Below are positions 1-38,900 of a stretch of DNA of 38,900 bases, one piece after another. A program made the position numbers and the translations under genes. Within the stretch, counting starts at the first letter, position 1. Each line of letters begins with the position of its first letter. The notes under the pieces were generated by a model. The model worked only from the letters and a program-made list of their open reading frames with translations, did not search any database and was not told the origin of the DNA. The stretch comes from Deltaproteobacteria bacterium (lineage in GTDB: Bacteria > Desulfobacterota > Binatia > HRBIN30 > JACQVA1), in contig JACQVA010000225.1 of NCBI GenBank assembly GCA_016210005.1, forward strand, positions 1 to 38,900, written 5' to 3'.

Positions 1-153
1 CGATCAGCTCGATCTTCCAGCTTGGCCGAAAAACCCTCCACGACCTTGCTCTTATGCTGCCACACCCGCGTTGCCAGCTGTGAGTTCACCCCAATGTACA
101 GCGTGCCGTTTCCGTTTGCTGGCCAGGATGTAAACGCAGAACTGCTTGTCCAT
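1..153 (-). pseudogene. GIY-YIG endonuclease fragment, frameshifted, cut by the window edge
   Basis: Read on the minus strand from an ATG at 153, the protein begins MDKQFCVYILASKR. After one extra A (the AAACGGAAACGG stretch near 105 to 117) it continues in another frame as NGTLYIGVNSQLATRVWQHK. Together these make the GIY-YIG nuclease N-terminus (VYIL, then LYIGV, then RVWQHK). The extra base breaks the frame, and sequence after EGFSAK no longer resembles the family, so I call it a pseudogene. The first ten bases of the coding region belong to the terminal inverted repeat, which carries a REP-like palindrome directly upstream. The rest of the gene lies outside the window. Confidence 0.7.
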
Positions 154-241
154 AGCGCCAAACGCCAAACTGGATTCCCGCTTTCGCGGGAATGACGGCC
201 ATAACACCGAACCACGTTACCCACAAATTTGTCGCGCACCC
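144..241. repeat. Left copy of terminal inverted repeat with REP-like palindrome
   Basis: These 98 bases reappear as their reverse complement at 38784 to 38900, identical except that the right copy has a 19-base tandem duplication. Inside lies a hairpin ATTCCCGC-TTTC-GCGGGAAT at 174 to 193, a palindrome type found dispersed in many proteobacterial genomes. Homology stops sharply at 241. Because the right copy runs to the last base of the window, the repeat may be longer than 98 bases. Confidence 0.9.
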
Positions 242-491
242 CCCAGAGTTCCACGTGGACCTCCGTTAGCGGCCTGGCCTTAAGGGAGTTGTCCACACGG
301 AGCGCCTAACGCCTCGGCCAAGACCAGGGCGAAACCGAGCGCTCCTCGCCACGAACGACTCGCCCCTGCGCGGTCACCTTTGACTGTGCGAACACCATGC
401 ACCGTCTCCCTCTCGCGGGGTTGTCAGTACTACGGTAACGCGCGGGCTACATCCCCACGCCGGGGGCTGCCTCGGTGTCTGCTCGTCGGCC
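242..491. other. Intergenic, nothing recognised
   Basis: This stretch separates the terminal repeat from gshB. I see no convincing open frame, RNA gene or hairpin with a U-tract in it. Short open frames that reach into it are on the gshB DNA in other frames and lack family features. Confidence 0.5.
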
Positions 492-1412
492 TCAGCGACG
501 GCGTGCTTTGCTCTCCAAGAAATCGACCAGCTCGCGTTCGATGTTGCTGCCGCTAACGGCATTGATCTGGCGCACGGCCGAGGGGCTGGTGACGTTGATT
601 TCGGTGAGGTAGCCGCCGATCACGTCGATGCCCGCCATCCACAGGCCGCGGCTGATCAAAGTCGGCGCGATGGCGTCGATGATTTCTTGATCACGGCGCG
701 TGATGCTGGTGGGTGCGACGATGGCTCCTTGGTGGATGTTGGCGAGCTGCAGCGGCCCGCGCGGTATCCGGTTCACCGCCCCCAGCGGGCGGCCGGCGAG
801 CACGAAGATGCGCTTATCGCCCTCGATGACCGCGTCGATGTACTGCTGCACCAGCACAAACTGGCCGCCGAGATCGGGCGGCACGGCTTCGGGGTCGGGC
901 AGAATCACGATGCCACGGCCGCTGCAGTCGGCCAGCGGTTTGAGGATCGAACGGCCGTGGCGGGCAACGAATTCCCGCATCCGCGCCCGCTCGTTGGTGA
1001 ATATCGAGGGCGGCGTGAAGGGGGCAAAGGCCAGCGGCAACAGCTTCTCGTTCACCAGGCGTAAAGAACTCGGCTCGTTGATCACCGGCACGCTGGCGGT
1101 GGCCCGCTCCAAGACGAACGTGGCGGCCAAATAGGCGGCATCGACCGGCGGGTCCTTGCGCATCAGCACGAGGTCGAAGTCCTCGAGCGGGCTGTCACCG
1201 AGGTCAGCGAGCCGGTAGAAGGGCCGCTCGGCCAGGTTCAGCGTAATGGCACGGGCGCGGGCGCAGGCGCGGGCGCCGTCGAGATACAGGTCGCCGATCG
1301 TGGTAATGGCGTTTTGGTGACCGCGGCGAGCGGCCTCCTCCATCATCAGTAGCGAGGTCTCGGTCTCTAAATTGAGGGTATCGAGCGGGTCGATGACATA
1401 GAGCAAGCGCAT
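492..1412 (-). CDS. gshB: Glutathione synthetase (ATP-grasp)
   Basis: 306 residues, near the usual GshB length of about 315. It catalyses ATP-dependent ligation of glycine to gamma-glutamylcysteine in the cytoplasm, the last step of glutathione synthesis. The N-terminus MRLLYVIDPLDTLN matches the family start (MDPI-like motif), followed by the LVLMRKDPP region, the ATP-grasp segment ILKPLADCSGRGI, and a C-terminal part with AGIDVIGGYLTEINVTSP that supplies Mg/ATP-binding residues. I start at the ATG at 1412 because AGGGAGACC lies just upstream and homology begins there; a longer frame from 1454 would add 14 unrelated residues. It is divergent from the receiver-kinase gene at 1584. A glutaredoxin at 12893 fits a glutathione-using cell. 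Confidence 0.93.
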   Translation of the reverse strand: MRLLYVIDPLDTLNLETETSLLMMEEAARRGHQNAITTIGDLYLDGARACARARAITLNLAERPFYRLADLGDSPLEDFDLVLMRKDPPVDAAYLAATFVLERATASVPVINEPSSLRLVNEKLLPLAFAPFTPPSIFTNERARMREFVARHGRSILKPLADCSGRGIVILPDPEAVPPDLGGQFVLVQQYIDAVIEGDKRIFVLAGRPLGAVNRIPRGPLQLANIHQGAIVAPTSITRRDQEIIDAIAPTLISRGLWMAGIDVIGGYLTEINVTSPSAVRQINAVSGSNIERELVDFLESKARRR

Positions 1413-1583
1413 GCGGTCTCCCTGGCTAGGCGTCGGGGCTGGATTGTACGGCATACACAGAGGCGGCGGAAGGACGTGGCGTGTCTAGTTGGCGGCGCAC
1501 GTCTGGGTGACTTTGCGGCATCCGGCTCTTGCTCGCACCAGCACGGTTCGCAGATAATTCGCGCCTACGCCGGGCAGACAGAC

Positions 1584-2750
1584 ATGGCGCCGCATACGGT
1601 ACTCGTGGTTGATGATGAGCCCGCCAGTCTGCGTGCGGTTCAGCGCGCGCTCAGCGCCGAGCATCGCGTGCTGCTGGCCAACAGCGGGCCGGAAGGCCTG
1701 CGTCTGCTGGCCGCCGAGCCCGTATCAATCATCATCGCCGACCACCGCATGCCGGAGATGACCGGCACCGAGTTCTTGGCGCGCTGCAGTGCTTTGTGTC
1801 CGGAGACGATTCGAATCCTGCTCACCGGTTACACCGACGTCGAGACGGTGATCGCTGCCATCAACGACGGCCAGGTCTACTACTATCTCACCAAGCCGTG
1901 GGCGCCGCACGAATTACAGCTGGTGGTGCGGCGCGGATTCGAGCGCTACCAAGCCGAGCAGGAGCGGCGCCGGCTGCTGCACGAACTCGAACAGGCGTGC
2001 GCCAAAGCGCGCCGTGAAGCCGAACAGAAGGGCCGCTTGTTGACCTTGGCGGCACACGAGCTGGGCACGCCGCTGCACGTGCTGCTCAACGCCCTCGATC
2101 TACTGGCGGCCGCCGATCTCCCGGAAGCGGCCGCAAACTGGCTGGAAACGGCCCAGCGCAACAGCGCCTGGCTGGCGCGCGGCCTGGCGCAAATGACGGC
2201 GGCCGCACGCGCCGGCAGCAACGGCTTGCGCTTGCATCGCACCGCGGTGCGGCTGCCGGCACTGTGGTCGGCGCTGCACGACGAGCTGCGGTCGCGGCTG
2301 GCGACTCGCGCCGTGGCGCTGGTGGCGGAGTTCCCCGGCGACTTGCCGGTGGTCGACGCCGACGAGCGCTGGCTGCGCCACGCTCTCGCCAGCCTGGTGT
2401 CGAACGCGGTGCGCTTCACTCCTGACGGCGGTCAGGTGTCGCTCCGGGCCGAGGTGGAAGCGGGCGCCGTTGCCCTGGCGGTGCGCGACAGCGGCATCGG
2501 CATAGCTCCGCAACACCTCGAAGAGATCTTCGAGCCCTTCTCGGCCGCCGGCGGCGACCCGTTCCTGCACATGTCCGGCTCGCTCGCCTTTGGTGCTCGC
2601 GGGCTCGGGCTGGGGCTGGCGATCACACGGGCCATCGTCGCGCAGCACGGCGGCAGCCTGCGTGTGGATAGCCGCCCGCAAGCGGGCAGTTGCTTCACCA
2701 TGGTGCTGCCGCTGCACGCCACAGGTGTGTCGGGCGCAAAAATTGAGTAA
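1584..2750 (+). CDS. Hybrid response regulator receiver / histidine kinase
   Basis: 388 residues. A receiver domain comes first (about 4 to 118; acidic pair D10-D11, phospho-acceptor D53 in IIADHRMP, K104 in YYYLTKPW), then a coiled linker, then a kinase core with H158 in LAAHELGTPLHVLL, an N box LVSNAVRFTPDG, and G boxes DSGIGIA and GLGLGLAI. No membrane segment or sensor domain is visible, so it is probably cytoplasmic and receives phosphate from another kinase. The REC part, with its YLTKPW ending, resembles receivers attached to RpfG-type phosphodiesterases. The start at 1584 places the receiver at the N-terminus; an in-frame extension to 1476 has no domain. The H box has HELGTPLH where HELRTPL is usual. 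Output partner unknown. Confidence 0.85.
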   Translation: MAPHTVLVVDDEPASLRAVQRALSAEHRVLLANSGPEGLRLLAAEPVSIIIADHRMPEMTGTEFLARCSALCPETIRILLTGYTDVETVIAAINDGQVYYYLTKPWAPHELQLVVRRGFERYQAEQERRRLLHELEQACAKARREAEQKGRLLTLAAHELGTPLHVLLNALDLLAAADLPEAAANWLETAQRNSAWLARGLAQMTAAARAGSNGLRLHRTAVRLPALWSALHDELRSRLATRAVALVAEFPGDLPVVDADERWLRHALASLVSNAVRFTPDGGQVSLRAEVEAGAVALAVRDSGIGIAPQHLEEIFEPFSAAGGDPFLHMSGSLAFGARGLGLGLAITRAIVAQHGGSLRVDSRPQAGSCFTMVLPLHATGVSGAKIE

Positions 2751-2760
2751 TATACCGCGC

Positions 2761-3084
2761 GTGACCAGCGCGGCGCGCAAAGAGATAGTGGCTCCCGACC
2801 TTCGCGGCGACACCCGCTGCGCGCATTGCGGCCGGGTCGTGAGGGAGACCGTGCATACGCGCACCGGCTACCGCGTCGATTACTACGAACTGCACACCGG
2901 GAGCGTGGAAGAAGCGACCTATCGCCGTGGTGAAGATGGCCCCGTGCAGGTCTACCAGCGCCTGCTGGTGCCGGAGCTGGTCATCACCTGTGCCGATTGT
3001 TATCGCCAGCCCGCAGTGCAGGACGAACGCGAGCAGCGTTTCCGCCCCGAGGCCTACGAGCCGGCCGAGGAGGCTTCGGCGTGA
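2761..3084 (+). CDS. Small zinc-ribbon-like protein of unknown function
   Basis: 107 residues from the GTG at 2761; a TTG at 2743 is an alternative start. Two CXXC pairs, CAHC near residue 20 and CADC near residue 78, probably bind one zinc. They are separated by a segment rich in Tyr, Arg and Glu, and the C-terminus is acidic. I do not recognise a named family. It starts 10 bases after the receiver-kinase gene and its TGA overlaps the GTG of the next gene, so it is probably co-translated with the DUF493 protein. In-frame codons upstream of 2761 lie inside the kinase gene and give no homologous residues. Confidence 0.65.
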   Translation: MTSAARKEIVAPDLRGDTRCAHCGRVVRETVHTRTGYRVDYYELHTGSVEEATYRRGEDGPVQVYQRLLVPELVITCADCYRQPAVQDEREQRFRPEAYEPAEEASA

Positions 3085-3344
3085 TCGACGAGGGCGTCCG
3101 CGGCTTCCCGTGCTTCTATACCTTCAAGGTGTTCGGCCGGCGCGACGACGCCTTTTGCGAGCGCGTGCGCGCCGTTGTCGCTGCCAGAGCCGGTGCCGTT
3201 GCCCTCGATAGCGTTAGAGTGCGCACCAGCGAGCACGGCAAGTACCTCTGCATTTCAATCCTCACCCACCTCCACAGCCGAGATCAGATGGAGTTGATTT
3301 ACGGCGACTTGCGCGCCGAACAGGATGTGTTGCTTTGCCTCTGA
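3081..3344 (+). CDS. DUF493 (YbeD-like) protein
   Basis: 87 residues, the same length as E. coli YbeD. The pattern matches DUF493: an N-terminal FPCFYTFKVFGR, a middle V-R-TSEHGKYLCISI strand, and a C-terminal helix followed by YGDLRAEQDVLLCL. The family has an ACT-like alpha/beta fold and is thought to be regulatory; its ligand is not settled. The GTG start overlaps the stop of the preceding zinc-ribbon gene (GTGA), which suggests translational coupling, and the MEMO1 gene starts 12 bases after its stop. The three genes probably share one transcript. Confidence 0.78.
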   Translation: MIDEGVRGFPCFYTFKVFGRRDDAFCERVRAVVAARAGAVALDSVRVRTSEHGKYLCISILTHLHSRDQMELIYGDLRAEQDVLLCL

Positions 3345-3356
3345 GCGGGGGCGGCG

Positions 3357-4217
3357 ATGAAACAGGTCAAGCAGTCACACCTGGCCGGCAACTGGTACGA
3401 AGGCAGCGCCAGCCGGCTCGAGCGTCAGATCAACGCATTACTGGAGGCGGCGGACCAGGGCGGGCCGCGAATGCGCGAGCAACCGCCGGTGGGGGTGGTG
3501 GTGCCGCACGCCGGCTATGTGTACTCGGGAGCAACCGCGGCGGTGGCCTACAGCTGCTTGCGTGCATGGCCTTATCGGCGGGCCGTGATCTTGGCGCCCA
3601 GTCACTTCGTCTATCTACACGGGGCGGCGACGCTGGCAGTGGATGCATTCGCCACGCCGCTGGGTGAGGTCGCCGTCGACCGCCCGGCGCAGGACGAGAA
3701 CTGCACACACCCGCTGGTGCAGGTTGATGATCGCGCCTACCGCCGGGAGCACGCGCTTGAAATCCAGCTACCGCTGCTGCAACGCGTGCTGCCACAGGCG
3801 GCGATCGTACCGCTGCTGTTGGGGACATTGGCGGCGGCTGATTTGGAGGAGTTCGCCGGCGTGCTGCAACGACTGGCGGGGCCGCACACTATCTTCATTG
3901 TGAGTTCGGACTTCACCCACTACGGAGCCCAGTTCGATTACTTGCCGTTCCCGGCTAACAACGCTGAGCAAGTGCGCGAGCGCTTGCGCGCCCTCGACCT
4001 CGGCGCCATCGAGCACGTCCTGGCCGGTGATCTCGCCGGCTTTCGCCAATACGTCGCCGACACCGGCATCACCATCTGCGGCCGGGTCCCGATCAGCACC
4101 TTCCTGGCCTGGCATGGCCGCGGCCCACGCGGACAGCTGTTGGCATACACCAGCTCGCTCGAACTGACCGGCGACTTCGAGCACAGCGTGAGTTACGCCG
4201 CCCTCGCCTTCGCCTGA
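3357..4217 (+). CDS. amrB: MEMO1 family protein (AmmeMemoRadiSam system protein B)
   Basis: 286 residues, full length for the family, with a good ribosome site (GCGGGGGCGGCG) before the ATG. Family motifs are PHAGYVYSG (H51), ILAPSHF (H83), EHALEIQLPLLQ, SSDFTHYG (H188) and TICGRVPI (C241). H51, H83 and C241 correspond to the residues reported to bind iron in human MEMO1, related to extradiol dioxygenases. In bacteria the gene commonly sits with an AMMECR1 protein (A) and a radical SAM enzyme, but neither is in this window. The reaction it performs is not known. It is the last gene of the 2761 to 4217 group and converges with the MFS gene. Confidence 0.88.
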   Translation: MKQVKQSHLAGNWYEGSASRLERQINALLEAADQGGPRMREQPPVGVVVPHAGYVYSGATAAVAYSCLRAWPYRRAVILAPSHFVYLHGAATLAVDAFATPLGEVAVDRPAQDENCTHPLVQVDDRAYRREHALEIQLPLLQRVLPQAAIVPLLLGTLAAADLEEFAGVLQRLAGPHTIFIVSSDFTHYGAQFDYLPFPANNAEQVRERLRALDLGAIEHVLAGDLAGFRQYVADTGITICGRVPISTFLAWHGRGPRGQLLAYTSSLELTGDFEHSVSYAALAFA

Positions 4218-4331
4218 CACTGCGACGCCGCCCCGGCCGTTCGCAGGAGCCCCCGCCACCAGCGCGCCCACCAGGTAGTGACGAAACGCGTAACCCCATC
4301 GTCTCGATAGGCTTGCCCTACCAGCCACCGG

Positions 4332-5615
4332 CTAGCCAGGAACCCGCTCGGCGGCGGCCCGTGCAATTTGGGCAGGATGCGGCAGCAGATAGACCGCCAC
4401 CGCCGCCGCCAGGAAGACGGCGACGTGGAGCATGAACGCCAGCTGATAATTCCCGCTCACGTCGTAAATCCGTCCCGTCAGCACCGGGCCGGCAGCGCCG
4501 CCCAGCGTGGCGGCAATCATGATCAGACCGAGAATTTTGCCGAAAGCGAGCAACCCGAAACACTCGCCGACCAGCAACGGAAACAGCACGGCGATACCAC
4601 CGAGCCCCATCCCGTAAGTCACCACGAACAGCGGCAGCGCCGCCGTTGACTCGATGCGCAAGAGTATCGCTGTACCCAGGCCGGAGAGCAGCAAGGCGGC
4701 CGTCAGAATTCCGCGCTTGCCCGCGCTGTCGGCGACGTAGCCGACGATGACGCGGCCGGCGACGCTAGCGCCGATCGTGATCCCCAGCGCCGCCGCGGCC
4801 GTTCCGCCCTCGAATCCCGCATCACGCAAGTGCGCAACGAAATGGCCGATGATCGACAACGACGCAAAGGTCCACAGGAAGTGCGCCAAGGCCAGGGTCC
4901 AAAATACGCTGGTCCGCAGCGCCTGCCCCAACTCAACTCCAGCACTGCCGCCCGTGGCGCCGTCGCTTGCCGCCGAGGCGTCGGTGTCGCCGTCCGGCAA
5001 GACCCCCATATCCGCGGGACGGCTGCGTACGACCGCCAGAACCACCGTCACCACCACCACCAAGATCAGTCCCCCCAATGTGCCGAAGGCCACGCGCCAT
5101 CCGAGCCGAGCGATGAGGAGCGCTGCCAGCGGCGCCATGACCAGACCGCCGAAGCCGATCCCGGTCAACGCGATGCCCATCGCCAGACCGCGCTTCTTGG
5201 TGAACCAGTTCGCAATCAGCGCCTGATTCGGAATCCAGGCCACGCAGGTGATCCCAACCGCCGCCAGTGCGTTGAGCACATAGAGCTGCCAGATGGAGCC
5301 GATGAGGCCGAACAGGGCGAAAGCCCCGCCCATGAGCAGAGCACCACCGGTCATCACCGTGCGCGAACCGTACTTGTCGATCCACATACCGACCAGCGGC
5401 GAGGTCAGCCCGCTCACGACCGCGGCGACCGCGCTGCCGGCCGCAATCGCCGCCCGGCTCCAACCGAAATGCTCCTGTAACGGCACCAGAAACACCGGCG
5501 GCGCATACAAACCGACCCCGACCGTGACGAACAGGACGAGAAACGAGCACGCGACAATCCACCAACCGTAGAAGGTACCGTCCCGCGCGATGGCCGTCTG
5601 CTGAGAAGTGTTCAT
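4332..5615 (-). CDS. MFS transporter, oxalate/formate antiporter-like
   Basis: 427 residues with about 12 predicted membrane helices in two bundles and a hydrophilic central loop (PDGDTDASAASDGATG, about residue 210). The N-terminus has GTFYGWWIVACSFLVLFVTVGVG, and the loop after helix 2 carries the MFS motif A variant GMWIDKYGSRTVM near residue 77. These features resemble the OFA and monocarboxylate porter groups, which move organic anions across the inner membrane. Substrate cannot be read from sequence. It stands alone, convergent with the MEMO1 gene and 228 bases from the receiver-LpxC gene. The ribosome site is weak (GGGTC). Confidence 0.82.
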   Translation of the reverse strand: MNTSQQTAIARDGTFYGWWIVACSFLVLFVTVGVGLYAPPVFLVPLQEHFGWSRAAIAAGSAVAAVVSGLTSPLVGMWIDKYGSRTVMTGGALLMGGAFALFGLIGSIWQLYVLNALAAVGITCVAWIPNQALIANWFTKKRGLAMGIALTGIGFGGLVMAPLAALLIARLGWRVAFGTLGGLILVVVVTVVLAVVRSRPADMGVLPDGDTDASAASDGATGGSAGVELGQALRTSVFWTLALAHFLWTFASLSIIGHFVAHLRDAGFEGGTAAAALGITIGASVAGRVIVGYVADSAGKRGILTAALLLSGLGTAILLRIESTAALPLFVVTYGMGLGGIAVLFPLLVGECFGLLAFGKILGLIMIAATLGGAAGPVLTGRIYDVSGNYQLAFMLHVAVFLAAAVAVYLLPHPAQIARAAAERVPG

Positions 5616-5843
5616 GACCCATGGTGCCTACTACGTGGCGGAGGCGGTGGGAAGCAGAAAGTGACCATTTCGGCCTCCACGAGCGCGCTTACCCACAAAA
5701 CGGCCTGGTGAGCACGAGAGGAAGCTCGCCGCGGCCGGGGCAGGCGCGGTTCAGCGTCCGCTCGCGGAATCCCGCGCGCCGGCGGGCTACTGCATAAGCC
5801 AGGATCGCACCCCGGCCGCGAGGTGGCCGCGGTGGTCGGGCTC

Positions 5844-7124
5844 CTACAGCTGCAACACCTTACGGATCTCGCGTAACAGGGCGATGTTGTCCGAGTGGCC
5901 GGTGCGGCGCGCGCTGACGAAGCCGCGCAGCGGCCGGCCCAACAAATAGAGATCACCCATGATGTCGAGAATCTTGTGGCGGGCGAACTCGTTGGGAAAA
6001 CGCAGGGCTGTGTTCACCACCTTTTCCTCATCGATCAAGATGCAGTTGTCCAAGCGCCCGCCGCTCGCCAAGCCCATCGACGCCAGCGCCTTCATGTCCT
6101 TGAGAAAGGCGAAGGTGCGCGCCGGCGCGATCTCATCGCGAAAGGCACTGGCGTCCTTGAGCACGAAGGTGTGCTCCTGGCGCCCCACCGGCGGCGGGTA
6201 TTCGAGGGTGTAGGCGACACCGAAGGTGTGCGCCGGCTCTATCCAGATGGCCTCGCCCTGCCCCGCGGGGTCGCCGGCCGCGATGCGGCGGTCGATCACG
6301 ATCGGCTCGACCGTGCCGGCTTGCTCTTCGAGGCCGACGCTCTCGATCAGCCGGCAGAACTCGCGCGCCGAGCCGTCCATCGCCGGCACCTCGTTGTGGA
6401 TCTTGATCAACAGGTTAGTGATGCCGTAGGCGTGCAGCGTCGCCAGCAGGTGCTCGACCGTCTTGACGGTGATGCCGCCGCGGTGAACGGTGGTGGCGTA
6501 GCCGGTGGAATCGACGTAGTCCAACAACGCCGGCACGTTTTCGTCCGACGACACGGTGGCGAAGACGATGCCGCTGCCGGGCGGCATCGGCTGCAAGATC
6601 AGGCCGGTCTTGCTGCCGGTGTGCAGGCCGTGGCCGCTGGCCACCACCCCGCGGCGCAGCGTGCGCTGGCGGCGCGCGCCGATTCCCAGCGCCGCCCCGT
6701 GGCCCGCGGCCTCATTCACCGGCAGTGAGTTGTCTCCCACCGGCGCCGATTGTCCGAGCGCCGCATGATGGTCGAGGGCACGAGTAACCACCCGCAGCAG
6801 CCCCTCGAGCGAGAACGGCTTCTCGATGAAGTCGAAGGCGCCCAGCTTGGTCGCTTTGACCGCGGTTTCGATGTTGCCGTGCCCGGAGATCATCACCACC
6901 TCGGGCGACTCGGGCTCGGCCCGTAACCGCTCGAGCAGCTCGATGCCGTCCATTTCCGGCATCCAGATATCGAGCAGCACCAGCTCCGGGCGCTCGTGCT
7001 GCAACACTGCCAGTGCCTGCCGGCCATCCTCCGCTTCCAGCACCCGCAACCCTTCGTCAGCCAACACGCCCCGGACCGCGGCGCGAATCTCGGCCTCGTC
7101 ATCCACCACCAACACCGTCGCCAT
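5844..7124 (-). CDS. lpxC: NtrX-like receiver domain fused to UDP-3-O-acyl-N-acetylglucosamine deacetylase
   Basis: 426 residues in one uninterrupted frame, about 120 longer than normal LpxC. Residues 3 to 118 are a receiver: D8-D9, phospho-acceptor D52 (LLDIWMPEMDG), S80 in VVMISGHGNIETAV, K102 in FIEKPF. This wording is typical of NtrX. After a Gly/Ala-rich linker, residues 152 to 426 are a complete LpxC, the zinc enzyme for the first committed step of lipid A synthesis. Active-site residues are present: E224-H225 (TVEHLLATLHAYG), NEVPAMDGSA, ARTFAF, H383 and D387 (RHKILDIMGDLYLLG) and H410 (GHSDNIALL). A near-perfect AAGGAGG lies before the ATG. An NtrY-type kinase gene ends 128 bases upstream on the same strand. 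The receiver keeps everything needed for phosphorylation, but the AAA+ and DNA-binding parts of NtrX are absent. Confidence 0.93.
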   Translation of the reverse strand: MATVLVVDDEAEIRAAVRGVLADEGLRVLEAEDGRQALAVLQHERPELVLLDIWMPEMDGIELLERLRAEPESPEVVMISGHGNIETAVKATKLGAFDFIEKPFSLEGLLRVVTRALDHHAALGQSAPVGDNSLPVNEAAGHGAALGIGARRQRTLRRGVVASGHGLHTGSKTGLILQPMPPGSGIVFATVSSDENVPALLDYVDSTGYATTVHRGGITVKTVEHLLATLHAYGITNLLIKIHNEVPAMDGSAREFCRLIESVGLEEQAGTVEPIVIDRRIAAGDPAGQGEAIWIEPAHTFGVAYTLEYPPPVGRQEHTFVLKDASAFRDEIAPARTFAFLKDMKALASMGLASGGRLDNCILIDEEKVVNTALRFPNEFARHKILDIMGDLYLLGRPLRGFVSARRTGHSDNIALLREIRKVLQL

Positions 7125-7252
7125 GCTTCCTCCTTAGCTACCCACGTGCGTTGTGAGCCTGCAGCAATCGACCGCCAAGCTACGCCCAGGCCAGTCTAGT
7201 GGATAGAGGCCGGCCCCGGCCCAGCTTCGGCGCCGGTCCGTGCATCCGGCCT

Positions 7253-9502
7253 TCATATCCGCGCCCCGCCCACGCGCGCCAGCGGCAGGCGGCGGCGCAG
7301 CGGGAATTCGATGATGAACTTGCTGCCGTGCGGCGCGTTGTCGCGCACGCGGATGTAAGCCTGATGGTCGGCGACGATGGCGGAGACGATCGCCAGGCCG
7401 AGCCCGGTGCCGTCCTTCTTGGTGGAGAAATACGGCTCGAAGATGCGATGCTTCACCGCCGCGCTGATGCCGGTGCCGCTGTCGGCCAGCTCGAGGCGCA
7501 CCAAGCCGGCGCGGGCCTCGAAGCCGGTGGCGATGGCGATTCGCCCGCGCTCACCCGGCACCGCCGCGCAGGCGGCCACGGCGTTGTCGAGCAGGTTGAC
7601 CACGGCGCGCTTGATGGCTTCGCGATCGAGTTCGAGCGCGGGCAGCTCCGCCGCCGGCGCCCAGTCGAAGTCGATCTCGCGATGGCCCTCGCGGAACAAC
7701 ACCAGCGCCTCCTCGACCACCTCGTTGAGGTTCTGCGCGCTCAGCTCCGCCGCCGGCATGCGCGCGAAGGTGGAGAACTCGTTGACCATCTTCTTCAGCT
7801 CCTCGACCTGCCGGATGATGGTGCGCGTGCACTCGTCGAAGACGGCGTCGTCCTGCCGATCGAGCTGGCTGCTGTAACGCTTGCGCAAGCGCTGCGCCGA
7901 GAGCTGAATCGGCGTCAGCGGGTTCTTGATCTCGTGCGCGATCCGGCGCGCCACTTCGCGCCACGCCTCCATGCGCTCGACCCGCAGCAAGTGGCTGACG
8001 TCCTCGAAGAACACCATCCAGCCCAGCGGCGCCCCGGCATCATCGCGCAGGGTGGTCGCGGTTACCAGCGCGGTTACCACCCGCTCGCCGCCGCTGAACT
8101 TGAGCTGCCGCTCGGCCTCCGACTCGCCGCCATCGATCACCTGCCCGACCAGTTCGCCGACCTTGCGCAGATCGGAGCGGGCGAACACCTCGCGCCATGA
8201 GCCGCCGATCACCTCGGGCGCGCGCAAGCCGACCATGCCCGTGACCGCCCGGTTGACGGTGGTGACGATGCCGCTGTCGGCGATCGCGATCACACCGGCG
8301 GTGACGTTGGCGAGAATGTTCTCGATGTAGCGCCGCCGCTCGTCCAACTCCGAGTGAATAGTCTTGAGCTCGGCGGTCATGCGGTTGAAGGAGTCGACCA
8401 GGGTGGCGATCTCTTCATCGCCGCCGCTGGCAATGCGGAAGTCCCAGTTGCCGCGGGCGAGCTCGCGCGTGCCTTCGGCCACGCGCTGAATCGGCACGGT
8501 GATCCCCTTGGCGAGATAAAAGCCGAACCAAGTAGCGGAGAATATCACCACCAGGGTGATCAGGAACAACGTCAAGATGTAGCCGTTCTTGATCGGCTGC
8601 TTCATGGTCTTCAGCTGGCGGTATTCCTGGTACGAGCGCGAGATGTCTTGCGCGGTGCGGCTGACGTGGCGCGGCACCACTTCGCCGACGACGAGCGCGC
8701 CGATGATCTTGCCGTCGGCGCCGGTGAGCGGCATGCCGCCGCGGACCAAGTCGCCTTTGCTGACCCGTTGCGTGCCGGTGCTGGCCTGGCCGCCGAGCAG
8801 CTCATCGAGCATGTCGCTCGGCGCCGCCGGCACCGTGGCGCCGGCCGGTTCGGTCTGGGCCACGCTGACCACGGCTTCACGGCCGGCATCGAACACCTCG
8901 ATGCTGCTGAGGTTGAGTTCGCGCAGTTTCTCGGCGAGGAACTCGCGCAAGGCCGCCCGCCGCGACGAGCCCCACAGGCCGCGCTGGGCGACTTGCTCGC
9001 CGAGAACGCGGGCGAAGTGCACACTGTCGTTGCCGGTGGCCTGGTAATACGACTGCGCCACGTCGAGCGAGCCGGCGAGCGAACTCTCCACCCGCACGCT
9101 GAACCAGTTCTCGATCGCGGTGTTGAGGAAGCCTTGCGCCACCAGAAACAACAGCAGCGTCGGAAACAGCGTCAGGCTGACGAACGCCAGCACCAGGCGC
9201 GTGCGCAAACGCGAGCCCAGGATGCGCTGGCGCCGCTCGAACAGCAGCTTCACCAGGTTGCGGGTGACCAGGAACACCAGCAGGATGAGCAGGATGAGAT
9301 TGAGGTTGATCAGCAGGAAGAAGATGATGTTGCCTGAGAGCGACGAGCTGTTGCTGAACTGCGGCAGCCGGGTCTCAAACAGGGCGAGCACCAACACCAC
9401 CAGTGCGGTGACGACGATGACGGCCGCCTCGCGACGGCGGCGCCGCCGTTCGTCAAGCGCCAGGATCGGCCGCTCAGGCCACAGGCTACGCCAGCGCAAC
9501 AT
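7253..9502 (-). CDS. ntrY: NtrY-type membrane sensor histidine kinase
   Basis: 749 residues. Hydrophobic segments near 26-42, 57-79 and 105-127 lead to an extracytoplasmic region (128 to 305), then a membrane helix (306-331), HAMP (about 332-385), PAS (about 392-505), the phospho-acceptor H523 in RRIAHEIKNPLTPIQLSAQRL-type sequence, N box VVNLLDNAV (632-642), and G boxes DSGTGIS (674) and GTGLGLAI (698). This layout and wording are those of NtrY, partner of NtrX in nitrogen and redox regulation in other proteobacteria. Here the neighbouring receiver is attached to LpxC rather than to an AAA+ regulator. No clear ribosome site is seen before the ATG at 9502. Confidence 0.88.
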   Translation of the reverse strand: MLRWRSLWPERPILALDERRRRRREAAVIVVTALVVLVLALFETRLPQFSNSSSLSGNIIFFLLINLNLILLILLVFLVTRNLVKLLFERRQRILGSRLRTRLVLAFVSLTLFPTLLLFLVAQGFLNTAIENWFSVRVESSLAGSLDVAQSYYQATGNDSVHFARVLGEQVAQRGLWGSSRRAALREFLAEKLRELNLSSIEVFDAGREAVVSVAQTEPAGATVPAAPSDMLDELLGGQASTGTQRVSKGDLVRGGMPLTGADGKIIGALVVGEVVPRHVSRTAQDISRSYQEYRQLKTMKQPIKNGYILTLFLITLVVIFSATWFGFYLAKGITVPIQRVAEGTRELARGNWDFRIASGGDEEIATLVDSFNRMTAELKTIHSELDERRRYIENILANVTAGVIAIADSGIVTTVNRAVTGMVGLRAPEVIGGSWREVFARSDLRKVGELVGQVIDGGESEAERQLKFSGGERVVTALVTATTLRDDAGAPLGWMVFFEDVSHLLRVERMEAWREVARRIAHEIKNPLTPIQLSAQRLRKRYSSQLDRQDDAVFDECTRTIIRQVEELKKMVNEFSTFARMPAAELSAQNLNEVVEEALVLFREGHREIDFDWAPAAELPALELDREAIKRAVVNLLDNAVAACAAVPGERGRIAIATGFEARAGLVRLELADSGTGISAAVKHRIFEPYFSTKKDGTGLGLAIVSAIVADHQAYIRVRDNAPHGSKFIIEFPLRRRLPLARVGGARI

Positions 9503-9556
9503 AAGCCAACGGTGGTATTCTACGAGGGACTCCGCAGCGCCGCAAGAACGGCGGCG

Positions 9557-9769
9557 TCAGCGCCGCAGCAGGTACAGCACCAGGCTCAGCAGCGCGCTGA
9601 TCAGCAGGCTGGTGGTCAGCGGCAGGTAGAAGCGCAAGTGCTCGCGCTCGATGTGGATGTCGCCCGGCAGGCGCCCCGGCCAGGGCAGCTTGTCGGCGCA
9701 GAGCAGCGCCGCGCCGGCCGCCACCAGCACAATGCCGCATCCGATCAGAACCCAACCGAAGTTGCTCAT
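9557..9769 (-). CDS. DUF2905 small membrane protein
   Basis: 70 residues with two membrane helices (about 5-25 and 47-67) and the family signature GRLPGDIHIEREHLRFYLPL between them. Function unknown; DUF2905 genes commonly follow ruvB, as here, where the ATG lies 3 bases after the ruvB stop. Likely an inner-membrane protein transcribed with ruvCAB. Confidence 0.85.
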   Translation of the reverse strand: MSNFGWVLIGCGIVLVAAGAALLCADKLPWPGRLPGDIHIEREHLRFYLPLTTSLLISALLSLVLYLLRR

Positions 9770-9772
9770 CGC

Positions 9773-10807
9773 TCACTTGGAAAACAGCCTTCCCTGCAAT
9801 GGCCCGGGCCGCGACGTGCGGCCGAAGTGGTCGTGCGCCAGCGCTGTCGCCATGCGGCCCGTGGGCGTGCGGCTGAGATAGCCTTCCTGAATCAAGAACG
9901 GCTCGTAGACATCTTCAATCGTGTCGCGCTCTTCGCCCACTGCTGCCGCCAAGGTGTCGAGACCGACGGGTCCGCCGTTGAACTTGTCGATGATGGCGAG
10001 CAGGATCGCCCGGTCCATCTTGTCGAAACCGCGGTGGTCGACCTCGAGCATGGCCAGCGCCCCATCCGCCACCGGGCGCGAGATGATGCCGTTGGCGCGC
10101 ACTTGGGCATAGTCGCGCACGCGCCGCAGCAAGCGGTTGGCGATCCGCGGCGTGCCGCGGGCGCGGCGCGCGATCTCCAGCGCGCCCTCGTCCTCGATCG
10201 GCACGCTGAGAATCGCGGCCGAGCGCCGGACGATCTGCACCAGCTCGTCGGGGTTGTAGAAGTCCAGCCTGAAGGTAGCGCCGAAGCGATCGCGCAGCGG
10301 CGAGGTCAGCAATCCCGCGCGCGTGGTCGCGCCGATCAAGGTGAAACGCTTGAGGTCGAGCTTGATCGAGCGCGCCGCCGGGCCCTGCCCGATCATCAGG
10401 TCGATTTGGAAGTCCTCCATGGCCGGATAGAGGATTTCTTCCACGATCCGGCTGAGGCGGTGAATCTCGTCGATGAAGAGGACATCGCCGGCGTCGAGGT
10501 TGGTGAGAATCGCGGCCAAATCGCCGGGGCGCTCGATCACGGGCCCGGAGGTGGAGCGGATGTTGACGCGCATCTCGCGCGCGATGATGTGCGCCAGCGA
10601 GGTCTTACCCAAGCCGGGAGGGCCGCACAACAGCAAGTGATCGAGGGAATCGCCACGCGCCTGCGCCGCGGCGATCGCGATGCGCAGGTTGGCCTTGACC
10701 TGTTCCTGACCAACGTAGTCACCGAGCGTGGGCGGGCGCAGCGTGGTATCGAGCGCGACGTCCTCGTCGCCGCCCGCTGGGGTAATCAATCGTTCGGGTT
10801 CGCTCAT
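9773..10807 (-). CDS. ruvB: Holliday junction branch migration ATPase RuvB
   Basis: 344 residues, full length. RuvB hexamers drive branch migration of Holliday junctions with RuvA. Visible motifs: [11 protein letters not shown], Walker A GPPGLGKT (62-69), Walker [13 protein letters not shown] (D113, E114), the [18 protein letters not shown] sensor/arginine segment, and the C-terminal winged helix ending with [12 protein letters not shown]-type sequence (here [14 protein letters not shown]). It starts 3 bases after ruvA. Confidence 0.97.
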
Positions 10808-10810
10808 GGG

Positions 10811-11398
10811 CTATCCGCTCAGCCGCTGGAGCGCGAGTCGGATCACCTTTTCCAACTCGCGGGCACCGCCGTCACGTGCAGACTTGACCGCGCGCTCGGC
10901 CTCGGGGCGACGGTAGCCTAGATTCACCAGCGCGGAGACGGCTTCGAGCTCGACGCCGTCCGCGCGCGAACCCGCGGCCGCCGGCGTTTCCGCCAGCAGC
11001 TTGACGCGATCGCGCAGCTCGACGATCAACCGCTCCGCCGTCTTCTTGCCGATGCCCGGGATCGACACCAACCGCGCCAGATCGCTGGCCTCGAGCGCCG
11101 CTTTGACTTCGCTCCAGGGCATCCCGGACAAGATGTTGAGCGCCAGGCGCGGGCCGATGCCGGAGACTCCTATCAGCAGGGTGAACAGCCGGCGCTCGTC
11201 GGTGCTGGTGAAACCGAACAGTTCGATGGCGTTCTCGCGCACGTTGGTGTGAATGACCAACTGCACCGGCTCGCCGGCGGCGGGCAGTTGGTAGAGGCAG
11301 TTGAGCGAAACGAACACCTGATAGCCCACGCCGCCGACATCGACGATGAGGTATTCGGGCGACTTGTGCGCCAGTGTGCCGGCCAGTTGTGCGATCAT
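10811..11398 (-). CDS. ruvA: Holliday junction DNA-binding subunit RuvA
   Basis: 195 residues. The N-terminal OB fold (MIAQLAGTLAHKSPEYLIVDVGG), the central helix-hairpin-helix repeats (LIGVSGIGPRLALNILSG and LVSIPGIGKKTAERLIVELRDR) and the C-terminal UBA-like RuvB-binding domain (AVSALVNLGYRRPEAERAV) are all present. It binds four-way junctions and recruits RuvB. The ATG overlaps the ruvC stop by four bases (ATGA). Confidence 0.96.
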   Translation of the reverse strand: MIAQLAGTLAHKSPEYLIVDVGGVGYQVFVSLNCLYQLPAAGEPVQLVIHTNVRENAIELFGFTSTDERRLFTLLIGVSGIGPRLALNILSGMPWSEVKAALEASDLARLVSIPGIGKKTAERLIVELRDRVKLLAETPAAAGSRADGVELEAVSALVNLGYRRPEAERAVKSARDGGARELEKVIRLALQRLSG

Positions 11399-11970
11399 CG
11401 CCTACCCGGCCTACCTGGCCTACCTGCCAAACTCAGCCAACGCCGCCCGCGGCCGCGGCGGCGGGCGCGCACCAGTTGCACCAGCTTGTCATCGCCCACA
11501 TGTTCGGAGAGCCGGCGCGCGTGAAGGTAACAAATCGCCGCCGCCAGCGCGTCGGCCTGGTCAGGGGTAACTTCGCCATCGAGCGCCAGTAAGCGACAGA
11601 CCATATTCTGTACCTGCTCCTTGGTGGCGCGGCCGGTTCCCACCACCGCAACTTTGATCTCCGCCGGGCTGTATTCTCCGATCGGGATGCCCGCACGCGC
11701 CCCGGCCGCCAGCACCACACCGCGGGCTTCACCCAAGCGGAACGCGCTCTGCACATTGGCGGCTACGAAACTCTTCTCCAGGCACAGCGCGGCGGGCGAG
11801 AAGCGGGTCAACACTTCGTCGATCTGTTTCAAGATGGCCGCCAGGCGCGCGGCCAAGACGCCCCGCACACGCACCACGCCACCGGCCACGCGCACCAAGC
11901 GCGTGCCGCGCTCCTCCACCACTCCCCAGCCCGTCGTTACCGTGCCGGGATCAATCCCGAGCACTCGCAT
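11395..11970 (-). CDS. ruvC: Holliday junction resolvase RuvC
   Basis: 191 residues, about 18 longer than E. coli RuvC. The four catalytic acids are in place: D7 (GIDPGT), E65 (LCLEKSF), D137 and D140 (TPDQADALA). It cuts Holliday junctions in the cytoplasm. The extra C-terminal tail is basic and Arg/Gly rich (RARRRGRGRR, then GRPGRPGRR) and its last codons come from a short tandem DNA repeat (CCTACC-type units at 11400 to 11428), so the tail is probably a lineage-specific addition. The order yebC-ruvC-ruvA-ruvB is the common one. Confidence 0.95.
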   Translation of the reverse strand: MRVLGIDPGTVTTGWGVVEERGTRLVRVAGGVVRVRGVLAARLAAILKQIDEVLTRFSPAALCLEKSFVAANVQSAFRLGEARGVVLAAGARAGIPIGEYSPAEIKVAVVGTGRATKEQVQNMVCRLLALDGEVTPDQADALAAAICYLHARRLSEHVGDDKLVQLVRARRRGRGRRWLSLAGRPGRPGRR

Positions 11971-12053
11971 GTCTGCTTACTACATCGAAAGGGCGGGACC
12001 TCGCCACTGTTGCCGGCGGTTTTCGCGGCGACACCCACTTCCGCAATCGGCTC

Positions 12054-12806
12054 CTAAGCGGCACTCAGCCGCTCCAGCTCCTCTTGCGCGATGTCGAAAT
12101 TGGCCGACACCGACTGCACGTCGTCGTGGTCCTCCAACTCCTCGATCAGCGCCATGATGTGCTCGGCGGCCCGGCCCGACACCGCCGTGGTGTTTTCCGG
12201 CTGCATCGTCACCTCGGCACTCGCGGTCTCGATCTTGGCCCGATCGAGGGCCTCTTTGACCGCGGCGAAGGCCGCCGGTTCCGTGATGATCTCGAACTGG
12301 TCCCCCAAGTCGTTCATGTCGTCGGCGCCGGCCGCGAGCGCCAGATCGAGCAGCTTTTCTTCGTCGGCCTGGCTGCGATCGACCAAGACGATGCCCTTCT
12401 TGTGGAACATCCACGCCACGCAGCCGGCCGCGCCGAGGTTGCCGCCGTGTTTCTCGAAGATCCGGCGCAACTCGGCCACCGTGCGGTTGCGGTTGTCGGT
12501 CAGCCCTTGCACCATCACCGCGACCCCGCCGGCGCCGTAACCCTCGTAGGTGACTTCTTCGTAATGCACGCCCTCGAGCTCGCCGGTGCCCTTCTTGATG
12601 GCGCGATCGATATTGTCATTCGGCATGCTCTGGGAGCGTGCGGTCAGCACCGCCGTGCGCAAGCGCGGGTTGGCGTTGATATCGCCGCCGCCCAGGCGCG
12701 CCGCCACGGTGAGTTCTTTGATCAGCTTGGTGAACAGTTTTCCCCGCTTGGCGTCCTTGGCGGCCTTCTTGTGCTTGATCGAACTCCACTTGGAGTGGCC
12801 GGACAT
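12054..12806 (-). CDS. yebC: YebC/PmpR/TACO1 family protein
   Basis: 250 residues, full length, starting with the family signature [22 protein letters not shown] and preceded by AGGAGGTTGC. YebC-family proteins were long described as transcriptional regulators; recent work on several members shows that they help ribosomes through proline-rich stretches. Which applies here cannot be told. It heads the ruvCAB group, with an 83-base gap before ruvC. Confidence 0.94.
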
Positions 12807-12892
12807 GCAACCTCCTGGACAACCCGCGGTAACGGTTTCGAGCTACCACATCGATGACGGTGAGTAAACGCCGGCGCCGGCGCGCAGCCGCG

Positions 12893-13150
12893 TCAGGCCA
12901 AGCCGAGCAAGGCGTCCAGCTCGCCGCGATCGTCGAGGGCTTTGATCTCGTCGAAGCCGCCCACGGGCTTGCCGTCGATGAAGATCTGCGGCACCGTGCG
13001 CCGCCCGGAGCGGCGGACAACTTCGGCGCGGCGCTCGGCGCTGCCGCCGACGTCGATTTCCTCGAAGCGCAAGCCCTTTTGGTCGAGCAGGCGCTTGGCA
13101 CGCAGGCAGTAAGCGCAGTAGCGAGTGGTGTACACCTTGATGTCGGGCAT
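12893..13150 (-). CDS. grxC: Glutaredoxin (GrxC type)
   Basis: 85 residues. The thioredoxin-fold start IKVYTTRYCAYC holds the dithiol site C12-A-Y-C15, followed by the cis-proline segment TVPQIFIDGKPVGGFDEI that binds glutathione. It reduces disulfides or mixed glutathione disulfides with electrons from glutathione, which gshB in this window can make. Homology starts at the ATG at 13150; the frame is open further upstream but the extra residues overlap the mazG region and look random. The ribosome site is weak. Confidence 0.92.
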   Translation of the reverse strand: MPDIKVYTTRYCAYCLRAKRLLDQKGLRFEEIDVGGSAERRAEVVRRSGRRTVPQIFIDGKPVGGFDEIKALDDRGELDALLGLA

Positions 13151-13274
13151 GGGGTCTGGCGTCCGGTTGACGACGCTAGCGGCTGGGCAGTGCAGCCGCA
13201 AGACGGTTGCGCGGAGGAGACCGAGGAGACCTGTGCGAATTGACTCAGCACATCGGCTCGGATAGTCCCGCGCC

Positions 13275-14057
13275 ATGGCAGTCGGCGAAGCTTTTGCCGA
13301 GTTGGTGCAAATCATGGAACGGCTGCGGGCCCCGGGCGGCTGCCCCTGGGATCGCGAGCAGAGCCACGCCTCGATCAAGCCGTATCTGATTGAAGAGGCC
13401 TACGAGGTTATCGAAGCCATCGAGGCCAACGACGACACCGAGTTGTGCCTCGAGCTGGGGGACCTGTTGTTGCAGGTCGTGTTTCACGCCGAGATGGCGC
13501 AAGAGCGTGGCGCCTTTGCCATCGGCGACGTCATCCGCGCCATTTGCGAGAAACTGATTCGCCGCCACCCGCACGTGTTCGGCGATCTCGAAGTGAAGGA
13601 CTCCGACGAGGTGCTGCGCAACTGGTCGCGCATCAAGGCCGCCGAGCGCCAACATCGCGAGGACCGCTCGGCGCTCGCCGGCGTGCCGCGCGCCATGCCG
13701 GCGCTCATACGCGCGCAAAGGCTGGGCGAGAAGGCGGCGCGCGTCGGCTTCGATTGGCAGCGTGCCGCGGATGTGCTCGACAAGCTGGCGGAAGAGCTGA
13801 ACGAGCTGCGCGCCGCGATGCAGCTTGGTGATCCGGCCGCCGCGGAAAGCGAGCTCGGGGACGTGCTCTACGCCGCCACTAACCTCGCCCGTCATCTCAA
13901 CTGCAACGCCGAGGATGCCCTCACCAAAGCCAGCGACCGCTTCACCCGCCGCTTTCGTTACATCGAAGAGCGCCTCAGCGCCGCCGGCAAAGACATCCAC
14001 GACACCGCGATCGAGGAGCAGGAAGCATTGTGGCAAGAAGCAAAGACGCGGGTGTGA
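13275..14057 (+). CDS. mazG: Nucleoside triphosphate pyrophosphohydrolase MazG
   Basis: 260 residues, the length of the two-domain E. coli-type MazG. It hydrolyses (d)NTPs to monophosphate and pyrophosphate as a house-cleaning enzyme. The N-terminal domain has LRAPGGCPWDREQSH and the metal-binding EEAYEVIEAIE...ELGDLLLQV arrangement; the C-terminal domain repeats the pattern in ESELGDVLYAATNLARHL. It reads away from the glutaredoxin gene, 124 bases apart. No clear ribosome site before the ATG. Confidence 0.94.
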   Translation: MAVGEAFAELVQIMERLRAPGGCPWDREQSHASIKPYLIEEAYEVIEAIEANDDTELCLELGDLLLQVVFHAEMAQERGAFAIGDVIRAICEKLIRRHPHVFGDLEVKDSDEVLRNWSRIKAAERQHREDRSALAGVPRAMPALIRAQRLGEKAARVGFDWQRAADVLDKLAEELNELRAAMQLGDPAAAESELGDVLYAATNLARHLNCNAEDALTKASDRFTRRFRYIEERLSAAGKDIHDTAIEEQEALWQEAKTRV

Positions 14058-14082
14058 GTTTGCTCGAACGGACCAGTCCCGG

Positions 14083-14304
14083 TCACTCACGCCTCACGTA
14101 TCGCTTCTCATAATCACTTCTGACGGCGCACGCCGGCGGCCATTCGGTGTGCTCGGCGCCGCCGTCGTAGGCCATCTCCCAGGTGGCGCCGTCGAACTCG
14201 AGTACGTCCTCCTTGTCGAAGTCGACGCCGCCAGCCGTGCCGCCGGTATCGAAGGAGAGCAGCAGGTGGCCGTTGCTATCTCCGTCGATGAGCTCGCCGA
14301 GCAC
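14083..14304 (-). CDS. Short hypothetical protein, possibly a fragment
   Basis: 73 residues from a GTG, starting just after the stop of the Fe-S oxidoreductase gene. It contains LLLSFDTGGTAGGVDFDKED followed by VLEFDGATWEMAYDGGAEH, a beta-rich, Asp/Gly-rich pattern that looks like one domain of a larger secreted protein, with no signal peptide of its own. The start is not supported by a ribosome site. It may be a remnant of a longer gene whose upstream part is lost, or a real small gene. Function unknown. Confidence 0.4.
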   Translation of the reverse strand: MLGELIDGDSNGHLLLSFDTGGTAGGVDFDKEDVLEFDGATWEMAYDGGAEHTEWPPACAVRSDYEKRYVRRE

Positions 14305-14307
14305 CGG

Positions 14308-16344
14308 TCACGTCTTCATTGACGCCGCGACCAGCTCCATCACGTCGAGGGCGCGGACTTTCTCTTCCATGCCTTTGGCTTTGAGGCCGTCGTCGATCAT
14401 GGTCATGCAGTAGGGGCAGGCCACCGCCACCGTGTCGGGATTGGTCTCCAGGGCCTGCTCGACGCGGCGGATGTTGACGCGCTGGGTCGGCTCTTCTTCC
14501 ATCCACATGCGGCCGCCGCCGGCACCGCAGCACATCCCGGTACGGCGGTTGCGTGCCATTTCCTTCAGCCGCACGCCCGGAATCGTGCTGAGAATCTCAC
14601 GCGGCGCTTGGTACACCTCGTTGTAGCGGCCGAGGTAGCAGGAGTCGTGGTAGGCGATCGACTGCAAGCCGTCGGTCTTGAACTCGATCTTGCCGGCAGC
14701 GATCAGCTGCTGCACGAACTCGGTGGCGTGCACCACCTGGTAGTGGCCGCCGAACTGCGGGTACTCGTTCTTCAGGGTGTTAAAGCAGTGCGGGCAGTTG
14801 GTGATGATCTTCTTGACCTTGTAGCCGTTGAGCACCTCGACGCACATTTGCGCCATGCTCTGGAACAGATACTCGTTGCCGATGCGGCGCGCGGTCTCGC
14901 CGTTGCACGGCTCCTCGGCCCCGAGGATGGCGAAATCGACGCCGGCCTGTTTGAGGATCTTGCTGAGCGCGATCGTCGTCTTCTTGTTGCGATCGTCGAA
15001 CGAGCCGGCGCAGCCGACGTAGTAGAGGTACTCGGCATCGGGCTTCTCGGCCATGGTCGGGATCTCGAGTCCGGCGGCCCAGTCGCCGCGCGTGGCGGCG
15101 TCCACGCCCCAGGGGTTGCCCTGGGTCTCCATGCCCTTGAAGGTGCGGGTCAACTCGTTGGGAAAGCGCGACTCTTCTTGCACCAGATGGCGGCGCATGT
15201 CGACGATCTTGTCGACGTACTCGATCAACACCGGGCAGGCCTCTTCGCAGGCCCGGCAGGTGGTGCAGGCCCACAGCACGCCGTCATGAATCAGGCTCTC
15301 GCCGACGATGTTCTCACCAACGGTGATACCAGCGTCGCCCTCGGCCTGGGCTTTGAGGACCTCGGCCTGGTGCCCGTAAAGATAGTCGCGCAGGTTGAGC
15401 ATCAACTGCCGCGGCGCCAGCTCCTTGCCGCTGATGGTGGCGGGGCAGTTCGACGAGCAGCGTCCGCACTCGGTGCACGAGTACATGTCGAGCACCTGCT
15501 TCCAGGTGAACTGATTTATGTAGGAGACGCCGAAGGTGGTGGCATTGTCGAGGTCCTGCTTCTCCAGTGCGCCGGTCGGTTCGAGCTTCTTGAAGAAGAC
15601 GTTGGGGATCGAGGTGATGACGTGGAAGTGTTTGGCCAGCGGCAGCAGGTTGAGGAAGGTAAGCACCACCAGGTTGTGGCCCCACCAGCCCAGGTCGCTG
15701 GCGAACTTGGCGCCGCCTTTGCCCAACGGGTTCAGCCCCGCCGCCACCAGCCGGCTGAGCGGTTGCCAGAAGCGCTCCGCTTCGGTTTCCGGGTGGCCCG
15801 CCAGGTAGACCAGCCGGCCGGCGTCGTATAAGTAGCCGGTGATCATGATGGTGCCGATGAACGCGAGGATGAGATACGCCTCCCAGTGCGAGTGGCCGCG
15901 CAAGCGGTCTTCTGCCGGAGCGTAGCCGTAGAGCCGTTCCGGGTGGGAGATGCTCCAGCGGTAGAGCGCGGTGGCGATCGCGCCGAGCACGATCAGCTGC
16001 ATGATGTCCTTCAACAAGAGATACGGCCCGCCCAAGAGCGCGGGCGACATCAACGGCAGGTAGAAGTCGGCGATAAAGCCGCGGGCGAACATATGGATGA
16101 CTTGCACCGCCAGGATGCTGAAGCCCCAGAAGATGAAGAAGTGCATCCAACCCGCGGGTTGCTCGCCGATGACGAACTTCTTCTGGCCGAGGGCGAACAC
16201 CAGCACGGCCTGCAGGCGCTGAGCCAGGTGGTCCCAGCGCATCACCGGCTTCATCTTGGCCAGCACCATGACGCGGCCGTACATCGTCCGGGCGAAGTAG
16301 CCCAGGAACGCCGCCAACACGAGCGCGAAAATTACCGCATTCAT
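14308..16344 (-). CDS. Membrane-bound iron-sulfur oxidoreductase, EtfD/HdrD-like
   Basis: 678 residues with SD GGAGGG before the ATG. The N-terminal half has about five membrane helices (near 4-24, 67-87, 112-130, 155-175, 220-238) of the nitrate-reductase-gamma type, expected to bind heme b and quinone. Two [4Fe-4S] motifs follow (C290, C293, C296, C300 and C360, C363, C366, C370), then two cysteine-rich CCG domains (C445, C480, C517, C520; and C569, C605-C606, C643, C646) as in heterodisulfide reductase HdrD. This is the architecture of EtfD/FadF proteins, which pass electrons from electron-transfer flavoprotein to menaquinone during acyl-CoA oxidation. No etfAB genes are in the window, so the electron donor is inferred. 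Confidence 0.83.
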   Translation of the reverse strand: MNAVIFALVLAAFLGYFARTMYGRVMVLAKMKPVMRWDHLAQRLQAVLVFALGQKKFVIGEQPAGWMHFFIFWGFSILAVQVIHMFARGFIADFYLPLMSPALLGGPYLLLKDIMQLIVLGAIATALYRWSISHPERLYGYAPAEDRLRGHSHWEAYLILAFIGTIMITGYLYDAGRLVYLAGHPETEAERFWQPLSRLVAAGLNPLGKGGAKFASDLGWWGHNLVVLTFLNLLPLAKHFHVITSIPNVFFKKLEPTGALEKQDLDNATTFGVSYINQFTWKQVLDMYSCTECGRCSSNCPATISGKELAPRQLMLNLRDYLYGHQAEVLKAQAEGDAGITVGENIVGESLIHDGVLWACTTCRACEEACPVLIEYVDKIVDMRRHLVQEESRFPNELTRTFKGMETQGNPWGVDAATRGDWAAGLEIPTMAEKPDAEYLYYVGCAGSFDDRNKKTTIALSKILKQAGVDFAILGAEEPCNGETARRIGNEYLFQSMAQMCVEVLNGYKVKKIITNCPHCFNTLKNEYPQFGGHYQVVHATEFVQQLIAAGKIEFKTDGLQSIAYHDSCYLGRYNEVYQAPREILSTIPGVRLKEMARNRRTGMCCGAGGGRMWMEEEPTQRVNIRRVEQALETNPDTVAVACPYCMTMIDDGLKAKGMEEKVRALDVMELVAASMKT

Positions 16345-16463
16345 CGAACCCTCCGCGCGGATTACCGCCAGAACCCTCGGCGACTCCTAGGAGAAAGGCT
16401 GCGTCTTTGCAAGGTCGGATGACCACGGCGGGGCGCGGCTTATCGCGGCCAGTGCAGCACCTA

Positions 16464-16931
16464 ATGCGCGCCCGCCCGCACCCGAAGATAACGGCACTGG
16501 CGCTGCTCGCTGCCGTGATCGGCCTGCTGTGCGGCTGCGCCGCACGCCCCGCGGTGATTCTGCACCCAGCCGGCGGCGCGGCCGTGCGCGTGCGGGTCGA
16601 GGTGGTGAACACGCCACTGGCCCGCGCCCAAGGCCTGATGTACCGCCGCGAGCTGGCCGCCGATGCCGGCATGCTGTTCGTCTTTCCGCACGCCGGCGTG
16701 CAGCACTTCTGGATGAAGAACACGCTGATCGCGCTCGACATGCTGTTCATCGACGACAGCCGCCGTGTGGTCGGCATCGTCGCCAATGCCCGGCCGCTGT
16801 CGACCCGATCGGTCGGGCCGGAGGTACCGTGCCGCTACGTGCTGGAAGTCAACGGCGGCTTTGCCGCACAGCACCACATCGAGGTCGGAGCCACGATCGA
16901 GTTCGTCGATGTACCGGCCGGCGCCAGCTGA
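16464..16931 (+). CDS. DUF192 family putative lipoprotein
   Basis: 155 residues from the ATG at 16464. Residues 1-25 form a signal peptide ending LLCGC, a usable lipobox, so the protein is probably anchored in the cell envelope. The mature part is a DUF192 domain with RAQGLMYRREL, GMLFVFP and FWMKNTLIALDMLFID, all family hallmarks. Function unknown. An ATG at 16407 would add 19 residues before the signal peptide. It converges with the ferredoxin gene, the two stops being four bases apart. Confidence 0.8.
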   Translation: MRARPHPKITALALLAAVIGLLCGCAARPAVILHPAGGAAVRVRVEVVNTPLARAQGLMYRRELAADAGMLFVFPHAGVQHFWMKNTLIALDMLFIDDSRRVVGIVANARPLSTRSVGPEVPCRYVLEVNGGFAAQHHIEVGATIEFVDVPAGAS

Positions 16932-16935
16932 ATGA

Positions 16936-17778
16936 TCAACCGAAGATCCACGCGCGCTTGCGCGGAGCGCCGGGCGGCTTGAGCTCTAGGCTGGCGGCTT
17001 TGAGCTGCTCGTTGAATTGCTCCAGCGCGCGGCGCTGGCGTTCCTCGAAGGCGAGCAACTCCTGCCGGCGCTTGCTCTGGAACGCTTCGAAATCCCTCCG
17101 CCAATCAGTGTGGAAATCACTCAACAGGTGATGCAAGCGGTTGTGCATGCTCGAGCTGACCACGCACGAGCCGTTGCAGAAGGGACAGCGAAAGACGACG
17201 CCGTTGCGGAAATGCTTGAACGCCACGGCGTAGGTGCCGTGGCAGTGGAAACACTCGATCGGCACCTCCCACTCCGCAATTTCCGGAATGGCCGGCCCGG
17301 TCTCGGCCGCGGCCGACTGAGGAGCCGCGGCGGGGGCCGGCTTGGCCGCCGGCGCCGCAGCCGGCGCGGGTGCTGCCGGTGCCGCTTTGGCTGCGGCCGG
17401 CTCGGCCGGCTTGGCCGCGGCTGCCGGCGCCGGGGCAGCAGCCCCCTCCTTGCGGAAGCGCGACGGCACATCGGCGCCGAAAGTCTTATCCGGATGCAGC
17501 TGGCGCGCGCGCTCGACCAGCACCGCCTCGCTCTCCGGGCGGTCGGGGTCGGGAATGCAACAGTCCACCGGGCACACCGCCGCACAGGCCTCGTGATCGA
17601 AGAAGCCGACGCACTCGGTGCATTTGTCGGGAACGATGTAGAACGTGTCGGTGGCGATGGCGTCGTGTTTCACCCCGTTGAATTCCCAATTCGCCCCGCC
17701 CTGGTAAATGGCGGTGTTAGGGCACTCAGGCTCACACGCCCCACAGTTGATGCACTCGCTGGTAATAACCGTTGCCAT
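16936..17778 (-). CDS. Ferredoxin fused to a zinc-ribbon and coiled coil
   Basis: 280 residues. Residues 1 to 75 are a two-cluster ferredoxin of the YfhL type (C9, C12, C15, C19; then C53, C56, C65, C69 with nearby C73-C74). Residues 112 to 162 are a low-complexity Ala/Pro/Lys linker. Residues 176 to 205 hold two CXXC-type pairs (CFHC and CPFC), probably a zinc ribbon, and 220 to 262 are a charged helix rich in Glu, Arg and Gln. The start at 17778 has GGAGACAAG upstream; the frame stays open far upstream, but that part overlaps the oppositely read ATPase gene. The ferredoxin could carry electrons for the nearby Fe-S oxidoreductase. The role of the C-terminal half is unknown. Confidence 0.8.
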   Translation of the reverse strand: MATVITSECINCGACEPECPNTAIYQGGANWEFNGVKHDAIATDTFYIVPDKCTECVGFFDHEACAAVCPVDCCIPDPDRPESEAVLVERARQLHPDKTFGADVPSRFRKEGAAAPAPAAAAKPAEPAAAKAAPAAPAPAAAPAAKPAPAAAPQSAAAETGPAIPEIAEWEVPIECFHCHGTYAVAFKHFRNGVVFRCPFCNGSCVVSSSMHNRLHHLLSDFHTDWRRDFEAFQSKRRQELLAFEERQRRALEQFNEQLKAASLELKPPGAPRKRAWIFG

Positions 17779-17998
17779 CTTGTCTCCGTGTCTCCCCGTT
17801 CGTCCGCCGGCGGACGATGCCGAAAGTGGCCGGAAACTACCATCCGTGCCGCCCCACGGCAACGTGCTCGAGGGGGGTGGGCGGCGGCACCACCGCGGCG
17901 TATCGCCTTTCCTGCCCTCGCCTCTGCTCGCACCGTTCCAGAGAACATCGCGGTGAGATATCTTGCATCTCAACTCCCGATAATCTAGATAAACAGCA

Positions 17999-19180
17999 GT
18001 GAACTCCCGTTTATCCGAGATCAAGCGGACCCTGAAGATCGACCTGGAAGACCACAACGCGGCGTTTCTGTGGGGGCCGCGCAAGGTCGGCAAGACCACT
18101 CTGCTGCGCCAGCAGTTCCCACGCGCCACCACCTTCGATCTGCTCGACTCGACCCTACGCACCGAGTTGACGCTGCGGCCGGCGACGCTGCGCGAACGGG
18201 TATTGGTGGCGCGGCCGCGGCTGGTGATTGTCGACGAGATCCAGAAGGTCCCCGCCTTGCTCGACGAGGTCCATTTGCTGCTCGAATCGACGCCGACGCG
18301 ATTCATCCTGTGCGGCTCCAGCGCCCGCAAGCTGCGCCACGGCGCCGCCAACCTGCTCGGCGGACGCGCCTGGCGCTTCGAGCTGTTGCCACTGGCCACG
18401 GCGGAGATCGGCGTCCCCGAGAACGCCGAAGCTGCCAGCGAGGCGCTGCTGCGCGTGCTGAACCGCGGCCTGATTCCGCAACACTACCTCGCCGCTCGCC
18501 CCGAGCGGCTGCTGCGCGGCTACGTGCTCGACTATCTCTCGCAGGAGATCCAGGCCGAGGCGCTGGTGCGCAACGTCCCTGCCTTCGCCCGCTTCCTCGA
18601 CGCCGTCACCGCGACCCACGGGCAGCTCTTGAACTACGCGACGGTCGCGCGCGACTGCGGCGTCTCGCCCAAGACCGTGCGCGAGTACTACCAGATCCTC
18701 GACGACACTTTGCTCGGTTTCCGCCTGCCGCCGTGGCGCAGGGCGCGCAAGCGCCGCTTGATCGAGACCGAGAAGTACTTCCTGTTCGACGTCGGTATCG
18801 TCCGGGCGCTGTCCGGCATGCGTCTCGTGCAGCCGGGCACAGAGGAGTTCGGCCGCGCCTTCGAGCATTTCCTGATTCAAGAGATTCGCGCTTATCTCTC
18901 GTACCGCGAATGCGACCTGCCGCTTTCGTACTGGCGTACCAGCACCGGGCTCGAGGTCGACCTGATCGTCGGGCAGCTCGATCTGGCCGTCGAATTCAAG
19001 GCGTCCGCCAAGGTCGGCGACGGCGACGCCCGCGGCCTGCGCGCCTTGGCCGGCGATCAGAAGCTGAAACGCGGCGTGATCGTTGCCCTCGGGGATCAAC
19101 CGCGGCGGCTCGCTGACGGCCTCGAGATCTGGCCCTGGCAGTTGTTCTGCCAACGCCTCTGGGCCGGGGAGTGGCTGTGA
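17999..19180 (+). CDS. AAA family ATPase with DUF4143 domain
   Basis: 393 residues from a GTG. Walker A GPRKVGKT (26-33), Walker B LVIVDEIQKVP, a sensor region FILCGSSARKL, then a winged-helix segment (GQLLNYATVARDCGVSPKTVREYYQIL) and a C-terminal DUF4143 domain with a PD-(D/E)XK-like core (GLEVDLIV, then AVEFKAS). Such proteins are common, often laterally moved and of unknown function; some are suggested to be nucleases. A second member lies at 36221. Transcribed alone, convergent with the octaheme gene across a 482-base gap. Confidence 0.83.
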   Translation: MNSRLSEIKRTLKIDLEDHNAAFLWGPRKVGKTTLLRQQFPRATTFDLLDSTLRTELTLRPATLRERVLVARPRLVIVDEIQKVPALLDEVHLLLESTPTRFILCGSSARKLRHGAANLLGGRAWRFELLPLATAEIGVPENAEAASEALLRVLNRGLIPQHYLAARPERLLRGYVLDYLSQEIQAEALVRNVPAFARFLDAVTATHGQLLNYATVARDCGVSPKTVREYYQILDDTLLGFRLPPWRRARKRRLIETEKYFLFDVGIVRALSGMRLVQPGTEEFGRAFEHFLIQEIRAYLSYRECDLPLSYWRTSTGLEVDLIVGQLDLAVEFKASAKVGDGDARGLRALAGDQKLKRGVIVALGDQPRRLADGLEIWPWQLFCQRLWAGEWL

Positions 19181-19662
19181 AGGTGAGCTACCCAGAGGAG
19201 GCTCAGCGCACGAAGGCCGCAGAGTGCCCATGAAGTGACCGAGGCCCTCTACCCGGGAGGGCGCGTGTCGCCATTGCCGCGGCCCGGGTCCGGGGTCTTG
19301 ACCTCGAATCTTCACAAGCGGACGAACCCGGGATGAGTCTACTATCTCCGGAAATCGTCGCGCCGCGCGAGGATTTCTGCCAGCCACTTTGGACTTTGGA
19401 CCCTTCGGCGGCGCCTAGCGCGGTCTGAAGCCCGCAACCCAAAGCTCGACAGGGGTATTCCGTCATGCCCGCAATCCTTAGAGCCTGCCCCCGCGAAGGC
19501 GTGGGGCGGGCATCCAGGGGCGGTGGGGCTCCGGATGGATTCCCGCCTTCGCGGGATTGTCGGGGGGAAATCTGCGCGCGACGCCAGGACTTTCGGCCAT
19601 AGTAGTTCAGGACAAGCTTTGGGCTGGGCCAAGCCCGCGCCAAGGGGATGGGGGCTGGAGGC
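19181..19662. repeat. Gene-free spacer with REP-like palindromes
   Basis: 482 bases between two convergent genes with no convincing gene. Near 19453-19515 is a motif related to the terminal-repeat element (TATTCCGTCATGCCCGCAAT, then a GCGAAGGCGTGGGGCGGGCATCC-like arm), and at 19541-19556 a hairpin TCCCGC-CTTC-GCGGGA. Both are of the same palindrome class as those at the window ends. They could serve as transcription stops for both flanking genes. Confidence 0.6.
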
Positions 19663-20982
19663 CTACTTGAGCGTCTTCGTTCGTTCGCTGCGCCACCTGA
19701 CGATCCACTGCTCCGCCCATTTCGCGGTCTCCTTTGCGTGACAGTCGTTGCAGGCGTTCGGCGCCCCGTAGGCAATGGTGTCACTCGGGCTGGGAATCTT
19801 GAACGTGTGGGCGCGAATATCGTAACTGGCAGTTCCTGTCTCCTCCCGGGGCATGTGGCAGTCACCGCAGTGCATCTTGGTCAATTGCATGCGGGGTTCG
19901 CTCACGCTCTTCCCGTCGCGGACCGTTTCCGTGATCACCGGCGGGTGATGCGTATGTTGGTCGACGATCTTGCCTCCGGTCCCCGGTTCTTCAGCGCTGA
20001 ACTCCGTCTCCCGCGAGGTGTGGCACTTGAAGCAGATGAAACGCGCCCGGGCTTTGAGGAGAAAGCGCTCGGTGTGCGCCATCAGTCGCGTCTCCGGCGA
20101 GGCCGGGACGGGTCTGAAGGCGTGCACTTCGTGGCACTCGAAACAGTGCAGGCCGTTTTGGAAGTGCTTGCTTTGGATGAACTCGTTGTATTGCGCGTGG
20201 TGCTTGCGCGCCATCCCGTTCCCCCAGAACAGATCGGAGTTGTCGCCCTTGATGGGTTGCGCGAAGACGAAAGAGTCGGAGAGGTCGCCGCCGGGTTTGA
20301 AACCAACGGGATACGGGTACTTGCCCGATGTGTCGTTCCCCCGCGCGTGACATTGCGCGCACACGTGGTTGGCCTTCTCACCCCGCAACGCGGCGGGATT
20401 GATGATGTCGTCTCGTTTTCTTGACGCCGAGTGTTTCGCGCCCGGGCCGTGGCACGCCTCGCACGCGATCGATGCCTCAGCGAAGGTGCGCGCCTTCGGG
20501 TCATACCCCGTGGTGTGGCACGCCGCGCAGCGGTCGTTCCAGTTCAGCAACTCCGGCTTAGCAGGAGTTCGGTCCGCACCGGAGCCGAAAAGATGGTCCC
20601 ACTGCTCCACGTTGAGCGGCTCCCAGGAAGCTGCGGTGAGATCGTACTGATGCGGCACGACGGCGAAGCCGTTGTCCCCCTTCTTCAGGAAGAGCAGCTT
20701 GCGCATGTTCCCCAGCACGTAGGCCACGTCCTTGGTCGAGAACGGGGGCTGGGTGGCGGCTACGTCCACCACGCCGGTCTTCTTGTCTTGCTCCATCGTG
20801 CGCATCATTCGGGAATGCACGGTCTGGGACCAACTGTTGGCCTCGGGGACGTGGCACTTCTTGCACGTGGTCGAGCCCACGTAACCCGCCTTCTGCGCCG
20901 CTGCTGCTGCCGAGCCGCCGGAGAGCGCAACAAAAGTCGCAATGAAAAGGACGAACGAGGTTCGGCAGGCCACCGTGTTCAT
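19663..20982 (-). CDS. Octaheme c-type cytochrome
   Basis: 439 residues with a Sec signal peptide (about 1-29, ending SGGSAAAAAQ), so periplasmic. Eight CXXCH heme motifs: CKKCH, CAACH, CEACH, CAQCH, CFECH, CFKCH, CGDCH and CNDCH. The start (YVGSTTCKKCH) and end (HTFKIPSP, then NACNDCHAKETAKWAEQW) resemble the cytochrome c554-type multiheme family. It probably carries electrons across the periplasm from the NrfD complex. I start at the ATG at 20982 because a signal peptide follows directly and GGGGAGG precedes; the frame continues to 21111 but that part is a translated repeat. It is the last gene of the minus-strand operon and is separated from the slipin gene by a palindromic repeat pair. 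Confidence 0.9.
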   Translation of the reverse strand: MNTVACRTSFVLFIATFVALSGGSAAAAAQKAGYVGSTTCKKCHVPEANSWSQTVHSRMMRTMEQDKKTGVVDVAATQPPFSTKDVAYVLGNMRKLLFLKKGDNGFAVVPHQYDLTAASWEPLNVEQWDHLFGSGADRTPAKPELLNWNDRCAACHTTGYDPKARTFAEASIACEACHGPGAKHSASRKRDDIINPAALRGEKANHVCAQCHARGNDTSGKYPYPVGFKPGGDLSDSFVFAQPIKGDNSDLFWGNGMARKHHAQYNEFIQSKHFQNGLHCFECHEVHAFRPVPASPETRLMAHTERFLLKARARFICFKCHTSRETEFSAEEPGTGGKIVDQHTHHPPVITETVRDGKSVSEPRMQLTKMHCGDCHMPREETGTASYDIRAHTFKIPSPSDTIAYGAPNACNDCHAKETAKWAEQWIVRWRSERTKTLK

Positions 20983-20991
20983 CGCACTCGA

Positions 20992-21085
20992 CCTCCCCCT
21001 GACCCCCTCCTTGGCAAGGAGGGGGAAACGCATGCGAGCCGGATCTTGATTCCCCCTCCTTACCAAGGCGGGGGCGAGGGGGAGG
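20992..21085. repeat. Inverted pair of 36-base palindromic repeats inside the operon
   Basis: 20992-21027 and 21050-21085 are inverted copies of each other, about 32 of 36 bases identical, separated by 22 bases. Each unit is itself nearly palindromic: 21003-21025 pairs CCCCCTCCTTG with CAAGGAGGGGG. Such units are dispersed repeats in many bacterial genomes. The pair lies between slipin and the octaheme gene, and its end supplies the GGGGAGG ribosome site of the octaheme gene. Structure here could reduce or stabilise downstream mRNA. Confidence 0.85.
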
Positions 21086-21173
21086 TTGCATTCGAGCGCG
21101 TTTAGATTCATCCCGTTCTTCCCGGACGCAAAGACCTGTGCGGATATGTCGCGGCAATTGCGAACATGTGCGT

Positions 21174-22124
21174 TCAGGAAGATGGCGCGCCGTTGCCCGG
21201 CGGGCGCAACGCCGCAAGCCCCGCGGCACCTCCCACCGATAGGGAATCCACCATCGAGGAGGGGACGATCATCAGCGAGCTCTTCTCCTTCATGCCCTCG
21301 TAGAGAATGTTCATCGCCCGCAGTTGGAACGCCGTCGGGTTGTCTTGATACCGCAGCGCGGCCTCCTCGAACTTGGCGGAGACCTCCACCTCCGCGTCGC
21401 CCAGAATCACCCGCGCCTGCTTCTCTCTCACAGCCTGGGCTTGCCGTGACATGGCGTCTTCGAGACCCGGCGGGATGGTCACGTCGCGGATTTCCACGGA
21501 CCTGACCACGATGCCCCAGTCGTGAGTTCGCGCATCGATGAGGCGCTTGAGGTCGTCGTCGATCGCTTCGCGGCCGGTGAGCATGTCAGCCAGATGGGTC
21601 TTGCCGATGATATCCCGGAGCGCGGTTTGAGCCGCCCATGACACCGCTTTGCGGTAGTCCTCCACGGCAAGGACCGCTTGCTCGGCGCTCTGGATGTGCC
21701 AGAAGAGCACGGCGTCGACGTCCACCGGGACGGTGTCGGCGGTCAAGGTTTTCTCGGCTGCAAACGTCGTGGTCCGTACCCGCAAATCCGCCCACAGCGC
21801 CACTCGGTCGATGAACGGAACGATCCAAAACAGCCCGGGCCCATGAATGCCGCGGAAGCGTCCAAGCCTCAGGACGACGGCGCGCTCCCATTGATTGGCG
21901 ACGCGAGGCATGAGCCCCACCAAAACGGCGAGCCCGAGGCCGACCGCAGCCACGCCCAGGGCAACCGGCGGCTGATCGCGGAAGAGAAGCACCGCAAGGA
22001 CTGTGGCCGCTGCCAGGATCGAGAACATCACAGCGCTGATCGGGTTCACCCCGATCTTCCTGCGCGCCTCCCCCTCCTCTGCCCACTCGACGTAAACCTC
22101 ACTCGGTGGTGTTTCGTTTGCCAT
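21174..22124 (-). CDS. Slipin / stomatin-like SPFH (band 7) protein
   Basis: 316 residues. Two hydrophobic segments (about 28-52 and 53-75) precede an SPFH domain with VANQWERAVVLRLGRFRGIHGPG, FWIVPFIDRV, TADTVPVDVDAVLFWHI and IIGKTHLADMLTGREAID, and a coiled C-terminal helix (MSRQAQAVREKQARVIL...). Slipins are membrane scaffold proteins that oligomerise and often act with a protease of the NfeD type; no NfeD gene is present. The ATG at 22124 has a perfect AAGGAGG. Placement directly after the NrfD gene (23 bases) suggests it organises or stabilises the membrane complex, which is inference. Confidence 0.9.
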   Translation of the reverse strand: MANETPPSEVYVEWAEEGEARRKIGVNPISAVMFSILAAATVLAVLLFRDQPPVALGVAAVGLGLAVLVGLMPRVANQWERAVVLRLGRFRGIHGPGLFWIVPFIDRVALWADLRVRTTTFAAEKTLTADTVPVDVDAVLFWHIQSAEQAVLAVEDYRKAVSWAAQTALRDIIGKTHLADMLTGREAIDDDLKRLIDARTHDWGIVVRSVEIRDVTIPPGLEDAMSRQAQAVREKQARVILGDAEVEVSAKFEEAALRYQDNPTAFQLRAMNILYEGMKEKSSLMIVPSSMVDSLSVGGAAGLAALRPPGNGAPSS

Positions 22125-22147
22125 CGTCGTTCCTCCTTCGTTTATTG

Positions 22148-23767
22148 TCAGGCGGCTCGTTCCTGCCACGTCACGCCGGCGGCCACACGCTTCGGCACGA
22201 CGTTTCGTGGCGGCCGCAGCAGGCCGAGTGTTCCAGGGGTTGCGCGCCGCAGGCGTCGCGCTGCCGACGCGAAGCCCGGGATCATGCAGACCTGCAGCGG
22301 AATCGTCCACAGACAAATGATCCCCGCAATCCAGATCGCCGGTGACGGGGCAAAGTGATCATGCCGGGTCGAGATCCCGTACGCGATGAGGCCCACGCCG
22401 GCGAGCACGGTCGCGTATGCGGTGACCCGCTTGAGCACGCCGAGGGTCTTCCGGCGCTGCATCGGGATGCGCGGCGGCCGAACCGGATGCTCCGGCATGA
22501 ATGCCTCCGGGATCTCCAGGATCGGCACGATCTTCACCAGCGCGACGTAGAAGAAGAGCGTGAAGAAATAGCTGCCGGCGACCAGGCTCCAATCGAAGAG
22601 CGTGGGCCAATACTCGACCAGCCGATACGGCAGATGGGGGTGGAAGAACGAGGGAACCGTTATCAGATACCGCCAGCACCACATCGCGAAGAAAATCGGC
22701 GCGGCGCCGATGACCACGACCCGCGTGCTGCAGATCTTCGGATTGGCGCCCTGAATGAACAAGATCCAGAAGGGAATCATCATCCCGCCGACCGTCGCCC
22801 CCCAGGCGATCGGGGCAAAGCGCCCGAACAGCAAGTCGTTGAACACCTCCCGCTCTGCCTCCGGCGCCGCGTACACCCCGGTGAGCACCTCGGAGAAGAG
22901 GAAGTAGAGGTACAGCAGGGTGATGAACCCGAGGAAGATCCCGAGGCCCTTGAACATGCGATCGGGGAAGATCTCGTGCCACCGGTACACACGGGTGATG
23001 GTGGCGGCGACCACGATGACGCCCGAAAAGCCGGTCACCACGGCGCCCAACACGAAGTACGGCGCCTGGAACGGATTGAACCACGCCGGCCGGCCGGCGT
23101 TGAGCCCGAAAACCCAACCGTACACCGAGTGGACCGACACCATGATCGGCAGGATGATGACCGCGCACCACCAGACTACCCGCTCGTGATTCTCGCGCTC
23201 CTCGTGCGTGTCGGTGTACCCCAGCGCCAACAAACGGTAGAGCCAGCGCCGCCGCGGCAGGACGCGTGAGCACAGATAGATGTCCCGGCGCATGGCCAGA
23301 TACAGGTAGACGAGGCTGCCCACCAGGTAGTTGGTGATGACCGTGCACGACCACACGAACGGACCGGTGAAGTTGCCGTGCATGGCCACGTTGTAGATGA
23401 AGCGGTCGGGCCGCCCGACGTCGGCGGCGATGTTGGTGACGGCAGCGGTCAGCGACACCAGTGTCACCAGCTCCGCGACGCGCGCGAGTTGCTGGTAGCG
23501 CTTGAGCTTGAGGATGCGCACGGTGGCGGAGATGGCGATGCCGACGTGGCTGACGCCGATGAGCTGCACGATGTTGGCGACGATCGTGCCCCACATCGCC
23601 CCTTGGGTTCCCTGACCGGTGACCTGGTGGCCGTGGAAGAACTGGTAGATGAATGCGCCGTAGAAAAACCAGACGGCTCCTGCCAGACCGAGAATCAGCA
23701 GGGCGTACGTCTTCCAGGTCGTGCGGAGCTGGGGCCGCAGGTAGATGAAGGCGTCGCGGTCAGCCAT
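22148..23767 (-). CDS. nrfD: NrfD/PsrC-type quinone-interacting membrane subunit
   Basis: 539 residues with about ten predicted membrane helices, long like QrcD and ActC rather than the eight-helix PsrC. Family features include the first helix region WKTYALLILGLAGAVWFFYG, GTIVANIVQLIGVSHVGIAIS and a conserved Asp/Arg-rich loop (ADVGRPDRFI). These subunits exchange electrons with the quinone pool and anchor the Fe-S and Mo subunits. The ATG overlaps the end of the ferredoxin subunit gene by eight bases, as expected for proteins made in fixed proportion. Direction of electron flow cannot be told from sequence. Confidence 0.9.
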   Translation of the reverse strand: MADRDAFIYLRPQLRTTWKTYALLILGLAGAVWFFYGAFIYQFFHGHQVTGQGTQGAMWGTIVANIVQLIGVSHVGIAISATVRILKLKRYQQLARVAELVTLVSLTAAVTNIAADVGRPDRFIYNVAMHGNFTGPFVWSCTVITNYLVGSLVYLYLAMRRDIYLCSRVLPRRRWLYRLLALGYTDTHEERENHERVVWWCAVIILPIMVSVHSVYGWVFGLNAGRPAWFNPFQAPYFVLGAVVTGFSGVIVVAATITRVYRWHEIFPDRMFKGLGIFLGFITLLYLYFLFSEVLTGVYAAPEAEREVFNDLLFGRFAPIAWGATVGGMMIPFWILFIQGANPKICSTRVVVIGAAPIFFAMWCWRYLITVPSFFHPHLPYRLVEYWPTLFDWSLVAGSYFFTLFFYVALVKIVPILEIPEAFMPEHPVRPPRIPMQRRKTLGVLKRVTAYATVLAGVGLIAYGISTRHDHFAPSPAIWIAGIICLWTIPLQVCMIPGFASAARRLRRATPGTLGLLRPPRNVVPKRVAAGVTWQERAA

Positions 23768-24539
23768 GAGACTCTCCGGGGTTCACCGCGTGGGAGGAAG
23801 CGCTCTGCCATCCCCCTTCTTGCAGGTAGATCACCTTCGGGTGGGTGCCGAGTTCGGGTAGCAGCCGGAAGGCGCGCGGGTTGCGTGCGAGCTTCGCCAC
23901 GGCGTGCTCGGGGTTGTCGAGATCGCCGAACGTCCGCGCCTTGGCCGGACACGCCTCGACGCACGCCGGAACGTAGTCGCCCTCGCGCAGTTCACGCTTC
24001 TCGGCGCGCGCCTGCTCGCGGGCCTGCTGTAGCCGGTGGACACAGAACGTGCACTTCTCGATGACGCCCAAGGTGCGAATGGACACGTCCGGATTCACTG
24101 CCTGTTTGAGGCTGCCGGGGTAGTTGACTTCCTGCCAGTTGAAGTAGCGGCGCGAGTACGGGCACGCCGCCTGGCAGAGCCGGCAGCCGATGCACCGGCT
24201 CGGCACCTGCATGACGATCCCCTCGACGTTGCGCGTGGTCGCGCGCACCGGGCAGACCATCGTGCACGGTGGCCGGTCGCAGTGCATGCACGGGAGCGGC
24301 AGAAACCGTACGCGCTTGCGCGTGACGGGCTGTCCGTCGTGCCCATTCTCACCGGAGCCCTGGTGCTGCTCGCGCTCCCCCATCTGGACGGCAATGACCT
24401 TGTTCCAGAAAATCGCACGGCCCTTCCATGCGTTCTTGTCGCCGCAGAACGGGACGTTGTTCTCCATCCGACAGGCGATCGTACAGGCTTGGCAGCCCGT
24501 GCAGCGGTCCAGATCAATGACCATCCCCCACCGAGGCAT
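23760..24539 (-). CDS. Four-cluster [4Fe-4S] electron-transfer subunit (PsrB/QrcC-like)
   Basis: 259 residues with sixteen cysteines in four cluster motifs: C13, C16, C19, C23; C84, C87, C92, C96; C116, C119, C122, C126; and C163, C166, C193, C197, in the interleaved order of DmsB/PsrB-type subunits. It links the Mo subunit to the NrfD membrane subunit. No own signal peptide is visible, so export with the Tat-targeted partner is likely. It follows the Mo gene by nine bases and overlaps the NrfD gene. Confidence 0.93.
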   Translation of the reverse strand: MPRWGMVIDLDRCTGCQACTIACRMENNVPFCGDKNAWKGRAIFWNKVIAVQMGEREQHQGSGENGHDGQPVTRKRVRFLPLPCMHCDRPPCTMVCPVRATTRNVEGIVMQVPSRCIGCRLCQAACPYSRRYFNWQEVNYPGSLKQAVNPDVSIRTLGVIEKCTFCVHRLQQAREQARAEKRELREGDYVPACVEACPAKARTFGDLDNPEHAVAKLARNPRAFRLLPELGTHPKVIYLQEGGWQSASSHAVNPGESHG

Positions 24540-24548
24540 CGCTCGCTC

Positions 24549-26972
24549 CTAGGCCTTGCTGATGGCCACGCGCGCATCGTACCAAGCGGCGCCGCCGGCG
24601 AGGCTGACCTGCGCGGTTCGGACGAGCGGGTTGACATTCTCGCCGCGCCCGGCGGCCCAGCGGCCGTACGCGGTGTGCCCGTACTCGAAGGGGACATTGA
24701 CCGTGCCCCGGTGCGTCCCGTCGTGGAGCACGGCCTTGACGCGCACCTGGCCGGACGGAGCGCGCAGCCACACCTCGTCATCGTCATGCACGCCGAGCGC
24801 GTGTGCGTCATCGGGGTGGATCTCGACCCACGGTTCCCAACTGCGGTCGAACTGAACGCCGAAGGCTTCCTGCAGATGAGGCTGATTAGCTCCCCGCCCT
24901 TCCGCGTGGGTCATGGTCTTGTACGAAGCAACTATGAACGGGAACTCGGACTCGCTTTGGGCCGAACGGATCGGCTCGTAGTGCGGCAGGCACGCCTCGT
25001 CCCATCGGCCTGACGCCGCCAGCCCAACCAGGACCGCGGCCTCAGGGTCCTGTTCGCGCCCGGCGGCGGCGAGCGCGCGCAGCCGCTCGTCGAGGCGGGT
25101 GGAGTAGAACTCGTACTTGCCGGACGGCGTCGCCAGCACCCGATGCCATTCGCCGAAGGAGTAGGGTTGATCCCACCAGCCACCGTTGGTCAGGAGCTGT
25201 TTCCAAAACTCCTCGAAGTCATCGGTGCGGATCGACCCTCGTTTGCTCTCTTGCGCCCCGCGGACCAACTGCTTGATCATCTCCAGCTCGCTCCCGGGGA
25301 ACGAGCGTCCGACCGTCCCGCCGATGGCCCGCGCGATCTCGATCAGCGCCTCGCCGGTGCTGCGCGTGTCGTGCAGCGGCGCGACAACCGGCTGCCGGAT
25401 GCTGAACAGCGGGAAGCCGACGCTGGGAGAGATCACGTCGAGCTGCCAGCGCTCCAGGTAGGTGTGATCCGGCAGGACGAAGTCAGCCATTGCCGTCGAC
25501 TCGTCCATGAAAGGCGAGAAGCTCACCAGCAGCGGGACCCTTTCGAGGGCGGCGCGCAGGCGATCGGGTGCCGGCGCTGAGAACAGGGGGTTGGTGTAGT
25601 AGAAGAAGACGGCCTTGAGGCGGTACGGCTGGCCCCATTCCAGTCGCTCGGCGAGCGTGGACAACTGACTGTCGGCGAAGGGGGGGGCATCGCCGCCGTC
25701 GAGATCAAATCGCGGGCGAGCGCGTCCGAGGCGCGCCACGCCGTCCAGCTCGGGATCGGGCCAGCTCGCGAACGGAGGTTGCCGCTGGACGAGGACACCG
25801 CCCGCAACGTCGATGCTGCCGACGAGCGCGTTGAGTGCATGGATCGCCAGCACGTTGTACACCCCGTTGGTGTGGGCGGCCGCGCCGCGACCGACGATTG
25901 CAACGCCGGGCTGGTGCGCAGCGAACTCGTGCGCCAGGCGCTCGATGGTTTCCGCCGCGATGCCGGTAGTCTCGGCCACGCTCGCCGGGGAGTAGTTCGA
26001 CAACACGAGGTCCTCGAAGCCCATGTGCGAGCGGCCGGCCGAATCCGTCCAGCTATCGAAACCGAGGGTGTGGTTGCGGATGAACTTCTTGTGGACGAGT
26101 CCGTCGCGGATGAGGACGTGCGCCAGGCCGAGCGCGAGCGCGCCGTCGGTGCCGGGCCGGACCTGTACCCACTCATCGGCGCGGGCCGCTGACACACCGT
26201 AGCGCGGGTCGATCTGGACGATCTTGGTCCGCTGGCCGGGAACTCCCTGTCGCATGTGGCCGTGGATGCGCAGCATCATGGCCGTCGGCCGGAACGACTC
26301 GATGAAGCCGGCCCCGAAGACCAATACATATTTCGTGCGCTCCCAATCGTAGGCCAGCCGGTCGCGGATGCCCTGCGCCAGGAAGGCGGCGACCTTGTCA
26401 CCGGTGGTGCAGAGCGACTCGTGATCGATGTCGTTGGGCGAGCCATAGGCCGTCAGGAACCGGCGGACGAGGTCGCGCATGTGGCCGCGGTACCGCCCAC
26501 CCAACACCGCGAGCGTGTGCGACTCGCCGTTCGCCCTGAGCGCGGCGAGTTGCCGAGCGACGTGGGCGATGGCCTCGTCCCACGAGATCCGCTTCCAGTT
26601 CCCCGCACCGCGCGCACCGACGCGCTGCAGCGGGCCCTCGATGCGATCCGGGTCGTACAGCACCTGGAGCCCGTTCAGGCCCTTCGGGCACAGCCCGCCC
26701 TGGTTCGTCGGGTAGTCGGGGTTCCCCTTGATGCGAACCGCTCTGCCCTCGACCACCCGGACGATGATGCCGCAGCCGCCCTCGCACTGCATGCAGGTGC
26801 TCTTGATCAGGCGCTCCTCACCTTGCGCCCAGCCCTCGGTGCCAGGAACGGGCGGCTTGTCCACCGAGTACTCTTCGGGGTAGCCACGCTCCAGGACCTT
26901 GCATCCGCTGGCGACCTGGCCCGCGACGCTCACGCCGGCGATCTGGAGGAATCCGCGACGGCTGACCTTCAT
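24549..26972 (-). CDS. Tat-exported molybdopterin oxidoreductase (PsrA/PhsA-like)
   Basis: 807 residues. The start MKVSRRGFLQIAG is a twin-arginine signal, and C24 after ASG gives a possible lipoprotein anchor. A [4Fe-4S] motif (C60, C63, C67, C95) precedes the molybdopterin domains. GSPNDIDHESLC places C188 where PsrA/PhsA-type enzymes have the Cys that binds Mo, so an active cofactor is likely. Further family segments: IDPRYGVSAARADEWVQVRP, FFYYTNPLF and a C-terminal dinucleotide-binding domain. Candidate substrates are sulfur compounds, arsenate or a quinone-linked role as in Qrc; sequence alone does not decide. The ATG at 26972 is chosen because the Tat signal begins there. It follows the pentaheme gene by 13 bases. 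Confidence 0.9.
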   Translation of the reverse strand: MKVSRRGFLQIAGVSVAGQVASGCKVLERGYPEEYSVDKPPVPGTEGWAQGEERLIKSTCMQCEGGCGIIVRVVEGRAVRIKGNPDYPTNQGGLCPKGLNGLQVLYDPDRIEGPLQRVGARGAGNWKRISWDEAIAHVARQLAALRANGESHTLAVLGGRYRGHMRDLVRRFLTAYGSPNDIDHESLCTTGDKVAAFLAQGIRDRLAYDWERTKYVLVFGAGFIESFRPTAMMLRIHGHMRQGVPGQRTKIVQIDPRYGVSAARADEWVQVRPGTDGALALGLAHVLIRDGLVHKKFIRNHTLGFDSWTDSAGRSHMGFEDLVLSNYSPASVAETTGIAAETIERLAHEFAAHQPGVAIVGRGAAAHTNGVYNVLAIHALNALVGSIDVAGGVLVQRQPPFASWPDPELDGVARLGRARPRFDLDGGDAPPFADSQLSTLAERLEWGQPYRLKAVFFYYTNPLFSAPAPDRLRAALERVPLLVSFSPFMDESTAMADFVLPDHTYLERWQLDVISPSVGFPLFSIRQPVVAPLHDTRSTGEALIEIARAIGGTVGRSFPGSELEMIKQLVRGAQESKRGSIRTDDFEEFWKQLLTNGGWWDQPYSFGEWHRVLATPSGKYEFYSTRLDERLRALAAAGREQDPEAAVLVGLAASGRWDEACLPHYEPIRSAQSESEFPFIVASYKTMTHAEGRGANQPHLQEAFGVQFDRSWEPWVEIHPDDAHALGVHDDDEVWLRAPSGQVRVKAVLHDGTHRGTVNVPFEYGHTAYGRWAAGRGENVNPLVRTAQVSLAGGAAWYDARVAISKA

Positions 26973-26985
26973 TGCATCTGCTCGC

Positions 26986-27480
26986 CTACCGGTGGCACCA
27001 GGCGCAGTCGTTCTCCACGCCCTGCTGCTCATGGCAGTCCACGCAGTTATCCATCGTCAACGTCCGCGCGACCGGCTCGGTGGGGGGCCGCTCACTATCG
27101 CCGATGTTGCCGTGGCAGGTCGTACAGGGGAGGCCCGCAATCGCCGCGTGCCGGCGATGGGAGTAATAGACGTGGTGCGGCAAGGTATAGAGCCGCACCC
27201 ACGGGATTTCGGTGCCCGCTTCGGCGTGCCGCCGTATCGTTTCGATGTAGGGTTTTGCCGCCGGGTTCTCGGCGATGTCGCCCACATGGCAGGCCATGCA
27301 CAGCTCCACCCGAGGGATTCCGGCAAAGGGCTTTTCGAAGACGTACTGGTGGCAGCCGTCACAGGTGAGCCCGTTTGCCGTGTGGATGCGGTGGTTAAAC
27401 GGGATCGGCTGGGTGACCTGCGCCTCGGAGGCGCGGCCACCCAACACCAACGCGGCGACCACCAGTGAGAGACCGCGCAT
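26986..27480 (-). CDS. Pentaheme cytochrome c (ActA/QrcA-like)
   Basis: 164 residues with a signal peptide (about 1-21) and five CXXCH motifs: CDGCH, CMACH, CTTCH, CVDCH and CAWCH, plus spare histidines for axial ligation (NHRIHT, LPHHVYYSHRRH). The segment EIPWVRLYTLPHHVYYSH is typical of the multiheme subunits of Qrc and Alternative Complex III. Its order before Mo, Fe-S and NrfD genes is that of qrcABCD. The ATG at 27480 overlaps the stop of the monoheme gene (TGATG); a GTG one codon earlier is the alternative. Confidence 0.92.
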   Translation of the reverse strand: MRGLSLVVAALVLGGRASEAQVTQPIPFNHRIHTANGLTCDGCHQYVFEKPFAGIPRVELCMACHVGDIAENPAAKPYIETIRRHAEAGTEIPWVRLYTLPHHVYYSHRRHAAIAGLPCTTCHGNIGDSERPPTEPVARTLTMDNCVDCHEQQGVENDCAWCHR

Positions 27481-27842
27481 CACTTGGGGGGGAGTCCTTT
27501 GGCGTATTCGACGATGCCCTTGATCTGATCGTCGGTCAGCTTGCTGCCGTACCCCGGCATCGTGGGGGATTTTCCGACCGCCTTGCCGCCCTCCTTGATG
27601 ATTTTGGCGATATCCGCATCGGCCATCCCCTTGAAGACCACAGCGAAATCCGCTGGCGCTGGCTTCAATATCTTACTGGCCGGTCCGTCACCCTTGCCGC
27701 TCGGCCCGTGGCAGGAGTTGCAGTTCTTCTCGTAGAGCTGCTTGGCATCTTGGGCGTGGGCAGTGGGCGCTGCTGAACTCACAAGCCACAAGCCCGCCGC
27801 CGCGACGGCTGCGCTTCTGATGAATCCGCTCGTCCTCGTCAT
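27480..27842 (-). CDS. Monoheme class I cytochrome c
   Basis: 120 residues. Signal peptide to about residue 31 (ending AAPTAHAQ), then one heme motif CNSCH in LYEKNCNSCHGPSGKGDG and a C-terminal Met ligand candidate in SPTMPGYGSKLTDDQIKGIV. This is a small soluble periplasmic cytochrome of the kind found with ActE or cytochrome oxidases. GAGGAGG lies nine bases before the ATG at 27842. It overlaps the pentaheme gene. Confidence 0.92.
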   Translation of the reverse strand: MTRTSGFIRSAAVAAAGLWLVSSAAPTAHAQDAKQLYEKNCNSCHGPSGKGDGPASKILKPAPADFAVVFKGMADADIAKIIKEGGKAVGKSPTMPGYGSKLTDDQIKGIVEYAKGLPPK

Positions 27843-27938
27843 TGCTCTTGTCCTCCTCTGCATCCCGTTGGACTCGTCAACGTGTTACCTTCCGTCCCAT
27901 CGGCGCTCTCGCCGTGCCTTCGCGGTGTGCAATCCGCA

Positions 27939-28439
27939 CTACCCGCCGGGTTCTCGCGCCGCAGCCAGCGAGTCGCTGACGACCCGCTGCAGCTCCCGCG
28001 CCCAAAGCGCTTGCATTTGGAGCAACCGCCGCCCGACCACTTCGCCGATGTGCCGCATGACGACGCACCCGATGCGGGGCTCCTCTTCAAAGACCCGCAG
28101 CAGATCATGGCGCACAAACGCCGCCAGCTCCGAGGTCTCCGCCGCTCGCGCGGAGAGCGTAAAGCGGTGCGGCTTGACGAGAGCGGACCAGCCGAGGGCG
28201 CTCCCTGCTGTTTTCGACTCGACCGGCACGTCGCGCACCACGCCGCCAAATGACAAGGGGAAGGTGAGTTCGATGCGCCCGCTCAGCACCACATAGAGCC
28301 GATCGGCGTGGTCGCCGAGCAGGAACAGGCACTCGCCCTTGTGACATTGCTGGGGTCGGGCAACCGCAAGCAGCCGGGCCGCCTCGGTGTCGTGCAGCTC
28401 CCCGAAGATCGCCGCCTTGCACAGAGCCTCGATATCCAC
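27939..28439 (-). CDS. Cyclic-nucleotide-binding-fold protein without DNA-binding domain
   Basis: 166 residues from a GTG with GAGAGG upstream. Residues 1 to 120 match the Crp/Fnr sensor fold (AAIFGELHDTEAARLLAVA, LFLLGDHADRLYVVLSGRIEL, SALGWSALVKPHRFTLSARA) and 120 to 160 form the long dimerisation helix. The protein ends where the helix-turn-helix of Crp/Fnr would begin, so it should not bind DNA on its own. Only three cysteines are present (C7, C32, C37 region and one near 128) and no clear Fnr cluster pattern. Second gene of the operon; probable ligand-responsive regulator of the complex, by inference. Confidence 0.75.
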   Translation of the reverse strand: MDIEALCKAAIFGELHDTEAARLLAVARPQQCHKGECLFLLGDHADRLYVVLSGRIELTFPLSFGGVVRDVPVESKTAGSALGWSALVKPHRFTLSARAAETSELAAFVRHDLLRVFEEEPRIGCVVMRHIGEVVGRRLLQMQALWARELQRVVSDSLAAAREPGG

Positions 28440-28465
28440 GAACGACCTCTCGCCGGGCGCCGCAG

Positions 28466-28792
28466 CTAGTGCGTCGTGAGTCTGCGGCCCGATTCGCGAT
28501 AGAGGCTCTCCATTGACGGCTGCAACACGAACTCGTCAGCGAGGACTTGCTCCGCGTTGACGTATTGTTGCAGTTGCCAGAGGAGCGCCTCATCCACCCG
28601 CCCGGCCGCGGGGGCTGCCGGTTGGGTGACCACGAAGAACCGCCTAATGCGTGCGGCGTCGGCGCGGACCTTTTGCGCCTCCCGCGCTCTTTCCGTGATT
28701 TCGTCCTCAATGCTGCGCGCGCCCAGGAAAACGGCGAGCAGTATCCCGCCAAACGCGAACGTGAACAGCACGCCGATCAGAATGCCCAGCAT
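28466..28792 (-). CDS. Small single-span membrane protein, unknown
   Basis: 108 residues: one membrane helix (about 1-23, rich in Gly, Leu and Phe), then a charged coiled helix (SIEDEITERAREAQKVRADAARIRRFF) and a hydrophilic tail (EALLWQLQQYVNAEQVLADEF). No family recognised. The ATG at 28792 is favoured because GGAGGT lies seven bases before it; a GTG at 28801 overlaps that site. It is the first gene of the cytochrome operon, about 17 bases after the predicted sigma-54 start point. Confidence 0.65.
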   Translation of the reverse strand: MLGILIGVLFTFAFGGILLAVFLGARSIEDEITERAREAQKVRADAARIRRFFVVTQPAAPAAGRVDEALLWQLQQYVNAEQVLADEFVLQPSMESLYRESGRRLTTH

Positions 28793-28818
28793 CGCAGTCA
28801 CCTCCGTAAGCGAGACAG

Positions 28819-28834
28819 TGCAGACTCGGTGCCA
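28819..28834 (-). promoter_or_regulatory. Sigma-54 (-24/-12) promoter for the cytochrome operon
   Basis: On the minus strand the bases read TGGCACCGAGTCTGCA, against the consensus TGGCACG-N4-TTGCA. The invariant GG and GC are exactly ten bases apart. Transcription would start near 28809, just before the GGAGGT and ATG of the first operon gene. Confidence 0.65.
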
Positions 28835-28896
28835 TTCCCGAGTGCGGCGGGGTCAAACGGTACGCGAGCCGTGGCCAGGACCAGTGCGACCGGACA

Positions 28897-28936
28897 ACCT
28901 GACAAATTGAGTGGGCTCACCTGACAGAAAGTCAGG
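28897..28936. promoter_or_regulatory. Palindrome CCTGAC-N5-GTCAGG plus half-site: candidate activator-binding site
   Basis: CCTGACAGAAAGTCAGG (28920-28936) is a perfect 6-5-6 dyad. ACCTGACA also occurs at 28897-28904, exactly 22 bases (two helical turns) before its second copy at 28919. The dyad is 86 bases from the minus-strand -24 element and 95 from the plus-strand one, within the usual range for NtrC-type enhancers. Confidence 0.55.
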
Positions 28937-29030
28937 CAGCGCCGCGAAGATCGTGAGGAGATCTCGCGACAAAGGGAGTAATCATCACGCCAAGAGTCGG
29001 CGAGCTGTCGGTGGGGCGCCCCGTGGTGCG

Positions 29031-29045
29031 TGGCAAGACGATTGC
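29031..29045 (+). promoter_or_regulatory. Sigma-54 (-24/-12) promoter for the decaheme cytochrome
   Basis: TGGCAAGACGATTGC matches TGGCACG-N4-TTGCA at nearly every conserved base, with GG and GC ten bases apart. Transcription would start near 29057, giving about 53 bases of leader before the ATG at 29110. Confidence 0.7.
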
Positions 29046-29109
29046 TGGTTCGGACAGCAGGGCCGAAGGCTGTGCACCTGCGAAGCGATCGGAGGAAAGG
29101 GGATCTGCG

Positions 29110-31680
29110 ATGAAAAGGTACTGCTCGACGAGCGGCAGATTGTTTGTGGCAGCTGGTGTGGTGCTATTCGTACTCACTCTCGCTGGCTGCAGTGGCGACG
29201 ACGGAAACCCGGGAGCAACCGGGCCGACTGGTAACCAAGGTCCGCAGGGGCCGAGCGGTCCCCAAGGCGATACGGGCGCCACCGGGCCACAAGGTCCGAC
29301 GGGACCAGCCGGGCCGAGCGGTCCGCAAGGAGACACTGGCGCCACCGGCCCGCAAGGCGACACGGGCGCCACCGGGCCAACGGGCCCGACGGGGCCGAGC
29401 GGCCCGCAAGGGGACACTGGCGCCACCGGCCCGCAGGGCGACACGGGCGCTACCGGGCCAGCAGGCCCTACGGGTCCGACAGGGCCGCAAGGGGATACTG
29501 GGGCCACCGGCCCTCAGGGCGACACGGGCGACACGGGGCCGACAGGACCGAGCGGGCCGACAGGACCGGGAGGAGAGGATCTGACCCGTACCATCAACGA
29601 AGCCTGTACGGTCTGCCACGGCGAGGGCCGCTTGGTGGACGTAGCGACCATGCATCCTGGGCTTGCGGCGGCCGGGACCGTCACGGCCACTATCGCTAGC
29701 GCCGCCTTCTCCGAGACCGGGGACAGCGCGGTGGTGACCTTTACCTTCGAGGCAAGAGATGGTGGGGGCAACCCGGTAGACGTAGACCTCACGACTGCCG
29801 CAGGCAGCAATCTCGCCTACCTGAGGTTCACCATCGCCAGGCTGGTGCCGGCCCAGGCGGGATCCGGGGATGCCGACTCGTGGTTCTTCTACGGCCCCAG
29901 AAGTCACCGGACCGCAAGCCAGTTGGAAGAAATCGCCGAAGGCACCTACCGCTTCACCTTCTTGGAGAGCACCGTGCTTGAGCCCGCATCGGCTGGCTAC
30001 ACCCACCGGGTGGGGATCGAGATTTACCCGCCTGGACTGCCGGCGGCGAACCCCACGTTCGACTTTCTGCCGAACGGGAACCCAATCACCGTCACGCGCG
30101 ATATCGTAACGACCGCTGCCTGCAACGGCTGTCACGGACGGTTAGGTAGCCCCCTAGGGACGGCCAGTTTCCATGGTGGTCGTCGTGTCGAGACCAAGCT
30201 CTGCGTGCTCTGTCACAACCCCAACAATGACTTGGCAGGCCTTGGGCCGATCGATTTTACTCGCTTGATTCACGGGATCCACACCAGCCAGGACCTGCAT
30301 ATCATTGAGAGCGGCACGAATATCGGCGATTTCACCGAGGTGACCTATCCTCAGGACATCCGCAACTGCGCCAAATGCCACGCGGGGCCGGATGGCGACC
30401 ACTGGAATACGCGGCCGACGATCGCAGCGTGCGGTTCCTGCCACGACGACGTCGACTTCACCACCGGCGCCAACCACACTGGCGGCCCACAGGCTAACAA
30501 CACGCTCTGTACAGTGTGCCACCAGCCAACGGGGGGACTTGCCCCGATCGTCACCGCCCACTTGACCGAAAACTCCACGCCCAACAACCCCGACGTCCCT
30601 GCCGGCCTGGCCAACTTCGAGTACGTGATCGAGGAGGTCACGGTAGACGCGAGCAACCAAGCGGTCGTCACCTTCCACATCAACAAAGACGGCGCACCGC
30701 TGGATCTGTCCACCTACCCCCCAGCGGGCTTCAGTGGCGGGCCGAGCTTCTTGGTCGCTTACGCCCTGCCTCAGGACGGAATCAGCGCCCCGGCCGACTA
30801 CAACAACCGCGGCCGCAGCGCGGGGCAGCCGGCCAGCGTCTCCCTCGCGAGCCTGGCCGCCAGCCTGACGGGCACGCCCGCCAGCTACACCGCCATCCTG
30901 ACCGCTGCGCCTTTCCCGGCCGGTGCCACGATGCGGGCGGTCGCCCTCCAGAGCTACTTCACGCAGTTACTGGGCGACCCGAATAGTACCGCGGACGATG
31001 TCGGCCGCCACACTTACTCTGTCGTCAAGGCCGTAACCGGCGACACTGTACGGCGCGAAGTAGTCGACATCCCCAAGTGCCTGGGCTGCCACGAGATCCT
31101 CGAATTACACGGTGGCGCGCGGGTCAACAACGTCCAGGTCTGCGTGATCTGCCACAACCCGAATCTGAGCAGCAGCGGTCGTACCGTGGATCCCGCCCTG
31201 GCACCGCAGGCGACCAAGGATGCTCTCACGGCCGCCGGCTACGATGGCAACAATCCATTGACCTGGCCGGAAGCCACCATGCACTTCAAGAACCTGGTCC
31301 ACGGCATCCACTCAGCCGGCGTGCGGAACTTCCCGTACGAGTTCGTCCGCAACCGGCTCAACGGTATCTACTACAACTGGAGCGAGGTGACGTTCCCGGG
31401 GATCTTGAGCAACTGCGAGACCTGCCACAAGCCGGGTACCTACGATGCTGATCTGCCCGTAGGCGTGCTGGTCAGCACTGATATCACCACGGACGGCGTC
31501 AACGCCACACGCGCGGCCGTCATTGCGGCCCGCGACAACGTGCCGAACAACACCGACCTGATCAACAGCCCGATCGCCGGGACCTGCTACATGTGCCACG
31601 ATAGCAACCCCGCCGCGTTCCACTTCGGGCATAATGGCGGCGTCATCGACGTGGAGCGCGCCGGCGCGCTCGGGGAGTAG
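29110..31680 (+). CDS. Collagen-like / OmcA-MtrC-type decaheme outer-membrane lipoprotein
   Basis: 856 residues. A lipoprotein signal ends LAGC (C27) with Ser at +2, predicting the outer membrane. Residues 29 to about 154 are roughly 42 unbroken Gly-X-Y triplets ([15 protein letters not shown] types), a collagen-like triple-helix sequence. The rest is an OmcA/MtrC-family region with ten CXXCH motifs: CTVCH (166-170), CNGCH, CVLCH, CAKCH, CGSCH, CTVCH, CLGCH, CVICH, CETCH and CYMCH, in two five-heme halves with beta-rich domains between. [10 protein letters not shown] and [10 protein letters not shown] are family hallmarks. Such proteins move electrons to minerals or other cells. The ATG at 29110 is chosen because the signal peptide starts there and GGAGGAAAGGGG precedes it. 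No partner porin lies nearby. Confidence 0.92.
29194..29571 (+). repeat. Tandem coding repeats of the collagen-like domain
   Basis: A 9-base periodicity (Gly-X-Y codons) with longer, near-identical blocks: the segment encoding [20 protein letters not shown] occurs repeatedly, for example starting near 29323 and 29401. The number of blocks may vary between strains through slippage, and short-read assembly could collapse copies. Confidence 0.85.
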
Positions 31681-31705
31681 CAAGAGAAGCGCGAGCAGCA
31701 AAGCG

Positions 31706-31759
31706 CGGCGTGGGGGCACGCCGTCTCCAAGAAGATAAGATGCGCGATCTTCTGGAGAC
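31706..31759. terminator. Two hairpins between convergent genes
   Basis: First hairpin CGGCGTG-GGGG-CACGCCG at 31706-31723. Second: GTCTCCAAGAAGAT (31723-31736) pairs with ATCTTCTGGAGAC (31747-31759) with one bulged A and a ten-base loop. No U-tract is evident, but position between two convergent stops makes a bidirectional terminator likely. Confidence 0.55.
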
Positions 31760-31790
31760 CAGCTGCCCTCAGCCGGCTCCTTTCAGAAAG

Positions 31791-33182
31791 TCAGGAGGCC
31801 GTGCCGCCGCCGGCTCCGCCGGCCGGCCCGGCTGGTCGCGCGTATCTTCGCAGCAGGCGGTACAAGGTCCGCTCGCTGATGTGTAGAATCCGTGAGGCCT
31901 GGGCGCGGTTCCCTCCCACGCGCTCCATCACCGACAGCACGTGGCGCCGCTGCACGTCGCGTAGCGAAAGCGTCTCGCCGGCGCGAGGGGTGCTGTCGGT
32001 GCCGCCGAGCGTGATGGCTGCCGGCAGGTCTTCCGGCTCGATCACGTCCCGGTCGGTGAGCACCATGGATTGCTGCACGGCGTGGATGAGTTCCCGCACA
32101 TTGCCCGGCCAGCGGTAGCGGCGCAGGGCTTCGATTGTGGCCGGGGCGAAGCGCTGCGACCGGGAGAAGCGCAGGTTGAACTCGTGGGTGAAGTGCTCGA
32201 CCAGCGCGCCGATGTCGTCCCGGCGCTCGCGCAGCGGGGGGACCTCGACAGTGAGGAGCGCCAAGCGGAAGTACAGGTCCTCGCGGAAGTGCCCGCGCGC
32301 GATTGCGCCATTGAGGTCGCGGTTGGTGGCGGAGATCACCCGGACGTCTACCACGATCTCCTTCGTACCGCCGAGACGCCGGAAGCGGCCCGTCTCGAGG
32401 ACCCGCAGGAGCTTTGCCTGCACTTCCGGGCTCATTTCCCCGACCTCGTCGAGAAAAATCGTCCCGGTGTTTCCCACCTCAAAGAGGCCGTGCTTCAAGC
32501 GATCGGAGCTCGTGAACGCGCCCTTCTCGTGTCCGAAGAGCTCGGACTGAAGCAGTTGCTCGTGGAGGGCGGCGCAATCGACGACGACGAACGGGCGTTC
32601 CCGCCGCCGGCTCAGCGCGTGCAGTGACCGCGCCACCATCTCCTTGCCGACGCCGGTCTCGCCGAGGATCAGGGTCGTCGAGTCAGTAGGCGCGACGCGG
32701 GCGATGGTCTGGCGCACCTTCTCCAGCGCCGGGCTCTTCCCGATGAATTCGAGGCCGACGTCAACGGCCGAGTAGCCATCCTCCAGCACCCGCTGGCGCT
32801 CGACCAAGCGGAGGTGCTCGTAGGCCTTCTGAATGGCCATGTCCATGCGGTCGAGCGGGCAGGGCTTCTCGAGGTAATCGTACGCCCCCAGGCGCACGGC
32901 TTGGATGGCCGTGTCGATCGTCCCGTGGCCGGTGAGCATCAGGACCCCGGCGGGCACGTCGTTGGTGCGAAGCCGCTTGAGGACTTCGATCCCGTCCATG
33001 TCGGGCAGCCGCAGGTCGAGCACGATCACGTCGGCTTCGCCCGCCTGTGCGAGCGCGGCCGCGCCGGAGGCCACGGAGCTGACCGCATAGCCCCGCCGCG
33101 CCAGTTCGCTCGACATGATGCCGCGGAACTCGTCATCGTCGTCGACGAGCAAGACGCGGGCGGCCTTGCGATTGCCGCTCAT
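31791..33182 (-). CDS. NtrC-family sigma-54-dependent response regulator with altered GAFTGA loop
   Basis: 463 residues. Receiver (about 8-122; D14-D17 acidic run, phospho-acceptor D56, K106), AAA+ domain (145-385: Walker A GETGVGKE at 174-181, Walker [11 protein letters not shown], arginine-finger region [16 protein letters not shown]) and a C-terminal Fis-type helix-turn-helix ([25 protein letters not shown], 423-447). The sigma-54 contact loop reads GAFTSS (221-226) instead of GAFTGA; the essential Thr is kept. Its ATG overlaps the kinase stop (ATGA), so the pair is co-translated. The tail is Gly/Pro/Ala rich. It is the obvious candidate to act at the sigma-54 promoters near 28830 and 29040. 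Confidence 0.93.
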
Positions 33183-35062
33183 GCCGCCTCGTCGCGCGCG
33201 CGTGCGAACACGACCTCGAAGCAGGAGCCCACGCCGACTTCGCTCTCGGCGAGGCGCACATCGCCCCCGAAGCGGCGCATGATGCCGCGCGAGTGGAACA
33301 GCCCGACGCCGGTTCCCTGCAACCGGCTGGTGCGGAAGGGCTCGAACAGGTGGCGCCGCGCCTCCGGCGGGATGCCGCGGCCTTGATCACGAATGCGCAG
33401 CCGCACATCTGCGCCGGCGTGGCAGCTCACCGTCACCGTCCCGCCGCCGTTCTCGAACGATTGGATGGCGTTCACCAGCAGATTCAGCACGACGTGCTGG
33501 ACGGCCTCCGTATTCGCCGTCACGAGTGGGAGGCGCTCGCCGTCGTCGTCGATGCGGATGGTGACCGCCGCCTCGCGGGCGGTCGGGGTGACGATCGCCA
33601 CAATGGACGTGACCACCACCATGAGATCCACCGGCTCGGTCGAGGGTGGGATCCCGCGGGAGAATCGCCGGAACTGCTCCGTGATCTTGCGGCATCGCAG
33701 CACCTGCCCGCGGATGGTCTCCGCGATGTCCCGGATCTCCTGCCAGCTTGCCGGCGGTCCTCCCGGGCGCCCGGCGCCGTCGATGCGGCCCAAGATGGCT
33801 TCGGCGCACGTGAGCGTCGTCGCCAACGGCGTGTTCACCTCGTGCGAGAAACCGGAGGCCAAGGCCCCGAGCGACTCGAGCCGCTCCAGCTCTGCCAGGC
33901 GGGTCTCTTCCAGGACGCGGTCGGTGATATCGCGCCAGATCTCGACGACCTGCGACACGTTGCCGTCCTGGTCAAACACCGGCGAGGCGTGCACCTCCTC
34001 GACGCGGCCGGGCTCGCCGTTCCGCGAGGGAAGCTGGAACGTCGCACGGTGAACCTCCCCGGTCGCAAGGCATCGCACGCTCGGGCAGCCGGCGTCATTC
34101 ACCTCACAGTAACGCGTCGTGTTGAGGGCCTCCTGGCAGCGATGGCCGTGCAGCGCCTCCGGGTGGGAGCCGAATCGCCTGCAGAAGGCGTGGTTCGCGG
34201 CCACGATGCGGAAGTCCTGATCCAGCACGACGAGTCCGTCGTCGACGCTGTTCATGACGTTCGCCAGCTGCGCTTCGCGCTCTTGCACCTCGGTGACGAG
34301 TCCCAAGACCGAGTTCGCCATGTCGTTGAAATCCATCGCCAGCGAAGTGATCGTGTCATCGCCGCGCACTTCCACCCGGCGCGTCAGGTCGCCGGCCGCG
34401 ATTGAGCGGGCGGTCTCCCCGAGCGTGGCCAACCGGCCTAGGATGAGGCGGCGCATGATCAGGCCGACGCTGGCGAGCAGGAGCAGCCCGAGCAACGTCG
34501 TCGCGGCGATCATCCACGTCCGGTCACGGCCGAGTTGTGCCTGCAAACCGGCCAGCGACACATCCAAGATGAGGATGCCGTTGAGGTGTTTCTCCGGCGG
34601 GTGGCAGGCATAGCACTCCGGCCGGTTCTCGATTGGCTGCACGCTGCGCAGCACCTCGCCGCCGGGCAAGTCGAGCACCGCCCAGCGGTTGCGCTCAATC
34701 GGGGCCTTCTGGTGACAGACCATGCACGCGGCCGAGTCGCGCGCCACCTGCTGCCCGACCTGGCCCGGATGGCTCGCCTGTCGCACCACGCCGTCATGGT
34801 CCAGAATCATGACGCCCTGCACTTCCGGCTGGGAGCCCACCTCGTGGAGAATGGTGGCGATCAGCTCGCTCTTGGCGTGTTTATCGAGCATCTGATGGCG
34901 CAGAGCCGCTTCGAGGATGCGGTTCTGCAGCTCGGCTGCATGGCGCTGCCCCTCCACCATGCTGTTGAAATGATGCTCGGAGAGCACGTAGAGGCCGACG
35001 GCCAGCATGCCCGTAACGAGCGCCGCAATGGCTAGTGCAAGCCGAAGAGTGAGGCGATTCAT
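33179..35062 (-). CDS. Diheme sensor histidine kinase
   Basis: 627 residues. Membrane helix (about 7-27), periplasmic sensor (28-182), second membrane helix (183-203), HAMP (204-258), PAS (262-380), kinase core with H407 (ASGFSHEVNTPLATTLTCAE), N box LNLLVNAIQSF and G boxes DQGRGI and GTGVGL. The periplasmic part carries two c-type heme motifs, C113-MVC-H117 and C150-YAC-H154. The cytoplasmic PAS holds a cysteine cluster (C294, C309, C319, C326, C331) that might bind a metal or Fe-S centre. Together these suggest sensing of periplasmic redox state or a heme ligand. The start at 35062 puts the first helix at the N-terminus; the open frame to 35188 adds no domain. Confidence 0.9.
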   Translation of the reverse strand: MNRLTLRLALAIAALVTGMLAVGLYVLSEHHFNSMVEGQRHAAELQNRILEAALRHQMLDKHAKSELIATILHEVGSQPEVQGVMILDHDGVVRQASHPGQVGQQVARDSAACMVCHQKAPIERNRWAVLDLPGGEVLRSVQPIENRPECYACHPPEKHLNGILILDVSLAGLQAQLGRDRTWMIAATTLLGLLLLASVGLIMRRLILGRLATLGETARSIAAGDLTRRVEVRGDDTITSLAMDFNDMANSVLGLVTEVQEREAQLANVMNSVDDGLVVLDQDFRIVAANHAFCRRFGSHPEALHGHRCQEALNTTRYCEVNDAGCPSVRCLATGEVHRATFQLPSRNGEPGRVEEVHASPVFDQDGNVSQVVEIWRDITDRVLEETRLAELERLESLGALASGFSHEVNTPLATTLTCAEAILGRIDGAGRPGGPPASWQEIRDIAETIRGQVLRCRKITEQFRRFSRGIPPSTEPVDLMVVVTSIVAIVTPTAREAAVTIRIDDDGERLPLVTANTEAVQHVVLNLLVNAIQSFENGGGTVTVSCHAGADVRLRIRDQGRGIPPEARRHLFEPFRTSRLQGTGVGLFHSRGIMRRFGGDVRLAESEVGVGSCFEVVFARARDEAA

Positions 35063-35180
35063 CGCCAGCGCGTCCCGTTGACAACCGCGTCGGATACTAG
35101 GCCCCTTCGACGGCCGAAGTCCATAGCCGGACAGGGGAGGGGCTGCCCCGGGAACGCCATGTAGCATTCTGTGATCAAGG

Positions 35181-36188
35181 CTAGCCAATTAGGGTCCGGG
35201 CCGATCGCTCGCCCAGCGCGGCGCGCACGGTCATGGCCAGCACCAGCGGGCCAAGCAGCCCCGCGGCTAACTTCAGTAGGTTTGCCGCTCCGGCCGGAAC
35301 CGCCGGCGGCAAACCGGCCCGCGCGGCGTCAATGAAGAACAGGTGGTAGAGGTAGATCGGATAGGTGAGGCGGCTCAGCGTAACCACCCCAGGCGGCACG
35401 CTCTTGGTCGAAGCGAAGAGCAGCATCACGGCCGCGATCGAGCCGTAGCAGATGGCGTATCTGACACTGGCCGCCAGCGCGCTGCCGGCAGAGTTTCGCG
35501 CCAGCAGCGTGGCCTCCACTGCCGCTAGCGCGACTGCTCCGCTCAGTATACCGGCGCCCATCGGGATTGCGCGCCGGCCGATCAGGCCGCGCCAGCGTTC
35601 GCCGTGGCGGGCCACCATCCACCCCGATAGGAAGTAACCCCACCAGTGCAGTGGGCTACGAAACTGCCAGTAACCCAGCTGATCGGAGCGCGTCATCAAC
35701 GCCACGAAGGCGTCGCGCCCGGCCAGGGACAACCAGCCGCCGGCGAGGAACACGAACCACGCCAACAAAGCCAGCCGCCCCACGCGCGGCATGATCCACC
35801 CGAGCACGATCGCGCCGCACAGCATCGGCACGAAGTAGTAGATGCCGAAGGCCGAGCCGGTACACACTGCCCACCACACCTCGCGCCAGGTGAGGGCGTG
35901 CGGCAAGACCGCGGCGCGCAGCGCTAGTGCCAGAGCGCTGGCCAGCAGATAAGGCGGCAGCAGCCGCCACAGCCGGAGGCGAAGCTCGGCCCAGGCCGCT
36001 GGCCGGGCACTGTACTGAAGGAAGCCGGAGGCGAAAAAGAAGGCGGGAACTGCGGCGACCGTGAGGCTGGCGAGGAAGCGCACGCCGAGCGGGTGCGTCA
36101 CCCCGTAGATGGTGAAGGCATGAATCCAGACGACGGCCACGATTGCGGCCGCCTTGAGCGCGTCGATCCAGGGAATGCGGGTCGTCAT
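35181..36188 (-). CDS. Acyltransferase 3 family membrane protein
   Basis: 335 residues, about ten membrane helices. The N-terminus IPWIDALKAAAIVAVVWIHA carries the family His, followed by VAAVPAFFFASGFLQYSARP, and the C-terminal region has LSRLTYPIYLYHLFF. Members transfer acyl groups to surface sugars or other envelope molecules; the substrate here is unknown. The ATG at 36188 has GAGGGG upstream; a GTG at 36203 is less likely. It follows the second DUF4143 ATPase gene by 32 bases on the same strand, which need not mean a shared function. Confidence 0.82.
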   Translation of the reverse strand: MTTRIPWIDALKAAAIVAVVWIHAFTIYGVTHPLGVRFLASLTVAAVPAFFFASGFLQYSARPAAWAELRLRLWRLLPPYLLASALALALRAAVLPHALTWREVWWAVCTGSAFGIYYFVPMLCGAIVLGWIMPRVGRLALLAWFVFLAGGWLSLAGRDAFVALMTRSDQLGYWQFRSPLHWWGYFLSGWMVARHGERWRGLIGRRAIPMGAGILSGAVALAAVEATLLARNSAGSALAASVRYAICYGSIAAVMLLFASTKSVPPGVVTLSRLTYPIYLYHLFFIDAARAGLPPAVPAGAANLLKLAAGLLGPLVLAMTVRAALGERSARTLIG

Positions 36189-36220
36189 CCCCTCACACCC
36201 CACTGCTCACGCTTGGCGCC

Positions 36221-37477
36221 TCACAACACGGTCGCCAGCGGCGCTGCCACCAGGTTTTCCGCCAACGACACCACCTCATCGCCGGCATACAGCAGTAGAC
36301 CGCGGCTGTCCGCCCCCATCGCCTGCTGCATGTCGGTGAGCCCCGCGAGGTCGGCGCGACTCAAGCTGCGGGCGGCCTTGACCTCGATGCCGAGCCGGCG
36401 CCGGCCCCGCTCCAGTACGAAGTCCACCTCTTTTCCCTGATGCGTGCGATAGAAACTGCTCTGCACGCCGGACGTCAGGCTGAGCGCCTTGCGCAGCTCC
36501 GCCCACACCCATGTTTCAAGCAAGGCGCCGAACGCCGGGTGGCCCGCCAGCGCCTCCGGATGCGTCACCCCCGCCAGATGACACGCCAACCCGGAATCGC
36601 CGATGAACACCTTCGCGGTCTTCACCAGGCGCTTGCGCGCGCTCGCCTGCCACGGCGTCAGCCGACTGACCTGGTAGGTCAGCTCCAACAGCTCGAGGTA
36701 GCGGCCGGCCGTGCGCTGATCGAGGCCGGCGTCGGCGGCGAGATTCTTCACGTTCAGCAACTGGCCCGTGCGCAAGCCGGTAAGGCGCAGGGTGCGGCTG
36801 AACCCGCCAAGCTCAGCAAGCCGCGCCAGGTCGCGAATGTCGCGCTCGACGTACGTGGTCATGTATGCCGCAAACCAGCGCTGCGCGAACTCCGGCCGCC
36901 GCTTCAACACCACCTCCGGGAACCCGCCAAAGAAGATCCGCTCGTGTAATCGCGCCCGGTCATGCGAACGCGCAGGCGCCCCTCGGCGCTGCAAGCGGCG
37001 CACGGGCCGGCGCCAATCCTCGTCGCCGAGGAGGGCCTCAAGTACCGCGGCCGGACTCGGCCGTTCTTCCAGTTCGGCGAGGCTGAGGCCTTCGAGGTGG
37101 ACGACATCGGTTCGCCCGGCCAAGCTCTCCGTCACCCCACGATGCGCGAGCACATTGGCCGAGCCCGTCAACAGAAAGCGTCCGGCCCGCCGCCGCCGAT
37201 CGATGCTGCGCTTGAGCGCGCGCAGCAAATCCGGCACCCGTTGCACCTCGTCGAGAGCAACCCCATCGTCGAGTTCGGCCACGAAGCCGTCCGGATCGGC
37301 GCGCGCCGCCTCCCAGACCGCCAGGTCGTCGAGCGTGACATAGCGCCGCAGCACGCCATCGGCGACCAGCCGCAAGGCCAGCGTCGATTTCCCCACCTGG
37401 CGCGGCCCCAGCAACAGCACGGCCGGTAAGTCCCGCAGCGACCGCGCCACCACCGCTGCAATATCACGCCTGACCAT
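36221..37477 (-). CDS. AAA family ATPase with DUF4143 domain (second copy type)
   Basis: 418 residues. Walker A GPRQVGKS (24-31), Walker B GVALDEVQRVPDLL, FLLTGSANVLAH, a winged-helix part (NVKNLAADAGLDQRTAGRYLELLELTY) and a DUF4143 core with GKEVDFVLERGRRRLGIEVKAA. It belongs to the same broad family as the gene at 17999 but the sequences differ enough to be independent acquisitions. The Walker B Asp is followed by Glu as in active ATPases. Function unknown. Confidence 0.85.
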   Translation of the reverse strand: MVRRDIAAVVARSLRDLPAVLLLGPRQVGKSTLALRLVADGVLRRYVTLDDLAVWEAARADPDGFVAELDDGVALDEVQRVPDLLRALKRSIDRRRRAGRFLLTGSANVLAHRGVTESLAGRTDVVHLEGLSLAELEERPSPAAVLEALLGDEDWRRPVRRLQRRGAPARSHDRARLHERIFFGGFPEVVLKRRPEFAQRWFAAYMTTYVERDIRDLARLAELGGFSRTLRLTGLRTGQLLNVKNLAADAGLDQRTAGRYLELLELTYQVSRLTPWQASARKRLVKTAKVFIGDSGLACHLAGVTHPEALAGHPAFGALLETWVWAELRKALSLTSGVQSSFYRTHQGKEVDFVLERGRRRLGIEVKAARSLSRADLAGLTDMQQAMGADSRGLLLYAGDEVVSLAENLVAAPLATVL

Positions 37478-37664
37478 GCTGGAAATTGTTACATCACAAT
37501 GCAGGAATGTTCAACGCCGCGGCGAGCGGCGCGGGGTGGGCGTGATCGCGGCCGCACCCAGTTTGGCCGAACTTGCCGCGGTCAGTTTCGGTGAACCCAC
37601 CACGGTCTCATAGCCCGGTCCCTTACACACCCGCTCGAGCTGGCCACCTCCGATCAGATCGAAA

Positions 37665-38023
37665 ATGAGCACAGCGATGACGACGACACCTCCCGCCGAC
37701 GACGAGGGGCGCGCCGCGCTGCGCCGCCTGGGCCTCTTTGGGTTGCTCGCCCGCTGGGGGGATGTGGCCACCGCGACTGGCTGCCCAGCGTCATCGCCTG
37801 CGAGCGGAGTGAACGCCAGTGTCGCTCCCTGCAACGCCGCTTGCACTTTGCCCATCTGGGCAGCTTCAAGCCGCTGTGCCACGCCGACTGGCTCCGGCCC
37901 AAAAAGATCGTCCTCGCACACCAGCACCGCCGCCCGGGGTATTGGCGCGAGCGAGCCGACGCCGCTAACCCGGCGATAGAGCCGCTCGGCTTGAGCTTCG
38001 CTGCTCGTCGCGGACGTGCCTGA
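37665..38023 (+). pseudogene. istB: IstB-like transposase helper, frameshifted and truncated
   Basis: From the ATG at 37665 the first frame gives RAALRRLGLFGLLARWGDVA; after a frameshift near 37779 another frame gives WLPSVIACERSERQCRSLQR followed by RLHFAHLGSFKPLCHADWLR and PKKI (to about 37909). Joined, this is the N-terminal region of IstB of IS21-type elements. The AAA+ ATPase part that should follow is missing; downstream residues do not match. No istA gene or terminal repeats were found, so this is a relic. Confidence 0.5.
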
Positions 38024-38064
38024 GCCGGCGGCTCATCGCCAGGGCGGCCGGCTGGCAAAATGGG

Positions 38065-38310
38065 TCAGACTCCGCGGGACTTGCGGTACTCGGCTAAAGA
38101 CATGGGGCCCTGCTGCCGCTTGGCCCTGGCCAGCATTCTGCGGAAGCGTGGGCTCTTCTCGAGCAGGTAATCCTCGATGTCACGGTCAGCGATGTGCTCG
38201 ATCACAGCGGCGACCTTGCCATTCTTCGTCACGAAGACCGGCTCCTCCTCAACAGCCGCCAGATACTTGGCAAAATTGTTCCGCACTTCTCCCATAGGCG
38301 CAATCTTCAT
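38065..38310 (-). CDS. Phd/YefM-type antitoxin
   Basis: 81 residues. The N-terminus MGEVRNNFAKYLAAVEEEPVFVTKNGKVAAVI is the Phd/YefM fold (DNA-binding dimer), with a C-terminal tail expected to wrap the toxin. Its ATG overlaps the toxin stop by four bases. Such antitoxins neutralise the toxin and repress their own operon. Confidence 0.82.
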   Translation of the reverse strand: MKIAPMGEVRNNFAKYLAAVEEEPVFVTKNGKVAAVIEHIADRDIEDYLLEKSPRFRRMLARAKRQQGPMSLAEYRKSRGV

Positions 38311-38603
38311 CGTTCCAACTCCTCGCAGTATTCCCGCGTTTCATCCTTATGCATGATCCGAAGCACGTCCACCCGCCGCTCTTGCTCGCGAACCGAGTAG
38401 AAGACCCGGTAGTCGGCCACCCGAAGGCGGTAGTCGGGTTCACTGACCCCTCGGAGTCGCTTGATACGGCTTCTGCTCTCCTTTGTCGGCTCGTGGGTCA
38501 GGTGCTTCTCCATCGCGTCAGCGATCTGCGTTGCGTCGTACTTCCGCAGCCCGTCCAAGTCCTCGATCGCCCCATGCTTGAGGACAATCTCATAAGGACG
38601 CAT
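38307..38603 (-). CDS. RelE/ParE superfamily toxin
   Basis: 98 residues with the RelE fold pattern: IVLKHGAIEDLDGLRKYDA, RIKRLRG, DYRLRVADYRVFYSV and VDVLRIMHKDETREY. RelE-type toxins cleave mRNA on the ribosome; the basic and C-terminal residues needed are present in outline. It is read first and the antitoxin second, the reverse of classical relBE order but known in other pairs. Located next to the repeat end of the window. Confidence 0.85.
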   Translation of the reverse strand: MRPYEIVLKHGAIEDLDGLRKYDATQIADAMEKHLTHEPTKESRSRIKRLRGVSEPDYRLRVADYRVFYSVREQERRVDVLRIMHKDETREYCEELER

Positions 38604-38783
38604 CGCAAAATCCTGCCATGATTATGCTACGTGGTCAAAGGGAAGGGCGACGCTCGGCGGTCGATGTCGTCTGGACGCGAGCCGCCAAGGCCCTTGGCAT
38701 CGAGGTGAAAGCCGGCCGTGGTGGTTGCGGGCGGGAGTCGGTGTCGTGGCTGGCGCGCCGGCAGGTGGTGCCCCGGGATCGGC
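38604..38783. other. Spacer between toxin gene and right terminal repeat
   Basis: A plus-strand frame is open from the ATG at 38618 to the window end. It contains DVVWTRAAKALGIEVKAGRG, which loosely resembles the end of a DUF4143 domain (compare RRLGIEVKAA at the gene at 36221), then runs through the repeat. I regard it as at most a gene scrap. Confidence 0.25.
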
Positions 38784-38900
38784 GGGTGCGCGACAAATTT
38801 GTGGGTAACGTGGTTCGGTGTTATGGCCGTCATTCCCGCGAAAGGCCGTCATTCCCGCGAAAGCGGGAATCCAGTTTGGCGTTTGGCGCTATGGACAAGC
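38784..38900. repeat. Right copy of terminal inverted repeat, with a 19-base duplication
   Basis: Reverse complement of 144 to 241, with GCCGTCATTCCCGCGAAAG present twice in tandem. It ends at the window edge with ATGGACAAGC, the first codons of a second GIY-YIG copy reading rightwards out of the window. Confidence 0.9.

Follow-up and report, generated by a model that had tools for sequence, protein, structure and literature searches.

An NtrX-type receiver domain fused to the lipid A enzyme LpxC, beside an NtrY-type kinase in Candidatus Binatia and also present in other lineages

The 38,900-nucleotide stretch of DNA analysed here (the window) encodes, within one open reading frame, a receiver domain of the NtrX type followed by a complete LpxC, with an NtrY-type membrane sensor kinase directly upstream. 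We consider it probable that this is an NtrY-NtrX system in which the transcription-factor output has been replaced by LpxC, such that NtrY would phosphorylate the fused receiver and set the activity or the amount of LpxC. The initial annotation had proposed a two-component system that acts on the LpxC protein without transcription, and comparative evidence supports this non-transcriptional reading, since receiver and kinase are catalytically intact across the class, the transcription parts of NtrX are absent or decayed, and no free NtrX was seen beside NtrY in the fetched genomes with a fusion. From these sequences we infer that phosphorylation actually changes LpxC.

The fusion protein (426 residues from an ATG; positions 5844–7124, minus strand) consists of the receiver (residues 1–118; 6771–7124, minus strand), an unconserved linker of variable length (residues 119–152; 6669–6770, minus strand) and the LpxC deacetylase domain (residues 153–420; 5865–6668, minus strand). 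In Pfam searches, Response_reg (PF00072) matched residues 4–113 with 115 bits (cut-off 30), and PF03331 matched residues 153–420 with 274 bits (cut-off 27), covering model positions 1–266 of 268; the LpxC half also scored 231 against the NCBIfam model TIGR00325 (cut-off 187). As the initial annotation stated, the receiver has all phosphorylation residues; these are the acidic pair D8 and D9, the presumed phospho-acceptor D52 (codon at 6969–6971, minus strand, placed by alignment), S80 and K102. Its top NCBIfam family is NtrX (134 bits over residues 1–126 only, under the NtrX full-length cut-off), followed among receiver families by AtoC (102 bits), and among solved receivers 4d6x and 5m7n (Brucella NtrX) come closest to it in sequence. 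The LpxC domain likewise proved complete in its metal-binding and catalytic residues when aligned with 6moo; we take the nine positions to be, in E. coli numbers, E78, H79, T191, F192, H238, K239, D242, D246 and H265. The initial annotation had named a stop or frameshift between residues 119 and 152 as evidence that would count against a fusion, and the frame is open there in the assembled sequence. Response_reg and LpxC were the only Pfam domains found. As the Sigma54_activat AAA+ and Fis-type DNA-binding domains are absent, the protein is not an NtrX, though its receiver is NtrX-type. No FabZ domain was found in it with Pfam or NCBIfam, and the LpxC-FabZ model NF009667 matched the LpxC part only (206.7, cut-off 465).

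Profile searches of the source genome (5.9 Mb in 268 contigs, 97.6% complete) found LpxC once, in the fusion itself; the second lpxC that the initial annotation suggested looking for was not found. Because it is the sole LpxC match, the fused domain is likely active as a deacetylase. The NtrY_N profile also matched once, in the kinase beside the fusion. This kinase (7253–9502, minus strand; 749 residues), the presumed cognate partner, is intact and contains the five expected Pfam domains: NtrY_N, HAMP, PAS, HisKA and HATPase_c. Its catalytic histidine, His523, is encoded at 7934–7936 (minus strand) according to an alignment of class kinase cores. Upstream of ntrY lies ruvB (9773–10807, minus strand), and genes for a glutathione synthetase (492–1454, minus strand), a Memo-family protein (3357–4217, plus strand) and an MFS transporter (4332–5615, minus strand) are situated downstream of the system. 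Two other signalling genes were observed in the window. One encodes a protein with a receiver ahead of HisKA and HATPase_c (1476–2750, plus strand); the other encodes a second response regulator, of the NtrC type (31848–33161, minus strand; NtrX-profile score 350 bits, under the cut-off), adjoined by a long minus-strand open reading frame at 33179–35188.

We then consider how far the arrangement is conserved in the class Candidatus Binatia, whose members are uncultured. Our sample comprised 148 genomes, of which 140 had an LpxC match, and the LpxC locus of each was taken. The receiver was in frame with LpxC in 136 of the 140, and the combination of PF00072 and PF03331 thus recurs across the class; the four exceptions are three contig ends (G059, G075 and G124) and one broken LpxC frame (G104, locus L229). 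An NtrY-type kinase was found upstream on the same strand in all 133 genomes having upstream DNA, the remaining 7 of 140 loci lying at contig ends no more than 150 bases from the first domain match of the fusion. The N-terminal part of NtrY was within reach and seen at 101 of the 133 kinase loci, and the phospho-acceptor histidine was present in 130 of the 133 kinase cores, the other three being gapped at that column. Across 143 class genomes the NtrY_N profile had exactly one match in 128 and none in 15, although the profile is an imperfect test, as some of these 15 (e.g. G016 and G127) have the kinase beside the fusion. Degenerate receivers in relatives would have spoken against the initial annotation; instead, D8, D9, D52 and K102 were invariant in the alignment of the 130 fusions that are complete among the 136, as were the nine LpxC metal and catalytic positions. 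Receiver position 80 is serine in 119 of these proteins and cysteine in 11, and the linker varies in both sequence and length. One genome (G129) has an extra classical, unfused LpxC besides its fusion, on a 3.1 kb contig (C171, locus L010), perhaps through contamination.

Within genera, the receiver had a median dN/dS of 0.076, LpxC one of 0.104 and the linker one of 0.48 (128 of 142 pairs with usable dS; a simple NG86 estimate, with dS up to 1.5). The value for the receiver is as low as that for LpxC, indicating that the receiver is constrained as much as the enzyme. These results bear on the idea that the receiver is a functionless relic or the fusion an assembly error, to which we give next to no credence. 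Isolated damaged cases fit that idea: one fusion has lost the start of its receiver (L181, genome G228), in another the receiver lies in a separate frame (L154, G248), and the LpxC frame is broken in G104, sequencing error and decay not being told apart in these three. However, the fusion is in frame throughout most of the class, its phosphorylation residues do not vary, and a relic would be expected to decay, as the AAA+ module of a longer form of the fusion (below) did. Assembly error or chance overlap is ruled out by recurrence across the class, and for practical purposes the sequence comparison refutes this reading as a whole.

Fused LpxCs are also found outside the class. In a 395-genome phylum sample they scored at least 277 bits against the window protein, and unfused LpxCs at most 199, among the matches listed. 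Two architectures were present in 40 fetched loci: receiver-LpxC, of about 450 residues, and NtrX-LpxC, of about 730 residues, in which a receiver, an AAA+ domain and a C-terminal part precede LpxC. Among named records, seven from Nitrospinota (one a Nitrospina sp.) and one from Nitrospirae have the long form, and records that bear the labels Myxococcota and Bdellovibrionota have receiver-LpxC. In proteins from outside the class, D8, D9 and D52 are present in 34 of 35 receiver-LpxC proteins (the exception is the damaged L181) and in all 27 NtrX-LpxC proteins with a receiver found, and K102 in 35/35 and 27/27, respectively. Deviations at the nine LpxC positions were limited to S and Y at the places of T191 and F192 in L045 and L052.

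The long form retains a receiver and an LpxC beside a decayed transcription module. Unfused NtrX proteins encoded beside ntrY scored 235–248 bits for Sigma54_activat and had HTH_8 in 6 of 6 tested; NtrX-LpxC proteins scored 56–116 bits for Sigma54_activat and lacked HTH_8 in all six tested, with receivers at 105–114 bits. By regular expression, the FTGA motif was found in 15 of 16 unfused and none of 28 fused NtrX sequences, and the same test for a Walker B with DE at its end was positive in 14 of the 16 and in none of the 28. Some ordinary NtrX proteins elsewhere reportedly have no GAFTGA, so that motif alone proves little and it is the joint loss that counts. Walker A was recognisable in 26 of 28 NtrX-LpxC proteins, so nucleotide binding may persist in their AAA+ part. 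In L166–L169 most of the C-terminal domain of the NtrX part is gone. An intact receiver and LpxC beside decayed AAA+ and DNA-binding parts are what would be predicted of a receiver that has come to act on LpxC.

In a tree of 135 LpxC domains, the 94 fused and the 41 unfused domains are completely separated by one branch (SH-aLRT 98), a topology that allows, and does not prove, a single origin of the fusion; the tree is a quick one with a midpoint root and many weak forks. The long form is nested within it, with receiver-LpxC rows diverging closer to the base. A simple order in which NtrX-LpxC came first and receiver-LpxC followed is unsupported, as this nesting would call for several deletions or separate fusions. 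The receiver tree unites the class fusions (99/92), but the LpxC tree separates family f6 from the remaining class rows and so gives two groups. Fifteen columns of LpxC hold lineage-specific residues (e.g. K241, G174 and C257). G390 and G348 each have two LpxC genes: one is classical and lies beside an ntrY that has no ntrX next to it, and the other is a highly divergent receiver-LpxC with a long branch (L186, L187; L293, L294). G525, a single-contig genome that is 75% complete, has two receiver-LpxC copies (L174, L175) and no NtrY_N match.

We also looked at the neighbourhoods of unfused lpxC and of ntrY. An unfused LpxC and an NtrY were both among the matches listed for 74 phylum genomes. 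Of these, 42 have lpxC a short distance upstream of ntrY and in the same orientation (40 of 72 if two rows added by hand are left out), and in 40 of those 42 it is within 1.6 kb of the NtrY_N match. Twenty of the 42 loci were fetched (L289–L308). Sixteen have NtrX after ntrY in the same orientation, forming lpxC-ntrY-ntrX clusters in these relatives with unfused LpxC, and one (L292) has it next to ntrY on the opposite strand; the three loci without NtrX (L293, L294 and L308) belong to genomes G348, G390 and G193, each of which carries a receiver-LpxC fusion elsewhere. In 20 genomes with a fusion and a distant ntrY, no receiver or AAA+ domain was found by that ntrY within the 1.0–2.6 kb downstream and 0.7–1.5 kb upstream that were covered. 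Taking the fetched ntrY loci together, NtrX adjoins ntrY in 17/17 genomes without a fusion and in 0/23 with a fusion away from ntrY, a pattern that concerns ntrY loci only and that, the genomes being related, does not amount to 40 independent events. That NtrX stands beside ntrY only where there is no fusion points to the fused receiver as the NtrX that is missing, and the clusters suggest that control of lipid A by NtrYX may be wider than the fusion.

The pairing of fusion and kinase is not universal. The idea that ntrY always adjoins the fusion proved right in the class wherever testable and wrong in several other lineages, where other genes adjoin the fusion; an NtrY_N match was absent in 8 of 46 tested fusion genomes. 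A different, missed or lost kinase is therefore possible in those lineages. These cases, together with the many receiver proteins in the source genome, lend something to the alternative that another kinase drives the receiver and that NtrY is merely its ancestral neighbour. We regard this as unlikely, given that the kinase is adjacent wherever testable in the class, that no other NtrX was found beside NtrY in the fetched fused genomes and that the receiver is NtrX-type. NtrY could also have other partners, a point against our preferred explanation, as the source genome has 108 NtrX-profile matches (the best at 413 bits, cut-off 600). That these best matches stay under the cut-off speaks against a free NtrX in this genome, and the eight of them placed in the receiver tree did not group with the fused receivers, although branches were long and support was weak; this tree is consistent with an NtrX-type receiver, but its deep support is weak.

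How the receiver might act on LpxC was approached by structure prediction. The AlphaFold model of the fusion (pLDDT 80.3, pTM 0.73) folds both domains, with residues 126–148 below 50; for the receiver-LpxC contacts, which the initial annotation suggested predicting, the model has a disordered linker and demonstrates no confident interface between the domains. It is thus compatible with rate control, dimerisation, tethering and turnover alike. The model of the long form (58.6, 0.39) was too poor for use.

Turnover was further considered through the C-terminal tail. E. coli LpxC has a C-terminal degron with an AVLA-type end and undergoes FtsH-LapB proteolysis, according to a review (PMC12444477). 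The stretch beyond the last motif has a median length of 13 residues in fused LpxCs (n = 205), compared to 42 in unfused LpxCs (the 27 of 40 that matched the motif), and the window protein has 13 residues after GHSDN, without an AVLA-type end. Such a short tail leaves little room for a C-terminal degron of the E. coli type, which is unlikely in fused LpxCs on this basis. Moreover, a search for the LapB zinc ribbon, with 150 of 378 candidates scored, gave a single match that is RadA by sequence; a LapB without the ribbon would escape this search. The tail lengths, the LapB result and the proteolytic control of LpxC elsewhere (PMC12444477) speak for an alternative in which the receiver governs the location or lifetime of LpxC and not its rate, with NtrY tethering the enzyme to the inner membrane or phosphorylation hiding it from, or exposing it to, a protease. 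We hold this to be possible but doubtful, as both the tethering and the receiver-dependent protease are putative.

In the explanation that we favour, replacement of the NtrX output by LpxC, NtrY would sense an envelope or redox-type signal and autophosphorylate on His523, and the phosphoryl group would pass to Asp52 of the receiver. The receiver would then alter LpxC activity or amount via the flexible linker, with docking or dimerisation that depends on phosphorylation as the likeliest means, and lipid A synthesis would be set quickly and without transcription. We infer the signal, the NtrY-to-receiver phosphotransfer, the effect on LpxC and its sign from sequence and from analogy. For the sign, a study of Rhodobacter sphaeroides reports that deletion of ntrYX raised lpxC mRNA 8.8-fold and also raised LPS, and that no NtrX site was found upstream of lpxC (PMC7240162); a review describes lpxC transcription in R. 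sphaeroides and C. crescentus as inhibited by NtrYX (PMC12444477). As NtrYX lowers lpxC expression in these two alphaproteobacteria, our guess is that phosphorylation restrains LpxC. The flow of information might also be reversed, with LpxC sensing its substrate or product and altering dephosphorylation of the receiver, so that the fusion would report lipid A flux to NtrY or serve as a phosphate sink. A fusion would permit this, and no other NtrX output was seen beside NtrY in the fetched cases. However, without NtrX beside NtrY such a report has no known destination, and LpxC, being the sole copy found, must supply lipid A; we consider reverse flow highly improbable.

A broader hypothesis, which we judge about equally likely to be right or wrong, is that the NtrX of an lpxC-ntrY-ntrX cluster joined LpxC and that its AAA+ and DNA-binding parts decayed or were excised, giving rise to a large two-component family, in Candidatus Binatia and in records labelled Nitrospinota, Nitrospirota, Myxococcota and Bdellovibrionota, that acts as a phosphorylation switch on a core enzyme. 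If this is true, control of lipid A supply would be a primary and ancient job of NtrYX. More generally, if our reading of the fusion is correct, a two-component system would have a core biosynthetic enzyme as its output, with the wiring held in one protein (the receiver on the enzyme, the sensor kinase next door), and could link sensing at the envelope to supply of the outer membrane quickly, bypassing transcription. The appearance of NtrYX, a system named for nitrogen, among envelope phenotypes would also be consistent with it. The two forms of the fusion, long and short, make up a natural series in which to test how regulators change their output.

Response regulators with enzymatic outputs are known, including CheB, PleD and other GGDEF proteins, and HD-GYP proteins. 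Like these, the fusion has its receiver and an enzyme in one chain and no DNA binding; their outputs are signalling enzymes, whereas the fusion has in that place LpxC, which catalyses the committed step towards lipid A. LpxC-FabZ (NF009667) is also a natural LpxC fusion, but it joins two biosynthetic steps and has no signalling domain. We found no description of a receiver-LpxC or NtrX-LpxC fusion in the literature as searched by title and start of abstract, a search whose scope excluded most subscription journals and bioRxiv, and as far as could be found a response regulator with the committed lipid A enzyme as its output is undescribed.

Other systems also converge on LpxC. In E. coli, FtsH-LapB controls the committed step towards lipid A after translation, as is proposed here for the receiver; there, as the review describes, proteolysis depends on LapB and a C-terminal degron, whereas the fusion has a short tail and a fused receiver, and LapB was not found in our limited search (PMC12444477). 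A two-component regulator dedicated to lpxC is likewise represented by DVU2934 of Desulfovibrio vulgaris, a response regulator reported to have lpxC as its single target; unlike the fusion, it is a separate DNA-binding protein that acts on the lpxC gene (PMC3333781). A further comparison is with NtrYX of alphaproteobacteria and other bacteria, which shares the domain order of the kinase, the NtrX-type receiver and the adjacency of the two genes, and which has already been linked to lpxC and the envelope (PMC7240162, PMC12444477). Classical NtrX is a DNA-binding regulator and affects lpxC through transcription, whereas in the arrangement described here LpxC itself would be the output.
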